Of a DNA stretch of 64,000 bases, positions 1 to 64,000 are shown in pieces. Position 1 is the stretch's first letter, and the number at the start of each line of letters is the position of its first letter. Under the pieces are notes generated by a model. The model saw only the letters and a list, made by a program, of their open reading frames with translations, was not told where the DNA came from and did not search any database. The DNA lies in assembly GCF_000474945.1 (NCBI RefSeq), contig NZ_AXDW01000001.1, positions 1 through 64,000 of the forward strand, given 5' to 3'. Made by a program: the position numbers and the translations under genes. The DNA comes from Solimonas soli DSM 21787 (GTDB lineage Bacteria; Pseudomonadota; Gammaproteobacteria; Nevskiales; Nevskiaceae).

Positions 1-318
1 CGCCTTCGGTGGCGTCGTCGGCGCCTTGCTCTGCGCGGTGATCGCGTGCGCCGGCGGCGGCGTCGCAATGTTGATCTCCGGCGGCGGCACGAACGGCGGC
101 GGTGGCTCCTCGAGCTTCGGCGGCGGCGGCGGCGGTGGCTCGTCCGGCGGCTTCACTTCTTCGATGATCTTCGTTTCGATGGGCGCCGGCAGAATCTCGA
201 TCGCCTTGCGCGCCAGTCCGGACACCAGCGCCCAGATCAGCAGAGCGTGGAAAATCACCACGCCCGCAAGACCGATCATCCGGCGACTGTTGTCTGGCTG
301 CGCTTGTCCCAGCTGCAT
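1..318 (-). CDS. tonB: TonB family energy transducer, N-terminal part (runs off window)
   Basis: Couples the proton motive force of the inner membrane to outer-membrane receptors. The visible 106 residues show a short cytoplasmic start (MQLGQAQPDNSRR), one membrane segment at about residues 14-33 (MIGLAGVVIFHALLIWALVS), then a Pro-rich periplasmic stretch with runs of PPPPPP and KPPDEPP-type repeats, as in TonB proteins. The C-terminal TonB domain lies outside the window. The ATG has a GGAG about 12 nt upstream and begins 15 nt after the stop of the OmpA-like gene, so it is the third gene of an operon with the TonB-dependent receptor. Family call is firm; the specific receptor partner is inferred from linkage. 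Confidence 0.85.
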   Translation of the reverse strand, partial: MQLGQAQPDNSRRMIGLAGVVIFHALLIWALVSGLARKAIEILPAPIETKIIEEVKPPDEPPPPPPPKLEEPPPPFVPPPEINIATPPPAHAITAQSKAPTTPPKA

Positions 319-333
319 GGCTTGGCTCCGGCC

Positions 334-1704
334 TTACTGCGCAGCAGGGACTTCGGAGGACGGATCAGGAATTTCCGGATCCCTCGCTGCTTCAGGCGCG
401 GAAGCTTCGGGCGCCGCCCCTGCACTCGGCGCAGGCGCCTCGATCGCGCCATCCGCGGTCGGCACCGGCGTCACCGCAGTCGAGCCCGTGGAACCGGTGA
501 TCTTCAGCTCCACTCGGCGATTCAGCTCACGGCCTTCGTCCGTGTCGTTGTCGGCGATCGGTTGCGACTCTCCGTAACCGACGGCGCTCATGCGCGAGGC
601 CTCGACGCCGTGCTCGGCGAGGTACTGCATTACCGCACGCGCACGCTCTTCCGACAACTTCTGGTTATAGCTGTCGCTGCCCTTCGAGTCCGTGTGACCA
701 CCAATCTCGAACTGAATACCAGGAGCCGCCTGCAGCGCCGCGACCACATCGTCGAGGATCGTCTTCGCATTCAGCGTCAGCGTCGCCCTGTCGAAGTCGA
801 AATTCACGCCGCGCAGGACGATGGTGTCGCCCGCCGCGCAGCCCGACAGATCCGCCTTCTGCCCCGGCTCCGGTGTCTTGCACGGCGGCGGCAGCGGACA
901 GCCCACCTCGTCCACCTGCGTGCCCGGCGGCGTGTTCGGGCACTGGTCCTTGTCGTCGGCGACGCCGTCGCCATCGCTGTCGACCGGTGCCACCGGCGGC
1001 ACCACGGCCACCGGTTCCGCGGCCGCTGCCACGACCGGCGGCTTGATGCCGAGCGGCAGCTGCAGACCCAGGTTGACGAGCACGTCGTTGAAGTCGTTGG
1101 GCGCAAAGCTGTCACCGAAACGGCTGTTGACCGTGGTCGCGCGGTGGCCGTAGCGATACAAGGCCTCGGCGCGCACCGCGAACTCGTAGCGGCCCAGGCG
1201 CAGCGGCAGCATGTCGCCGATGCCGACCGAGTACGTGGTCATCAGGAAGTTCTGCGGCTCGACGTCTCCGGGCTTGCCATTCGCCTGCGGCAGGCTCGCC
1301 GGGAAGCCGTCGTTCTGCAGCAGGCCGAGTCCGGCCACGCCGTACAGATTGCGGATGAGCGACGAGGACGACGCGCTGAAGGGAAACGCCAGGCCGTAGA
1401 CGCCGCCGCCGTACTGCTCGACCGAGCCGCCGGCCTTGGCCGACACGCGATAGGTGTCGCCGCGCATTTCCATCGCCCACCAGTCGCGCCGGTAGCCGAT
1501 GCCGAGCAGGCCGCCGACGGACGACTTCAGTCCCTCGCTGGAGCCCGGAAACATGGCGCTGGCCATCGGCGCGAGATAGCTGCCTTCGTACAGCGGACCG
1601 TCGAACAGCGCCGACGTGTCGTCCTGCGCGAGCGCCGCCGTGGTCGCCGTCGCCGCCATGAGACCGACGCCTGCCGTGGCGCAGCGATTGAGAAAATTCT
1701 TCAT
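334..1704 (-). CDS. OmpA-like outer-membrane protein with thrombospondin type 3 repeat
   Basis: 456-residue envelope protein. The ATG at 1704 was chosen because it is followed by a clean signal peptide (MKNFLNRCATAGVGLMAATA, cleavage near TAALA) and preceded by GGGGAT; an upstream in-frame GTG would add 12 residues and spoil the signal. After a beta-barrel-like N-terminal half comes a calcium-binding type 3 repeat (DSDGDGVADDKDQCPNTPPG), then a C-terminal OmpA peptidoglycan-binding domain (about residues 310-415) with the FDFDRATL start and the GHTDSKGSDSYNQKLSEERA core. The tail is Pro/Ala-rich. It sits 57 nt after the receptor gene and 15 nt before tonB, an unusual middle position in a TonB transport operon. 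It may stabilise the envelope around the receptor; that role is inference. Confidence 0.88.
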   Translation of the reverse strand: MKNFLNRCATAGVGLMAATATTAALAQDDTSALFDGPLYEGSYLAPMASAMFPGSSEGLKSSVGGLLGIGYRRDWWAMEMRGDTYRVSAKAGGSVEQYGGGVYGLAFPFSASSSSLIRNLYGVAGLGLLQNDGFPASLPQANGKPGDVEPQNFLMTTYSVGIGDMLPLRLGRYEFAVRAEALYRYGHRATTVNSRFGDSFAPNDFNDVLVNLGLQLPLGIKPPVVAAAAEPVAVVPPVAPVDSDGDGVADDKDQCPNTPPGTQVDEVGCPLPPPCKTPEPGQKADLSGCAAGDTIVLRGVNFDFDRATLTLNAKTILDDVVAALQAAPGIQFEIGGHTDSKGSDSYNQKLSEERARAVMQYLAEHGVEASRMSAVGYGESQPIADNDTDEGRELNRRVELKITGSTGSTAVTPVPTADGAIEAPAPSAGAAPEASAPEAARDPEIPDPSSEVPAAQ

Positions 1705-1761
1705 GTTGATCCCCAGATTCGCACTGATTTGAGTAAGCACTTCGTCATCCGCCGGCGAGGA

Positions 1762-4374
1762 TCAGAAATCCAGGCCGAAGCGGATGCCGAACGTGCGCGG
1801 CGGGGCGAGATACTCGAGCGTGCCGGTGTCGAGAACGAACTTCGAATACGTGTACTGCTCGTCGGTGAGGTTCTTGCCGAACAGCGTGGTGCGCAGCCGC
1901 CAGGGCTGGTACAGGTAGCTGATGGAGGCGTCGACGACGTAGTAGCTGTCCTGCTTCGAGGTCGCCGAGTTCTGCGCGAGGTAGTAGAAGCCGCTGTTGT
2001 AGTAGAGGTTCGCCGCCAGTTCGAGATTGCCGTCGCCGATGCCGTCGATCAGCTGGTTGAGACCGAAGCTGCCGCTCAGTTTCGGCGTGCGGGTGATCCT
2101 GTTGCCGCTGAAGTCGCGGCCCGTGTCGAGCAGCGGGATCGCATTGCCGCCCGGCAGCGTGCCGAAGAAGATGCCGGTCTGCTCGTCGTAACCGCTGCCC
2201 TTCGGATACTTGGTGAAGATGCCGTCGAGATACGTCAGGCCGCCGGTGACGACGAGGCCCGGATCGAGATTGCGCAGCGGCGTCCACTGCGCGTCGAACT
2301 CGGCGCCGCGAATGCGCGCGCCGTCGGCGTTCTCCAGCTGCGCGACGCCGCCGCCGAGCACCGAGATGAACTGCACCTGCATATCCTTGATCTTGTTCTC
2401 GAACGCGGCTGCGTTCAGGCGCAGCGCGCCGTCGAACAGGGTCGACTTGATGCCCACCTCGGTGGTCTTCACCTCCTCCGGCTTGATCCAGTACGGCTGC
2501 GTGTAGACGTTGACGGTCTTGAACGTGCCGCTCTTGTAGCCCTTGGTCCACGAGGCATACGCCATCACGTCCTTGGCGAGCTTGTAGTCGAGCACGAATT
2601 TCGGCGCGAGGTTGTGCGTCTTGCGGCGCGGCTTCGAGAACTGGAGCAGCGACGATTCGCTGCCGTCGCTGTTGATCAAGAGCACGTCGGACTGGATGAC
2701 GTTGCGCTTTTCCTGCGAGTAACGCAGGCCCGCCGTGAAGCTCAGCGAATCGGTGAAATGAATGGTTTCCTGCGTATAGGCCGAAACCGAATTGCTGCCG
2801 AGCCGGTCGTGCAGCGAAACGTCCACGCCGTTCGGCAGACCGAGATTGAGCGGAAGGTTCAGCGCATCCAGCAGACGGGTGAAGCCGCTGTCCGTCAGCA
2901 GATTGATCAGACCGTTCGGCAGCGGGATGCCGGCGATCTCGCCGTTGGAGAGGCCGCCGAGCACCGAGAGCCGGTTGTCCGGAAAGCCCGACGTTTCATC
3001 AAAATAGTAGAGTCCCGCGATAGCGTCGAGCCAGTCCGGCAGGATGCCGCCCTTCTTCGAGACGAACTGCAGCTCGCCCGTGGTCACGTCCGCGAACTGG
3101 CCCGGCGCGCCGAACTCGATGAACGGCACGCGCGTGCCGTCGAAGTCGAAGTAGTTGTCGGCGACGATCTTCTGGTGGCTGCCGAGCAGCTTCACGTCCA
3201 GCCAGTCGGGGTGATAGTTGAGCGAGCCGTAGACGACCTTGTTGTTCGAGCGGAAGTAGCCCGGCACGTCGCTGTCGGCGCGGTAGGTGCCCGGCGCAAC
3301 CGTGCTGACGCCGTAGACCGTGTCCAGCACCGATTGCAGGAGACTGGGCGCGACGTTCGGCATCAGGCTCGAGCTGAGGCCAGAGGTCAGATCGATGAAG
3401 CCGGCGACGTTGAAGTCGAGATCTTCGCTGATGTCCCACTTCAGCTTGAGGCGCGCCGCGTTCTCGGTGGTGTCCGGCAGTGGGCGCGCCGTCGCGGCAT
3501 CGCCGCCGATACCGAGCAGGGGCAGCGCCGGATTGTTGATGGTGCCCTTGTAATAGCTGCTGCTCTCGTTGTGCACGATCGACAGGCTGGCCGCGAGCGA
3601 ATCGACGATCGGGATATTGATATACCCGCGCAGCTTCATGTCGTTGTAGCTTTCGTAGCTCGTGAGCAGCGAGGCTTCGAAGTCCGGACCCGGCGACTTG
3701 GTGACGGTATTGATGGCGCCGCCCGTCGAGTTGCGGCCGAACAGCGTGCCCTGCGGACCCTTGAGCACTTCGACGCGCTCGACCGCGCCGAATGCCTGCG
3801 AGGCACCGTTCGCGAACGGGTAATAGATGCCGTCGATATAGGTCGCGATGCTCGGATCGGAGTCCGGCAGGAAGGCATCGGAGCCGACGCCACGGATGTA
3901 GATGACCGCGAAGTTCACCGTCTGGCCGTAATACATGCCCGGTGTCGCCTGCGCGAGCGCCTTCGGATCGCCGATGCCCTTGGCATCCAGCGCATCCGCG
4001 CTGAACGCCGTGATCGAGATTGGCACGTCCTGGATGTTTTCCTTGCGCTTCTGCGCGGTGACGATCACTTCCGCCGTCAGGCGATTGGTGGCGCCGGGCT
4101 TCTCGACCTGCACCGGCGCGGGCGGTTCGTCGCCAACCGCCACCGTGTCCTGATATGGCGCCGGCGTCGCGCCATCGCCCTGCGAAGCTTCCGGCTGGGC
4201 GACGCTTGCGTCGGTGGCCGACAGCGTGTCCGACGCCGCCGGCGCGAGACCGGGCTCGGCGGCGTTCACTTCTGATTCCGCGGCGGCGGGTGTTGCCGGC
4301 TCCTGTGCCCAGGTCGCTGCCGGAAGGGCCGCGGAAAGAGCGAGGGCCAGGGCAAACCTGGATTCGGTGGACAT
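1762..4374 (-). CDS. TonB-dependent outer-membrane receptor
   Basis: 870-residue substrate-specific outer-membrane transporter. It has a signal peptide (ends near ATWAQ, residue 24), an acidic Pro/Ala-rich linker to about residue 95, a TonB box/plug start (EVIVTAQKRKENIQDVPISI), plug motifs (YIRGVGSDAF, RVEVLKGPQGTLFGRNSTGG) and a 22-strand barrel that ends in the aromatic residue of FGIRFGLDF. The VTAQKRKE plug type is typical of receptors expanded in bacteria that degrade hydrophobic compounds. The ligand cannot be read from sequence, but the adjacent beta-oxidation genes suggest a lipid, terpenoid or steroid-like substrate rather than iron. GAGGAG precedes the ATG. It is the first gene of the operon with the OmpA-like and TonB genes and diverges from a TetR gene. 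Confidence 0.92.
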   Translation of the reverse strand: MSTESRFALALALSAALPAATWAQEPATPAAAESEVNAAEPGLAPAASDTLSATDASVAQPEASQGDGATPAPYQDTVAVGDEPPAPVQVEKPGATNRLTAEVIVTAQKRKENIQDVPISITAFSADALDAKGIGDPKALAQATPGMYYGQTVNFAVIYIRGVGSDAFLPDSDPSIATYIDGIYYPFANGASQAFGAVERVEVLKGPQGTLFGRNSTGGAINTVTKSPGPDFEASLLTSYESYNDMKLRGYINIPIVDSLAASLSIVHNESSSYYKGTINNPALPLLGIGGDAATARPLPDTTENAARLKLKWDISEDLDFNVAGFIDLTSGLSSSLMPNVAPSLLQSVLDTVYGVSTVAPGTYRADSDVPGYFRSNNKVVYGSLNYHPDWLDVKLLGSHQKIVADNYFDFDGTRVPFIEFGAPGQFADVTTGELQFVSKKGGILPDWLDAIAGLYYFDETSGFPDNRLSVLGGLSNGEIAGIPLPNGLINLLTDSGFTRLLDALNLPLNLGLPNGVDVSLHDRLGSNSVSAYTQETIHFTDSLSFTAGLRYSQEKRNVIQSDVLLINSDGSESSLLQFSKPRRKTHNLAPKFVLDYKLAKDVMAYASWTKGYKSGTFKTVNVYTQPYWIKPEEVKTTEVGIKSTLFDGALRLNAAAFENKIKDMQVQFISVLGGGVAQLENADGARIRGAEFDAQWTPLRNLDPGLVVTGGLTYLDGIFTKYPKGSGYDEQTGIFFGTLPGGNAIPLLDTGRDFSGNRITRTPKLSGSFGLNQLIDGIGDGNLELAANLYYNSGFYYLAQNSATSKQDSYYVVDASISYLYQPWRLRTTLFGKNLTDEQYTYSKFVLDTGTLEYLAPPRTFGIRFGLDF

Positions 4375-4471
4375 TCGTGCTTCTCCTCTACGCGTTTTCG
4401 TTTTCGTTGACCGTCACTTGCGGCCTCGGCGACGGCGGGCCACGCACACACCCCAACCTCCGTCGCCAGTA

Positions 4472-4500
4472 AATCTATTGATCTTAGTTACAGAAGTCAA
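4472..4500 (-). promoter_or_regulatory. Sigma-70-type promoter for the receptor-ompA-tonB operon
   Basis: On the minus strand, TTGACT (4500-4495), a 17-nt spacer and TAGATT (4477-4472) make a good -35/-10 pair in the only A+T-rich stretch of this intergenic region. The predicted start near 4465 leaves a 5' leader of about 90 nt. Not tested; the call rests on matches and spacing. Confidence 0.55.
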
Positions 4501-4502
4501 TA
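4476..4502. promoter_or_regulatory. Inverted repeat, candidate TetR operator
   Basis: TATTGA (4476-4481) and TCAATA (4497-4502) form an inverted repeat separated by 15 nt. It overlaps both the -35 and -10 elements of the receptor promoter and lies about 75 nt upstream of the divergent TetR gene, the usual position for an autoregulated TetR operator. Arms are short, so the assignment is tentative. Confidence 0.4.
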
Positions 4503-4577
4503 TTTGTATCTTGATAAACTGGCTTACCATTGGGGGATGCACAGACGGCCGTCGAGAACCGCCACAGGGATGAAAAA

Positions 4578-5231
4578 ATGAAGAACACAGGCTCAGCGTT
4601 TCATCGTGACGCCGAGATCGAGAACCGGATCATCGATGCCACCGTGAAGTGCTTCCATCGGTTCGGCATCCACAAGACGTCGATGGATGACATTGCCGGC
4701 GCGGCGAAGGTGGCGCGGCCGACGATCTACCGCTATTTCCCTTCGCGCCATCATCTGGCGGTGGAGGTGCTGGTCCGTGAAATTCGCGATCACGTGCGCA
4801 TCACCGCGCCCGTGCTGCAGGAGGAAAAATATCCGCCGCAGGCGATGATCGACGCGATCATCCTCGCGGTGTCGACCTCGCGCGATCATCCCTATACCGG
4901 CATCATCACCAGCGACGCGGGCAGCGAGCTGCTGGCGCGCGTGCCCGGCTCCGACAAGGCGCTGCTCGACGCTATGGGCGAGATGTGGCTGCAGTACCTG
5001 AGCCTGTGGCGCAAGCAGGGCTACATCCGCGCCTCCGTGCGCGACGACGATCTGCTGCTGTGGATCACCTTCTACATGTACACGTCGGTCGGCAAGGGAG
5101 ATTTCCTCGCCATCACCGAGGATCGCATGCGGCGCATGCTGGCGAGGCTGCTCGCGCCTTCGGTTTTCGACTACGAGAAACTCGCCGTCGACTTCCCGGC
5201 GAAGCACAAACGCTTCCTGTCGAAGACCTGA
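4578..5231 (+). CDS. TetR/AcrR family transcriptional regulator
   Basis: 217-residue repressor-type protein. The N-terminal helix-turn-helix domain (about residues 10-58) shows the family pattern IIDATVKCFHRFGIHKTSMD followed by IAGAAKVARPTIYRYFPSRH. The C-terminal ligand-binding domain is all-helical and not diagnostic of an effector. Start: the ATG at 4578 has AGGGA upstream; an in-frame TTG at 4530 would add 16 residues without an evident ribosome site. It diverges from the TonB-dependent receptor operon, so it most likely controls that operon and itself through the inverted repeat in the shared intergenic region. Confidence 0.88.
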   Translation: MKNTGSAFHRDAEIENRIIDATVKCFHRFGIHKTSMDDIAGAAKVARPTIYRYFPSRHHLAVEVLVREIRDHVRITAPVLQEEKYPPQAMIDAIILAVSTSRDHPYTGIITSDAGSELLARVPGSDKALLDAMGEMWLQYLSLWRKQGYIRASVRDDDLLLWITFYMYTSVGKGDFLAITEDRMRRMLARLLAPSVFDYEKLAVDFPAKHKRFLSKT

Positions 5232-5242
5232 GCCCCCGCAAA

Positions 5243-5256
5243 GCCCGGCGCCGGGC
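5243..5256. terminator. Possible bidirectional terminator hairpin
   Basis: A perfect 14-bp palindrome, GCCCGGCGCCGGGC, lies between the convergent ends of the TetR gene and the nitronate monooxygenase gene. There is no T-run on either side, so it is at best a weak or factor-assisted stop. Confidence 0.3.
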
Positions 5257-5265
5257 GCTGCCGCC

Positions 5266-6842
<1,577 letters not shown>

Positions 6843-6933
6843 TGGCGGCTCCTCGTGCGCCGCCTGCTGGCGGTCTGGCCCGGGCACTATAACTAATGGT
6901 GATAGTCTGGTAAATCGCCGTCGCCGGCGTGGC

Positions 6934-8031
6934 TCAGGGAACGACGACCGCCTTGATGACGTCGCCGCGCTTCGCGGCCGCCATGGCGACGTTGACGTCG
7001 GCCAGCGCGAACCGGGTGAGCAGCCGCTCGAACGGGAATCGCCCTGCCCGCCAGTGGCCGATCAGCTGTGGAATGAAGGTCGCCGGGTCACTGTCGCCTT
7101 CCATGACGCCGTGCACGCTGCGGCCGTTCAGCAGATGCAGCATCGGCAGCGACACCTCCACGCCGACGGCCGGCAGTCCGAGCATCGCGCAACTGCCGCC
7201 GACACGCAGCACGCGCACGGCCTGCGTCAGCACGTCGGGCACGCCGGTGCATTCGACGCTGCCATGCACGCCGCCGCCCGTCAGTTCGGCGATCCGCCGC
7301 ACGGGGCGCTCGCTGGCGGCGTCGATACAGCAGGTCGCGCCGAGTTCCATCGCCAGCCGCAGCCGCTCGCGGTGGCGATCGACGGCGATGATCGTCGTGC
7401 AGCCGGCGATGCGCGCCGCCATCACCGCCGCCATGCCGACCGCGCCGACGCCGAATATGGCGATCGATTCGCCCGCGGACGGTTCCAGCACCCTGAGCAC
7501 CGCGCCGGCGCCGGTCTGCAGGCTGCAGCCGAACGCGCCCATCAGCGCCAGCGGCACATCGTGCGGAACGCGTACGACGCAGCTGCGATGCGCGAGCGTG
7601 TGCGTAGCAAACGAGGATTGTCCGAAGAAGCGCCCCGTGACCGGCGCGCCCGTCGACGTCGCGTAGGCACTGCCGTCGTCGCGATGCCCGCTGAAATTGA
7701 GCGTCTGCCCATGCTCGCAGTACGGCGGCCGCGACTGCCGGCAGGCCGGACAATGACCGCAGGCGGCAAACGTCAGGACGACCGCATCGCCCGGCTGCAC
7801 GTGCGATACCCCGGTGCCGATCGCTTCGACGATGCCCGCACCTTCGTGGCCGAGGATGGCCGGCAGCGGAAACGGCAAGCCGCCGTCGCGGATGTGCAGA
7901 TCCGTGTGGCAGATGCCGGTGCCGGCGAGCCGCACCCTCACCTCGTCGCGCGCCGGTGCCGCCAGTGTCAGCGTTTCGAGGGCGAAATCCCCGCCAGGCT
8001 CACGCAGCACGGCGGCGGTGATCAGGGACAT
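6934..8031 (-). CDS. Zinc-dependent alcohol dehydrogenase (aryl/allylic type)
   Basis: 365-residue medium-chain dehydrogenase that would oxidise a primary alcohol to an aldehyde with NAD. Catalytic-zinc ligands are visible in GTGICHTDLH (Cys41) and LGHEGAGIV (His62). The structural zinc lobe is CGHCPACRQSRPPYC (Cys91, 94, 97, 105). The Rossmann motif is IFGVGAVGMAAV. The FGCSLQTGAGAVL segment supplies the third zinc ligand and matches benzyl-alcohol/geraniol-type enzymes. It starts 16 nt after the upstream thiolase stop, so it is co-transcribed with it. The pairing suggests alcohol activation feeding acyl-CoA degradation, but the substrate is not determined. Confidence 0.88.
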   Translation of the reverse strand: MSLITAAVLREPGGDFALETLTLAAPARDEVRVRLAGTGICHTDLHIRDGGLPFPLPAILGHEGAGIVEAIGTGVSHVQPGDAVVLTFAACGHCPACRQSRPPYCEHGQTLNFSGHRDDGSAYATSTGAPVTGRFFGQSSFATHTLAHRSCVVRVPHDVPLALMGAFGCSLQTGAGAVLRVLEPSAGESIAIFGVGAVGMAAVMAARIAGCTTIIAVDRHRERLRLAMELGATCCIDAASERPVRRIAELTGGGVHGSVECTGVPDVLTQAVRVLRVGGSCAMLGLPAVGVEVSLPMLHLLNGRSVHGVMEGDSDPATFIPQLIGHWRAGRFPFERLLTRFALADVNVAMAAAKRGDVIKAVVVP

Positions 8032-8047
8032 CGCCGGATCGCTTCGC

Positions 8048-9280
8048 TCAGAAGCGCTCGATGATCGTCGCCGGCGCCATGCCGCCGGCGGCGCACAGCG
8101 TCACCAGGCCGGTCGCCACGTCGCGACGTTCCATTTCGTCGAGCAGGGTTCCAAGGATCATCGCGCCGGTCGCGCCGATCGGATGGCCGAGCGCGATCGC
8201 GCCGCCATTGACGTTGACGATGTCCGGGTCGATATCGAGATCGCGCATGAACTTGAGCGGCACGACGGCGAACGCCTCGTTGATCTCGAACAGATCGATA
8301 TCGCCGACCGACATGCCGGCCATCTTCAAGGCCTTGCGCGCGGCCGGGCCCGGCGCGTTGAGCATCAGCGTCGGATCGTCGCCGGCCGTCGCCAGCGCGC
8401 GGATGCGCGCCCGCGGCCTGAGGCCATGCGCCTTGGCGTACTCGGGCGAAGCGAGCAGCACGGCAGCGGCGCCGTCGACCACCCCCGAGCTGTTGCCGGC
8501 ATGATGCACGTGGCGGATCTGCACATCGGGAAAACGCTGGCGGACCAGCTTCGCGTAGGTCGTGCCGCTGTCGTCGAACTCGCGTTCGTACATCGCCTCG
8601 AACGCCGGCTTCAGCTGGCGAAGCCCTTCGAGTGTCGTCTGCGGTCGCGGAAACTCTTCATGATCGAGCGCGACGCTGCCGTCATCGCGCTTCACCGCCA
8701 CCAGGCTGCGCGCGAAGCGACCTTCGCGGATCGCGACGTCGGCACGCTGCTGGCTCTGCAGCGCCAGCGCGTCGACGGCCTCGCGCGAAATGCCTTCGAG
8801 CGTCGCGATCAGATCGCCGCAGACACCCTGATGCGGTTGCGGGACGCGCACGCGCAGCGACAGGTTCCAGGCATCGAGGAACGGCATCGGCGGCAGCGTC
8901 GTGCTGTACGACATCGACTCGACACCGCCGGCGATGACGAGCTGCTGCATGCCGGACATGATGCCCATCGCCGCCAGATTGACCGAGCTGAGGCCTGAAC
9001 CGCAAAAGCGGTCGATCGCCATGCCCGGCGCCTTGCAATCGAAGCCGGCGTCGAGCGCCGCCATGCGCGCGATGCAGGCCGACTGCTTGCCGCTTTGCGT
9101 GCCGCAACCGGCGATGACGTCGTCGAGATCGGCCGTGTCGAGCCTGTTGCGCGCGGCGAGCGCGCCGAGCACGCTGCTCAACAGACGCTGCGGATGAACA
9201 TCGGCGAGCGCCCCTTTGCCGAGCTTGCCGATGCCGCGCGGCGTGCGCGCCGCATCAATGATCCAGGCTTCCTGCGTCAA
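8048..9280 (-). CDS. Acetyl-CoA C-acyltransferase (thiolase)
   Basis: 410-residue thiolase that cleaves 3-ketoacyl-CoA to acetyl-CoA and a shortened acyl-CoA. The nucleophilic Cys93 is in DRFCGSGLSS, the His in NVNGGAIALGHPIGATG, and the second Cys in TLCAAGGMA, so all catalytic elements are present. The start is TTG at 9280: AAGGAG lies 6-7 nt upstream and the protein begins at the expected family N-terminus (WIIDAARTPRG), so a longer start is unlikely. The rare TTG may limit expression. It is the first gene of a pair with the alcohol dehydrogenase and diverges from the GST gene. Confidence 0.9.
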   Translation of the reverse strand: MTQEAWIIDAARTPRGIGKLGKGALADVHPQRLLSSVLGALAARNRLDTADLDDVIAGCGTQSGKQSACIARMAALDAGFDCKAPGMAIDRFCGSGLSSVNLAAMGIMSGMQQLVIAGGVESMSYSTTLPPMPFLDAWNLSLRVRVPQPHQGVCGDLIATLEGISREAVDALALQSQQRADVAIREGRFARSLVAVKRDDGSVALDHEEFPRPQTTLEGLRQLKPAFEAMYEREFDDSGTTYAKLVRQRFPDVQIRHVHHAGNSSGVVDGAAAVLLASPEYAKAHGLRPRARIRALATAGDDPTLMLNAPGPAARKALKMAGMSVGDIDLFEINEAFAVVPLKFMRDLDIDPDIVNVNGGAIALGHPIGATGAMILGTLLDEMERRDVATGLVTLCAAGGMAPATIIERF

Positions 9281-9295
9281 GCGAATCTCCTTCCG

Positions 9296-9316
9296 TATTA
9301 TTATCTAACAATAATA
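9296..9316. promoter_or_regulatory. A+T-rich inverted repeat in the thiolase/GST divergent region
   Basis: TATTATT (9296-9302) and AATAATA (9310-9316) form an inverted repeat with a 7-nt spacer in an otherwise G+C-rich region. It is placed just upstream of the thiolase ribosome site and 64 nt from the GST start. It may be an operator or simply overlap the -10 of the minus-strand promoter (GATAAT on that strand). Confidence 0.35.
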
Positions 9317-9379
9317 GATAGAATGCCGGATGATTACGAGTCGCGCCTGCCGGGTGCGGCCAAGAGGACTTCACAAGCG

Positions 9380-10015
9380 ATGATCACGCTCTACCACAGC
9401 CCTGACGCGCGCTCCTTCCGCTGCCTCTGGGCACTCGAAGAAGCGCGGGTGGCGTATGACCTCAAGGTGATGGCCTTTCCGCCGCGCGCGCACGCGCCAG
9501 ACTATCTGGCGCTGAACCCGTGCGGCACGGTGCCTTTGCTCGTTGACGGCGACAGCACGCTGTTCGAGTCGGCGGCCATCCTTGAATGGCTGTCGGTGCG
9601 TTACGCACCGACCACGCTCGGCGTCGGCAGCGAAGACAAGGCCTACGGCAGCTGGCTCAGCTGGCTGCACTTCGGCGAAGCCTCGCTGACGACACTCCTG
9701 TCGACGATGCTGCGCTATGCGGTCTTCCTGCCGGAGGCGCAGCGCCAGCCGGCCGTCGTCGCCGACTTCCGCGGTCTGTTCCTCGAACGCCTGCAGCTCG
9801 TCGAGCGCGCGCTGGCGGATCACGAGTATCTGGCCGCCGACCGTTTCACCGCCGCCGACATCAGCGTCGGCTATGCGCTGATGCTGGCGCGTATGCTCGA
9901 TCTGCATCGCGTGCTGCCGCCGGCGCTGCTCGCCTACTGGGCACGATTGCAGGAAAGGCCGGCCTTCAGGGCGGCGCGCGCCGCGCAGAAAGCCGCCGCG
10001 CCGGCCGCCGCCTGA
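9380..10015 (+). CDS. Glutathione S-transferase family protein
   Basis: 211-residue GST: a thioredoxin-like N-terminal domain (MITLYHSPDARSFRCLWALE, residues 1-75, with the cis-Pro segment GTVPLLVDG and the ESAAILEWL glutathione-contact motif) and a helical C-terminal domain with the conserved FTAADISVGYAL capping motif. The ATG at 9380 matches the family start; AGAGGA lies upstream. An in-frame ATG at 9323 would add 19 unconserved residues. Single plus-strand gene between minus-strand catabolic genes. It probably conjugates or isomerises an electrophilic intermediate, but the substrate is unknown. Confidence 0.85.
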   Translation: MITLYHSPDARSFRCLWALEEARVAYDLKVMAFPPRAHAPDYLALNPCGTVPLLVDGDSTLFESAAILEWLSVRYAPTTLGVGSEDKAYGSWLSWLHFGEASLTTLLSTMLRYAVFLPEAQRQPAVVADFRGLFLERLQLVERALADHEYLAADRFTAADISVGYALMLARMLDLHRVLPPALLAYWARLQERPAFRAARAAQKAAAPAAA

Positions 10016-10219
10016 TCCAGGACGGCATGGTGATCTCGGCCGACGCCGTCAATCGCCCGCGGGGATTCATGGTCGCCAGGAAACAGATCGCCGATTGCAT
10101 CGAGGGCGATGCCGCACAGCCGGCGGACGGGAGCTTCGCGCCGAAAGCGCAGCCGCCGTGAGGCCCCGACAGCGTGCCGCCCGCCAGCGATGCGGCGGAC
10201 GGCGCTGCCGTGTCGCTTT

Positions 10220-12370
<2,151 letters not shown>

Positions 12371-12416
12371 GTTCCGTCTTCTCCTCGCCGCGCGCGGTAT
12401 CGTCGTTGGGGGCCGC

Positions 12417-13574
12417 TCACATCGTCCGTTCGTCGAGCCCGAGGCCGCGGCCGATGATCTCTTTCATGATTTCGTTGCTGCCGGCGAAGATGCGGCTGAC
12501 GCGCGCATCGCGGTACATCCGGCTGATGCGGTATTCCTCCATGAAGCCGGCGCCGCCATGCAACTGCAGGCAACCGTCGATCACGAGGTTCTCGGTCTCG
12601 GTCGCCAGCAGCTTGATCTGTGACGCGGCGGCCGCCGACAGCGCCTGCCGGTTGGCCAGCAGCACGCCCTGATCGACGAGCGTCTGCGCCGCGTCGAGCG
12701 CGGTGCGCAGTTCGGCCATCTTGAAGCGCGTGTTCTGGAACGCACCGATCGGCTTTCCGAACGCCTTGCGCTGCTTGACGAAGTCGAGCGTCAGATCGAA
12801 AGCGACCTGGGCATGCGCGATCGAGCCGACGGACGTCATCAGGCGCTCCGTGGCGAGGAACTGCGCCAGATACTTGAAGCCGAGCCGCGGATCGCCGAGC
12901 ACATTGGCCTTCGGCACGCGCACGCCGTCGAAGAACAGCTCGGCGGTGTCCTGCGCGTCGAGCCCGAGCTTGTGCAGGCGGCGGCCGCGCGAGAAGCCGG
13001 GCATGCCGGCCTCGACGACGAACAGGCCGATGCCGTGCCGCGAGTCCGGCACCGTACGCGCCGCGACGACGATCAGATCTGCCTGCATGCCGTTCGATAT
13101 GTAGGTCTTCGAACCGTCGAGCAGCCAGTGATCGTCGCGCTCTTCGGCGCGCGCCTTGATGCCGGCCAGATCGGAACCGGCGGCCGGCTCGGTCATGGCG
13201 ATCGCGAGAATCTTTTCGCCGCGCACCGCCGGCGGCAGCCACCGCCGGCGCTGTTCCTCGGTGCCGAGTTTGGCCAGATACGGCGCGACGATCATCGAAT
13301 GCAGGTTGCTGTAGAAGCCGGGATCGCCGTGGCGCACGTTCTCTTCGCAGACGATCTGCTCGTAACGCAGATCGTCGAGACCGGCGCCGCCGTATTCCTC
13401 GCCCGCCCACATCATCAGGTAGCCCTGCTCGCCGAGCGCGCGAAAAGCATCGCGATCGACGTGGCCCTGCTCGCGCCAGCGCGGCACGCGCGGCGTGATC
13501 TCGGCCTGGTAGAAGCGACGGACCGCGTCGCGGAACTGCTCGTGGTCCGCGTCGAAAATGACTCGCGGCATCAT
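12417..13574 (-). CDS. Acyl-CoA dehydrogenase
   Basis: 385-residue FAD enzyme introducing the alpha-beta double bond in acyl-CoA. Domains: N-terminal helices (about 1-115), beta-barrel with the flavin motif AIAMTEPAAGSDLAGI and DGSKTYISNG (120-220), and C-terminal helices with FVKQRKAFGKPIGAFQ and LQLHGGAGFMEEYRISR. The ATG at 13574 follows GAGGAG; an extended start would add 15 residues. Odd feature: at the usual MCAD-type catalytic position (YEGT) the sequence reads FAGS, as in long-chain/isovaleryl types, but the alternative helix-G position seems to be Gln rather than Glu (ERLMTSVGSIAHAQ). The first gene of the fadB-like pair, divergent from nothing (the TetR gene upstream is co-directional). 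Confidence 0.88.
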   Translation of the reverse strand: MMPRVIFDADHEQFRDAVRRFYQAEITPRVPRWREQGHVDRDAFRALGEQGYLMMWAGEEYGGAGLDDLRYEQIVCEENVRHGDPGFYSNLHSMIVAPYLAKLGTEEQRRRWLPPAVRGEKILAIAMTEPAAGSDLAGIKARAEERDDHWLLDGSKTYISNGMQADLIVVAARTVPDSRHGIGLFVVEAGMPGFSRGRRLHKLGLDAQDTAELFFDGVRVPKANVLGDPRLGFKYLAQFLATERLMTSVGSIAHAQVAFDLTLDFVKQRKAFGKPIGAFQNTRFKMAELRTALDAAQTLVDQGVLLANRQALSAAAASQIKLLATETENLVIDGCLQLHGGAGFMEEYRISRMYRDARVSRIFAGSNEIMKEIIGRGLGLDERTM

Positions 13575-13629
13575 GAAGCCGGATCTCCTCGGTTCACTCG
13601 TGGGTGGCCCGCAGGCCATGGTCGTCGCT

Positions 13630-14259
13630 TCAGCGCGCCTTGCGCGGGCCGAATACCTGCACCACCTGCGCCTTCAGCAGGTCGTGCAGGTCGCGCATCG
13701 GCAGCTTCGGCGTCACCAGCCAGCGATAGATCAGGCCGTCGACGGTCGCGCAGAACAGGTCGGCGGCCAGCGCGGCGTCGATCCTGGCGTCGACCGATCC
13801 GGCCTTCTGCCCGGCCTCGATCCAGCGCTGCACGTCGCGTCGCTGCGCCTTGTGCGCCTTGGCCACGTTGGTCCGGAAATCGGCGCCGGGATCGATGCTG
13901 GCGTAGCGCAGCAGGTACATCGCGCGCATCTCGTCGGGTGCCTCGGCGACGAAGCCGTAGAGGGCGTCGACCACCCGGTCCAGCGCCTCGACGCCGTTGC
14001 GGTCGCCGACCGCGTGCTGCACGCGCGCGATCCAGTCGGCGACGAAGGTGTCGTGCAGGCTCGCGAGCAGGCGCGCCTTGGTGCCGAAGCGATGCGTGAC
14101 GAGGCCACGCGAGTAGCCGGCGCGTTCACCGATGGCCGCCAGGGTCGCGGCGGCGATTCCGCCTTCCACCAGCAGCGACACGGCCGCCTGCGTCATGCGC
14201 AGATCGGACAACGCCGTGCGCTCTTCCTGTGTTCGCCTCGTCGGTGCGGTTTCGGGCAT
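13630..14259 (-). CDS. TetR/AcrR family transcriptional regulator
   Basis: 209-residue regulator. The N-terminal DNA-binding domain (about 18-70) reads MTQAAVSLLVEGGIAAATLA, then IGERAGYSRGLVTHRFGTKA, a standard TetR helix-turn-helix. The C-terminal half has the arrangement seen in KstR/FadR-like acyl-CoA-responsive members (MRAMYLLRYASIDPGADFR), which is suggestive only. It is transcribed away from the enoyl-CoA hydratase operon across a 102-nt spacer containing an imperfect palindrome, and precedes the acyl-CoA dehydrogenase/fadB-like pair on the same strand. It is therefore the most likely regulator of both catabolic blocks. Confidence 0.88.
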   Translation of the reverse strand: MPETAPTRRTQEERTALSDLRMTQAAVSLLVEGGIAAATLAAIGERAGYSRGLVTHRFGTKARLLASLHDTFVADWIARVQHAVGDRNGVEALDRVVDALYGFVAEAPDEMRAMYLLRYASIDPGADFRTNVAKAHKAQRRDVQRWIEAGQKAGSVDARIDAALAADLFCATVDGLIYRWLVTPKLPMRDLHDLLKAQVVQVFGPRKAR

Positions 14260-14273
14260 GGGCTAATTTACTT

Positions 14274-14296
14274 GTTGGCGACACGCAACTTATACT
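14274..14296. promoter_or_regulatory. Candidate TetR operator and -10 element in front of the catabolic operon
   Basis: GTTGGCGACACGCAAC (14274-14289) is an imperfect palindrome (GTTG/CAAC arms, with CG/CG inside) immediately followed by TTATACT, a good -10 for the plus-strand enoyl-CoA hydratase operon. No convincing -35 was found at 16-18 nt. A repressor bound here would cover both divergent promoters. Confidence 0.35.
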
Positions 14297-14361
14297 GCGA
14301 CCCATTCTTCGTCAATGCGCGGCACGCGACGCGCCGACGAACCCAGAGGAGAGAACAGCCA

Positions 14362-15144
14362 GTGAGCGAAGCAGCCGCAGATGCGCCGGTACTCGTCGAT
14401 CGCCGTGGCGCCGTCGCCATCGTCACGCTGAACCAGCCGGCCAAGCGCAATGCGCTGAACCGCGAACTGTCGTCCGCCCTCGCCCGCACGCTCGCCGAGC
14501 TGCAGGACGACGACGGCCTGCGCGCCCTGGTGCTGAGCGGCGGCGCGCACTTCAGCGCCGGCGGCGATCTCGGCGATCTGGCGATCCCGGCACTCGCGAT
14601 GCGCCAGGCCATGCGCGTCGGCCAGCGCAACGTGCAGCTGCTCAGCGGCGGCCGTCTGCCGGTCGTCGCCGCCGTGCAGGGCAGCGCCTTCGGCGCCGGC
14701 TTTTCGCTGGCGATGGCCTGCGATTTCGTGGTCGTCGATGCCGGCAGCACTTTCGGCGCGGCCTTCGGCCGTGTCGGCCTGACGCCGGACTACGGCCTCA
14801 TGTGGAGCCTGCCGCAGCGCGTCGGCATCGGCATGACGCGCGAGATCCTGATGTTCTGCGAGCCGATCAAGGGCGAGCGGGCCAAGGCGATCGGCCTCGC
14901 CGACCGCCTCGCCGAGCCGGGCCAGGTGCTGGCGACGGCGATCGCGCTGGCCGAAAAGCTGGCGAGCCTGCCGCCGGCGACCGTTGCCACGACCAAGGCC
15001 GTGCTGTCGCGTCTGCCGATGTCGCTCGACACCATGCTGGCCTGGGAAGCCGACACACAGGCGCTGCTGGTCGGCACCGAGGATTTCGGCGAAGGCATCA
15101 AGGCGTTCGGCGAGCGCCGCGCCGCGACCTTCCGGGGCCTGTGA
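14362..15144 (+). CDS. Enoyl-CoA hydratase/isomerase (PaaG-like crotonase)
   Basis: 260-residue crotonase-fold protein. The GTG at 14362 follows a strong GAGGAGA; the protein begins MSEAAADAPVLVDRRGAVAI. Crotonase motifs: NQPAKRNALN, the oxyanion loop GGAHFSAGGDLGDL, GSAFGAGFSLAMACDFVV, and FGRVGLTPDYGLMWSLPQRV. The last segment carries an Asp in place of the second hydratase Glu, as in PaaG-type isomerases, so isomerase activity is more likely than classical hydration. It is the first gene of a seven-gene plus-strand operon; its TGA overlaps the next ATG by one base. Confidence 0.88.
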   Translation: MSEAAADAPVLVDRRGAVAIVTLNQPAKRNALNRELSSALARTLAELQDDDGLRALVLSGGAHFSAGGDLGDLAIPALAMRQAMRVGQRNVQLLSGGRLPVVAAVQGSAFGAGFSLAMACDFVVVDAGSTFGAAFGRVGLTPDYGLMWSLPQRVGIGMTREILMFCEPIKGERAKAIGLADRLAEPGQVLATAIALAEKLASLPPATVATTKAVLSRLPMSLDTMLAWEADTQALLVGTEDFGEGIKAFGERRAATFRGL

Positions 15145-16226
15145 TGAACGCGCCGGACACCGTGCAGCTGCGCAGCGCGGCCGAGACCGTGCCGCAGGAC
15201 TGGCCGCGCCTGCGTGACTATCTGAACACGCAGGGCCTGTCGCTGCAGATCGATCCGCCGCCGCGCCAGTTCGCCGGCGGCTTCGCCAATCTCAACTATC
15301 TGGTGCGGATCGACGATCGCGAAGCCGTGCTGCGCCGGCCGCCGATGGGTCCGCTGCCGCCCGGCGCCTACGACATGGCGCGCGAATCGCGCATCCTCGC
15401 CGCGCTGCAGCCGAAGTTCCCTCTCGCACCGCGCGCGCTGCACCTCTGCCAGGACGCCGAGGTGCTCGGCGCGCCGTTCCAGATCACCGAGTTCCGTCGC
15501 GGCCTGTCGATCCGCGATCAGCTGCCTGAGGCCTTTCGTGGCAACGCGACGATCGGCGCACAGCTGAGCGCCATGCTCGTCGACGTGCTCGCGCAGTTGC
15601 ACCGCATCGATCCCGCAGCGGTCGGTCTCGGCGATCTCGGCAAGCCGCAGGGCTTCCTGCAGCGCGCCGTCGAGGGCTGGATCAAGCGCGCCACGCTGGC
15701 GACATCCGACTGGGGCATGCCGCGCACCGATGCGCTGATCGGCGATCTCGGCGCGTGGATGCGCGGCAAGCGCGTGCCGGATACCAACATCGTGCTGCTG
15801 CACAACGACTACAAGCTCGACAACGTGCTGCTCGACGCGCGAACGCTCGCGCCGGTCGCCGTCGTCGACTGGGACCAGGGCACGCGCGGCGAAGCGCTGT
15901 TCGATCTCGCCTCCCTGCTGTCGTGGTGGACGCAGGTCGGCGATCCGCCGGTCATGCACGCCCTGCAGCAGATGCCGACGGCGCAGCCCGGCTTCATGAC
16001 GCGCCGCGAAGTGGTCGACGCCTACGCCCGCGCGACCGGCTTCGACGTGTCCGACTTCACCTTCCACCGCGTGCTGGCGATGTTCAAGACCGCGGTGATC
16101 CTGCAGCAGCTGCACTTGCGCTACCGCTCCGGCGCCACCACCGACCCGCGCTACCGCGCCTTCGCGACGATCGCCGAAGACCTGCTCGCGCTCGCGCTCG
16201 ACGTTTCCGCCGGCCGCTTCTTCTAG
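15144..16226 (+). CDS. APH-type phosphotransferase, probable 4-hydroxyacyl-CoA kinase (LvaA/ACAD10-11 kinase type)
   Basis: 360-residue aminoglycoside-phosphotransferase-fold kinase. Seen: a nucleotide-binding N-lobe with GGFANLNYLVR and EAVLRRPPMGPLPPGAYDM, the catalytic loop LLHNDYKLDNVLLD (His220, Asp222, Asn227) and the metal-binding VVDWDQGTRG (Asp242). The RRPPMG and HNDYKLDN signatures distinguish the subfamily found fused to the dehydrogenase in animal ACAD10/ACAD11 and in the bacterial LvaA protein of levulinate catabolism, where it phosphorylates the 4-hydroxyl of an acyl-CoA. ATG overlaps the previous stop by 1 nt, and the matching acyl-CoA dehydrogenase follows after 11 nt. Antibiotic resistance is not implied. 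Confidence 0.85.
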   Translation: MNAPDTVQLRSAAETVPQDWPRLRDYLNTQGLSLQIDPPPRQFAGGFANLNYLVRIDDREAVLRRPPMGPLPPGAYDMARESRILAALQPKFPLAPRALHLCQDAEVLGAPFQITEFRRGLSIRDQLPEAFRGNATIGAQLSAMLVDVLAQLHRIDPAAVGLGDLGKPQGFLQRAVEGWIKRATLATSDWGMPRTDALIGDLGAWMRGKRVPDTNIVLLHNDYKLDNVLLDARTLAPVAVVDWDQGTRGEALFDLASLLSWWTQVGDPPVMHALQQMPTAQPGFMTRREVVDAYARATGFDVSDFTFHRVLAMFKTAVILQQLHLRYRSGATTDPRYRAFATIAEDLLALALDVSAGRFF

Positions 16227-16237
16227 AGACCACCGAC

Positions 16238-17422
16238 ATGGACTTCTCGCTCTCTCCCCGACTCGTCGAGCTGCAGCAGCGCACACGCGCCTTCATCGCC
16301 GAGCAGGTGATGCCGCTCGAAAACGATCCGCGCCAGGGCCCGCACGGCCCGGACGAAGCGCTGCGTAGCGAACTGGTCGAGCGCGCGCGGCGCGCCGGCC
16401 TGCTGACGCCGCATGCGTCGCGCGAACTCGGCGGGCTCGGCCTGCCGCACATCGACAAGGCCATCGTCTTCGAGGAGGCCGGATACTCGCCGCTGGGCCC
16501 GGTCGCGCTCAACATCCACGCGCCGGACGAGGGCAACATCCACCTGATGGAAGCGGTCGCGACCGCCGCGCAGAAGGAGCGCTGGCTCAGGCCGCTGATC
16601 GACGGCCGCATCCGCTCGTGTTTCGCGATGACCGAGCCGGCGCCCGGCGCCGGCGCCGATCCGTCGATGCTGCAGACGACGGCCGTGCGCGACGGCGACG
16701 ACTACCTCATCAACGGCACCAAGTGGTTCATCACCGGTGCCGAGGGCGCGAGCTTCGCGATCATCATGGCGAAGATGGAGGACGGCTCGGCAACGATGTT
16801 CCTCGCCGACATGGCGCAGCCCGGCATCCGCCTCGAGCGCCTGATGGATTCGCTCGACGCCTGCTTCACCGGCGGTCACGGCGTGCTGCACTTCGAGAAC
16901 CTGCGCGTGCCGGCCACTGATGTGCTCGGCGAGATCGGCAAGGGTTTTCGCTATGCGCAGATCCGTCTCGCGCCGGCACGGCTGACGCACTGCATGCGCT
17001 GGCTCGGCCAGGCGCGGCGCGCGCACGACGTCGCCCTCGGCTATGCGCGCAGGCGCCAGGCTTTCGGCAAGTCGCTCGGTGAACACGAAGGCGTCGGCTT
17101 CATGCTGGCCGACAACGAACTCGACCTGCACAGCTCGCGCCTGTCGATCTGGCACACGGCCTGGGTGCTCGATCAGGGCCACAAGGGCAATCTCGAATCG
17201 AGCATGAGCAAGGTGCTGGTTTCCGAGGCAACCTGGCGCATCGTCGATCGCTGCGTGCAGGTGCTCGGCGGTCAGGGCGTCACGTCCGAAACCATCGTCA
17301 TGCGCATCTTCAAGGACCTGCGCGCCTTCCGCATCTACGACGGCCCCAGCGAGGTGCATCGCTGGAGCATCGCCAGGAAGGTCCTCGGCCACAGCGACGC
17401 GATTGGCGTTAACAGGCCCTAA
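16238..17422 (+). CDS. Acyl-CoA dehydrogenase of ACAD10/11-LvaC type
   Basis: 394-residue FAD protein of the acyl-CoA dehydrogenase fold: N-terminal helices (1-120), flavin-binding FAMTEPAPGAGADPSM and INGTKWFITGA, then the C-terminal helical domain with YARRRQAFGKSLGEHEGVGF. At the usual catalytic-Glu position it reads RIYDGPSEVHRWSI with Asp368, the DGPxEVH pattern characteristic of the ACAD10/11 and LvaC group rather than FadE dehydrogenases. In that group the enzyme removes phosphate from a 4-phosphoacyl-CoA to give a 2-enoyl or 3-hydroxyacyl-CoA. The preceding APH kinase would supply the substrate. The next gene begins 1 nt after its stop. Confidence 0.85.
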   Translation: MDFSLSPRLVELQQRTRAFIAEQVMPLENDPRQGPHGPDEALRSELVERARRAGLLTPHASRELGGLGLPHIDKAIVFEEAGYSPLGPVALNIHAPDEGNIHLMEAVATAAQKERWLRPLIDGRIRSCFAMTEPAPGAGADPSMLQTTAVRDGDDYLINGTKWFITGAEGASFAIIMAKMEDGSATMFLADMAQPGIRLERLMDSLDACFTGGHGVLHFENLRVPATDVLGEIGKGFRYAQIRLAPARLTHCMRWLGQARRAHDVALGYARRRQAFGKSLGEHEGVGFMLADNELDLHSSRLSIWHTAWVLDQGHKGNLESSMSKVLVSEATWRIVDRCVQVLGGQGVTSETIVMRIFKDLRAFRIYDGPSEVHRWSIARKVLGHSDAIGVNRP

Positions 17423-17423
17423 C

Positions 17424-18206
17424 ATGCGAGCGCACTTTGCCGACCGGCTGTTCGATCTCGACGGGCACGCGGCGCTCGTCACCGGCGCCTCGAGCGGTCT
17501 CGGCCGTCACTTCGCGCTGCTGCTGGCGCGGGCCGGCGCCGCGGTCGCGGTCGGCGCACGGCGTGCCGACAAGCTCGCCGCACTGGTCGCCGAGATCGCG
17601 GACTTCGGCGGCCGCGCTGTCGCGGTCGGCATGGATGTCGCCTCGCGCGACAGCATCAATGCCGCGCTCGACGCCGCCGCCGCACAGCTCGGCACGCTCG
17701 ACATCGTCGTCAACAATGCCGGCGTCACCGCCACCAAGCGCGTGCTCGAATACGGCGACGACGACTGGGACGCGGTGATGAACACCAATCTGCGCGGCGC
17801 CTGGATCGTCGCGCAGGAAGCGGCGAAGCGCCTCGTCGCCGCGCAGAAGAGCGGCAGCATCATCAACATCAGCTCCATCTACGCCAGCCGCGTATCGCCC
17901 GGCGTCGTGCCGTACACGGTCTCGAAGGCCGGCGTGAAGCATCTGACGAAAGTGCTGGCGCTCGAATTCGCGCGCTTCGGCATCCGCGTCAACGCGATCG
18001 CGCCCGGCTATATCGCCACCGACCTCAACCGCGATTTCCTCGCCAGCGAAGCCGGCCAGCGCCTGCGCGCGCGCGTGCCGGCGCAGCGCTTCGGCGAGGA
18101 ACACGAACTCGACGGCGCGCTGCTGCTGCTGGCGTCGAAGGCCGGCGCCTACATCAGCGGCAGCGAGATCGTCGTCGACGGCGCCCATCTCTGCAACACG
18201 CTCTGA
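17424..18206 (+). CDS. Short-chain dehydrogenase/reductase
   Basis: 260-residue NAD(P)-dependent SDR. The dinucleotide motif TGASSGLGRHFALLLARAG is at about 20, NNAG at 97-100, and the active site SIINISSIYAS with YTVSKAG (Tyr164, Lys168). FGIRVNAIAPGYIATDL is the conserved strand-6 region. ATG lies 1 nt after the acyl-CoA dehydrogenase stop, so translation is coupled. In 4-hydroxyacyl-CoA pathways an SDR interconverts 4-oxo and 4-hydroxy acyl-CoA; by position this is the candidate, but 3-hydroxyacyl-CoA dehydrogenase activity is equally possible. Confidence 0.85.
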   Translation: MRAHFADRLFDLDGHAALVTGASSGLGRHFALLLARAGAAVAVGARRADKLAALVAEIADFGGRAVAVGMDVASRDSINAALDAAAAQLGTLDIVVNNAGVTATKRVLEYGDDDWDAVMNTNLRGAWIVAQEAAKRLVAAQKSGSIINISSIYASRVSPGVVPYTVSKAGVKHLTKVLALEFARFGIRVNAIAPGYIATDLNRDFLASEAGQRLRARVPAQRFGEEHELDGALLLLASKAGAYISGSEIVVDGAHLCNTL

Positions 18207-18236
18207 ACCCACGCACCATGCATCACGGAGATTCAC

Positions 18237-19418
<1,182 letters not shown>

Positions 19419-19439
19419 TCCAATCTTGAGGAGCAACAC

Positions 19440-20219
19440 ATGAAACTCGATGCATCGGTCGCCGCCGTCATCACCGGCGGCGCCTCCGGCCTCGGCGAGG
19501 CCACCGCCCGCGCGCTGGCCGCTGCCGGCGTCAAGGTCGGCCTGTTCGATCTGAACGAGGAAAAAGGCGAGGCACTGGCCCGCGAACTGGGCGGCGTGTT
19601 CTGCAAGGTCAACGTGACCTCGGATGCCGACGTCGACGCCGGCTTCGCGAAATCGCGCGCGGCCATCGGCCAGGAACGCATCCTCGTCAACTGCGCCGGC
19701 ATCGGCAACGCGATCAAGACCGCGTCGCGCTCGAAGGAAGGCGAGATCAAGCACTTCCCGCTCGACGCGTTCGACAAGATCATCCAGATCAACCTCGTCG
19801 GCACCTTCCGCTGCATCGCCAAGTCGGCGGCCGGCATGCTGACGCTGGCGCCGCTCGAGGACGGCGAGCGCGGCGTGATCATCAACACCGGCTCGGTCGC
19901 CGCGCAGGACGGTCAGATCGGTCAGGCGGCGTATTCGGCGTCGAAGGCCGGCGTCGCCGGCATGACGCTGACGATCGCCCGCGACCTGTCCAGCGAGGGC
20001 GTGCGCGTCAACACCATCCTGCCCGGCATCTTCGCGACGCCGCTGATGAACGCCGCGCCCGAAAACGTCAAGGCCGCGCTGTCGGCGTCCGTGCCCTTCC
20101 CCAAGCGCCTCGGCAACCCGCCGGAGTTCGCTTCGCTGGCGCTGGAGATGTGCCGCAACGGCTACTTCAACGGCGAAGTCGTGCGCCTCGACGGCGCCAT
20201 CCGCATGCCGCCGCGCTGA
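19440..20219 (+). CDS. 3-hydroxyacyl-CoA dehydrogenase, SDR type (HSD10-like)
   Basis: 259-residue SDR resembling type II 3-hydroxyacyl-CoA dehydrogenases. Seen: ITGGASGLGEATARALAAAG (NAD motif), LFDLNEEKGEALA with Asp selecting NAD, VNCAGIGNAIKT, catalytic INTGSVAAQDGQIGQAAYSA with YSASKAG, and the family-specific LPGIFATPLM and FPKRLGNPPEFASLA. Strong GAGGAG 8 nt before the ATG. It would oxidise the 3-hydroxyacyl-CoA generated downstream of the enoyl-CoA hydratase/isomerase, feeding the thiolase encoded immediately upstream. Confidence 0.9.
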   Translation: MKLDASVAAVITGGASGLGEATARALAAAGVKVGLFDLNEEKGEALARELGGVFCKVNVTSDADVDAGFAKSRAAIGQERILVNCAGIGNAIKTASRSKEGEIKHFPLDAFDKIIQINLVGTFRCIAKSAAGMLTLAPLEDGERGVIINTGSVAAQDGQIGQAAYSASKAGVAGMTLTIARDLSSEGVRVNTILPGIFATPLMNAAPENVKAALSASVPFPKRLGNPPEFASLALEMCRNGYFNGEVVRLDGAIRMPPR

Positions 20220-20242
20220 CGCACACCCGGCCCGCTTCGCAC

Positions 20243-20899
20243 GTGAGCACGCTGACGCTCCTGCGGCACGGACAGGCGGCCTTCGGCGCCGAGCGCTACG
20301 ACGAACTGTCGGCGCTCGGCGCCGAGCAGGCGCGCGCGACCGGCGCCTTCTTCGCGGCGCGCGGCCTGGCTTTTTCGCGCGTGATCTGCGGCCCGCGTCA
20401 GCGCCACCAGCAGACCGCGCGCCTGGCGGTCGGCGGCGCGTTCGAAGTCGATGCGGCGCTGGACGAATTCGCCGAGGGCGAACAGGTCCTGCGCGCAGCG
20501 GTCCTGCGCACCGGCCTGGCCGCGTCGGGGCGGCCGGCGATGTCCCGTCACGAACAGCTGCGCCTGTACGCCGAGCAACTCGAGCTGTGGGCGCAGGGCC
20601 GGGCGTCCATCGACGGCGTGCTGCCGCCCGACGCCTTCCGCGCCCGCGCTTCGGCCTGGCTTTCGAGCATCACGGCCGCTGAGCAGCCGCGGCAGCATCT
20701 GCTCGCGGTGACGTCGGCCGGCGTCATCGCCGCCCTGGTCTGCGAGGCGCTGCGACAAGACGGCGAGGCGCTCGCGCGCTACATGCAGCCGATGCGCAAC
20801 GCGTCGATCACGACCCTGCTCTTCTCCGGGCCGCGCCTTGCGCTGCAGGATTTCAATGCCAGCCAGCACCTGCCGCTGGCGCTCGTGACGTCGATCTGA
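20243..20899 (+). CDS. Histidine phosphatase family protein
   Basis: 218-residue member of the phosphoglycerate-mutase-like superfamily. The catalytic RHG motif is at the extreme N-terminus (STLTLLRHGQAAFG), with the second Arg/His in ICGPRQRHQQTA and LLAVTSAGVIAAL. The GTG at 20243 was chosen because RHG is always within the first 10 residues; no good ribosome site is visible, so translation may depend on the upstream SDR stop 24 nt away. A phosphatase linked to an APH kinase/ACAD pair suggests housekeeping of a phosphorylated acyl intermediate or side product. That is inference. Confidence 0.75.
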   Translation: MSTLTLLRHGQAAFGAERYDELSALGAEQARATGAFFAARGLAFSRVICGPRQRHQQTARLAVGGAFEVDAALDEFAEGEQVLRAAVLRTGLAASGRPAMSRHEQLRLYAEQLELWAQGRASIDGVLPPDAFRARASAWLSSITAAEQPRQHLLAVTSAGVIAALVCEALRQDGEALARYMQPMRNASITTLLFSGPRLALQDFNASQHLPLALVTSI

Positions 20900-21103
20900 G
20901 CGCCGCGCACCTTGGCGCGACGGCGCGCCGACGGCCCCGGCGCCTGTGCGGTCGGCGCGCCCCATACGGAGCACGGATCAGGCGCAATTCAGCTGCGTCG
21001 CTCTAGTTTCGCGCGCAAAGCCGAGGAGAGGCGTCGCCGGCATGGAAACCGTGGAGCAGACCGCCGCAGCCAGTTGCGCCACGGCCGGGCGCAGGCCGGC
21101 CGC

Positions 21104-21703
21104 ATGATGCTGAACGAAATACGCGCGGCGAGCAGCGTGCACCTGTGCATCGACATGCAGCGTGTCTTCGCCGACGACACGCCGTGGCACACGCCCTGGT
21201 TCGGCCGCGTGCTGCCGCGCGTCGTCGAACTGAGCCGGGCCTGGGGCGAGCGCACGGTGTTCACGCGCTTCATGCCGCCGCGGCAGCCGCAGCAGCGCCC
21301 GGGCCAGTGGCAACGCTACTTCGAACGCTGGCGTTCGCTGACGCTCGAGCAGGCCGATCCCGGCCTGTTCGAGCTGGTGCCGGAGCTGGCGGCGCTGGTG
21401 CCGCCGGCCCGCGTGATCGACAAGCGCGCCTATTCGCCGTTCCACGACACGGCGCTGCGCGCCAGCCTGGAACAGGGCCGCGTCGAAACCGTCATCGTCA
21501 GCGGCACCGAAACCGACGTCTGCGTGCTCGCCGCCGCGCTCGGCGCCGTCGATTGCGGCTTTCGCGTGGTGATCGCCGAGGACGCCATCTGCAGCTCGAG
21601 CGACGCGACGCACGAAGCGATCCTCACGTTCTTCCGCCATCGCCTGCGCGAGCAGGTCGAAGTCGCCGATACCGCCAGCCTCGTCACGCTCGCCGGCCCC
21701 TAG
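21104..21703 (+). CDS. Isochorismatase-like cysteine hydrolase
   Basis: 199-residue alpha/beta hydrolase of the isochorismatase superfamily. The triad is visible: Asp in VHLCIDMQRVFAD, Lys in RVIDKRAYSPF, Cys in GTETDVCVLAAALGAVD. Members act on amides, ureides or enol ethers, and no motif fixes the substrate here. Two adjacent ATGs (21104 and 21107); the first is used. A 21-codon reading frame (21042-21107) with GAGGAG ends in a TGA overlapping this start and might be a coupled leader. 204 nt separate the gene from the histidine phosphatase, so it may have its own promoter. Confidence 0.82.
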   Translation: MMLNEIRAASSVHLCIDMQRVFADDTPWHTPWFGRVLPRVVELSRAWGERTVFTRFMPPRQPQQRPGQWQRYFERWRSLTLEQADPGLFELVPELAALVPPARVIDKRAYSPFHDTALRASLEQGRVETVIVSGTETDVCVLAAALGAVDCGFRVVIAEDAICSSSDATHEAILTFFRHRLREQVEVADTASLVTLAGP

Positions 21704-21843
21704 CACGCGGCGTCAAACGGCGCGGTCTTGGATTTTGCACGACGCCTGCCGACGAACGGCGGCGGCCGGCGCGGCATTCCGCTGGTTTTTGCGAAGGACG
21801 ACCGTACACTTCAAGGACTCCGTCCCCCCAAAGTGGAGTACCG

Positions 21844-24957
<3,114 letters not shown>

Positions 24958-25024
24958 ACCGCGCTTCAGCCGCACTTCACCTTGTGCCCGGCCTACTGGC
25001 GCTCCGCCTCTTCCGGAGCCTGCC

Positions 25025-25513
25025 ATGACCGACATCCTGCTGCGCCTGTTCGGCGAAGGTCGCGATCTGGACGCGCTGCAGATGGGCGCGCGCGCCGTCG
25101 TCGTCTTCATCCTCGTGCTGGTCATGGTGCGCGTCGCCGGGCGCCGTTCCTTCGGCCGCCGCACGTCGTTCGATCATGTCGTCGCCATCCTGCTCGGCGC
25201 CATCGTCAGCCGCGCCATCGTCGGCGTGTCGCCGTTCGTGCCCACCATCGTCGCCGCCTTCGTGCTCGTGCTCCTGCATCGCGCGCTCGCCTGGCTCAAC
25301 GTCGTGCAGCCGGGACTCGACGCCCTGCTCAATGGCCGCGACCGCGTGCTCTTCGAGAATGGCCGCTGGCACGAGCGCGAGCTGCGCCGCGCCCTGATCC
25401 ATCGCGAGGATGTGCTCGAAGGCGTGCGCCTGGCCGGCGAGTCCACGCTCGATGCCTTCCGCGAGGTGCGCCTGGAGCGCAGCGGTCGCCTGAGCCTGCA
25501 GAAGCGGCGCTGA
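25025..25513 (+). CDS. DUF421 (YetF-type) membrane protein
   Basis: 162-residue inner-membrane protein. Two or three N-terminal hydrophobic segments (ARAVVVFILVLVMVRVAG; FDHVVAILLGAIVSRAIVGV; TIVAAFVLVLLHRALAWL) are followed by a soluble domain with the DUF421 signature GRDRVLFENGRWHERELRR and HREDVLEGVRLAGESTLDAF. Family members (YetF, YcaP) have no settled biochemical function and some link to spore or envelope stress. GGAG lies upstream of the ATG. It follows the hybrid kinase by 67 nt and may be co-transcribed. Confidence 0.8.
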   Translation: MTDILLRLFGEGRDLDALQMGARAVVVFILVLVMVRVAGRRSFGRRTSFDHVVAILLGAIVSRAIVGVSPFVPTIVAAFVLVLLHRALAWLNVVQPGLDALLNGRDRVLFENGRWHERELRRALIHREDVLEGVRLAGESTLDAFREVRLERSGRLSLQKRR

Positions 25514-25523
25514 GCGCCGGGCT

Positions 25524-25538
25524 GGGCACGCGGCCTGC
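25524..25538 (+). promoter_or_regulatory. Candidate sigma-54 (-24/-12) promoter for the EAL gene
   Basis: GGGCACGCGGCCTGC fits GGCAC-N5-YTGC with the exact GG-to-GC spacing of RpoN promoters. The predicted start near 25550 gives a leader of about 90 nt to the EAL gene. It differs at one base from the site upstream of the BON gene (55000). Confidence 0.45.
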
Positions 25539-25641
25539 TGCCGCCGTCCTCGCCGCTGGTCCGGCCGCGCTTGCACGGGCCGCGGCGCGCGTGCCACAAC
25601 AACGCGCAGCACGGACGGCCAGGCATGCATGGAGGCGGCCG

Positions 25642-27735
25642 ATGGACAAGTTCTTGCAGGACGCGGTGCGCGGTGCGCAGGCCGGCGCCTGGGAGTACCT
25701 GCGCGCCGACGATCAGGCGACGCACACGCCGTGGCGCTTCCGCCCGAGCAGCGAGTTGAAGGCCCTGATCGGCTTTGCCGATGCCGAGCTCGACGAGGCG
25801 CCCGAGCCATGGATGACGCGCGTGCATGCCGAGGACCTCGCCACGTTCCGCCGCGCCCTCGGCCACTGCTTCCACGGCCTGAGCGAGCGTCTCGACGTGA
25901 TCTTCCGCGTCCTGCATCGCGACGGCGGCTGGCGCACCGTGCGCGCCTCGGGCGCGGTGGAACGCGACGACGACGGCCGCGCGCGCCGGCTCTGCGGCCT
26001 GACCTGGGACGTCAGCCACTACGTCGCCGCCCACCGGCGGGCCGGCATGATCACGCGCGCCTTCGACTCGGCGGTCGGCGGTCTTGCCATCTGCGACAGC
26101 GCTTTCAAGGTCCTCGAAGCGAACCGCGCCATGCACCAGGTCGCCGGCTGGCCGGACGGCGAGATCTGCAATCGCCCGCTCGACGACGTGATGTTCGGCG
26201 CGACCGGCCAGACCTTGCCCGAAGCGGCGGCCGCCGCCGTGCAGCGCAAGGGCCTGTGGATCGGCCGGGTCGAAGCCGTGCGCCGCGACCGCAACACCTA
26301 TCCCGCCGAAATCCGCCTCAGCGCGATCCGCGGTGACGACGGCGCGATCAGCCACTACGTGGCCCTGGTCTTCGACCTGCAGACCATGCGCCCGCCACCG
26401 GCCGAGGCGGCGGCGGCACGCGCGCCGGCGCAGCACGGCAGCGGCCAGCTGCTGCCGATACTGGAGCTGGCGATCAAGGAGGCGGTCGGCATGCGCACCG
26501 GCCTGGTCGTGCTGCTGCTCGGCATCGACAGCCTCACGTCGATGATCGAGGCGTATGGGCGGCAGCGCGTCGATGCGATTCTCGACGCCTGCGCCGACCG
26601 CCTGCGCGAGGCGCTCGACGACATCGTCGTGGCGTCGCGCAGCGAGCGCGACCGCTTCGTCGTGGTGATCGCCGACGTCATGGAGGAGCGCGTCATCGAA
26701 CAGGCCTTCGCGCGCCTGCTGCACGCGCTGGCCGGCGTCACCGTCGACGGCCGGCCCTACCATCTCACCGCCAGCGCCGGCGCCGCGGTGTTCCCGCTCG
26801 ACGGCTCGCGCGGCGAGGTGCTGCTGCAGCGCGCCGAAGGCGCGCTCGAGGAGGCGCAGCGCCGCGGGCGCAGCGCCGGCCGCCTCGAGCTGTACCGGCC
26901 GCAGTTCAGCGACCACGCCTCGGACCGCGTGCATCTCGAGTCGAACCTGCGCCGGGCGATGAAGACCGGCGCCTTCGAATGCCATCTGCAGCCGAAGGTG
27001 CGCCTCGAGGACGGCCGCTGGGTCGGCGCCGAGGCGCTGATGCGCTGGCGCATCGGCGATACCTGGATCGCGCCGAGCCGCTTCATCCCGATCGCCGAGC
27101 AGAGCGGGCTGATCAAGGACATCGGCCGCTGGGTGCTGTGGGAGGCGGCGGCGCACATCGCCAGCTGGCGGCGCGACGCGCTGATCGGCGAGGACTTCCG
27201 CGTCGCCGTCAATCTCGCCGGCGCGCAGCTCGACCACGAGCTGATGCGCACCGTGCGCGCCGTGCTCAGCTACAACCAGCTGCCGAGCGAGGCACTGATG
27301 CTGGAGCTGACCGAGACCATCATCGTCAACGACCCCGAACGCGCGCGCAAGCTGCTCGAGGAACTGCGCCGCATCGGCGTGCGCATCTCGGTCGACGATT
27401 TCGGCACCGGCTACACCTCGATGAGCCAGCTGCAGACGCTGCCGGTCGACGAGCTGAAGATCGACCGCTCGTTCGTGCGCGGCCTGCCGGGCGACGACGC
27501 GTCGTGCGCGATCGTGCGCTCGGTCGCCACGCTCGCCCAGGGCCTGAAGCTCGATGCCGTCGCCGAAGGCGTGGAGACCGAGACGCAGCGCGCCGCCCTG
27601 CTCAAGCTCGGCTATCGCTATGGCCAGGGCTTCCTGTTCGCCAAGGCCATGCCGCCGCTCGATTTCGAGCGCGAGCTGCGCGCGCAGCGGCAGTCGCGCA
27701 GCGACGGCGCGCCTTCGCGCGGCCGGCGCGGCTGA
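25642..27735 (+). CDS. c-di-GMP phosphodiesterase, PAS-PAS-degenerate GGDEF-EAL
   Basis: 697-residue signalling protein without membrane segments. Two PAS folds (about 10-125 and 135-250) precede a GGDEF-like domain (275-430) and an EAL domain (440-690). The cyclase signature is replaced by SRSERDRFVVV (about 332-342), so diguanylate cyclase activity is not expected. The EAL domain is complete: GAEALMRWR (Glu464), the NLAGAQL region, ELTETIIV, DDFGTGYTSMSQL, KIDRSFVRGL and EGVETETQ. It should therefore hydrolyse c-di-GMP, with the GGDEF-like domain as a possible GTP-sensing module. GGAGG precedes the ATG, and a sigma-54-like site lies upstream. It probably affects attachment and exopolysaccharide. 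Confidence 0.9.
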   Translation: MDKFLQDAVRGAQAGAWEYLRADDQATHTPWRFRPSSELKALIGFADAELDEAPEPWMTRVHAEDLATFRRALGHCFHGLSERLDVIFRVLHRDGGWRTVRASGAVERDDDGRARRLCGLTWDVSHYVAAHRRAGMITRAFDSAVGGLAICDSAFKVLEANRAMHQVAGWPDGEICNRPLDDVMFGATGQTLPEAAAAAVQRKGLWIGRVEAVRRDRNTYPAEIRLSAIRGDDGAISHYVALVFDLQTMRPPPAEAAAARAPAQHGSGQLLPILELAIKEAVGMRTGLVVLLLGIDSLTSMIEAYGRQRVDAILDACADRLREALDDIVVASRSERDRFVVVIADVMEERVIEQAFARLLHALAGVTVDGRPYHLTASAGAAVFPLDGSRGEVLLQRAEGALEEAQRRGRSAGRLELYRPQFSDHASDRVHLESNLRRAMKTGAFECHLQPKVRLEDGRWVGAEALMRWRIGDTWIAPSRFIPIAEQSGLIKDIGRWVLWEAAAHIASWRRDALIGEDFRVAVNLAGAQLDHELMRTVRAVLSYNQLPSEALMLELTETIIVNDPERARKLLEELRRIGVRISVDDFGTGYTSMSQLQTLPVDELKIDRSFVRGLPGDDASCAIVRSVATLAQGLKLDAVAEGVETETQRAALLKLGYRYGQGFLFAKAMPPLDFERELRAQRQSRSDGAPSRGRRG

Positions 27736-27745
27736 GGGCGCGCCG

Positions 27746-29005
27746 TCAGCGGCGGCCGCGCGCCGCGCGCCGCTCGTCGCCGACCAGCACGCGGCTCAGC
27801 GGCGTCGCCGTCGTGCCGTGCAGCAGCAGCGAAACCAGGGCGACGAGACTGACCGCCGGCCACAGCCGGGGCAGATCGAGACGGCCGCCCCACTGCAGCG
27901 CGTAGAACACCGCGGCGATGCCGATCGGCCCGAACCAGCCGGCGAACAGGCGATCGCGCCGCGTCGCCAGCGACGGCAGCCAGCGGCCGAGCAGCAGCCA
28001 GGCGAGCGGGCGGCGTACAAAGATCAGCAGCAGCGCGAACAGCACGCCGCGCGCGCCGAACTCGCGCCACTGCGCCCACGGCAGCAGGGCGCCGAAGAAG
28101 ACGAAGAACGGCAGCTCGAAGAAGCGGCTGATCGCCTGGTGGAAGCGGTCGTGGCGCTCCTGCTCGTTGTCGCGCAGCGCCTCGTTGAGCCAGGCGCCGG
28201 CCACGAAACAGGCGAGGATGCCGTCGGTGCCGAGCAGGCGGCAGGCCGTCATGGTCGCCACGGCGAGCGCCAGCGCCAGGGTCACCAGCGAGGTCATCTC
28301 GGCTTCACGGTGATGGCTGGCCCACTGCAGGAGGCGGCCGCTCAGATAGCCGGTGAAGGTGCCGACCACAAGCGCGACGGCGATCTCGTGCGCGACCGTC
28401 TGCCACCACATCGTCCAGGCCGCGTCGGCATCGCCGCCATGCGTCAGCAGCGCCGCCGGCACCAGCAGCAGCGGCAAGGCGAAGCCGTCGTTGGCGCCGG
28501 ATTCGGCGCTGATCGTGTTGCGCAGGCGCTCCGGCACGACGCGCGAGGCGAAGCGGCCGTTGATGATCGACGCGGCCAGCACCGGATCGGTCGGCGCCAG
28601 CGCGGCGGCGAGCAGCAGGGCCGGCAGCGCCTGCCACTGCAGCAGCAGCATGGCGAGCCCGGCGCCGATCAGCCACACCAGCAGCATGCCGGGCAGCAGG
28701 ATCAGCGCCAGCTCGCGCCAGCAGCGCCGCAGATAGCCGCTCGGCAGGCGCAGCGCCGCGCCGACCACGGCGATCGCCAGCGCGAAGCGCGCCGCTTCGA
28801 CGGTGGCGCCGCCGCTGGCCGGACGGCGCGTGGTCTCGTCGAGCCAGCCGAAACCGAGCGGCCCGGTCAGCATGCCGACGATCACGCACAGCATCGGTTC
28901 GGACAGCCACAGGCGGTTGTTGACCACGCCGCTCGCGGCGCCGAGGAACAGCAGCACCAGCGAGACGATCAAGGCCGCGAGATAGAACTCGCCGGCGCCG
29001 CTCAT
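27746..29005 (-). CDS. Cation:proton antiporter, CPA1 family
   Basis: 419-residue polytopic inner-membrane protein with about 12 hydrophobic segments. Diagnostic motifs: LAPTDPVLAASIING with the ion-binding Asp, and ISAESGANDGFALPLLL, the ESGxNDG signature of CPA1 Na+/H+ antiporters. The C-terminus is a short basic tail. It is the last gene of a minus-strand operon beginning with the CBS-domain gene, 57 nt after the small gene upstream. Na+ or K+ specificity cannot be read. It converges with the EAL gene with only 10 nt between stops. Confidence 0.88.
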   Translation of the reverse strand: MSGAGEFYLAALIVSLVLLFLGAASGVVNNRLWLSEPMLCVIVGMLTGPLGFGWLDETTRRPASGGATVEAARFALAIAVVGAALRLPSGYLRRCWRELALILLPGMLLVWLIGAGLAMLLLQWQALPALLLAAALAPTDPVLAASIINGRFASRVVPERLRNTISAESGANDGFALPLLLVPAALLTHGGDADAAWTMWWQTVAHEIAVALVVGTFTGYLSGRLLQWASHHREAEMTSLVTLALALAVATMTACRLLGTDGILACFVAGAWLNEALRDNEQERHDRFHQAISRFFELPFFVFFGALLPWAQWREFGARGVLFALLLIFVRRPLAWLLLGRWLPSLATRRDRLFAGWFGPIGIAAVFYALQWGGRLDLPRLWPAVSLVALVSLLLHGTTATPLSRVLVGDERRAARGRR

Positions 29006-29062
29006 CGCCGCGGCCCCAAGCCGCTGCCGCCGCCGCCCGCGTGATGACCGGCACGCATCGCG

Positions 29063-29260
29063 TCAGTCGTTCGAGGCGCGATTGCGCGCGACGTCGGCTT
29101 CGATGAAGCGCACCGCCTCCGCCAGGCCCTGCTCGCTCGCGCAGCGCAGCGCGCCCCCGATCATGCGCCGCAGGTTCTGCGGCGGCCGCGACTGCGAGAA
29201 GGCGGCCTGCAGGGCGCGATCGAGGCGTGCCGCGCTGTCGTCCTGGTGATCGTCACGCAT
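29063..29260 (-). CDS. Small hypothetical protein
   Basis: 65 residues, not recognised: MRDDHQDDSAARLDRALQAA, a helical middle (NLRRMIGGALRCASEQGLAE) and a charged end. No signal or membrane segment. It is probably real because the ATG overlaps the last codons of the CDF transporter (ATGCGTGA) with GGAGG at the correct distance, indicating coupled translation within the stress/ion operon. Confidence 0.65.
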   Translation of the reverse strand: MRDDHQDDSAARLDRALQAAFSQSRPPQNLRRMIGGALRCASEQGLAEAVRFIEADVARNRASND

Positions 29261-30269
29261 GAGTGTTGCCTCCTTGATCGTCGCCGCCGAGGCGGGCGTC
29301 GTGGCGCGCGCGCCAGACCTCGGGCCGCTGCGGCTTGACGAACAGCATGAGCACTTCCGGGTGATGCTCGCGCACGCGCGACTCGATGTGGTCGACGCAG
29401 GCCTCGATGTCCGGCGTGCGCAGCGTGTCGTGGAATTCGGCGCTGAGCGCGCCGACCACCTGCTCGGGGCCGAGCTGCGTCGTCAGCACGCCATTGACGC
29501 GCACGATGCCCGGTGTCTGCGCGGCGATGCGGCGCAGCGCTTCGTCGAGCTGCGGATGCGCGGCCTCGCCGACCAGCAGGCCCTTGCTCTCGCGCGCCAG
29601 GAACAGCGCCGTGGCGCCGAGCAAGGCACCGATGCACAGCGAGGCGAGGCCGTCGAACACCGGCATCGCCAGCGCGTGCGAGAGCGCCACGCCGGCCAGC
29701 GCCAGCAGCAGGCCGAGCAGCGCCGCGCTGTCCTCGAACAGCACGGTGAAGGTGCTCGGGTCCTTGCTGTCGCGCACCGCCTGCAGATAGCCGAAGCGGC
29801 CCTTGGCGCGACGGAACTCGCGCAGCGCGAACCACCACGACACGGCCTCGAACACGAACGAGATCGCCAGCACTGCGTAGGCGGCGCGCGCATCGGCCAG
29901 CGGCTGCGGATGGCGCAGCTGCGAGATGCCTTCGTAGACCGACACGCCGGCGCCGAGCGCGAAGATCAGCAGGGCGACGATGAAAGTCCAGAAATACAGC
30001 TCGCGCGCGTGGCCGAGCGGATGCAGGCGGTCCGGCGGCTGCCGCGCGCGGCGCATGCCGTACAGCAGGAGCAGTTCGTTGCCGGTGTCGACCAGCGAGT
30101 GCACGCCTTCGCTGAGCATCGCCGAACTGCCGGAAAGGCCGGCGGCGACGAACTTGGTGAGGGCGATCGCCAGGTTGCCGGCGAGCGCCGCGTAGACCAC
30201 CGGCTTGGCGCCGCCCGGCGCGGCGCGCGCCGACGCGCGCGTCGCCGGCTCAGTGGCCGCGCGGTTCAT
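29253..30269 (-). CDS. Cation diffusion facilitator family transporter
   Basis: 338-residue metal/proton antiporter with six predicted membrane segments. TM2 carries MLSEGVHSLVDTGNELLLL (HxxxD metal site), followed by the cytoplasmic HPLGHARELYFWTFI loop, and TM5 carries FEDSAALLGLLLA. The C-terminal cytoplasmic domain (about 240-320) has the CDF ferredoxin-like fold. The GHARELYFWT type resembles the ZnT9-like subgroup rather than CzcD. Overlaps with the upstream small membrane gene (20 nt) and the downstream small gene (8 nt) show operon organisation. Likely zinc, iron or manganese; not decided by sequence. Confidence 0.88.
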   Translation of the reverse strand: MNRAATEPATRASARAAPGGAKPVVYAALAGNLAIALTKFVAAGLSGSSAMLSEGVHSLVDTGNELLLLYGMRRARQPPDRLHPLGHARELYFWTFIVALLIFALGAGVSVYEGISQLRHPQPLADARAAYAVLAISFVFEAVSWWFALREFRRAKGRFGYLQAVRDSKDPSTFTVLFEDSAALLGLLLALAGVALSHALAMPVFDGLASLCIGALLGATALFLARESKGLLVGEAAHPQLDEALRRIAAQTPGIVRVNGVLTTQLGPEQVVGALSAEFHDTLRTPDIEACVDHIESRVREHHPEVLMLFVKPQRPEVWRARHDARLGGDDQGGNTHA

Positions 30270-30483
30270 TCTTGTTGACGCCGCGCAGATTCAGCGCGGC
30301 GAGGCAGAACTGCAGGACGATCAGCGCATAGGCGTGGTCGTGCCAGCCCCAGACCACCCACAGCACATTGCTCAGCAGGTAGATCCAGAAACCGGCGCGG
30401 CGACGGCCCTTGTGCTGCGCGGCGACGAGCCAGGCGCCGGCGACGGTCGCCGCCATCGCGAGCCACTGCACGCCATCAAGCAT
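30250..30483 (-). CDS. Small hydrophobic membrane protein
   Basis: 77 residues with two to three hydrophobic stretches (VQWLAMAATVAGAWLVAAQ; GFWIYLLSNVLWVVWGW; YALIVLQFCLAALNL). The pattern resembles one repeat of YgjV/PnuC-like small transporters but no function can be assigned. The ATG lies within the last codons of the peroxiredoxin-glutaredoxin gene (8-nt overlap) and its stop overlaps the start of the CDF gene by 20 nt, so it is translated as part of the operon. Confidence 0.65.
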   Translation of the reverse strand: MLDGVQWLAMAATVAGAWLVAAQHKGRRRAGFWIYLLSNVLWVVWGWHDHAYALIVLQFCLAALNLRGVNKNEPRGH

Positions 30484-31279
30484 CGGTGCCGGGCTCCGGC
30501 CCGCGCCGCCGCAGCCACCCGGCAAGTTCCTCGCTGCCGCCGATGCGCTCGCCGTCGGCGAATACCTGCGGCGCCGTCGGACGGACGCCGAGCGCGCCGA
30601 GCACGCGGGCCCGCTTCGCATCCGGCAGTTCGATGTTCTCGTAGCGCAGGCCGGCGCCGTCGAGCGCGCGGCGCGCGGCCGCGCAGTACGGACAACCCGG
30701 CTTGGCGAAGACCACGATGCGCGGCGGCCGCGGCGCCTGCGGCGCCAGGCAGCCGAGCATGGTGTCGGCGTCGGACACCTCGTAGGGATCGCCGTCGGCG
30801 TCGCGCTCGGCGAACAGGCGCTCGACGACACCGTCGCGCACCAGCATCGAATAGCGCCGCGAGCGGCGGCCGAGGCCCAGCGCGCGGGCGTCGAGCAGCA
30901 TGCCCATGGCCGACGTGAACTCGCCGTTGCCGTCGGACAGCAGCTGCACTTCGCGCACGCCCTGATTGCGGCCCCATTCGTCCATGACGAACGGATCGTT
31001 GACGGAGACACAGAACACGGCGTCGACGCCGTGCCGCCGCATCAGCGGCGCCAGCTCCTCGTAGCGCGGCAGGTGCTGCGACGAGCAGGTCGGCGTGAAT
31101 GCGCCGGGCAGCGCGAACACGACGACGCGGCGCCCGGCGAACAGCGCCGTGCTGCGCACGGCCTGCCAGTGCCCGTCGCGGCGCACGCGCAGCGCGCAGT
31201 CGGGAATGCGCCCGGGTACCGGCGGCCGCGCAGCCGCCACGCCGCCCGTCCGCCCGCCTGCCTGGTCGACGTCCGTCAT
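30476..31279 (-). CDS. Peroxiredoxin-glutaredoxin fusion protein
   Basis: 267-residue hybrid peroxidase that reduces hydroperoxides using glutathione through its own glutaredoxin domain. The Prx5-type domain (about 20-175) has the peroxidatic Cys65 in LPGAFTPTCSSQHLPRY and the Trp/Asn motif NDPFVMDEWGRNQG. The glutaredoxin domain (187-262) has CPYC (Cys196, Cys199) in VVFAKPGCPYCAAARRAL and the TAPQVF cis-Pro. This fusion is known from Haemophilus and Chromatium. The ATG at 31279 lacks a strong ribosome site. It follows the CBS gene by 26 nt and overlaps the small membrane gene. Confidence 0.9.
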   Translation of the reverse strand: MTDVDQAGGRTGGVAAARPPVPGRIPDCALRVRRDGHWQAVRSTALFAGRRVVVFALPGAFTPTCSSQHLPRYEELAPLMRRHGVDAVFCVSVNDPFVMDEWGRNQGVREVQLLSDGNGEFTSAMGMLLDARALGLGRRSRRYSMLVRDGVVERLFAERDADGDPYEVSDADTMLGCLAPQAPRPPRIVVFAKPGCPYCAAARRALDGAGLRYENIELPDAKRARVLGALGVRPTAPQVFADGERIGGSEELAGWLRRRGPEPGTDA

Positions 31280-31305
31280 GCCGGTCACGGGCCGCGGCGC
31301 CGCGC

Positions 31306-31680
31306 TCAGGCCGCGCTGCGCGGACGGATATCCTCGATCGACACCACACCGACCAGGCGCTTGTCGCGATTGACCACCGGCAGGCGACGGACCAGCAGCT
31401 GGTCCATGTTGCGCGCCACGTGCTCGCAGTCCTCGTCCTCGTAGCAATACTTCGGTTCGTTGCTGGCGATCGACTCGAGCCGCGTGCGGTTCGGATCGCG
31501 ATTGTCGGCAAGCACACGGGCGACGATGTCGCGGTCGGTGACGATGCCGATGATGCGATCGTCGCGCGTGACCGGCACGAAGCCGATGTCGTGGGCGGCA
31601 AGACACTGCGCCGCCTGCAGCGCCGTGGCGTCGGCGGCGAGCGTCTGCACGTCGCGGCTCATCACTTCGGAAACTTTCAT
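31306..31680 (-). CDS. CBS-domain protein
   Basis: 124 residues comprising a tandem CBS pair: MKVSEVMSRDVQTLAADATA...FVPVTRDDRIIGIVTDRDIV, then a second repeat ending LPVVNRDKRLVGVVSIEDI. Such stand-alone Bateman modules bind adenine nucleotides or similar ligands and often act as stress or energy sensors. GGAG lies 8 nt upstream of the ATG. It is the first gene of a six-gene operon (CBS, Prx-Grx, membrane protein, CDF, small protein, antiporter), with a sigma-54-like site about 80 nt upstream. Confidence 0.88.
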   Translation of the reverse strand: MKVSEVMSRDVQTLAADATALQAAQCLAAHDIGFVPVTRDDRIIGIVTDRDIVARVLADNRDPNRTRLESIASNEPKYCYEDEDCEHVARNMDQLLVRRLPVVNRDKRLVGVVSIEDIRPRSAA

Positions 31681-31757
31681 GGCGAATCTCCATCTGGCTG
31701 AGGTTGGCTCGGAAGCACAAGCCCGTGCGCCGGGACGGCGCCGGGTGTCGCGGATCC

Positions 31758-31772
31758 GCAATCGCGATGCCC
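31758..31772 (-). promoter_or_regulatory. Candidate sigma-54 promoter for the CBS/peroxiredoxin/ion operon
   Basis: The minus strand reads GGGCATCGCGATTGC: GGCAT-N5-TTGC with RpoN spacing. Predicted start near 31746, a 66-nt leader before the CBS gene. It is one base different from the sites upstream of the genes at 37326 and 59484. Confidence 0.5.
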
Positions 31773-31952
31773 ACTCCGCCTCCACATTGTCGCGCGCCGA
31801 TGAATAGCGGCTGACAGCGTCCGTTCAGCGCCGCGCCGCAATGCTCGGCAGCACCGCCACCATCCCGCACATCCCTTGAACTTCGCGACGCCTTCCCCCG
31901 CCTTGCGCCACTGCCCGCGGCTGCGCACGCGCGTCGCCGCGCGGCGCGTGCC

Positions 31953-32993
31953 ATGAAGCGCGCGCCACGATCCGCAGCCGCCGCGCTGCCGGCCTGCCTG
32001 CGCTATTCCAGCGACCGCGAAGCGGGCATCAGGCGCGTGCGCGCCGGCAAGGCATTTCGCTACCGCGACGCGCAGGGACGGGTGATTCGCAAGCGCGCCG
32101 AACTGGCGCGCATCGCCGCCCTCGCCGTGCCGCCGGCCTATCGGCGCGTGTGGATCTGCGCCGATCCGCGCGGCCATCTGCAGGCCACCGGCTACGACGC
32201 GCGCGGCCGCAAGCAGTACCGCTATCACGCCGGCTGGCGCCGGCTGCGCGACGCGCAGAAGTTCGAGCGCATGGTCGAGTTCGCGCGCGCCCTGCCGCGC
32301 CTGCGCCGCCGCCTGCAACAGGACCTGCGCCGGCCCGGCCTGCCGCGCGAGAAGGTGCTGGCGGCCGTCGTCGCCCTGCTCGACCGCACGCGCGCGCGGA
32401 TCGGCAATCGCGAGTACGCGCGCGACAACGGCAGCTACGGCCTGACCACGCTGCGCGATCGCCATGCGCGCTTCGAGCGCCCGGGCCGGCTGTGCCTGCG
32501 CTTCATCGGCAAAGGCGGCGCCGCGCACGATCTGGCGATCGACGATCCGCAGCTGGCGCGCATCGTGCGCCGCTGCCAGCAGCTGCCCGGCCAGACGCTG
32601 TTCCAGTATCTCGATGCCGAAGGCCGGCGCCATGCCGTCGATTCCGGCCAGGTCAATGCCTATCTGCACGAGGCCATGGGCGCCGAATTCACCGCCAAGG
32701 ATTTCCGCACCTGGGGCGCGACCCTGCACGCCGCGGCGCTGCTCGGCTGCACGCCGCGGCCGGCGCGCGGCGGCGAACGCGCCTTGCAGCGCTGCGTCAA
32801 CGAAGTCGTGCGCGAAGTCGCCGCCGGCCTGCGCAACACGCCGGCGGTCTGCCGCAAGTCGTACATCAATCCGCTGCTGTTCTCGATCTGGCGCGACGGC
32901 GCCCTCGACGGCGCCGGCCTCGACGCGCAGGGCGCGCCACGCCAGACCGAACGCGCCGTGCTGCGCCTGCTGCGGCGCGGCGCGTCGCGCTGA
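31953..32993 (+). CDS. DNA topoisomerase IB
   Basis: 346-residue type IB topoisomerase that relaxes supercoils via a 3'-phosphotyrosine. The N-terminal domain has GKAFRYRDAQGRVIR and the bacterial-type YRYHAGWRRLRDAQKF motif. The catalytic domain shows GNREYARDNGSYGLTTLRDR, KDFRTWGATLHAA (with Arg) and the nucleophile Tyr in TPAVCRKSYINPLL near residue 305. Length and motifs match bacterial poxvirus-like TopIB enzymes. It runs divergently from the CBS operon and is directly followed by the tandem repeat tract. Confidence 0.92.
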   Translation: MKRAPRSAAAALPACLRYSSDREAGIRRVRAGKAFRYRDAQGRVIRKRAELARIAALAVPPAYRRVWICADPRGHLQATGYDARGRKQYRYHAGWRRLRDAQKFERMVEFARALPRLRRRLQQDLRRPGLPREKVLAAVVALLDRTRARIGNREYARDNGSYGLTTLRDRHARFERPGRLCLRFIGKGGAAHDLAIDDPQLARIVRRCQQLPGQTLFQYLDAEGRRHAVDSGQVNAYLHEAMGAEFTAKDFRTWGATLHAAALLGCTPRPARGGERALQRCVNEVVREVAAGLRNTPAVCRKSYINPLLFSIWRDGALDGAGLDAQGAPRQTERAVLRLLRRGASR

Positions 32994-32994
32994 A

Positions 32995-33470
32995 GCGGGC
33001 TGCGGCGCAACTGGCAAGACCCACGTCCCTCAGCCCCTCCCCCCGCGGGCGGGCGGAGGGGAGAGATGCGACGGGACTGCGGCGCCGGATTCGGCAGCTC
33101 GGACGCGATGCGTTGGAGCGGACTGCGGCGCGACTGGCGAGACCCACCTCCCCCAGCCCCTCCCCCCGCGGGCGGGCGGAGGGGAGAGATGCGACGGGAC
33201 TGCGGCGCCGGATTCGGCAGCTCGGGCGCGATGCGTTGGCGCGGGCTGCGGCGCGACTGGCGAGACCCACCTCCCCAGCCCCTCCCCCGCAGGCGGGCGG
33301 AGGGGAGAGATGCGACGGGACTGCGGCGCCGGATTCGGCAGCTCGGGCGCGATGCGTTGGCGCGGGCTGCGGCGCCGATGGGCGAGATCCGCCTCCCCGA
33401 TGGGCGAGATCCGCCTCCCCGACCCCTCCCCCGCAAGCGGCGGAGGCGAGAAGGTGAGCGAGCGGGATTG
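32995..33470. repeat. Tandem repeat tract, units of 121-123 bp
   Basis: Units start at 32995, 33118, 33241 and 33362, each beginning GCGG(G/A)CTGCGGCGC. The first three are near-identical (123, 123, 121 bp). The fourth diverges after about 15 bp and contains a 22-bp internal duplication (GATGGGCGAGATCCGCCTCC twice). Each unit carries a strong hairpin sequence, CCCCTCC...GGAGGGG, around a CCCGCGGGCGGGC core, and reads GGATTCGGCAGCTCGG in its second half. No real gene is present; apparent reading frames here simply translate the repeat. It fills most of the 577-nt gap between topoisomerase IB and the cytochrome gene. Confidence 0.9.
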
Positions 33471-33495
33471 GCGCGACGGAGGCTGTGCGTGGCTC

Positions 33496-33520
33496 CTCTC
33501 CGCCCCGCCGGGGCGGAGAG
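33496..33520. repeat. REP-like hairpin element
   Basis: CTCTCCGCCCCG and its exact complement CGGGGCGGAGAG with a 1-nt loop, followed by GCTGGGTGAGGTGGGG. In the opposite orientation this matches the layout of the element at 45001-45039 (CCTCACCC...CCTCTCC-hairpin), so both belong to one dispersed repeat family. It could also stop transcription of the minus-strand cytochrome operon, whose gene ends 50 nt away. Confidence 0.7.
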
Positions 33521-33570
33521 GCTGGGTGAGGTGGGGCCGGCATTCGCGTCGCGCTCGAGCGGCGCGTCGC

Positions 33571-34518
33571 TCAAGGCTGGTCGCGCCGGTCCGCGCCTTG
33601 CTTCGGTGCGCTGTCCCGGCGGCCCGGCGTCGCGCCGGTCAGCGGCAGGCCCTGCTCGGAGCCGACGCCCTGCGCGGGCGGCGCCGCGGCGTCCGGACCG
33701 CTGCCGGATGTCGGCGCACCGGGCGGCTGCCGGCTGCGCTTGCCGGCGGCCGGCGGCGCCGGCTGCGCGGCGAAATACGCGGCGAGCGCGCGGATGTCGT
33801 CGTCGTCGAGCGCCCTGGCGATCGACGGCATCTGGCCGCTCGGGTCGGTGTGGCGGGCACCGCTGCGCCATTCCTTGAGCGCGTTGACGAGATAGCCGGC
33901 TTGCTGGCCGGCCAGCGGCGGATAGCGCGGCGCCGCGCCGCGGCCTTCCGGGCCGTGGCAGTTGGCGCAGGCTTGCAGCTGTCGCGACTCGTCGCCGACC
34001 GCCGACAGCCTGGCGGCGCGCCGCGCGTCGCCCGCCGACACTTTCGGCGGCGCCGGCGTCTGCGACGGCTCCAGCGTCGCGTAGTACGCGGCGACCGCGT
34101 GGCGCTGCTCCCGCGTGAGGTTCTTGGCGATCGGCTGCATGATCGGATTCACCCGCGTGGCGTCGGCAAAGGCGTCGAGCTGCAACTCGATGTAAGCGCG
34201 CGGATGACCGGCGATACGCGGGTAGCCGCCCGCCGCATTGCCTTCGCCCTGCTGGCCGTGACAGCTCGTGCATGGCGGGATGCCGGCCGTGCCGACGCCG
34301 CTGGTGGCGACGCCCCTGCCGGCCAGCCGCAGCTGTTCCTCCGGCACGTCGGTCGGCGACGGCGGCGGCTCGACCACCTTGATCGGCGTGTCCACGGCTT
34401 TCTCGGCCGTCGATTCCTTGCGCTGGCAGCTGGCGAGCAGCAGGCCGATCGCGAGCGCGGTCACCACCACGCAGCCGCCGACCAGGCGCTGCCGCTCGCC
34501 GCACGATTCATGTCTCAT
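33571..34518 (-). CDS. Diheme cytochrome c lipoprotein (dehydrogenase electron acceptor)
   Basis: 315-residue exported cytochrome. The N-terminus has a hydrophobic stretch ending in a lipobox (ALAIGLLLASC, Cys31), so it is probably lipid-anchored. Two class I haem sites: CTSCH (Cys83, Cys86, His87) and CANCH (Cys184, Cys187, His188), each followed by a Met-containing distal region (NPIMQPI; SGQMPSIA), as in c4-type cytochromes. A Pro/Gly/Ser-rich tail of about 60 residues follows. Its ATG overlaps the GMC oxidoreductase stop (ATGA), and the Tat-exported small subunit is upstream. It should pass electrons from the flavoprotein to the respiratory chain. Confidence 0.9.
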   Translation of the reverse strand: MRHESCGERQRLVGGCVVVTALAIGLLLASCQRKESTAEKAVDTPIKVVEPPPSPTDVPEEQLRLAGRGVATSGVGTAGIPPCTSCHGQQGEGNAAGGYPRIAGHPRAYIELQLDAFADATRVNPIMQPIAKNLTREQRHAVAAYYATLEPSQTPAPPKVSAGDARRAARLSAVGDESRQLQACANCHGPEGRGAAPRYPPLAGQQAGYLVNALKEWRSGARHTDPSGQMPSIARALDDDDIRALAAYFAAQPAPPAAGKRSRQPPGAPTSGSGPDAAAPPAQGVGSEQGLPLTGATPGRRDSAPKQGADRRDQP

Positions 34519-36284
34519 GTCGACACCAGCGGACCGGGATTCTTGAGGTAACGCGTGACGATCGCCTCGGCGGCGCGCAAGGCCAGCGCGCCGACCGTGT
34601 TGGTCGGGTTGTAGCTGGCGTTCTGCGGAAAGTTCGAGGCGCCGATCACGAACAGGTTCGGCACGTCCCAGCTCTGCAGCCAGGGATTGACGACGCTGGT
34701 CGTCGGATCGCTGCCCATCACCGTGCCGCCGGTGTTGTGCGTGGTCTGGTACTGCGTGATCGTGTACGGCCCCTTGCGCGGCGTGCCTTCGACCTGTCTG
34801 GCGCCCATCGCCTTGCCGATCTCCACCGCCTTCTCGGTGATGAAGGCCGACATCTTCAGATCGTTGTCGTGGAAGTCGAAGGTCATGCGCAGCAGCGGCA
34901 GGCCCCAGGCGTCCTTGTAGGTTGGATCGAGATCGAGATAGTTGTAGACGGTCGACACCGAACTGCCGTGCACCGACATCACCGAGGTGTGGTTGTAGTG
35001 CTCGACCACCGCCTTCTTCCAGGCCGAGCCCCAGGCCGGCGTGCCGGACGGCGTCGGGTGGAATTCGATCGGCCGGCCGTTGGTCATCACCTCGCCGATG
35101 TAGGCGCCGCCGACGAAGCCGTGCGGGCCGTGATCGAAATTGTCGGAGACGAAGTCGGCGATCAGCGTGCCGTTGGCGCCGGAGCGCATGAACGGATTGA
35201 TGTTGATGCTGCGGTCGAAGAAGACCTTCGGCGCGCTCATGGTCTGATAGGCGTAGTTGCGGCCGACGACACCGCTGCGCGTCTTCGGATCGTAGGGCTT
35301 GCCGATGCCGGACAGCAGTAGCATGCGCACGTTGTTGAGCGCGTACATGCCCATGATGAAGAGCCGCGCCGGCTGCTCGAACTCGCGCCCGCTGGCGTCC
35401 ACGTACGAGACGCCGGTGGCATGCCTGCCGCTGTGGTCGAGATGGATGCGCGTGATCTGGCAGCCGGTGCGCAGCTCGAAGTTCTTTTCCTTCTCGAGGA
35501 TCGGCAGCAGGATGGTCTGCGGCGTCGACTTGGCGTAGTGCTCGCAGCCGAAGCGCTCGCAGTAGCCGCAGAACATGCAGGCCTTGAGCGACACGCCCTC
35601 GGGATTGGTGTACGGCTGCGAAAGGTTCGACGAGGGCTGCGGGAACGGGTGATAGCCGAGTTCGGCGGCGGCCTTGCGGAACATCGCCGAGCCATACGGC
35701 TCCTTCATCGGCGGCGTCGGATAGTCGCGCGAGCGCGGATCCTCGAAGGGATTGCCGCCGTCCTGCTTGCGGCCCTTGAGGTTGCCGGCCTTGCCGCTGG
35801 TGCCGAGCAGGTACTCGAAGCGGTCGTAGTGCGGTTCGAGCTCCGCCGCCGTCACGCCCCAGTCCTGGATCGCCAGGTCGGGCGCGATGAATTTTTCGCC
35901 GTAGCGCTCGATGCTGTGCGAGCGCATGCGGAAGTCGGTGTCCTGGAAGCGATAGGTCTGGCCGTTCCAGTGCACCATGCTGCCGCCGAGACCGGTACCG
36001 GGCAGGAAGCTCTCCCAGCGGCGGATCGGCAGCGCGGTCTGGCCGGCGTTGTTGCGGAAGGTCACCGTTTCCTTGGTGTTGTCCTGCATCAGCGCCTTGC
36101 GCACCGCGTAGCGCAGTTCGTCGTGCATCTGCGGACCCTGGAAATCCGGCACCGTGTGCCGCGGCGGGCCGCGCTCGAGGCCGACGACCTTGAGGCCGGC
36201 GCGCGTCAGCTCGCGGCCGAGGAGCGTGCCGACGAGGCCGACGCCGAGGCATACCGCGTCCACCTCGGGAAGTCGCGTGGCCAT
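34515..36284 (-). CDS. GMC-type FAD dehydrogenase, large subunit (gluconate 2-dehydrogenase-like)
   Basis: 589-residue flavoprotein oxidising an alcohol or sugar-acid hydroxyl. The FAD motif GVGLVGTLLGRELTRAG is at the N-terminus, GTGLGGSMVHWNGQ is the GMC PS-like loop, and the catalytic His is in YQTTHNTGGTVMG with Asn in NPTNTVGALALRAAEA. It lacks its own signal peptide; the Tat-signal small subunit encoded just upstream would carry it across the membrane. A Cys cluster CMFCGYCERFGCEHY (near 235) may ligate iron-sulphur, as in the fructose/gluconate dehydrogenase group. ATG overlaps the upstream stop (TGATG). Confidence 0.9.
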   Translation of the reverse strand: MATRLPEVDAVCLGVGLVGTLLGRELTRAGLKVVGLERGPPRHTVPDFQGPQMHDELRYAVRKALMQDNTKETVTFRNNAGQTALPIRRWESFLPGTGLGGSMVHWNGQTYRFQDTDFRMRSHSIERYGEKFIAPDLAIQDWGVTAAELEPHYDRFEYLLGTSGKAGNLKGRKQDGGNPFEDPRSRDYPTPPMKEPYGSAMFRKAAAELGYHPFPQPSSNLSQPYTNPEGVSLKACMFCGYCERFGCEHYAKSTPQTILLPILEKEKNFELRTGCQITRIHLDHSGRHATGVSYVDASGREFEQPARLFIMGMYALNNVRMLLLSGIGKPYDPKTRSGVVGRNYAYQTMSAPKVFFDRSININPFMRSGANGTLIADFVSDNFDHGPHGFVGGAYIGEVMTNGRPIEFHPTPSGTPAWGSAWKKAVVEHYNHTSVMSVHGSSVSTVYNYLDLDPTYKDAWGLPLLRMTFDFHDNDLKMSAFITEKAVEIGKAMGARQVEGTPRKGPYTITQYQTTHNTGGTVMGSDPTTSVVNPWLQSWDVPNLFVIGASNFPQNASYNPTNTVGALALRAAEAIVTRYLKNPGPLVST

Positions 36285-37093
36285 CAGGATCGGCCTCCGC
36301 CGCGCGGCGCATCGTGATCCCCGCCGGTCGGCGCCGCGCCGTGACCGTCGTGGTAGACGCCGTCGGCCGGAATGTCCGGATCGACGTGCACGTCGCCGCG
36401 CACGCCTTCGGCGAGGCTCATCGGCTCGCGCTCGAACTTGATGCCGTGCTGGTCGACGAGGTGGTAGTAGCCGGCGTAGGCGCCGGGGAAGCCGATCATC
36501 TTCCAGGCCAGCATGTCGCGGTTGCCGCCGTAGACCGGATCGCTGAAGTAGCCTTCGATCGTCATGCCGAGCAGCGACTCGAAGAACACCGCCGACGGCA
36601 CGCCGCCGAGATCCTTGCCGCCCTTCTGCAACAGCGTCAGATAAGCATCCTGCTCGGCGGGCGGCAGCGCGTCGAAACGCTTGCCCTTTTGCTTCTGCAC
36701 GTCGTCGTCGACGGCGCGCAGCGCGGTGCGGAACAGCTCGGCCGGCGTGTACGGCAGCTGGTAGCCCTGCGAAGGCATGCCCTCCTTCCACGGCCCGCTG
36801 CGATACAGACGCTCGCCGGCGCCCCAGGCGCCGCCGAGCTGCTTGTCGAGATAGTTCTGCACGCCCACTTCGCGCGCGCCGGGGCCGATGTCGTCGAGCG
36901 GAATGAGGCGCGCGACCGCGGCTTCGATGAAGCGCGCTTCCTGCGGATTGAAGAACACATAGGCATCGCGCGCGCCCGTGCCCGCCTTCGCGGCCGGCGC
37001 CGGTAGCGGCGCGCTCGCCGCGGGCAGCGCGGCACCGGCCACCGCCGCGGCGCCGGCGGTCTTGAGAAACTGTCGTCGCGAAGCGTCCTGCAT
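36284..37093 (-). CDS. Gluconate 2-dehydrogenase subunit 3 family protein (Tat-exported)
   Basis: 269-residue small subunit of the GMC dehydrogenase. The twin-arginine signal is clear: [20 protein letters not shown]. The mature domain shows the subunit 3 pattern [48 protein letters not shown] and [14 protein letters not shown]. The C-terminus is His/Gly/Asp-rich ([13 protein letters not shown]). CAGGAG precedes the ATG. First gene of the three-gene complex; it chaperones and co-exports the FAD subunit. The substrate sugar or alcohol is unknown. Confidence 0.9.
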
Positions 37094-37274
37094 CTGTGTC
37101 TCCTGCTGGCAAGGAATTGCGGCGCCGCCAGCCCGCACATGCGATGCCCGCCGCGCGGCGCGGGCGCGGCGCGAGGCGGGGACTCGAGACGCGCGCGGCC
37201 GGCGCGACGCGCGACAGCGGCGCCGGCGTCGTGCAAGCTGCACGTTGCCCGCCGCGCCGTCCGCTTCCGCCGCT

Positions 37275-37289
37275 GGGCATCGCGCTTGC
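37275..37289 (+). promoter_or_regulatory. Candidate sigma-54 promoter for UDP-glucuronate decarboxylase
   Basis: GGGCATCGCGCTTGC: GGCAT-N5-TTGC with RpoN spacing. The predicted start near 37301 leaves a 25-nt leader containing the AAGGAG ribosome site. The identical 15-mer occurs at 59417 upstream of another gene. Confidence 0.45.
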
Positions 37290-37325
37290 GAAGCGCCGCG
37301 CTCCGATCCTCGAAGGAGTTTCCGC

Positions 37326-38330
<1,005 letters not shown>

Positions 38331-38408
38331 AAGGCGCATGCGCCGGACCTCGCATCGTCGCGCCACGGCGCACGGGCGCGCGGTTCACGACGCTGCGCGG
38401 CGCGCGGT

Positions 38409-39005
38409 TCAGCGGTCCTCGCCGTGGTCGCGGCGCGTGCCGCGGCGCCCGCGCTCGGCGGCCGCGAGCGCCTCGGCCTCGTGGCGCTCGAAGTAGTTGG
38501 CATCCGCGGCGTGTGCGCGCGCACGGCGGCGCAGCGCCTCGGCCTCGCCGCGTCCGACCGGCTCCTTGTCGGCGCGCTCGGCTTCGTCGGCGCCGCCGCC
38601 CGCGCCGATCGCGGCGCCCGGCACGCTGCTGAGCCTGCCGTCCTGCGGCACGCGGCCGCGCGATGCATCCGGTGTGTGCGAGCGCTGCTCGTCGAGCAGG
38701 GTTTCCGGCGTCATGTCGTCGGCGGTGACTTCGTGATCCGCCATCTCGCCGGCGGTGCGGCCGGCCTCGCGCACGCGCGCCGGCGGAAATTCGTCGCGCC
38801 GCTGCCGGCGCGGGCGCGGATCACCGACGCGACCGCTGCGCTCGTCGCCCTGCGCGAAATGCAGTTCGCGTGGCGGCTCCTCGTTGACGCGCGGGGTGCG
38901 CCCGCCGCGGCGCGGCCCTCGCAGGAGCGTCCCGCCGCCGCCGCCGCGCGCGCCGCCGCTCGATTCGCCGCGGGTCGCCTTGTCCGTCTTTGCCGTCGTG
39001 GCCAT
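38409..39005 (-). CDS. Hypothetical charged, low-complexity protein
   Basis: 198 residues, not recognised. Starts MATTAKTDKATRGESSGGAR, then Gly- and Arg-rich sequence, a central acidic part (EMADHEVTADDMTPETLLDE) and a C-terminal Arg/Glu/Ala helix (RRRARAHAADANYFERHEAE). No signal or membrane segment; likely intrinsically disordered. The ATG at 39005 has a perfect AGGAGG 9 nt upstream, supporting a real gene. Hydrophilic proteins of this kind often accumulate in stress or stationary phase, but no function is claimed. It converges with the UXS gene and diverges from the gene at 39183. Confidence 0.6.
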   Translation of the reverse strand: MATTAKTDKATRGESSGGARGGGGGTLLRGPRRGGRTPRVNEEPPRELHFAQGDERSGRVGDPRPRRQRRDEFPPARVREAGRTAGEMADHEVTADDMTPETLLDEQRSHTPDASRGRVPQDGRLSSVPGAAIGAGGGADEAERADKEPVGRGEAEALRRRARAHAADANYFERHEAEALAAAERGRRGTRRDHGEDR

Positions 39006-39182
39006 CTCTCGTCCTCCTGGTCGGTTGAAGATCGAAGCGGGGATGCGCCGGCATCCTGCGCTTCTCTGTGCGACCGGCCGTTTGCGCAAAGATTCCTCTT
39101 CACGGCGGGTTCAGCTCAGGGCGGCGGCGGGCCCGCCATGTGCGAGCCGTCGATGCACCCCCATCACGATCGAGAGGACCTC

Positions 39183-39539
39183 ATGTCGAGCACGCACAGC
39201 AGCCGCGCCGATGACGCCCGTCAGGAGGCGGCGCGCGCCAGCAATCCCCGGGACCGGCGGCATCCGCGCGAGACGCCGTCGTCGACGCCGCCCGGCGGCG
39301 CATCGGCTCGCGACCGCGGCACGCGCGTGGGCGCCGACACGCCGGGCCCGCTGGTGGCCGGCACCGGCGCGCATCGCCGCGAAGGCGCGCCGGACCACGT
39401 CGGCCGCCGCGAGACCGGCAAGCGGAAAGGCGCCGCGGCCGACGACGACGCCCTCGACGCCGTCGCGCGCGAGGCGATGGCCGCCGGCGATCCGCCGGCC
39501 TCGCCGGCCTCGCCCGCGCTGTCGCGCAGCCGCGGATAG
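39183..39539 (+). CDS. Hypothetical small hydrophilic protein
   Basis: 118 residues, unrecognised: MSSTHSSRADDARQEAARAS..., rich in Arg, Asp, Pro, Ser and Gly, with no hydrophobic segment; probably disordered. GAGAGGA lies 8 nt before the ATG. Its stop overlaps the ribosome site (TAGGAGAG) of the next gene, so the two are co-translated. Similar composition to the divergent protein at 38409-39005, which suggests a shared stress-related role; this is inference. Confidence 0.55.
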   Translation: MSSTHSSRADDARQEAARASNPRDRRHPRETPSSTPPGGASARDRGTRVGADTPGPLVAGTGAHRREGAPDHVGRRETGKRKGAAADDDALDAVAREAMAAGDPPASPASPALSRSRG

Positions 39540-39548
39540 GAGAGCGCG

Positions 39549-40070
39549 ATGCACGATGCCCCGAGCGATGCCCCGCCCGCCGTCGCGCGCGGCAGCGCCT
39601 GCGCCGACAGCCGCGCCGCCGAATGCGCGATCGACCTGGCGGCGCCGCTGCTCGAAGCCGCCGCCTGCCACACCGCCATCAACCAGAGCGGCGTCGTGCA
39701 CGTGGTGATCCTGGACCCGGCCCTGACCCCGGCGAACGCCACCTTCGAACAGGCGATCCTGCTCGAAGCGAGCTTCGGCCTCGATCGCGCGCGCTGGGAT
39801 GCCGACTATGCCGGCTTCGCGCGCGCCAAGGCGCGGCTCAGCTGGGAAACCGGGCTCGACAGCCAGGTCGTGCTGACGCAGCAGCCGCAGCGCCTGCGCC
39901 GCGGCGACACGCTGCTCGGCGGCGCCGTCGTGCTCGACGGCATCGTCGTCTCGATCAGCGGTTGCGAAGCGATGTACGACGAGGCGCTGGCCGGCAGCGT
40001 CGCGCTGCTGCTGCGCGCCGCGGCGCGCCAGACGGTGATGGCGCTCGGCGGCCGCAGCGCCGTGCCGTGA
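39549..40070 (+). CDS. Hypothetical protein, weak resemblance to GlcG/HbpS-type domains
   Basis: 173 residues. After a variable N-terminus the core AAACHTAINQSGVVHVVILD... and ARAKARLSWETGLDSQVVL, GDTLLGGAVVLDGIVVSISG, DEALAGSVALLLRAAARQ follows the KA-S-GL-S / GGxx-DGxxV-SG / DEA order of GlcG/HbpS-like small ligand-binding proteins. The match is by eye and weak. AGGAG overlaps the previous stop, so translation is coupled to the small hydrophilic protein. No signal peptide. Confidence 0.55.
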   Translation: MHDAPSDAPPAVARGSACADSRAAECAIDLAAPLLEAAACHTAINQSGVVHVVILDPALTPANATFEQAILLEASFGLDRARWDADYAGFARAKARLSWETGLDSQVVLTQQPQRLRRGDTLLGGAVVLDGIVVSISGCEAMYDEALAGSVALLLRAAARQTVMALGGRSAVP

Positions 40071-40116
40071 ATGGCGTTCGCGGCATCGCCATCCACGTCT
40101 TCAGGCGAGCGTACTT

Positions 40117-40929
40117 TCAGGCGAGCTTCATGCCGCGCCGCGCAAGCCGGCGATGCACCTCGATCATCAGCCCTGTCTGCATCTCGGCGCGCTGCATCGG
40201 ATCGCCGTCCAGCCAGACCTGTGCTTCGAACTGGTAACCGCCGGCATCGGCGCCGGTGAAGAACACGCGGGGCGGCGGATCAAGCGCCGGCTCCGGCCGT
40301 GACTTCAGCGCCTCGCCGATCGCGGCACGGATCTCCTCGACGTCGTGCTCGCGCACGATCCTGAACGGCAGCAGCAGCGAGCTCAGCTCGCCGCGGCTCT
40401 CCCAGTTCTTCACGTACTCGGTGATGAACTTCTGGTTCGGCACGATGACCGTCGCGCCGCGACTGGTGCGCAGCACGGTGCTGCGCGCGCGGATGGCGAT
40501 GACATCGCCCTCGTTGCCGCCGATCTCGATGCGGTCGCCGATACGCACGGGCCGCTCGAACATGACGATGACGCCGCTGATGACGTTGCTGAAGATGTTC
40601 TGCAGGCCGAAGCCGACGCCGACGCCGAGCGCGCCGGCCAGTACGCCGAACGCCGACAGGTCGATGCCGACGTTCTGCATGATGATGATGAAGCCGATGG
40701 TCAGCACTGCATAGTGCACGAGCGTGCCGATCGTCTGTTGCATCGAACGGTCGAGATGGCTGCGCCGCAGCAGGTGGCGCAGCAGCCGGTTCTGCAGGAC
40801 GCGCGCGACCGTCAGCAGCAGCAGGCTGGCGACCAGCAGCGCGAGCAGCGTGCCGATCGTGACCACGTTGTCGCCGACCGTGAACAGCACGGTGTCGACG
40901 ATGCCGAAGCTGTCGCGTAGAGCCGCCAT
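40117..40929 (-). CDS. Small-conductance mechanosensitive channel (MscS family)
   Basis: 270-residue inner-membrane channel opened by membrane tension to release solutes on osmotic downshock. Hydrophobic segments near 15-40 and 60-85 precede the pore helix signature ALGVGVGFGLQNIFSNVISG and VIVMFERPVRIGDRIEI. The beta domain (RTSRGATVIVPNQKFITEYV) and the C-terminal alpha/beta domain follow. The ATG at 40929 starts just before the first membrane segment; an upstream in-frame start would add 34 Arg/Pro-rich residues and was rejected. Monocistronic on the minus strand, divergent from the glycan cluster. Confidence 0.9.
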   Translation of the reverse strand: MAALRDSFGIVDTVLFTVGDNVVTIGTLLALLVASLLLLTVARVLQNRLLRHLLRRSHLDRSMQQTIGTLVHYAVLTIGFIIIMQNVGIDLSAFGVLAGALGVGVGFGLQNIFSNVISGVIVMFERPVRIGDRIEIGGNEGDVIAIRARSTVLRTSRGATVIVPNQKFITEYVKNWESRGELSSLLLPFRIVREHDVEEIRAAIGEALKSRPEPALDPPPRVFFTGADAGGYQFEAQVWLDGDPMQRAEMQTGLMIEVHRRLARRGMKLA

Positions 40930-41060
40930 GCCGGGATCCGGTGAAAGGTCTGCCCGCGCTGTCGCAGGCGGCGTGCCCCCGCGCCGCCACGCGAGGACGG
41001 CCCGCCGCATGCGCGCGGACGGCCGCGTCACGGTTCATGCAACGGCGCGCGTAACGGCTC

Positions 41061-41080
41061 GGGCATGGCAACTGCTCTGC
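41061..41080 (+). promoter_or_regulatory. Candidate sigma-54 promoter(s) for the glycan cluster
   Basis: Two overlapping matches: GGCAT-N5-CTGC (41062-41075) and TGGCA-containing GGCAA-N5-CTGC (41067-41080), both with the GG-to-GC spacing of RpoN promoters. Starts would be near 41087 or 41092, about 32-37 nt before the glycosyltransferase ATG. Confidence 0.45.
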
Positions 41081-41123
41081 GCCTACGTCCGCCATTCCGA
41101 CGTCCACCCGGAGCACGAGCACC

Positions 41124-42404
41124 ATGCACAGAATCGCGCTGATCAGCGAGCACGCGTCACCGCTGGCCACGGCCGGCAGTGTCGACAGCGGAGGTCAGAA
41201 CGTTTACGTCAGCCACCTCGCGCGCCAGCTCGGCCGGCGCGGCTACGGTGTCGATGTCTTCACGCGACGCGACCGCCCGTTCCTGCCCACCGTGCAGCAC
41301 TGGCAGCCGAACGTGCGCGTCATTCACGTGCCGGCCGGGCCGGCGCGTTTCGTGGCGAAGGAAGCGCTGCTGCCGATGATGGGCGAGTTCAGCGATTTCC
41401 TGCTGCGCTTCTGCCGCGAGACCTCGCGACCCTACGATCTGCTGCATGCCAACTTCTTCATGTCGGGCCTCGCCGCCTGCGAGACCGCGCAGGCGCTCGA
41501 CATTCCGCTGGTGATGACTTTCCACGCGCTCGGCCTGGTGCGCCGCGCGCACCAGGCCGAGCGCGACGGCTTCCCCGACCAGCGCTTCGCCATCGAGCGC
41601 GAGCTGGTGCGCCGCGCCGCGCGCATCGTCGCCGAGTGTCCGCAGGATCACGCCGACCTGCGCGCGCTCTACGATGCCGATGCCGCCAAGCTCGACATCG
41701 TGCCCTGCGGCTTCGATCCGCAGGAATTTGCGCCGCTCGAGCGCGACGCCGCGCGTGCCGCGCTGGGCTGGGAGCCGCGGCGCTTCACGATCCTGCAGCT
41801 CGGCCGCATCGTGCCGCGCAAGGGCATCGACAACGTGATCGGCGCGCTGGCGCTGCTGGTGCAGCGCGGCGTCGATGCGGAACTGGTGGTGGTCGGCGGC
41901 AATTCCGAGATGCCGAACGAGGTCGCCACGCCGGAACTCGGGCGCCTCGCACGACTGGCGTGCGAGCTGGGCGTGCGCGAGCGCGTGCGCTTCATCGGCC
42001 GGCGCGGCCGCGAGCGTCTCCATCATTTCTACTGCGCGTCCGACGTGTTCGTGACCACGCCCTGGTACGAACCGTTCGGCATCACGCCGGTCGAGGCCAT
42101 GGCCTGCGGCGTGCCGGTGATCGGCGCGGCGGTCGGCGGCATCCGCACCACGGTACGCGACGGCGTCACCGGCCTGCTGGTGCCGCCGCGCGATCCGCAG
42201 GCACTCGCCGATCGTCTCGCCGAGCTGGCCGCCGATCCGGCGCGGCGCGCCGCGCTCGGCGCCGCCGGCCGCCGCCGCGCCTGGCGCCACTACACCTGGC
42301 AGCGCGTCGCCACGCAGATGGAGGCCGTTTACGCGCGCGCCCTGCGCTCGGCGCGGCGTCCGCTGCCGCTGCCCGCCGCCGTCGAGATCGGAGCCCGCCC
42401 ATGA
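41124..42404 (+). CDS. Glycosyltransferase, GT4 family
   Basis: 426-residue GT-B retaining glycosyltransferase. The N-lobe begins RIALISEHASPLATAGSVDS with GGQNVYVSHLARQLGRRG, the sucrose-synthase/phosphate-synthase-like donor loop. The C-lobe shows LQLGRIVPRKGIDNVIGALA and the EPFGITPVEAMACGVPVIGA nucleotide-sugar motif (E-x7-E). It transfers a sugar from a nucleotide donor to a growing glycan; donor and acceptor unknown. First gene of the cluster; its TGA overlaps the next ATG (ATGA). Confidence 0.92.
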   Translation: MHRIALISEHASPLATAGSVDSGGQNVYVSHLARQLGRRGYGVDVFTRRDRPFLPTVQHWQPNVRVIHVPAGPARFVAKEALLPMMGEFSDFLLRFCRETSRPYDLLHANFFMSGLAACETAQALDIPLVMTFHALGLVRRAHQAERDGFPDQRFAIERELVRRAARIVAECPQDHADLRALYDADAAKLDIVPCGFDPQEFAPLERDAARAALGWEPRRFTILQLGRIVPRKGIDNVIGALALLVQRGVDAELVVVGGNSEMPNEVATPELGRLARLACELGVRERVRFIGRRGRERLHHFYCASDVFVTTPWYEPFGITPVEAMACGVPVIGAAVGGIRTTVRDGVTGLLVPPRDPQALADRLAELAADPARRAALGAAGRRRAWRHYTWQRVATQMEAVYARALRSARRPLPLPAAVEIGARP

Positions 42405-43201
42405 TCGCCCCCTCGTTCGCCCGCATGCCCCTGCGCCTCGAAGAACAGCGCGACGACGAAGCGCGCCGCGCCGCGACCGGCGGCGCGCTGTCGGGCAAGG
42501 TCGTCGTCGTCACCGGCGGCGCGCGCGGCCTCGGCGCCGCCATCTGCCGCGCGGTGGCGGCGCAGGGTGCGGTGACGGTGGTCGGCGATCTGCGCGCCGA
42601 AGGCGCCGAGCGCGCCGCCGGCGCGCTGCGCGAGCGCGGTCTGCGCGCGACCGCGACCGCCTTCGACGTCGGCAGCGAGGCCTCGGTATCGGCCGCGCTG
42701 GCGACGCTCGCCGCCGAGCACGGCCGCATCGATGCGCTGATCAACAACGCCGGCATCGACGTCACGCTGCCGATCGAGGAGCTGTCGGTCGCGCAGTGGG
42801 AAGCCGTGCTGCGCACGAACCTGCACGGTCCGTTCCTGACCACCAAGCTGGCCCTGCCCTATCTGCGCGCGAGCCAGGGCCAGGTGATCAACATCGCCTC
42901 GACCGCCGCCAAGCGCGCCTGGCCGAACGCGGCCGCCTACCACGCCAGCAAGTGGGGCCTGCTCGGCCTGTCGCACGCGCTGCACGCCGAGCTGCGCGGC
43001 CAGGGCATCAGGGTCACCGCGATCGTCGCCGGCGGCATGCGCACGCCGTTCCTGCTCGACCGCTTCCCCGACCTCGATCCCGAGCTGCTGCAGGAACCGG
43101 ACAACGTCGCGCAGGCCATCGTCTTCGCCCTCACCCTGCCGGCCGGCAGCGTGGTGCCGGAGATGACGGTGCTGCCGATGCGCGAAACCTCGTGGCCGTG
43201 A
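42401..43201 (+). CDS. Short-chain dehydrogenase/reductase in glycan cluster
   Basis: 266-residue classical SDR: VVVVTGGARGLGAAICRAVA near 34, DLRAEGAERAAG, NNAGIDVTLP, active site INIASTAAKRAWPNAA with AYHASKWGLLGL (Tyr, Lys), and IRVTAIVAGGMRTPF. About 30 extra N-terminal residues precede the fold. Start codon overlaps the GT4 stop by 4 nt. Embedded in glycan genes, it may oxidise or epimerise a sugar intermediate, though SDR family membership alone does not show that. Confidence 0.85.
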   Translation: MIAPSFARMPLRLEEQRDDEARRAATGGALSGKVVVVTGGARGLGAAICRAVAAQGAVTVVGDLRAEGAERAAGALRERGLRATATAFDVGSEASVSAALATLAAEHGRIDALINNAGIDVTLPIEELSVAQWEAVLRTNLHGPFLTTKLALPYLRASQGQVINIASTAAKRAWPNAAAYHASKWGLLGLSHALHAELRGQGIRVTAIVAGGMRTPFLLDRFPDLDPELLQEPDNVAQAIVFALTLPAGSVVPEMTVLPMRETSWP

Positions 43202-43220
43202 GAGGCCAGGGAGAACCGAG

Positions 43221-43784
43221 ATGCGCCCCGCGATCTTTCTCGACAAGGACGGCACCCTGCTCGACGACGTTCCCTTCAACGTCGAACCGGCGCGCATGCG
43301 GCTGGCGCCGGGCGCCGCCGAAGGCCTGTACCGGCTCGCGCAACTGGGCGCGCCGCTGGTCGTCGTCAGCAACCAGTCCGGCGTCGCCGAGCGACGCTTC
43401 GACGAAAGCGCGCTGCATCGGGTCGGCGATCATCTCGCCGCGATGTTCGGCGCCTGCGGCGCGCGCCTGGCCGGCTTCCACTGGTGCCCGCACGCGCGCG
43501 ACGCCGCGCCGGCCTGCCCCTGCCGCAAGCCGGCGCCCGGCATGCTGGTCCGCGCCGCCGCCGAGCTGGCGCTCGATCTGTCGCGCTCGTGGATGATCGG
43601 CGACATCCTCGACGACATCGAGGCCGGCCATCGCGCCGGCTGCCGCGCGGTGCTCATCGACAACGGCAACGAGACCGAGTGGCGCGCCGGCCCGAAGCGC
43701 GAGCCGGATTTCGTCGCGCACAGCCTCGCCGACGCCGCCGAAACCATTGCGCTGCGCTGGCCGGCGCTGGCGGCGGCGGCCTGA
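43221..43784 (+). CDS. HAD-IIIA phosphatase, GmhB-like (D-glycero-heptose bisphosphate phosphatase family)
   Basis: 187-residue HAD phosphatase. The catalytic DKDGT motif is at the N-terminus (AIFLDKDGTLLDDVPFNV), motif II SNQSG, the Cys/His zinc loop CPHARDAAPACPCRKPAPGM and motif III MIGDILDDIEAGHRAGC. The zinc loop and KPxPGM are GmhB hallmarks, so the likely reaction is removal of a phosphate from heptose bisphosphate on the way to NDP-heptose. Its stop overlaps the start of a heptosyltransferase-family gene, which supports a heptose role. Confidence 0.88.
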   Translation: MRPAIFLDKDGTLLDDVPFNVEPARMRLAPGAAEGLYRLAQLGAPLVVVSNQSGVAERRFDESALHRVGDHLAAMFGACGARLAGFHWCPHARDAAPACPCRKPAPGMLVRAAAELALDLSRSWMIGDILDDIEAGHRAGCRAVLIDNGNETEWRAGPKREPDFVAHSLADAAETIALRWPALAAAA

Positions 43785-44896
43785 TGCCGCCACGGCTCGA
43801 CGCCGCCCGCCTCGCCGTCTGGCGTGCCGCGCGGCGCATCCTCTGCGTGCGCACCGACAATCTCGGCGACGTGCTGATGACGACGCCGGCGCTGCGCGCG
43901 CTGCGCGAGGCGGCACCCGGCCGCCATCTGACGCTGCTCGCCTCGCGCAGCGGCGCCGCGGCGGCCGCGCACATTCCGCAAGTCGACGAGGCGATCGTCT
44001 ACGACGCGCCCTGGGCCGCGCACCCGGCCGACGCCGGCATCGCCGCCGACGAGTCGCTGATCGCGCGTCTGCGCGCCGGGCGCTACGACGCCGCGGTGAT
44101 CTTCACCGTGTTCAGCCAGAGCCCGTTGCCGGCCGCCATGCTGCTGCGCCTCGCCGGCATCCCGACGGTCGCCGCGCACTGCCGCGAGAATCCCTACCGG
44201 CTGATCAGCGACCGCATCGTCGAACCGGAGACCGGCATGCCGACGCGCCACGAAGTGCAGCGCCAGCTCGATCTGGTCGCCGCGCTCGGCGCCGGCTGCC
44301 GCGACCCGCGCCTGTCGTTCCGCGTCGACGCCGGCGACCGCGCGACGGTCGCCGCGCTGCTGCGCGAGCACGGCATCGCGCCCGGTACGCCCTGGCTGCT
44401 CGTGCATCCCGGCGCCAGCGCCACCTCGCGCCGCTATCCGCCGGAGCTGTTCGCCGCGGCGCTGCGCCTGCTGCGCCGCGAAACGCGCCTGCCGATCGTG
44501 TTCGGCGGCACGCCCGAAGAGTGCGCGACCGTCGACGCCGTGCGCGCCGCGGCCGGCGGCGAAGGCACGCACTCGTTCGCCGGCCGCCTGACGCTCGGCC
44601 AGTGCGGCGCCGCGATCGCCGCCGCCGGCGTGCTGATCGGCAACAACAGCGGCCCCGTGCATCTCGCCGCGGCGCTCGGCACGCCGGTCGTCGATCTCTA
44701 CGCGCAGACCAACCCGCAGCACACGCCCTGGCAGGTGCCGAGCCGTGTGCTCATGCACGACGTCGACTGCCGCTGGTGCTACCGCAGCGTCTGCCCGAGC
44801 GGGCACCACGCTTGCCTGCGTGGCATCGAGCCGCGCGCCGTCGCCGATGCCGCGCTGGAGTTGCTCGCGACACGACAACCGCAGGCTGCGGCTTAG
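43784..44896 (+). CDS. Glycosyltransferase, GT9 (heptosyltransferase) family
   Basis: 370-residue GT-B inverting enzyme of the heptosyltransferase family. Seen: RILCVRTDNLGDVLMTTPAL (family N-terminal signature), HPGASATSRRYPPELF, VFGGTPEECATV, SFAGRLTLGQCGAAIAAAGV and IGNNSGPVHLAAALGTPVVD. Near the C-terminus a Cys-rich piece, DCRWCYRSVCPSGHHACLRG, resembles that of other carbamoyl/heptose cluster GT9 proteins and may bind metal. Follows the GmhB-like gene with 1-nt overlap. Confidence 0.9.
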   Translation: MPPRLDAARLAVWRAARRILCVRTDNLGDVLMTTPALRALREAAPGRHLTLLASRSGAAAAAHIPQVDEAIVYDAPWAAHPADAGIAADESLIARLRAGRYDAAVIFTVFSQSPLPAAMLLRLAGIPTVAAHCRENPYRLISDRIVEPETGMPTRHEVQRQLDLVAALGAGCRDPRLSFRVDAGDRATVAALLREHGIAPGTPWLLVHPGASATSRRYPPELFAAALRLLRRETRLPIVFGGTPEECATVDAVRAAAGGEGTHSFAGRLTLGQCGAAIAAAGVLIGNNSGPVHLAAALGTPVVDLYAQTNPQHTPWQVPSRVLMHDVDCRWCYRSVCPSGHHACLRGIEPRAVADAALELLATRQPQAAA

Positions 44897-44912
44897 GAGA
44901 GAAGTCATCCCG

Positions 44913-45122
44913 ATGAGCGTCAGCTACAACACATCGTCGTTTCGCCGCCGGAATCGCATCACGCACGCGAGGAACGAACGGCTGCGGCGCTACGCGCCGC
45001 CCCCTCACCCCAACCCTCTCCCCGCATGCGGGGAGAGGGAGTCAGAGTGGCCGTCATTCCCGCGAAAGCGGGAATCCAGAGCGGCGAGCACCGCGCTCAT
45101 CGATGACGACATCAAGCGGTAA
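44913..45122 (+). CDS. Doubtful small reading frame containing two repeat elements
   Basis: 69 codons with a ribosome-site-like TAGGAGA 17 nt upstream. The first 29 residues (MSVSYNTSSFRRRNRITHAR...) are unlike the repeats; the remainder (HPNPLPACGERES, PSFPRKRESR) is just the translation of the two dispersed palindromic repeats. It may be a short gene invaded by repeats or no gene at all. Confidence 0.25.
   Translation: MSVSYNTSSFRRRNRITHARNERLRRYAPPPHPNPLPACGERESEWPSFPRKRESRAASTALIDDDIKR
45014..45039. repeat. 26-bp perfect palindrome, REP-like
   Basis: CCCTCTCCCCGCA and its exact complement abut without a loop, preceded by CCCCTCACCCCAA. This is a widespread proteobacterial intergenic palindrome type, and related to the elements at 33020-33340 and 33496. 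It interrupts the glycan cluster between GT9 and the carbamoyltransferase and may attenuate transcription. Confidence 0.8.
45056..45075. repeat. 20-bp hairpin repeat (ATTCCCGC-GAAA-GCGGGAAT)
   Basis: Eight-base arms with a GAAA tetraloop, flanked by CCGTC and CCAGAG. This element type is dispersed in many proteobacterial genomes. It lies 16 nt downstream of the larger palindrome, 63 nt before the carbamoyltransferase start. Confidence 0.8.
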
Positions 45123-45137
45123 CGGAGACCCATCGCC

Positions 45138-47027
45138 ATGATCACCCTCGGCATCAACGCCGCCTTCCACGACTGCGCCGCCTGTCTCGTGCGCGACGGC
45201 GACGTCGTCGCCGCCGCCGAGGACGAGCGCTTCACGCACGTCAAGCACGGCAAGCGGCCGTTGCCGTTCACCAGCTGGCAGCTGCCGTTTCATGCGGTCG
45301 ACTACTGCCTCGCCGAGGCCGGCGTCACGCTCGCCGACGTCGACCGCATCGCCTATTCCTTCGATCCCACGCTGCTCGCCGCCGATGGCGCGCCGGCGGC
45401 GCGCGAGACCGGCAGCGTCCCGGCCTGGGACGGCGTCATGGTGCGCGCCTCGACGCTCGCCGATCTGGCGAAGCTGCCCGCCTCGATCCGCCTGCCGCTC
45501 GAGCCCTCGCGGCGCGCGCGCGCGACCCCCACGACCAGCCCCTGGGATCCGCTGTTCCTCGCCTACGTCGTCAACGCGCCGCGCCAGCTCGTCGACGGCG
45601 CGCCGCATCATCTGCGCCGGCGCTTCAAGGGCGCCACGCACGAGCAAGTCGCCGAGCGCTGGCGCTACGTCGAGCATCATCTCGCGCACGAGGCCAGCGC
45701 TTTCCTCGCCGCGCCCTTCGAGCACTGCGCGGTGCTGACCATGGACGGCCGCGGCGAGCGCGCGACGACCAGCTGCGGCGTGTTCGAGCACGGCCGCTAC
45801 CGGCGGCTGCGGCAGACCAATCTGCCGCACTCGCTCGGCCTGCTCTACGAGGACGTCACGCGCTGGCTCGGCTTCCTGCACAGCTGCGACGAGTACAAGG
45901 TCATGGCGCTCGCCTCCTTCGGCACGCCGCGCCACGCCGACGTGTTCCGCGGCCTGATCAGCGTCGACGGCGACGGCGGCTACGTGGTCGCGCCGTTCGA
46001 CCTGGTCGAGCTGTTCGGCGCACCGCGCGAGCGCGGCGGACGCCTCGAGCAGCGCCATTACGACATCGCCGCGTCGCTGCAGCTGGTGCTCGAGGAAACC
46101 GTGCTCAAGCTGGTCGGCTGGCTGCACAAGGCCTCGGGCGCGCGCCGGCTGGCCATGGCCGGCGGCGTCGCGCTCAATTGCGTGATGAACGCGCGCGTGC
46201 GCGACGAAGGGCCTTTCGACGAGGTCTGGGTGCAACCTGCCGCCGGCGACGCCGGCACGGCGCTCGGCGCCGCGCTGTGGGTCGACTGGACCGAGAGAGC
46301 GCGCGCGCCGCGCGAGTCGCACTGGGTGATGCACCATGCCTGTCTCGGTCCGCGCTACGGCGAAGACGAGATCGAGCGGTTCCTCCGCTGGTCGAAGCTG
46401 CCGTACCGGCGCCTCGGCGACCTTGCCGAGGAGACCGCCGCGCTGCTTGCCGAGGACAAGGTGATCGGCTGGTTCCAGGGCCGCATGGAATTCGGGCCGC
46501 GCGCGCTCGGCGCGCGCTCGATCCTCGCCTCGCCGTGCTCGCCGGCCATGCAGCAGCGCCTCAACGAGATCAAGGATCGCGAGGACTTCCGGCCGGTGGC
46601 GCCGGTCGTGCTGGAGGAGCGCGCGCTCGAATGGTTCCGGCGCCGCGAGGCCGTCGCCCTGCAGGCCGTCGTCAACGCGCCGCCGCCGGCGAGCGGCAAG
46701 CAGAGCGGCGTGCCGGCGCCGTTCATGCTGTTCGTGTTCGACGTCGATCCGGCCAAGGCCGAACGCATTCCCGCCGTGCGCCACGTCGACGGCACGGCGC
46801 GCGTGCAGACCGTGCGCCGCGAGCAGAACGAGCCGTACTACGAACTGCTGCGCGCCTTCGAGCGCCGCACCGGCGTGCCGGTGCTGGTCAACACCTCGTT
46901 CAACACGCGCGGCGAGCCGATGATCTGCTCGCCGCGCGATGCGCTCGAAACCTTCTGGACCTCGCCGCTCGACGCGCTGGTCATCGGCCCGTTCCTGATC
47001 GAGAAGCCGCAATGGACGACGGCCTGA
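45138..47027 (+). CDS. O-carbamoyltransferase (NodU/TobZ family)
   Basis: 629-residue enzyme that transfers carbamoyl from carbamoyl phosphate to a sugar hydroxyl via carbamoyl-adenylate. The Kae1-like N-domain starts MITLGINAAFHDCAACLVRD with the metal-binding YVEHHLAHEASAFLAAPF, nucleotide loops VLTMDGRGER and SCDEYKVMALASFG, and LAMAGGVALNCVMNAR. The C-terminal YrdC-like half has IGWFQGRMEFGPRALGARSI and PVLVNTSFNTRGEPM. All family landmarks are present. In Pseudomonas the related WapO carbamoylates a core heptose; the two GT9 genes here make a similar target plausible. Confidence 0.93.
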   Translation: MITLGINAAFHDCAACLVRDGDVVAAAEDERFTHVKHGKRPLPFTSWQLPFHAVDYCLAEAGVTLADVDRIAYSFDPTLLAADGAPAARETGSVPAWDGVMVRASTLADLAKLPASIRLPLEPSRRARATPTTSPWDPLFLAYVVNAPRQLVDGAPHHLRRRFKGATHEQVAERWRYVEHHLAHEASAFLAAPFEHCAVLTMDGRGERATTSCGVFEHGRYRRLRQTNLPHSLGLLYEDVTRWLGFLHSCDEYKVMALASFGTPRHADVFRGLISVDGDGGYVVAPFDLVELFGAPRERGGRLEQRHYDIAASLQLVLEETVLKLVGWLHKASGARRLAMAGGVALNCVMNARVRDEGPFDEVWVQPAAGDAGTALGAALWVDWTERARAPRESHWVMHHACLGPRYGEDEIERFLRWSKLPYRRLGDLAEETAALLAEDKVIGWFQGRMEFGPRALGARSILASPCSPAMQQRLNEIKDREDFRPVAPVVLEERALEWFRRREAVALQAVVNAPPPASGKQSGVPAPFMLFVFDVDPAKAERIPAVRHVDGTARVQTVRREQNEPYYELLRAFERRTGVPVLVNTSFNTRGEPMICSPRDALETFWTSPLDALVIGPFLIEKPQWTTA

Positions 47028-48055
47028 GCCCCGCCCTCGAGCCGGTCGGCATGACGGAGGATCGGCCCGCGGCTGCGCCGCAACCGGCGGTATCGGTGGT
47101 CGTGCCGACGATGGGCCGGCCGCAGATGCTGCAACGCTGCCTGCTCGCGCTGCTGAACCAGAAGCTCGCCCGCGACGACTACGAGATCATCGTCGCCAAC
47201 GACCGCCCCGATGCGGCGACGCGGCGCGCCGTCGCACATCTGCAGCGCCTGCATCGCGACGGCCCGGCGCTGCGCTATCTGGCGGTGAACGACGGCCGCG
47301 GCCCGGCGCATGTGCGCAATGCCGGCTGGCGCGCCGCGCGCGGCGCGCTCATCGCCTTCACCGACGACGACACCATCCCCGATCGCGCCTGGCTGGCCGA
47401 CGGTCTGCGCGAGCTGCGCCGGCAGGGTGTGTGCGCGCTCGGCGGCCGCGTGATCGTGCCGCTGCCCGCAGCGCCGACCGACTACGAGCGCGACGCCGCC
47501 GGCCTCGCGCAAGCCGAGTTCGTCACCGCCAACTGCTTCGTGCGGCGCGACGCGCTCGCCGCGATCGGCGGCTTCGACGAACGCTTCGAGGCGGCCTGGC
47601 GCGAAGACTCGGACCTGCAGTTCACGCTGCTCGAGCGCGGCCTGCCGCTGGCGCGCACCACGGGCGCCGTGGTCATTCACCCGGTGCGGCCGGCCGGCTT
47701 CGGCGTGAGCCTCCGGCAGCAGCGCAAGGTGCAGTTCGACGCGCTGCTCTACAAGAAGCATCCGCGCCTGTATCGCCAGCGCATCCGTGCGCGGCCGCGC
47801 TGGGACTACTACGCGATCGTCGCCCTGCTGATCACCGCGCTGCTCGGCGCCGTCGCCGGCGCGACGGCGCCGGCGCTGGCCGCCTTCACCGGCTGGCTGC
47901 TGGCGACACTCGCCTTCAGCGCGCGCCGCCTGCGCGGCGCGCGACGCGATGCGCGGCACGTCGCCGAGATGCTGCTGACCTCGGCGGCGATCCCGCCGCT
48001 CGCGGTGTTCTGGCGCATCGTCGGCAGCCTCCGCTTCCGGGTGGCCTTCGCGTGA
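47012..48055 (+). CDS. Glycosyltransferase, GT2 family, with C-terminal membrane segments
   Basis: 347-residue GT-A enzyme. VSVVVPTMGRPQMLQRCLLA begins the nucleotide-binding fold, AFTDDDTIPDRAW contains the DxD metal motif, and GGFDERFEAAWREDSDLQFTLL carries the catalytic ED. Two hydrophobic stretches near 265-305 anchor the C-terminus. The ATG at 47012 overlaps the carbamoyltransferase by 16 nt; a second in-frame ATG at 47051 is possible. The GTGA overlap with the next gene shows coupling. Confidence 0.9.
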   Translation: MDDGLSPALEPVGMTEDRPAAAPQPAVSVVVPTMGRPQMLQRCLLALLNQKLARDDYEIIVANDRPDAATRRAVAHLQRLHRDGPALRYLAVNDGRGPAHVRNAGWRAARGALIAFTDDDTIPDRAWLADGLRELRRQGVCALGGRVIVPLPAAPTDYERDAAGLAQAEFVTANCFVRRDALAAIGGFDERFEAAWREDSDLQFTLLERGLPLARTTGAVVIHPVRPAGFGVSLRQQRKVQFDALLYKKHPRLYRQRIRARPRWDYYAIVALLITALLGAVAGATAPALAAFTGWLLATLAFSARRLRGARRDARHVAEMLLTSAAIPPLAVFWRIVGSLRFRVAFA

Positions 48056-49152
48056 ACGCCGCCCTGCCCGCCGACGCGCCGCTGCTCGCGCGACGTCCGC
48101 GCCGCATCGCCGTGTTCCGCGCCCTGCATCTCGGCGACCTGCTGTGTACGGTGCCTGCCCTGCGTGCGCTGCGCGGCGCGGCGCCGCAGGCCGAGATCAC
48201 GCTGATCGGTCTGCCCTGGACCCAGCCGTTCACGGCGCGCTACCGGCACTATCTCGATCACTGGCTCGAGTATCCGCTCGGCGAGGAGCTGCCGGACGAC
48301 CCGCGGCACGAGCCGCGCCTTCGCGATTTTCTCGGCGCGGTACGCGCCCGGCGCTTCGATCTCGCCATCCAGCTGCACGGCAGCGGCGAGCGCAGCAACG
48401 GCCTGGTCGCCGCGTTCGGCGCGGCGCGCGTCGCCGGCTTCCGGCCGGCCGGGGCGCCGTCGGCCGACGGCGCTGCTTTCCTGCCGTGGCGCGACGACGA
48501 GGGCGAGATCGAGCGCTGGCTGCGCCTGCTGCGTCACCTCGGCGCCCGCGGCGACGACGTCATCGATCTGCCGGTGCAGGCGCTGGAACGCTGCGAGAGC
48601 TCGCTGCTGCTCGCACAGGCCGGCCTCGCCGGCCGCCGCTACGTATGCATCCACGCCGGTGCGCGCCTGCCTTCGCGGCGCTGGCCGCTGGCGCGCTTCC
48701 GCGCGGTCGCCGCGCGGCTCGCCGCCGCCGGCTACTCGCTGGCCCTGACCGGCTCGGCCGCGGAGATCGCGCAGAACAACGAGCTGCGCAACGGCCTGCG
48801 CCTGCCGCCGGGCATCGCGCTCGGCGATTTCGCCGGCCGCACCTCGGTCGGCGCGCTGGCCGAGATCGTCGCGCGTGCCGCGCTGCTGGTCGCCAACGAC
48901 ACCGGCATCTCGCACGTCGCCGCCGCGGTCGGCACGCCGAGCATCATCATTTCCTCCGGCGGCGACGCGAAGCGCTGGGCGCCGCTGCGCCGCGATCTGC
49001 ACCAGGTGCTGGCCGAGGCGCCGCCGTGCCGGCCCTGCCTGCACGTCGAATGTCCGTATCCCGGCCATCCCTGCGCGACGGCGATCGACGTCGAGGCCGT
49101 GCTCGCCGCCGCCCGTCAGCTGCTCGATCGCGGAGTCCGCCATGTCGCCTGA
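48052..49152 (+). CDS. Glycosyltransferase, GT9 (heptosyltransferase) family
   Basis: 366-residue second GT9 enzyme. RIAVFRALHLGDLLCTVPAL is the N-terminal signature, then FDLAIQLHGSGERSNGLVAA, CIHAGARLPSRRWPLARFRA, ALTGSAAEIAQNNEL, FAGRTSVGALAEIVARAAL and VANDTGISHVAAAVGTPSI. A Cys-containing end (PPCRPCLHVECPYPGHPC) parallels the other GT9 protein. GTG start overlapping the GT2 stop; the next gene starts before its end. Confidence 0.9.
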   Translation: MNAALPADAPLLARRPRRIAVFRALHLGDLLCTVPALRALRGAAPQAEITLIGLPWTQPFTARYRHYLDHWLEYPLGEELPDDPRHEPRLRDFLGAVRARRFDLAIQLHGSGERSNGLVAAFGAARVAGFRPAGAPSADGAAFLPWRDDEGEIERWLRLLRHLGARGDDVIDLPVQALERCESSLLLAQAGLAGRRYVCIHAGARLPSRRWPLARFRAVAARLAAAGYSLALTGSAAEIAQNNELRNGLRLPPGIALGDFAGRTSVGALAEIVARAALLVANDTGISHVAAAVGTPSIIISSGGDAKRWAPLRRDLHQVLAEAPPCRPCLHVECPYPGHPCATAIDVEAVLAAARQLLDRGVRHVA

Positions 49153-50140
49153 GGCATCGAGGCCGAAGCCGCTGCGCGTGCTGACCTGGCAGGTGCACGG
49201 CAACTACCTCTACTACCTCTCGCAGGTGCCGGTCGAATGGTGGCTGGTGACGCGGCCCGCTTACCCGCCCGGCTACGGCGGCCGCGGCGCCGGCCTGCCC
49301 TGGGGCCGCAACGTGCACGAGGTGCCGCAGGGCGAAGTGGCGCGGCAGGCCTTCGATCTGGTGCTCTATCAGTCGCGCCAGCACTGGGACGTCGACCGCC
49401 ACGACGTGCTGAGCGCGGCGCAGCGCGAGCTGCCCTGCATCTATCTCGAGCACGATCCGCCGCAGCAGCATCCCTGCGACACGCCGCACCGGGCGCAGGA
49501 CGCCGATCTGCTGGTGCACGTGACGCCGTTCAACGCGCTGATGTGGGACAACGGCGAGCTGCCGACGCGCGTCATCGACCACACCGCCTTCGTGGCGCCC
49601 GACGCGGCGTGGCGCGGCGACGATCCGGCCGGCATCGCCGTCGTCAACCATCTCGCGCGGCGCGGCCGTCGCCTCGGTCACGACCTCTACCTGCGCGCGC
49701 AGCGCGAGGTGCCGCTGGCGCTGGCCGGCATGGACTCGCATCTCGTGCCCGGCGGCGTCGGCGAGATCGTCAACGCGCAGCTGCCGGACTTCATCGGCGG
49801 CTATCGCTACCTGTTCCAGCCGGCGCGCTGGACGAGCATGGCGCTGGCGGTGGTCGAGGCGATGGCGATCGGCATGCCGATCGTCGGCATGGCGACCACC
49901 GAGCTGCCCACGGTGATCGAGAACGGCGTCAACGGCTGGGTCGATACCAATATCGAGACGCTGATCGACGTCATGCGCATGCTGAGCCGCGACCGCGACA
50001 CGGCGCAGCGCTGGGGCGACGCCGCGCGCTCGACGATGCAGCTGCGCTTCGGCCCCGAACGCTTCGTGCGGCAGTGGCTGGAGGCACTGGATGAAGCGAT
50101 GGCGCGCCCGAAGCGCGCGACGGCGCGGGCGGCGGCTTAG
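49142..50140 (+). CDS. Glycosyltransferase, GT-B fold (GT4-like)
   Basis: 332-residue protein. A short N-lobe starts LRVLTWQVHGNYLYYLSQVP with the conserved LEHDPPQQHPCDTPH acceptor-side loop. The C-lobe carries the RWTSMALAVVEAMAIGMPIV and TTELPTVIENGVNGWV motifs of group 1 glycosyltransferases. It is shorter than the first GT4 enzyme. Overlaps the GT9 gene by 11 nt and is the last gene of the cluster, converging with rpoN across a 189-nt gap in which I see no further feature. Confidence 0.88.
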   Translation: MSPEASRPKPLRVLTWQVHGNYLYYLSQVPVEWWLVTRPAYPPGYGGRGAGLPWGRNVHEVPQGEVARQAFDLVLYQSRQHWDVDRHDVLSAAQRELPCIYLEHDPPQQHPCDTPHRAQDADLLVHVTPFNALMWDNGELPTRVIDHTAFVAPDAAWRGDDPAGIAVVNHLARRGRRLGHDLYLRAQREVPLALAGMDSHLVPGGVGEIVNAQLPDFIGGYRYLFQPARWTSMALAVVEAMAIGMPIVGMATTELPTVIENGVNGWVDTNIETLIDVMRMLSRDRDTAQRWGDAARSTMQLRFGPERFVRQWLEALDEAMARPKRATARAAA

Positions 50141-50329
50141 CGGCGCAGCTTCTTCGCTTGCTCTGCGCTGCCCTGGTTCCTCTTTTGCGTTTGATTTCGC
50201 CTGCCGGCGCCCGGCTTCTCTTTGCTTGTGCACCAACCGTAGGCGCCTCCAGGCGAAGAAAAGCACCTCGCGCCACAGCGCGAAACCAAAAGCCCTCAAC
50301 GAGACCCGAGGTCCCTTGCAAGCAGCGCG

Positions 50330-51688
50330 TCACCCCGCCCGCCGCAGCTCCGCCGGCGGCAGCTTCATCATGCCGCGGTATTTAGACACGGTGCGTCGCG
50401 CCACGCGGATACCCTGCTGCTTCAGCATGCGCGCCAGGCTGACGTCCGACAGCGGCGCCTGCGCGTCTTCGCTGTCGATCAGTTCGCGCAGCACCGCGCG
50501 CACCGATGCCGGCGAGCAGCTGCCGACGCGCGTCGGCAGCTCGCGCGAGAAGAAGTGCTTCAGCTCGTACATGCCGGACGGCGTGGCCATGTACTTGTTC
50601 GACGTCGCCCGCGAAACCGTCGATTCGTGCAGGTTCAGTTCCATGGCCACCTCGCGCAGCTGCATCGGCCGCAGCGCCAAGTCGCCATGCACGAAGAAGC
50701 CGGGCTGGCGGCGCAGGATTTCGTTGGCGACGCGTTCGATCGTCACCAGACGCTGGCCGGCGTTGCGCAGCATCCAGCGCGCCTCCTGCAGCTGCTGCGA
50801 CAGCGCCGGGCTGCGCCGCTCGCGATTCTGCTGCAGGAACAGATCAATGTAGCGGCGATTGAGCCGCGCGCGCAACTGCAGCGCCGGATTGCCGACGGCG
50901 ACGAGCCGGCCGCCGCGCGGCACGACGATGACGTCCGGCACCACATATTCGGCGGCCGGCTGCGAGTAGCGATGGCCGGGATACGGATCGAGACGGCGCA
51001 GCAGCTTGCAGGCGCGGCTGACGGCGCATTCGTCGGCGCCGGTGCGGCGGCGGATCGCCGCGAAGTCGCGACGGGTCAGCAGGTCGAGGCATTCGTTGAG
51101 CACGGTCTGCGCGAGCGCGCGGTCATCCTCGTCGGCATCGATCACGCCGAGCTGCAGGCGCAGGCATTCGTGCAGATCGCGCGCGCCGATGCCGACCGGA
51201 TCGAGGCGCCGCACGAAGGCGAGCGCGGTGTCGATCTCGGACGGCTGCGGCGCCGGATCGAGCCCGGCCGCTTCGGCGTTCGCCAGGACGTCGTCGCGCA
51301 GATAGCCATCGTCGTCGAGTGTGGCGATCAGCAGCTCGATCAGCGCGCGATCGCGCGGATGCAGCGGCGCCGCGTCAAGCTGCGCGCGCAGATGCGTATG
51401 CAGATCGCCGGGCGCGGCGATGTGATCGAGCGCATTCCACTCGTCGTCGCCGCGCATGGCGCGCGCGCCGTCGCGATCCGGATAGGCGCCTTCCGGCAGG
51501 GGCAAGTCGTCGACTGCATCCTCGCCCTCGTTGTCGCTTTCTTCCAGAAAGGGGTTGTTGGCAAGTGCATTCTGCAATTCCTGCTCGAACTCGACGGCCG
51601 GTAGCTGCAGCAGGCGGATGGCGTGCTGCAAACGCGGTGACATCGAGATGGTGGCCTGTCGGGACAGTGATATCAGCGCCTGGCTCAT
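50330..51688 (-). CDS. rpoN: RNA polymerase sigma-54 factor
   Basis: 452-residue alternative sigma factor that recognises -24/-12 promoters and needs an AAA+ activator. Region I is Gln/Leu-rich (MSPRLQHAIRLLQLPAVEFE, ELQNALANNPFLEE), region II acidic, the core-binding domain contains LDPVGIGARDLHECL, and the C-terminus has the HTH and the RpoN box ARRTVSKYRG (about 430-439). The ATG at 51688 has GAGGAG upstream. The usual rpoN neighbours (lptB, hpf, ptsN) are absent, so this may be a second, specialised RpoN. It diverges from a PRC-barrel gene that has a -24/-12-like site. Confidence 0.95.
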   Translation of the reverse strand: MSQALISLSRQATISMSPRLQHAIRLLQLPAVEFEQELQNALANNPFLEESDNEGEDAVDDLPLPEGAYPDRDGARAMRGDDEWNALDHIAAPGDLHTHLRAQLDAAPLHPRDRALIELLIATLDDDGYLRDDVLANAEAAGLDPAPQPSEIDTALAFVRRLDPVGIGARDLHECLRLQLGVIDADEDDRALAQTVLNECLDLLTRRDFAAIRRRTGADECAVSRACKLLRRLDPYPGHRYSQPAAEYVVPDVIVVPRGGRLVAVGNPALQLRARLNRRYIDLFLQQNRERRSPALSQQLQEARWMLRNAGQRLVTIERVANEILRRQPGFFVHGDLALRPMQLREVAMELNLHESTVSRATSNKYMATPSGMYELKHFFSRELPTRVGSCSPASVRAVLRELIDSEDAQAPLSDVSLARMLKQQGIRVARRTVSKYRGMMKLPPAELRRAG

Positions 51689-51777
51689 CGGCTTTTTCTC
51701 CTCTGCAATCGACGGGAAATTCGCTTCGCGAGCTGTTTGGCGCAACGCCCGTGCCAGTGCCGGTACGGCCACCGTTC

Positions 51778-51792
51778 AGGTACGCCGCTTGC
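51778..51792 (+). promoter_or_regulatory. Candidate sigma-54 promoter for the PRC-barrel gene
   Basis: AGGTACGCCGCTTGC: GG, AC and a perfect TTGC at RpoN spacing (one mismatch to GGCAC). Predicted start near 51804, 19 nt before the ATG, leaving just room for the GGAGG ribosome site. Confidence 0.45.
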
Positions 51793-51822
51793 GGTCCTGC
51801 GGCTCGAACCACGGAGGACCGC

Positions 51823-52242
51823 ATGGCCATTTCGACTTTTTCCCAGGAAGGCATGACGCCGATCATCGGCGGCAGCGACAACACCTCGGGCCCGGGCCCG
51901 GAAGTCATGGCGGCCGATACGCTGGAAGGCGATCGCGTCGTCAACGCGGCGGGCGAGGATCTCGGCAAGATCCGCGACATCATGATCGACGTGCCGAGCG
52001 GACAGGTCGCCTACGCGGTGCTGTCGAGCGGCGGCCTGCTCGGCATCGGCGACAAGCTGTTCGCAATTCCCTGGTCGGCGATGACGCTCGACGCCGACCG
52101 CCATTGCTTCGTGCTGGACGTCGATCGCAATCGCCTGAAATCGGCGCCCGGCTTCGACAAGGAACACTGGCCGTCGATGGCCGATCCGGCCTGGGCGACG
52201 TCGGTCCACGAGTTCTACGGCACGCGGCCGTACTGGTCCTGA
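51823..52242 (+). CDS. PRC-barrel domain protein
   Basis: 139-residue soluble protein with one PRC-barrel: MAADTLEGDRVVNAAGEDLG, KIRDIMIDVPSGQVAYAVLS, GGLLGIGDKLFAIPWSAMTL, then HCFVLDVDRNRLKSAPGF and WPSMADPAWATSVHEFYG. This is the common stress-associated subgroup with a C-terminal aromatic motif. Ribosome site GGAGG 8 nt from the ATG. Divergent from rpoN; the ABC-receiver fusion follows after 35 nt on the same strand. Confidence 0.88.
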   Translation: MAISTFSQEGMTPIIGGSDNTSGPGPEVMAADTLEGDRVVNAAGEDLGKIRDIMIDVPSGQVAYAVLSSGGLLGIGDKLFAIPWSAMTLDADRHCFVLDVDRNRLKSAPGFDKEHWPSMADPAWATSVHEFYGTRPYWS

Positions 52243-52277
52243 CGATGAAAACCTAGGCCGCGCGCGGCTCGGCGCCG

Positions 52278-54992
52278 ATGCCGAGGGCGAACGATCCGGC
52301 GGCGGCCGCGTCGCCGGGCCGGGAGGTGTTCCGCGCGCTGGCGCGCGCCGTCTGGCGCCGGCGCGCGCGTGCCGGCCTCGCGCTGGCGCTGCTGGTCGCC
52401 AGCAAGCTCGCCTTCGTCGGCGTGCCGGCGCTGCTGAAGCAGATCGTCGACCGCTTCAGCCATCCGGAATCTCTCGGCATCCTGCCGGTCTTCCTGCTGC
52501 TGGCCTACGCGCTGCTGCGCCTCGCCGGCGGCGTCTTCAACGAGTTGCGCGACATCGTCTTCTCGCGCATCAGCGAACGCATCGTCGCCGACTACACGCG
52601 GCGCGCCTTCGCGCACCTGCATGCGCTCGGCGCCCGCTTCCACCTGACGCGGCAGACCGGCGGCGTGGTGCGCGACGTCGAGCGCGGCACGGCGGGCATC
52701 GGCTTTCTGCTCGGCATGGCGCTGCTGACGATCCTGCCGACGCTGGTCGAAATCGGCGCCGTGGTGGCGATCATCGCGGCGGCCTACGCCTGGCCGTTCA
52801 TCGCCATCATCATCGTCACCTTCGTCGCCTACACGGTCGCCACGCGCCTGCTGACCGAGCGCCGCGCAGCCTTGCAGCGGCAGCGCATCGAGCTCGATGC
52901 GCGCGCCAACGGCCGCATCGTCGACAGCCTGCTGAACTACGAGACGGTCAAGGCCTTCGCCAACGAGCGCTACGAATCGCAACGGCTCGACGCGCTGCTC
53001 GAGGAGCGCCAGAGCATCGCCCTGCGCACCCAGCACGCGCTGTCGACGCTGCACGTCGCGCAGAGCACGGTGATCGCGGCCGGCGTCGGCGCGGTGATGC
53101 TCTACGCCGGCCAGCGCGTCGCCGCCGGCATCCTGACGGTCGGCGACCTGGTGCTGATCAACTCGTACATCCTGCAGGTCTGCCTGCCGCTGAACTCGCT
53201 CGGCTTCGTGTTCCGCCAGGCCAAGGACGCCATGCTCGACGTCGAGCGCCTGCTGCGCCTGCTGCGGCAGCCGGCCGACGTCATCGAGCGGCCCGGCATG
53301 CCGACCCTGCAGGTGACGCGCGGCGAGGTGCGCTTCGAAGCGGTGTCGTTCGGCTACGACGCGGCGCGGCAGGTGCTGTGGGATGTCGACTTCACGATCC
53401 CGCCGGGCGGCACGGTCGCCGTGGTCGGCGGCAGCGGCTCGGGCAAGTCCACGCTCGCGCGCCTGCTGCTGCGCTTCTACGATCCGCAGCAGGGCCGCGT
53501 GCTGATCGACGGCCGCGACATCCGCGAGGTCACGCAGGCCAGTCTGCGCCAGCAGATCGGCATCGTTCCGCAGGACACCGTGCTGTTCAACGACAGCATC
53601 GCCTACAACATCGCCTACGGTCAGCCGGGTCTCGGCGCCGGCCGGCCGCCGGCTTCGCTCGCGAGCGTGATCGACGCGGCGCGCGCCGCACACGTGCACG
53701 AGTTCATCGGCAATCTGCCCGAGCAGTACGACACGCCGGTCGGCGAGCGCGGCCTCAAGCTGTCCGGCGGCGAGAAGCAGCGCCTCGCCATCGCCCGCGC
53801 GCTGCTGCGCAATCCGCCGATCCTGATCTTCGACGAAGCCACTTCGGCGCTCGACACGCGCTCGGAGCGCGCGATCCAGGCCGAGCTCGATCGCATCTCC
53901 AGGGACCGCACCACGCTGGTCATCGCGCATCGCCTGTCGACGGTCGTCGACGCCGACCAGATCCTCGTGCTGGAGCGCGGCCGCGTCGTCGAGCGCGGCC
54001 GCCACGCCGAACTGCTCGCCGCCGACGGTCTCTACGCGCAGATGTGGGCCCTGCAGCAGACCCAGGGCGAGATCGAGAAGACCGAGCAGAAGCTGGCGAT
54101 GCAGCCGGTCAATCTCCTCGCCCTGCTGGCCGGCGTGGTCGACGCGCTGCGCCCGGTGCTGGAGGCGCGCAGCATCACCCTCTACACCGCGCTCGACGAG
54201 CAGAGTTCGCGCGTCACCGGCGATCCGAGCGGCCTGCAGAAGCTGTTCTGGGACCTGTGCACGAGCGTCATCGATCTCAGCGCCGCCGGCGGCCGCATCG
54301 AACTGGAAGTGGAACGCGCCGGCCCCCATGCGCGCGTCGTCGTCGCCGGCCAGCGCGCGGGCGCCGGTGAACCGCCGCCGGCGCCGCGCGCCAGCGAGCT
54401 GCCGCTCGATCCGCTGCGCGCTCGCTCGGTGGTCGAGCTCAACCGCGGCACGCTCGATCTCGCCGAGCACAGCGACGGCGCCTTGCGCTACTGCGTCGAG
54501 CTGCCGCTGCGCGCGGTCGACGAAATCCGTCCGGCGCGCGAGAAAAACGGCGTGCGGCCGTTCGGATCGCTGGACGGCCTGCGCGTGATGGCGATCGACG
54601 ACGAGGACGACGCGCGCGAGGCGCTTGGCGCAGTGCTCGAAAGCCGCGGCGCCCGCGTGCAGACCGCGCGTTCCGGTCATGCCGCGATCGAGCAGCTCGC
54701 CCGCCTGCCGTCCGACGCCTGGCCGGAAGTGCTGATCTGCGACATCGCGCTCGGCGACGAGAGCGGCTATGACGTGCTGCGCCAGCTGCGCGCGCTGGAG
54801 GGCGCGCGCGACGTGGCGCTGGAGCGCCGCCTGCCGGCGGTCGCGCTGACCGGCTATGCCGGCGCCGACGATCGCATGCGCGCGCTGATGGCCGGCTTCC
54901 AGATTCACCTCGCCAAGCCGGTCGATCCGGAGGAACTGGTGGCCACGGTCGGCACGCTGGCGCGTCGCAAGCCGGCCGCGCGCGCGCATTGA
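52278..54992 (+). CDS. Atm1-type ABC exporter fused to degenerate histidine-kinase ATPase domain and receiver domain
   Basis: 904 residues in one uninterrupted frame. Residues ~20-330: six-helix exporter domain of the Atm1/ABCB7 type (GGVVRDVERGTAGIGFLLGM, LLNYETVKAFANERYESQRL). ~340-590: nucleotide-binding domain with Walker A GGSGSGKST (384-392), Q-loop IVPQDTVLF, signature LSGGEKQR (495-502) and Walker B LIFDEATSALD (Asp519/Glu520). ~608-755: a domain like the HATPase part of hybrid kinases (VTGDPSGLQKLFWDLCTSVI, then VVELNRGTLDLAEHSDGALR) but with the N-box Asn residues and G boxes lost and no phospho-His domain before it. ~765-900: receiver with AIDDEDD, phospho-acceptor Asp822 in ICDIALGDESG, and LAKPVDPEE. 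Transport may be gated by receiver phosphorylation. The start has no clear ribosome site. Confidence 0.88.
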   Translation: MPRANDPAAAASPGREVFRALARAVWRRRARAGLALALLVASKLAFVGVPALLKQIVDRFSHPESLGILPVFLLLAYALLRLAGGVFNELRDIVFSRISERIVADYTRRAFAHLHALGARFHLTRQTGGVVRDVERGTAGIGFLLGMALLTILPTLVEIGAVVAIIAAAYAWPFIAIIIVTFVAYTVATRLLTERRAALQRQRIELDARANGRIVDSLLNYETVKAFANERYESQRLDALLEERQSIALRTQHALSTLHVAQSTVIAAGVGAVMLYAGQRVAAGILTVGDLVLINSYILQVCLPLNSLGFVFRQAKDAMLDVERLLRLLRQPADVIERPGMPTLQVTRGEVRFEAVSFGYDAARQVLWDVDFTIPPGGTVAVVGGSGSGKSTLARLLLRFYDPQQGRVLIDGRDIREVTQASLRQQIGIVPQDTVLFNDSIAYNIAYGQPGLGAGRPPASLASVIDAARAAHVHEFIGNLPEQYDTPVGERGLKLSGGEKQRLAIARALLRNPPILIFDEATSALDTRSERAIQAELDRISRDRTTLVIAHRLSTVVDADQILVLERGRVVERGRHAELLAADGLYAQMWALQQTQGEIEKTEQKLAMQPVNLLALLAGVVDALRPVLEARSITLYTALDEQSSRVTGDPSGLQKLFWDLCTSVIDLSAAGGRIELEVERAGPHARVVVAGQRAGAGEPPPAPRASELPLDPLRARSVVELNRGTLDLAEHSDGALRYCVELPLRAVDEIRPAREKNGVRPFGSLDGLRVMAIDDEDDAREALGAVLESRGARVQTARSGHAAIEQLARLPSDAWPEVLICDIALGDESGYDVLRQLRALEGARDVALERRLPAVALTGYAGADDRMRALMAGFQIHLAKPVDPEELVATVGTLARRKPAARAH

Positions 54993-54999
54993 GCGCGCA

Positions 55000-55014
55000 G
55001 GGCACGCGGCTTGC
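55000..55014 (+). promoter_or_regulatory. Candidate sigma-54 promoter for the BON-domain gene
   Basis: GGGCACGCGGCTTGC matches TGGCACG-N4-TTGC at every position except the first. The predicted start near 55026 gives a 26-nt leader with CGGAGA as ribosome site. This is the strongest RpoN-type site in the window. Confidence 0.6.
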
Positions 55015-55051
55015 GGCCGTCGATGCCCCGCATCCCACCGGAGATTCTTCC

Positions 55052-55957
55052 ATGCGCAGACCTTTCTCCCGTCATCCGGACGACTACGAGCGCCGCCGCC
55101 GCGATCCCGTCGGCGGCGGTCACCAGCGCGGCGCGCACGGCTATGGCGGCGCCGGCAGCAACGATTCCGATCTCGAACCGCCGGGCGGCTCCTGGGGCAA
55201 TCGCGAGGTGCGCCACGTCGATTCGCGCGGCGCGGCGCCGGGCGGCGACGAGCACCCGCGGTGGCGTCGCGACGACTGGGACGAGGATCGCTACGGCTAT
55301 CCCGAGGCCACCAGCTACGCGCGCGAAATGCATCGCGGCCGCGACGCCTACCAGCCCGAGGGCCGCTTCGCGCAAGGCGACGAAGGCTGGCGCGACGGCG
55401 GCATCGACTTCGAGGGCGGCCGTTCCCGGGGCCAGGCGCACGCGCCCGACGGCGGCAGCGGCCACGGATATCGGCGACGCGACGAGTGGCAGCGCCGCGC
55501 GCCGCGCGACGAGGGCCGCGAGCGCGGCGACGATCGCGACTATGGCTCGCTCGGCGCGCGCCGGACAGCGCGCTTCGGCGCCGGGCCGGCAGCTGGCGGC
55601 GTCTGGCGTGCCGAGCGCGGGCCGAAGGGTTACACACGCTCCGATGAGCGCATCCGCGACGACGTCTGCGAACGTCTTTACCACGAGCCGGGCATCGACG
55701 TGCGCGAGGTGAGCGTGCAGGTGCAGGACGGCAGGGTGATCCTCGAAGGCACGGTGCCCGATCGCGCCATGAAGCATCGCATCGAGGATCTTTGCGAGCG
55801 CTGCATCGGCGTGCGCGACATCGAGGACCGCATCCGCGTCGAACGCGTGAGCGACGCCGTGCACCGCGCCGAAGCGAGTGCCGATCAGGCCGACGACCGG
55901 CGCGAGGCCGCCGAGGACGGCAGGCCGCGCGGCGTGCTCATCGGCAGCCGGCACTGA
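55052..55957 (+). CDS. BON-domain protein with long disordered N-terminus
   Basis: 301 residues. The first ~200 are highly charged and Gly/Arg/Asp-rich with no hydrophobic segment (RRPFSRHPDDYERRRRDP, GGSWGNREVRHVDSRG). A BON domain follows at about 205-275: GYTRSDERIRDDVCERLYHE, VSVQVQDGRVILEGTVPDRA, RCIGVRDIEDRIRVER. BON domains bind phospholipid or peptidoglycan-associated surfaces and are often stress-induced, but here no export signal is visible. CGGAGA precedes the ATG. It follows the ABC-receiver fusion by 59 nt and has its own sigma-54-like site. Confidence 0.82.
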   Translation: MRRPFSRHPDDYERRRRDPVGGGHQRGAHGYGGAGSNDSDLEPPGGSWGNREVRHVDSRGAAPGGDEHPRWRRDDWDEDRYGYPEATSYAREMHRGRDAYQPEGRFAQGDEGWRDGGIDFEGGRSRGQAHAPDGGSGHGYRRRDEWQRRAPRDEGRERGDDRDYGSLGARRTARFGAGPAAGGVWRAERGPKGYTRSDERIRDDVCERLYHEPGIDVREVSVQVQDGRVILEGTVPDRAMKHRIEDLCERCIGVRDIEDRIRVERVSDAVHRAEASADQADDRREAAEDGRPRGVLIGSRH

Positions 55958-55965
55958 CGGGCGCC

Positions 55966-55995
55966 GGGATGGGCCGCGCCGCGGCGGCCCATCCC
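55966..55995. terminator. Bidirectional terminator-like hairpin
   Basis: GGGATGGGCCGC and its exact complement GCGGCCCATCCC form a 12-bp stem with a 6-nt loop between the convergent ends of the BON gene and the DUF6496 gene. There is no strong T-run, but the stem is very stable and the position is apt. Confidence 0.5.
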
Positions 55996-56008
55996 CTGCC
56001 GGCCCGTC

Positions 56009-56272
56009 TCAGCGCGGAGCGCCGCGACTCCTGCGCCGCGCCGTGCTGCGCCGCCGCGCCGGCACCTTGGCGCCTTTCTTGCGCGCCTCGGACAGGCCGA
56101 TGGCGATGGCCTGCTTGCGGCTCTTCACGGTGCCGCCCTTGCCGCCCTTGCCGCTCTTGAGCGTGCCGCGCTTGGCGCGATGCAGGGCCGCGCCGACGCG
56201 CTTCGAGGCCGATTTGCCGTACTTGCGCGTGGTGCCGCGCTTCTTCGCTGCCGCCTTCTTGGTTGCCGCCAT
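56009..56272 (-). CDS. Small basic DUF6496-like protein
   Basis: 87 residues, strongly basic: MAATKKAAAKKRGTTRKYGK, a Lys/Gly stretch, then SRKQAIAIGLSEARKKGAKV, which is the DUF6496 signature, and an Arg-rich end. The Lys/Ala N-terminus is histone H1-like, so nucleic-acid binding is plausible but unproven. AAGGAG lies 9 nt before the ATG. A weak -24/-12 match (GG...TTGC, minus strand 56324-56310) lies at the right distance. Confidence 0.75.
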   Translation of the reverse strand: MAATKKAAAKKRGTTRKYGKSASKRVGAALHRAKRGTLKSGKGGKGGTVKSRKQAIAIGLSEARKKGAKVPARRRSTARRRSRGAPR

Positions 56273-56325
56273 GAGCATTCTCCTTGGCTGTCTGCGCCTC
56301 CTGCGCGCGGCAATCCACAGTCCGC

Positions 56326-57708
<1,383 letters not shown>

Positions 57709-57759
57709 GCTGTTCACCTTCCCTGGCAGGACGCCGCGAGGGCGTGGAATCGAATCGAG

Positions 57760-57774
57760 GCACGGCGCGTGCCA
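57760..57774 (-). promoter_or_regulatory. Candidate sigma-54 promoter of the activator gene
   Basis: The minus strand reads TGGCACGCGCCGTGC: a full TGGCAC -24 element, N5, and GTGC at -12. Predicted start near 57748, 40 nt before the ATG, implying autoregulation. The site is part of a palindrome (GGCACGGCGCGTGCC), so it could instead be an operator. Confidence 0.4.
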
Positions 57775-58093
57775 CGTCGCGCGATGCGCGTCGCAGCTGC
57801 GGGATGCCGAACACGCGCGGCCGCGCGCTGCCTGCAGATTGCCGGCCCGGCGCCGGCGATCGTGCAGGCTGCAGGCAGGCGCCGCGCGTGCACCGATGCG
57901 CGCGCGGCGTGAGAAATCTGCGGCTCGGCGCCGACTGTTGAAGCGCCTTGCGATGCGCCGGCGGCTGGCACGAAGCATGAAGGAGCCGGTCTCCGCGCGG
58001 CGCCCGAACGCTGGCGTCGCCGCACGCTCGCAGCCGCCATGGAGGCATGCGTCCGCGCGGGCCGTTCCTTCTCTTTTGCGCGGCGCGCGGCGG
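57775..58093. other. Gene-free spacer between two regulator genes
   Basis: The 385-nt interval between the activator start (57708) and the kinase stop (58094) contains, apart from the candidate promoter, no supported gene, repeat or RNA. Reading frames here are Arg/Ala-rich and lack ribosome sites. Confidence 0.5.
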
Positions 58094-59200
58094 TCACGAG
58101 GCCTCCATGAACGCCTGCTTCGGCAGCTCGATGCCGAACACGGCGCCGCCGCCGACGCGCGGTTCGTACCAGAGGTGGCCGCCCATCTGCATGACGTCCC
58201 GCTTGGCGATCGCCAGGCCCAGCCCGCTCGAATGCGGCGCAGCGGCGGGCGCCGCGGCTTCCTTGCCGAGCAGGCGCGCGTAGCGGCGGAACAGGCGGCC
58301 GCGCATCGCGTCGGGAATGCCGGGGCCGCGGTCCATCACCAGCAGGCGCGCGTGCCCGGTGCGCGTATCGCTGATCTCGATTTCGACCGGCGAGCGCTCC
58401 GGCGCGTAGCGGATGGCGTTCGACAGCAGGTTCTGCACGACGTTGCGCGCCACGAAAGGGTCGGCGCAGGCCTGCGCCGTGCCGCGCACGACGATGTCCA
58501 TGCCGCGCGCCTCGGCGGCCGGCTTCTGCGCGCGCGCCGCGTGCACCGCGACCTCGCGCAACTCGATCGGCTCGGGGTGATAGCCGCGCAGGCGGCCCTC
58601 CTCCGGTCCGCAGAGAAAGCGCTGGATGAACTGCAGCGCCTGCTCGGCGCCGCCGACGATGTCGCCGAGCAGTTCGTCGCGGCGTTTCTCGTCGCGGGCG
58701 TCGCCGAGCAGGCGCGCGGCGAACAGCACGGCGCCGATCGGATTCTTGAGATCGTGCGCGACGATGTGCGCCACCTCCTCGCGCTCGCGCACCATCTCGG
58801 CGAGACGATCGCGGGCGATTTTCAGATCGAGATGCGTGCGCACGCGCGCCAGCAGCTCCTCCATGAGGAAGGGCTTGGTGATGTAGTCGACGGCGCCGGC
58901 GGCGAAGGCGTCGACCAGCACCGTGCCGTCGTTGGCGCCGGTGACGAAGATCACCGGCACGTCGGCGAAGCCGGCCTCGCGCAGCGCGCGACAGGTTGCG
59001 CGCCCGTCCATGCCGGGCATGAGGATATCGAGGAGAACCAGATCGGGCCGCCGCGCCTTGGCGCGCGCCAGGGCTTCGTCGCCGGAGCGCGCCGGCATGA
59101 TCGCGTAGCCGGCCTGCTCGAGCGCGTCGCCGATCAGCTGAAGATTGATGTCGCGGTCGTCGGCGACCAGCACCAACGGGGCCCGCGCCTCATCCGCCAT
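58094..59200 (-). CDS. Receiver-histidine kinase protein
   Basis: 368 residues with the reverse order REC then kinase. Receiver 8-125: VADDRDIN, Asp58 in LVLLDILMPGMDG, TGAN and TKPF. The HisKA domain follows with His149 in HIVAHDLKNPIGAVLFAARL, and the HATPase has N-box NVVQNLLSNAIRYAP, G1 MDRGPGIPD and G2 SSGLGLAIAK. No sensor or membrane domain, so it should take phosphate from another kinase or bind a partner. GGAG precedes the ATG. It lies directly upstream of the NtrC-type activator on the same strand and is a candidate partner for it and for the receiver of the ABC fusion. Confidence 0.9.
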   Translation of the reverse strand: MADEARAPLVLVADDRDINLQLIGDALEQAGYAIMPARSGDEALARAKARRPDLVLLDILMPGMDGRATCRALREAGFADVPVIFVTGANDGTVLVDAFAAGAVDYITKPFLMEELLARVRTHLDLKIARDRLAEMVREREEVAHIVAHDLKNPIGAVLFAARLLGDARDEKRRDELLGDIVGGAEQALQFIQRFLCGPEEGRLRGYHPEPIELREVAVHAARAQKPAAEARGMDIVVRGTAQACADPFVARNVVQNLLSNAIRYAPERSPVEIEISDTRTGHARLLVMDRGPGIPDAMRGRLFRRYARLLGKEAAAPAAAPHSSGLGLAIAKRDVMQMGGHLWYEPRVGGGAVFGIELPKQAFMEAS

Positions 59201-59416
59201 GGCGCCGCTCCATGGCGATCCGCTCGATGCGGATGGCAGTCAGGCCCTGCCAGCGATGCCGCAATCGCATGAATCGGTCTCCTCGCGCTCGTCCGTGAAC
59301 GCCCCCGATTCCCCGATCCCCGACTTCGCGTCCTACTATGCCATGCAAAACGACAATCTCAAGCCTGCCGGAGCCATTCATCGGCGCGGCTCGGGCCGTC
59401 GCGCCGCGCCGCGTGC

Positions 59417-59431
59417 GGGCATCGCGCTTGC
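59417..59431 (+). promoter_or_regulatory. Candidate sigma-54 promoter for the small gene at 59484
   Basis: GGGCATCGCGCTTGC, identical over 15 bases to the site upstream of the UXS gene (37275). Predicted start near 59443, a 41-nt leader. The surrounding 283-nt intergenic region shows no other feature. Confidence 0.45.
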
Positions 59432-59483
59432 CGTCCGCCACGCACGACGACCGCATCGGCCGTCGCAATGAACGGAGAGCAGC

Positions 59484-59699
59484 ATGGCCAGGGAACAGCA
59501 GCGCGGGCCCCGCGCCCGCAAGATCGAACTCGAACGCCGCCTCGACGCCAACGCCGAACTCGGTCGCGGCGCTGCGGCGAACGACGCCACGCCACCGCAG
59601 CAGGCGACGCCGCGCGGTCACAAGGCGCAGCAGGCGCAGCCGCATCGACCGGGCCGGCCGAGCGGCGGCAACATTCGCAATCCGCTCGACGAGGAATGA
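59484..59699 (+). CDS. Small hydrophilic hypothetical protein
   Basis: 71 residues: MAREQQRGPRARKIELERRL, then DANAELGRGAAANDATPPQQ and a Gln/His/Pro-rich end (GGNIRNPLDEE). Unrecognised, no hydrophobic segment. CGGAGAG lies 8 nt before the ATG. Composition resembles the small disordered proteins at 38409-39539, and it shares the same type of upstream -24/-12-like site. Confidence 0.6.
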   Translation: MAREQQRGPRARKIELERRLDANAELGRGAAANDATPPQQATPRGHKAQQAQPHRPGRPSGGNIRNPLDEE

Positions 59700-59783
59700 G
59701 CGGGCGCCGCGGCCGCATGCCGGCATCGGCATTCATTGCGCGCGCCGACAGTGCCGGCGCCGTGACGGACGCCGCGCGCGGCT

Positions 59784-60806
59784 TCAGCGGCAGACGGCGC
59801 CGCTGCCGGCGCAGGCCGTCTCTTCGATCTGGATGGTGCTGTGGGTGATGCCGAAGCGTTCCTGCAGGACGCGCTGGATGGCCTGCAGGACGGCGTCGCG
59901 ACCGCCGTCGTCGCGCAGCGTGGCGTGCAGCGTGACGATCGGCCGATCGTCGCTGAGCGACCAGGCGTGGACATGGTGGATGCTGGCGACCGCGGCGATC
60001 TCGGCTTCGAGCGCGGTGGCGATCGAGCGCTCGTCGAGACCGTCCGGCGCGCCTTCGAGCAGCACGTGCGCCGACTGCCGCGCGATCGCCAAACCGCTGC
60101 GCACCATGAGCAGGGCGACGAGTGCCGAGAGCAGCGGATCGGCGGCCATCCAGCCACGCCACCAGATCAGGCCGCCGGCCAGCAGCGCGGCGACGCTGCC
60201 GAGCAGATCGCCGATCACATGCGCAAGGGCGCCGCGCACGTTGAGGTTCTGCTCGCCGCCGGAGAGGACCGCGAAAGCCGCGAGATTGACGAGCAGGCCG
60301 AGCACGGCGACGACGACGACCATGCGTCCCTGCACGTCCACCGGCTGCCAGAGCCGCAGGCCGGCTTCGACGAGGATCCACAGTGCGAGGGCGAGCAGGC
60401 CGAGGCCGTTGACGAAGGCCGCGAGCACCTGCCAGCGGTGATGGCCGTAGCTCATCGCCAGGGTCGCCGGGCGCCGCGCCGCGCGCACGGCGGCGAAGGC
60501 CATGGCCAGCGCCGCGGCGTCGGTCAGCATGTGCGCAGCGTCGGCGAGCAGCGCGAGCGAGCCGGAAATGATGCCGCCTGCCGTTTCGGCAAGCATGAAG
60601 CCCGCCGTCAGCCACAGCGCCCAGAACAGCTTGCGCTCCGAGGCGCCGGCGCCGTGCAGATGCGGTCCATGGGCGTGGCCATGCCCGTCGTGATCATGCG
60701 CGTGCCGCTGCCCGCCGGCCTGTTGCGTGCCCGGCGCGGCCCGCTCGTGACCGTGGTCGTGCCCATGGTCGTGCGCATCGTCGGCGTGGGCGTGATCGTG
60801 CGGCAT
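59784..60806 (-). CDS. Cation diffusion facilitator, CzcD/ZitB type zinc exporter
   Basis: 340 residues. The N-terminus is extremely His/Asp-rich (HDHAHADDAHDHGHDHGHER), a metal-buffering tail, then six membrane segments with SLALLADAAHMLTDAAALAM (HxxxD) in TM2, YGHHRWQVLAAFVNGL, and AHVIGDLLGSVAALLAG (HxxxD) in TM5. The C-terminal domain is SIHHVHAWSLSDDRPIVTLH. It exports Zn2+/Co2+/Cd2+ from the cytoplasm. The ATG at 60806 was preferred over an in-frame GTG at 60848 close to the DUF455 stop; either is possible. Last gene of the metZ-DUF455-CDF string. Confidence 0.9.
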   Translation of the reverse strand: MPHDHAHADDAHDHGHDHGHERAAPGTQQAGGQRHAHDHDGHGHAHGPHLHGAGASERKLFWALWLTAGFMLAETAGGIISGSLALLADAAHMLTDAAALAMAFAAVRAARRPATLAMSYGHHRWQVLAAFVNGLGLLALALWILVEAGLRLWQPVDVQGRMVVVVAVLGLLVNLAAFAVLSGGEQNLNVRGALAHVIGDLLGSVAALLAGGLIWWRGWMAADPLLSALVALLMVRSGLAIARQSAHVLLEGAPDGLDERSIATALEAEIAAVASIHHVHAWSLSDDRPIVTLHATLRDDGGRDAVLQAIQRVLQERFGITHSTIQIEETACAGSGAVCR

Positions 60807-60854
60807 GGTCGAAGCGGTGATGGCAGGGTCTACAGTATCGCCGCTCACCGCGAT

Positions 60855-61628
60855 TCACGCACCGGCCGCCGCCGGCAGCTCGGCATCGCTGAAGCCGGCG
60901 GCACGACGCGCAGCGAGATTGAAGGGCGGATGCAGGCGCACGCCGTGTTCGGCGAGCAGGCGCGTCCAGGTGGCGTCGGGATCGAGGCGGCGTTCGGCGC
61001 AGAGATGGCGGAACCAGCGCGTGCCGATCTCGACGTGCCGCACTTCCTCGCGCAGGATCACCTCGAGCACGGCGACCGTGTCGCGATCGCCGACGTCGCG
61101 CAGGCGATCCATCATGCCCGGTGTCACGTCGAGGCCGCGCGCTTCCAGCACGCGCGGCACCAGGGCCATGCGCAGCAGCGGATCATGCGCGGTCTTCTCG
61201 GCCGCTTCCCAGAGGCCGTTGTGCGCCGGCAGCTCGCCATAGTCGCTGCCCAGCGCGCGCAGCCGCGCGCGCACCAGCAGGAAATGGCGCGCCTCGTCCT
61301 GCGCGACGCCGAGCCAGTCGGCGTAGTAGGCGGCCGGCAGCCCCGCGAAGCGCCAGCCGGCGTCGAGCGCGAGATTGACGGCGTTGAATTCGATGTGCGC
61401 GACCGCGTGCAGCAGCGCCGCCCGTCCCTCGCGCGTGCCGAGACCGCGCCGCGGCACGTCGCGCGGCGAGATCAGCACGGGCTTCGGCGGCCGGCCCGGC
61501 ACCGCGCGCGGATCGTCGTCGCAGGCCGCGGCCACGTCGACGCGCAGCGCGGCGACGCGCGCGCACTTGAGATCGGCGTCGGTCTCCGCCAGGGCCGCAT
61601 GCCAGGCTTTGCGCACTGCCGCGTCCAT
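60855..61628 (-). CDS. DUF455 ferritin-like protein
   Basis: 257-residue all-helical protein of the DUF455 family. Carboxylate/His metal ligands typical of ferritin-like di-iron proteins are visible: LLHAVAHIEFNAVNLALDAG (His, Glu), GVAQDEARHFLLVRARL (Glu, His) and VILREEVRHVEIGTRWF (Glu, His). The biochemical role of the family is not established; sequence layout recalls MiaE-like tRNA hydroxylases. 18 nt downstream of metZ on the same strand, so probably co-transcribed. Confidence 0.82.
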   Translation of the reverse strand: MDAAVRKAWHAALAETDADLKCARVAALRVDVAAACDDDPRAVPGRPPKPVLISPRDVPRRGLGTREGRAALLHAVAHIEFNAVNLALDAGWRFAGLPAAYYADWLGVAQDEARHFLLVRARLRALGSDYGELPAHNGLWEAAEKTAHDPLLRMALVPRVLEARGLDVTPGMMDRLRDVGDRDTVAVLEVILREEVRHVEIGTRWFRHLCAERRLDPDATWTRLLAEHGVRLHPPFNLAARRAAGFSDAELPAAAGA

Positions 61629-61646
61629 CGCCGGCTGCGTGCTGGC

Positions 61647-62834
61647 CTAGAGCCTGAGGCCGCGGCCGAGGTCGGCGGTGAGATCCCGCAGATCCTCGAG
61701 ACCGACGGCGACCCGCAGCAGGCCCTCGCCGATGCCGGCGTGCGCGCGCGCCTCGGCGCTGATGCGGCCGTGCGTGGTGCTGGCCGGATGGGTGATCGTG
61801 GTGCGCGTGTCGCCGAGGTTGGCGGTGATCGAGATCAGCCGGGTGGCGTCGATCACCTTCCACGCCGCTTCGCGGCCGCCTTCGACCTCGAAGGCGACGA
61901 CCGCGCCGTAGCCCTTCTGCTGCCGCTGCGCCAGCGCGTGCTGCGGATGCGTGTGCAGGCCCGGGTAGAACACGCGTTTGACGGTCGGCTGCTCGCTGAG
62001 CCATTCGGCGAGACCGTGCGCGTTCTCGCAGTGCGCCTTCATGCGCGCCGCCAGCGTCTCCAGGCCCTTGAGGAACACCCAGGCGTTGAACGGACTGAGG
62101 CAGGGTCCGGCCGTGCGCATGAAGCCGAACACGTCCTTGCCGACGCGCTGCGCGTCGCCGACGATCGCGCCGCCGACGCAGCGGCCCTGGCCGTCGATGT
62201 ACTTGGTCGCCGAATGGATGACGAGATCGGCGCCGAGCTTGAGCGGCTGCTGCAGCACCGGGGTCAGGAAGCAGTTGTCGACGCAGAGCAGCGCGCCATG
62301 GCGATGCGCGATGTCGGCGAGCGCGGCGATGTCGACCAGCTCGACCAGCGGATTGGTCGGCGTCTCGGCGAACAGCAGGCGCGTGCTCGGACGCACCGCC
62401 TGCTCCCAGCCGGCGAGATCGCCCTGCGCGACGTAGCTGACTTCGATGCCGAACCTGCTCAGCACATTGTTGAACAGGTTGATCGTCGAGCCGAACAGGC
62501 CGCTCGAGGTGACGACGTGATCGCCCTGCCTGAGCAGCGACAGGCACAGCGTCAGCACCGCCGCCATGCCGCTCGCCGTCGCCACGCAGCTCTCGCCGCC
62601 TTCCATCGCCGCGAGGCGCTTCTCGAAGGCCTCGGTGGTCGGATTGGTGAAGCGCGAATAGATGTAGCCGGGCTCGCTGCCGGCGAACACCGCCGCCGCC
62701 TGCGCGGCGCTCTCGAAGACGTAGCTCGAGGTCATCGAGATCGACGCCGAATGCTCGCGGTTGCCGGTGCGCGGCTCGGCGGCGCGCACGCCGAGCGTGG
62801 CGCTGCCCCAGTCCGGATCGAAGAATTCGTTCAC
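61647..62834 (-). CDS. metZ: O-succinylhomoserine sulfhydrylase
   Basis: 395-residue PLP enzyme making homocysteine from O-succinylhomoserine and sulfide in the direct methionine route. Seen: SYVFESAAQAAAVFAGSEPG, YSRFTNPTTEAFEKRLAAME, the PLP-phosphate loop SGMAAVLTLC, DNCFLTPVLQQPLKLGADLV and the Schiff-base Lys in HSATKYIDGQGRCVGGAI. The GQGR segment is typical of MetZ rather than MetB/MetC. The GTG at 62834 follows AGGAGTG. The leader carries a SAM riboswitch and attenuator, fitting repression by S-adenosylmethionine. The neighbour upstream is purF, a common gammaproteobacterial arrangement. Confidence 0.93.
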   Translation of the reverse strand: MNEFFDPDWGSATLGVRAAEPRTGNREHSASISMTSSYVFESAAQAAAVFAGSEPGYIYSRFTNPTTEAFEKRLAAMEGGESCVATASGMAAVLTLCLSLLRQGDHVVTSSGLFGSTINLFNNVLSRFGIEVSYVAQGDLAGWEQAVRPSTRLLFAETPTNPLVELVDIAALADIAHRHGALLCVDNCFLTPVLQQPLKLGADLVIHSATKYIDGQGRCVGGAIVGDAQRVGKDVFGFMRTAGPCLSPFNAWVFLKGLETLAARMKAHCENAHGLAEWLSEQPTVKRVFYPGLHTHPQHALAQRQQKGYGAVVAFEVEGGREAAWKVIDATRLISITANLGDTRTTITHPASTTHGRISAEARAHAGIGEGLLRVAVGLEDLRDLTADLGRGLRL

Positions 62835-62856
62835 TGCCTCACTCCTGCGGGCAATG

Positions 62857-62892
62857 AAAAAGCCCGCCAGCATCGTTCCATGCCAAACGGGC
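62857..62892 (-). terminator. Intrinsic terminator of the metZ riboswitch
   Basis: On the minus strand GCCCG (62892-62888) pairs with CGGGC (62866-62862), with inner pairing GGCAT/ATGCT, followed by TTTTT (62861-62857). It is mutually exclusive with the antiterminator AAACGGG/CCCGTTT (62905-62899 with 62891-62885). Confidence 0.75.
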
Positions 62893-62896
62893 TCGC

Positions 62897-62965
62897 GCCC
62901 CGTTTAGCGACATTTATTGGCGACCCGAGGCCGCCGCGCCTGCAAGCTGGGAGCAAATCGGCGCG
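62897..62965 (-). ncRNA. SAM-II-like riboswitch aptamer upstream of metZ
   Basis: Minus-strand order: P1 arm CGCGCC (62965-62960), loop GATTTGCTCCCAGCTTGCA (62959-62941), P1 arm GGCGCG (62940-62935), a 16-nt insert able to form a small hairpin, then AATAAATGTCGCTAAACGGG beginning at 62918. The loop start GATTT, the AATAAATGT-GCTAAA 3' block, and CUCCC in the loop able to pair with GGGG in the tail (pseudoknot) are the SAM-II/SAM-V layout. The tail GGGG is also needed by the antiterminator, so ligand binding would favour the downstream terminator and shut metZ off. One variation from remembered SAM-II sequences is GTCGCT in place of GTAGCT. Confidence 0.75.
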
Positions 62966-62971
62966 CGCGCA

Positions 62972-63000
62972 AAGGTAAGACGAAAAGCTTCCGACGGCAA
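62972..63000 (-). promoter_or_regulatory. Promoter for the riboswitch-metZ transcript
   Basis: TTGCCG (63000-62995), 17-nt spacer, TACCTT (62977-62972) on the minus strand. The predicted start at about 62966 coincides with the 5' end of the riboswitch P1 stem, which supports both calls. Confidence 0.5.
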
Positions 63001-63129
63001 GGCTTTCGATGAAGCGCGAGACGGCGTCGCGAGCGGTTCGAGGCCGCGCTTGCCGCGCACAGCGGTGCCGAAGCACGGCGAGCACGGCCGGTGCAGGATC
63101 GGGCCGCGCCGCCGCCGGACCGCGCTGGG

Positions 63130-64000
63130 TCAAGCGTTCGGCAATTCGATGACGGTCTGCGCCTTGCGCCGCGCCGCCTTCGCCGCGTCCGAACGGAACA
63201 GCTCCAGCTGGTTGAGGTATTCGGTCGTGACGTCCTGGGTGATGTACTCGCCGGTGAACACCGAGCAGTCGAAGCGCGAGATGTTCGGGTTGCCGGCGCG
63301 CACCGCGTCGATCAGATCCTCGAGGTCCTGGTAGATCAGGCGGTCGGCGCCGAGCATCTTCTCGAGCTCGTCGACGCTGCGCCCGTGCGCGACCAGCTCG
63401 CTGGAGGTCGGCATGTCGATGCCGTAGACGTTCGGATAGCGCACCGGCGGCGACGCCGACGCGAAATAGACTTTCTTGGCGCCCGCCTCACGCGCCATCT
63501 CGATGATCTCCTTCGAGGTCGTGCCGCGCACGATGGAGTCGTCGACCAGCAGCACGTTCTTGCCGCGGAATTCGAGATCGACCGGGTTGAGCTTCTGGCG
63601 CACCGACTTCTTGCGCTGCGCCTGGCCCGGCATGATGAAGGTGCGGCCGATGTAGCGGTTCTTGATGAAGCCTTCGCGGTAATGCACGCCGAGACGCGCG
63701 GCGAGCTCGGCGCCGGCGACGCGCGAGGTGTCCGGAATCGGGATGACCACGTCGATGTCGTGGTCCGGCCACTCGCGCAGAATCTTCTCGGCCAGCTTCA
63801 CGCCCATGCGCAGGCGCGCCTTGTAGACGTAGATGTCGTCGATCACCGAGTCCGGACGCGCCAGGTAGACGTGCTCGAAGATGCACGGCGAGTAGATCGG
63901 GTTGGCCGCGCACTGGCGCTTGTGCAGCTTGCCGTCGAGCGTGATCAGCACTGCCTCGCCGGGCAGGATGTCACCGAGCATTTCGTAACCGAGCGCGTTC
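63130..64000 (-). CDS. purF: Amidophosphoribosyltransferase, C-terminal part (runs off window)
   Basis: First committed step of purine synthesis: PRPP plus glutamine to phosphoribosylamine. The window shows the last ~290 residues: [36 protein letters not shown] (IFE-VYFARPDS family motif), [37 protein letters not shown] and the PRPP loop [18 protein letters not shown], then [20 protein letters not shown]. The N-terminal glutaminase domain lies beyond position 64000. Directly upstream of the metZ riboswitch. Confidence 0.95.

Follow-up and report, generated by a model that had tools for sequence, protein, structure and literature searches.

The stretch of DNA analysed here (the window) comprises 64,000 nt from Solimonas soli DSM 21787 (order Nevskiales). 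On its minus strand purF (named by eye; frame end at 63130) is followed, after a gap of 295 nt, by metZ (61647–62834), which encodes O-succinylhomoserine sulfhydrylase. The metZ product scores 664 bits against the NCBIfam model NF006003 (cut-off 522) and 558.5 bits against TIGR01325 (cut-off 510), and MetZ was present in 59 of 61 genomes, that of the window included. The GTG at 62834, chosen by eye as the start of metZ, lies behind a ribosome-binding site recognised from its sequence (AGGAG, 62842–62846) and is likelier to be used than the ATG within the terminator stem (62873–62834 region) at which the longest metZ frame opens, so that an automatic annotation may carry 13 extra residues.

The gap holds, in this order, a weak promoter, an aptamer, an antiterminator, a terminator and the ribosome-binding site, all on the minus strand. 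The -35 element TTGCCG (62995–63000) and the -10 element TACCTT (62972–62977) are both weak and are separated by a 17 nt spacer; they were assigned from the sequence and from the upstream stretches of relatives. The SAM-II-type pseudoknot aptamer as a whole occupies 62966–62893. It opens with the 5' strand of helix P1, CGCGCC (62960–62965), placed by a partial Rfam match and by pairing in the alignment, and P1 encloses a loop of sequence GATTTGCTCCCAGCTTGCA on the minus strand. Within this loop, GATTTG (62954–62959) is conserved in alignments with relatives, some of them fetched by pattern, and its UUU would form the third strand of the SAM-II triplex, a role assigned by homology with the structure in PMC6061858. 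It is followed by CTCCC (62949–62953), the 5' strand of P2a and partner of a downstream GGGG (the best helix being CTCC/GGGG), and by GCTTGC plus an A (62941–62947), which the alignment identifies as the 5' strand of the pseudoknot helix P2. The 3' strand of P1, GGCGCG (62935–62940), was again placed by pairing in the alignment.

Exactly where this strand ends, an inserted hairpin, termed P3 here (GGCGGCC-TCG-GGTCGCC, 62919–62935), begins, and AAUAAAUG comes next; G62935 is able to pair in either P1 or P3. The hairpin was delimited by folding and by the arms and pair types found across species. Downstream of it lie AATAAATG (62911–62918), which by homology would be the strand expected in the P1 minor groove, the 3' strand of P2, TC-GCTAAA (62903–62910, with GCTAAA at 62908–62903), and GGGG (62898–62901), which helix search and folding place both in the 3' strand of P2a and in the antiterminator. 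The antiterminator hairpin GCTAAACGGG/CCCGTTTGGC (62882–62908, MFE -15.8 kcal/mol) overlaps the aptamer and the terminator, and the intrinsic terminator (62857–62892) consists of a stem at 62892–62862 (MFE -16.1 kcal/mol) and a run of five U at 62861–62857. A third hairpin, GCGGGC-TTTTTCATT-GCCCGC (62847–62867, MFE -11.5 kcal/mol), has the 3' arm of the terminator in common with it and competes for that arm; it stops just upstream of the ribosome-binding site, and similar letters are seen in several relatives. All the parts named in the original prediction (promoter, SAM-II-like aptamer, antiterminator and U-run terminator) were thus found at 62857–63000 on the minus strand, and the GGGG said to be common to pseudoknot and antiterminator does lie, at 62901–62898, both in P2a and in the antiterminator fold.

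An Rfam scan of the window gave nothing above family cut-offs, the best leader match at relaxed settings being SAM_alpha with 18 bits and an E of 0.079, over P1 and the loop (cut-off 36). Overall, the 131-nt leader showed no extra stability relative to shuffles (z -0.29), and a simple scanner applied to 62700–63200 reported neither a promoter nor a terminator. The case therefore rests on comparison with relatives, and it is this comparison that raises the element above chance. The promoter illustrates the point: it is weak on its own, as about 10% of shuffles reach the score of the window, while 40 distinct upstream stretches of relatives average 8.3 of 12.5 promoter points as compared with 5.8 when shuffled, and most of the 40 contain similar -35/-10 hexamer pairs at a spacing of 16–18 nt. 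A permissive search, run without shuffle control, picked out a terminator-like hairpin with a U run at 36 of the 40 loci examined in the order (the hairpin of L040 extends into the coding region).

From relatives, 30 loci were taken, of which 20 had the core by a simple pattern and 19 were aligned as A1, which omits L006 as nearly identical to L005. Among 16 relatives' loci subjected to the Rfam scan, all nine insert-free leaders matched SAM_alpha at an E of 1 and none of the seven insert-bearing leaders did. Five of the nine exceed the 36-bit cut-off (L024 with 40.3, L012 with 38.9, L010 with 38.7, L015 with 37.7 and L023 with 37.1 bits) and four fall below it (L009 with 35.8, L011 with 35.2, L008 with 30.5 and L032 with 30.4 bits). 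L008 to L012 belong to the same genus as the window, so that L010 and L012 are congeners that pass the cut-off. Judged from sequence, position and downstream gene, the leader of the window appears to be the same element as that of its insert-free congeners plus an insert, and its loss of SAM_alpha score fits a splitting of the model match by the insert.

A local model, R1, built from the 19 rows of A1, scores the window at 73.1 bits (E 6.5e-16), the window being itself one of the training rows. At an E of 0.01, R1 matched in 48 of 85 genomes of the order, again counting that of the window; leaving aside a weak match in G039, the insert is present in 25 of 47 and absent from 22, and one genus holds leaders of both kinds.

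The pairing of the core was analysed in an alignment of 103 sequences, for which 100 loci had been picked by hand. Many rows came from a search whose pattern prescribes the core, and the alignment is therefore biased towards conservation, so that core conservation among the public loci proves nothing alone. Cells of P1 are paired in 93.9% and those of P2 in 99.8%, four of the five P2 pairs being invariant, partly through the fetch pattern; as these four never vary they are uninformative on covariation. For the whole structure, the covariation score was 0.169 as compared with 0.096 for shuffled alignments, a score that none of 500 shuffles reached; with the partners slid it did not exceed 0.070. 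The fifth P2 pair is a long-range pair that joins the nucleotide after GCUUGC with the nucleotide two before GCUAAA (A62941–U62910 in the window). Over 114 loci it is G-C in 98, A-U in 13 (window included), G-U in one and unpaired in two; a few genomes enter this count twice (e.g. L045/L125), and among the 13 A-U loci three are repeat fetches of Solimonas genomes. Over the 103 aligned sequences the figures are 92 G-C, 9 A-U, one G-U and one other. A long-range Watson-Crick pair of SAM-II, joining the final nucleotide of the loop to one further downstream, was predicted in 2007 by mutual information (PMC2258182).

P2a is only weakly supported by the pairing tests, its inner pair being paired in 96% and its outer three in 57% of the 103 sequences, with a permutation p of 0.09 over all sequences and 0.049 in the insert-bearing ones. 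AAAT, within the AATAAATG strand, is found in 103 of 103 rows and was part of the search pattern for many of them. The core nucleotides UUU, UUG and UAAA occur in the window and in the partly pattern-fetched alignments, and by analogy with the SAM-V structure paper they may correspond to SAM contacts. Membership of SAM-II was judged on four features: P1 and P2 covary, with variation within P2 limited to the long-range pair; the long-range Watson-Crick pair is present; the nucleotides conserved around SAM are in place; and the 18 bits of the window lie below the Rfam gathering score of 36 bits.

Unlike the core, P3 varies widely in sequence, and in length from about 16 to 272 nt; no conserved sequence was seen inside it. 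The insert of the window alone has an MFE of -11.0 kcal/mol, and with a 4-nt tail reaches -12.7 kcal/mol (z -3.9 against shuffles). Compared with the RNA insert of the window, GGCGGCC-UCG-GGUCGCC, those of sister species (GGUGUC-UUCG-GACACC, GGAAGACCG-UCG-CGGUCUUCC and GGCGUUU-GUG-GAACGCC) differ in their letters and keep the fold. Distinct inserts, 88 in all, were gathered from genomes of the order and from public ones, and 76 of them beat their own shuffles at p<=0.05. The z-scores derive from mononucleotide shuffles and the sequences are related; the set holds some duplicated genomes, from which identical inserts were dropped, and one of the 88 is L123, which looks like a chance match and was dropped after this test. 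The test gave no result for 14 of 129 loci (L055, L072, L077–L082, L131, L136, L167, L168, L169 and L181), among which L055 and L072 lack the insert and have a shifted core, L077 and L079 are real but odd, and L078 and L080 carry giant inserts.

A count of P3 pairs in a fixed register was given up because registers differ between lineages, and the arms were tested by permutation instead. Over 87 inserts, own arms gave a pairing value of 14.8 as compared with 9.8 ± 0.27 for arms swapped between species, and none of 1000 permutations was as high. In the predicted folds of these inserts every one of the six standard pair types is represented at the outermost position, and five or six types at each of the five levels that follow; such pairs are paired by construction and are informative in their variety alone. 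In alignment A3, 49 of 67 insert rows have an uninterrupted stem of at least 4. The hairpin recognised in the original prediction is thus borne out by folding, by its arms and by recurrence in many Proteobacteria, and covariation in homologues, the lack of which had been named as one refuting outcome, is present in P1, in the long-range P2 pair and in the P3 arms. As pairing is kept while the sequence changes across lineages, selection seems to maintain the hairpin.

Larger structures were seen at the same site. The P3 sites of L078:425-700 (G083) and L080:425-705 (G050) are occupied by inserts of about 270 nt; that of L078 folds as one giant hairpin (272 nt, -151 kcal/mol), and for L080 the folding covered part of the insert. 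The 263-nt core of the L080 insert is a dispersed repeat found in nine places in G050 and six in G083, both loci counted and many copies being partial. In another metZ leader, L079:425-515 (G029), an 83-nt insert between P1 and GCTAAA contains two hairpins, the first of them terminator-like.

P3-bearing elements extend far beyond the order. A public scan with the core pattern and a long gap, one genome per species, retrieved at least 116 stretches, of which 80 were given as loci, and a possible P1 was present by a loose test in 74 of these 80 loci. The records are titled Ralstonia, Cupriavidus, Pandoraea, Undibacterium, Limnohabitans, Legionella and Pseudoalteromonas, among others. This rules out an insert confined to Solimonas or its order, as the R1 class scan had suggested, with 147 of the 150 matches listed being 55–63 nt long. 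At Rfam cut-offs, a SAM family was called in none of 18 insert-bearing public loci. The P3-bearing variant is therefore present in many Proteobacteria, and in the cases tested current models failed to detect it.

Downstream genes were sought in the 1,500 nt from the core with seven reference proteins, six of which came from the loci themselves, and 73 of the 74 loci have a match starting 47–391 nt on (the exception is L123). Types were assigned by best family, which in the case of MetN and NhaC scored below the cut-offs. A methionine gene comes next in 64 of the 74, namely MetX in 31, MetZ in 16, MetH in 8, MetN in 6 and a protein of the cystathionine-synthase family in 3; an NhaC-family carrier follows in seven, an SsuA-family binding protein in two and none of these in one. 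The NhaC-family carrier is found downstream of P3-bearing SAM-II in Pseudoalteromonas records (L137, L143, L146, L148, L158, L183 and L188), and it may be a methionine transporter. In L120 and L128, from records titled Hyphomicrobiales, the P3-bearing element stands ahead of the SsuA-family (sulfonate) binding protein, and in both an additional nucleotide ahead of the P1 3' strand breaks the simple R-Y pair count.

How common the two forms are was estimated by running a strict core pattern (gap of 38 or less) over 369 genomes sampled evenly from the class. The pattern occurred in 115 genomes at 122 places, and a reversed control pattern had no match among the rows shown. A gap of at least 20 was found at five of the 122 places; one (G110) looks like a doubled AAATACAG and four (G000, G044, G124 and G264) are hairpins. 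The P3 form is thus a minor form in this sample, in which longer inserts were missed owing to the gap limit. SAM_alpha exceeded the Rfam cut-off in 30 of the 369 genomes and matched in 117 at an E of 0.001, with none of the four insert carriers among them, and R1 matched in 173 at an E of 0.001, so that the genomes passing the Rfam cut-off are about one sixth of those of R1 (the thresholds differ in kind). Taken in the wide sense, the Gammaproteobacteria commonly carry SAM-II. Tandem SAM-II model matches on the same strand, 54–61 nt apart, were seen at L084:1387-1446 and 1501-1559, L105:1501-1559 and 1614-1673, and L097:1501-1558 and 1620-1683. Viral carriers were also considered and rejected: 31 viral contigs have the core pattern and eight pass the P1 test, but by eye L238 alone is a real-looking SAM-II, which shows how loose that test is.

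The arrangement of the leader suggests how it would work. One arm of the antiterminator GCUAAACGGG/CCCGUUUGGC is the 3' strand of the aptamer and the other is the 5' arm of the terminator, and through this common arm antiterminator and terminator are mutually exclusive. With SAM bound, GCUAAA-C-GGGG would be locked in the pseudoknot (P2/P2a) and the antiterminator would be blocked, allowing the terminator GCCCGUUUGGC...CGGGC-UUUUU to fold and switching metZ off. Without SAM, GCUAAACGGG would pair with CCCGUUUGGC and transcription would continue. The element is most likely an OFF switch for metZ that acts via transcription termination; the OFF layout anticipated in the original prediction is supported by the comparison, and we infer from it that SAM would bind and promote termination. 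SAM-II also precedes metZ in S. meliloti, where it was predicted to terminate transcription (PMC9373788).

We consider it highly likely that metZ is preceded by a SAM-II riboswitch in which an additional helix, P3, separates the 3' strand of P1 from AAUAAAUG, and which is predicted to turn metZ off by termination. The leader is very probably a real SAM-II variant, filed as such and not as a plain member because it has a hairpin at 62935–62919, where SAM-II is described as being without P3 (PMC6061858). That the resemblance arose by chance, in an ordinary attenuator or a protein-bound leader, is in keeping with the sub-threshold Rfam score and the ordinary overall stability, but it is extremely unlikely, given homologues of the same genus that pass the Rfam cut-off, a long-range pair that covaries and the fact that 64 of 74 insert-bearing relatives stand before a methionine gene. 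A variant already in Rfam, "SAM-II long loops" (RF01726), described as an expansion of SAM-II (PMC2864571), invites comparison by its name and its kinship, and its longer loops might be the insert. This we regard as improbable, the comparison being one of model score and description, not of consensus structure: RF01726 does not match the site at an E of 10, in the leader or in the genome of the window, where its one match lies elsewhere (E 8.4), it was found in none of the 18 insert-bearing public loci at its cut-off, and its listed occurrences are in Bacteroidetes and marine samples. The model gave no match in three records tagged Bacteroidetes.

The original prediction had raised a "variant class or SAM-V-like" element. 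SAM-V is an H-type pseudoknot in which the P3 stem-loop adjoins the 3' strand of P1 and leads into an A-rich strand, and its core superposes with that of SAM-II (PMC6061858), so that in topology the suggestion holds, the insert of the window occupying the P3 place of SAM-V. The search proposed with SAM-II and SAM-V models was less kind to it: the SAM-V model RF01826 gave no match to the leader at an E of 10, which, as with RF01726, rules out membership by model, and SAM_alpha, below its cut-off in the window, matches the insert-free congeners and exceeds its cut-off in five of the nine insert-free relatives. As the control region is moreover terminator-like and not a hidden ribosome-binding site, an element that is SAM-V, or intermediate between SAM-V and SAM-II, instead of SAM-II is very improbable.

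A further question is whether the hairpin matters to the riboswitch. It might be a neutral insertion without a role, retained because it folds away harmlessly, a view compatible with our preferred reading in everything save the role of P3, and one to which we give only slightly less than even weight. Close relatives differ in its presence, the same genus having both forms, and a dispersed repeat occupies its place in two genomes, in addition to the wide variation in length and sequence. The pairing kept in many lineages despite sequence change argues against neutrality, but selection acting only against unfolded inserts would fit as well. Within the reading of a P3-bearing SAM-II riboswitch, P3 most likely lies at the end of P1 distal to the binding pocket and props up or stacks on that end; its free letters, its varying presence among congeners and the repeat of about 260 nt in its place make it most likely a structural add-on and not a second sensor.

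Two elements described under other names appear to belong here. The metXZ element of beta-proteobacteria lies upstream of metX/metZ and has six conserved blocks and a possible pseudoknot followed by a potential terminator; it was described as new, with no ligand named in the section on it (PMC4239095). As SAM-II cores precede metX and metZ in beta-proteobacteria, the metXZ element is probably SAM-II, the comparison being with its description and not its alignment. RF02424 (Bp2_287, "Burkholderia sRNA") matched in 63 of the 369 genomes at an E of 0.01, none over its own cut-off. Of 66 sub-threshold matches, 59 coincide with listed R1 matches, always on the opposite strand; three more (G169, G278 and G339) are opposite core-pattern places, making 62 such places, and the remaining four are unexplained. 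Sub-threshold matches antisense to SAM-II were also seen at L086:1469-1608, L083, L091, L097 and L153. Those who described RF02424 observed methionine genes close by and suggested that it acts in cis, without calling it a SAM riboswitch in the sections consulted (PMC3521395). RF02424 is probably a SAM-II leader read on the wrong strand, judged from these sub-threshold matches.

We lean, on balance, towards a broader interpretation: a distinct and widespread SAM-II subclass with a SAM-V-type P3 and terminator control would join both classes in one continuum and would have been missed by the databases as the insert breaks the matches; SAM-II, in its compact and P3 forms, would be the "metXZ element" and, antisense, RF02424; and in some lineages a repeat of about 260 nt would fill the P3 site with the core intact. 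A literature search over titles and the openings of abstracts found no account of a P3-bearing SAM-II. The P3 site shows that a small pseudoknot aptamer can accommodate large inserts at one point, which would help structural studies and sensor design, and in gamma- and beta-proteobacteria the methionine genes under SAM-II control seem to be under-called.

With SAM-II (RF00521) the leader of the window shares P1, the loop GAUUUG..GCUUGC with its GCUAAA partner, the long-range R-Y pair, the G-rich strand of P2a, control by a terminator and the metZ/metX context, and it differs in that a hairpin separates P1 from the 3' strand and that its score falls under the Rfam cut-off. With SAM-V it has the position of P3 in common, but its P1 has 5–6 pairs as compared with 4 in SAM-V and its P3 has 7 as compared with 3. 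In SAM-V the ribosome-binding site is located inside P2a, giving translational control, whereas the AGGAG of the window lies about 50 nt past GGGG and beyond the terminator. SAM-II and SAM-V have been set apart partly by P3, and the occurrence of P3 in a terminator-controlled SAM-II suggests one family with an optional helix.
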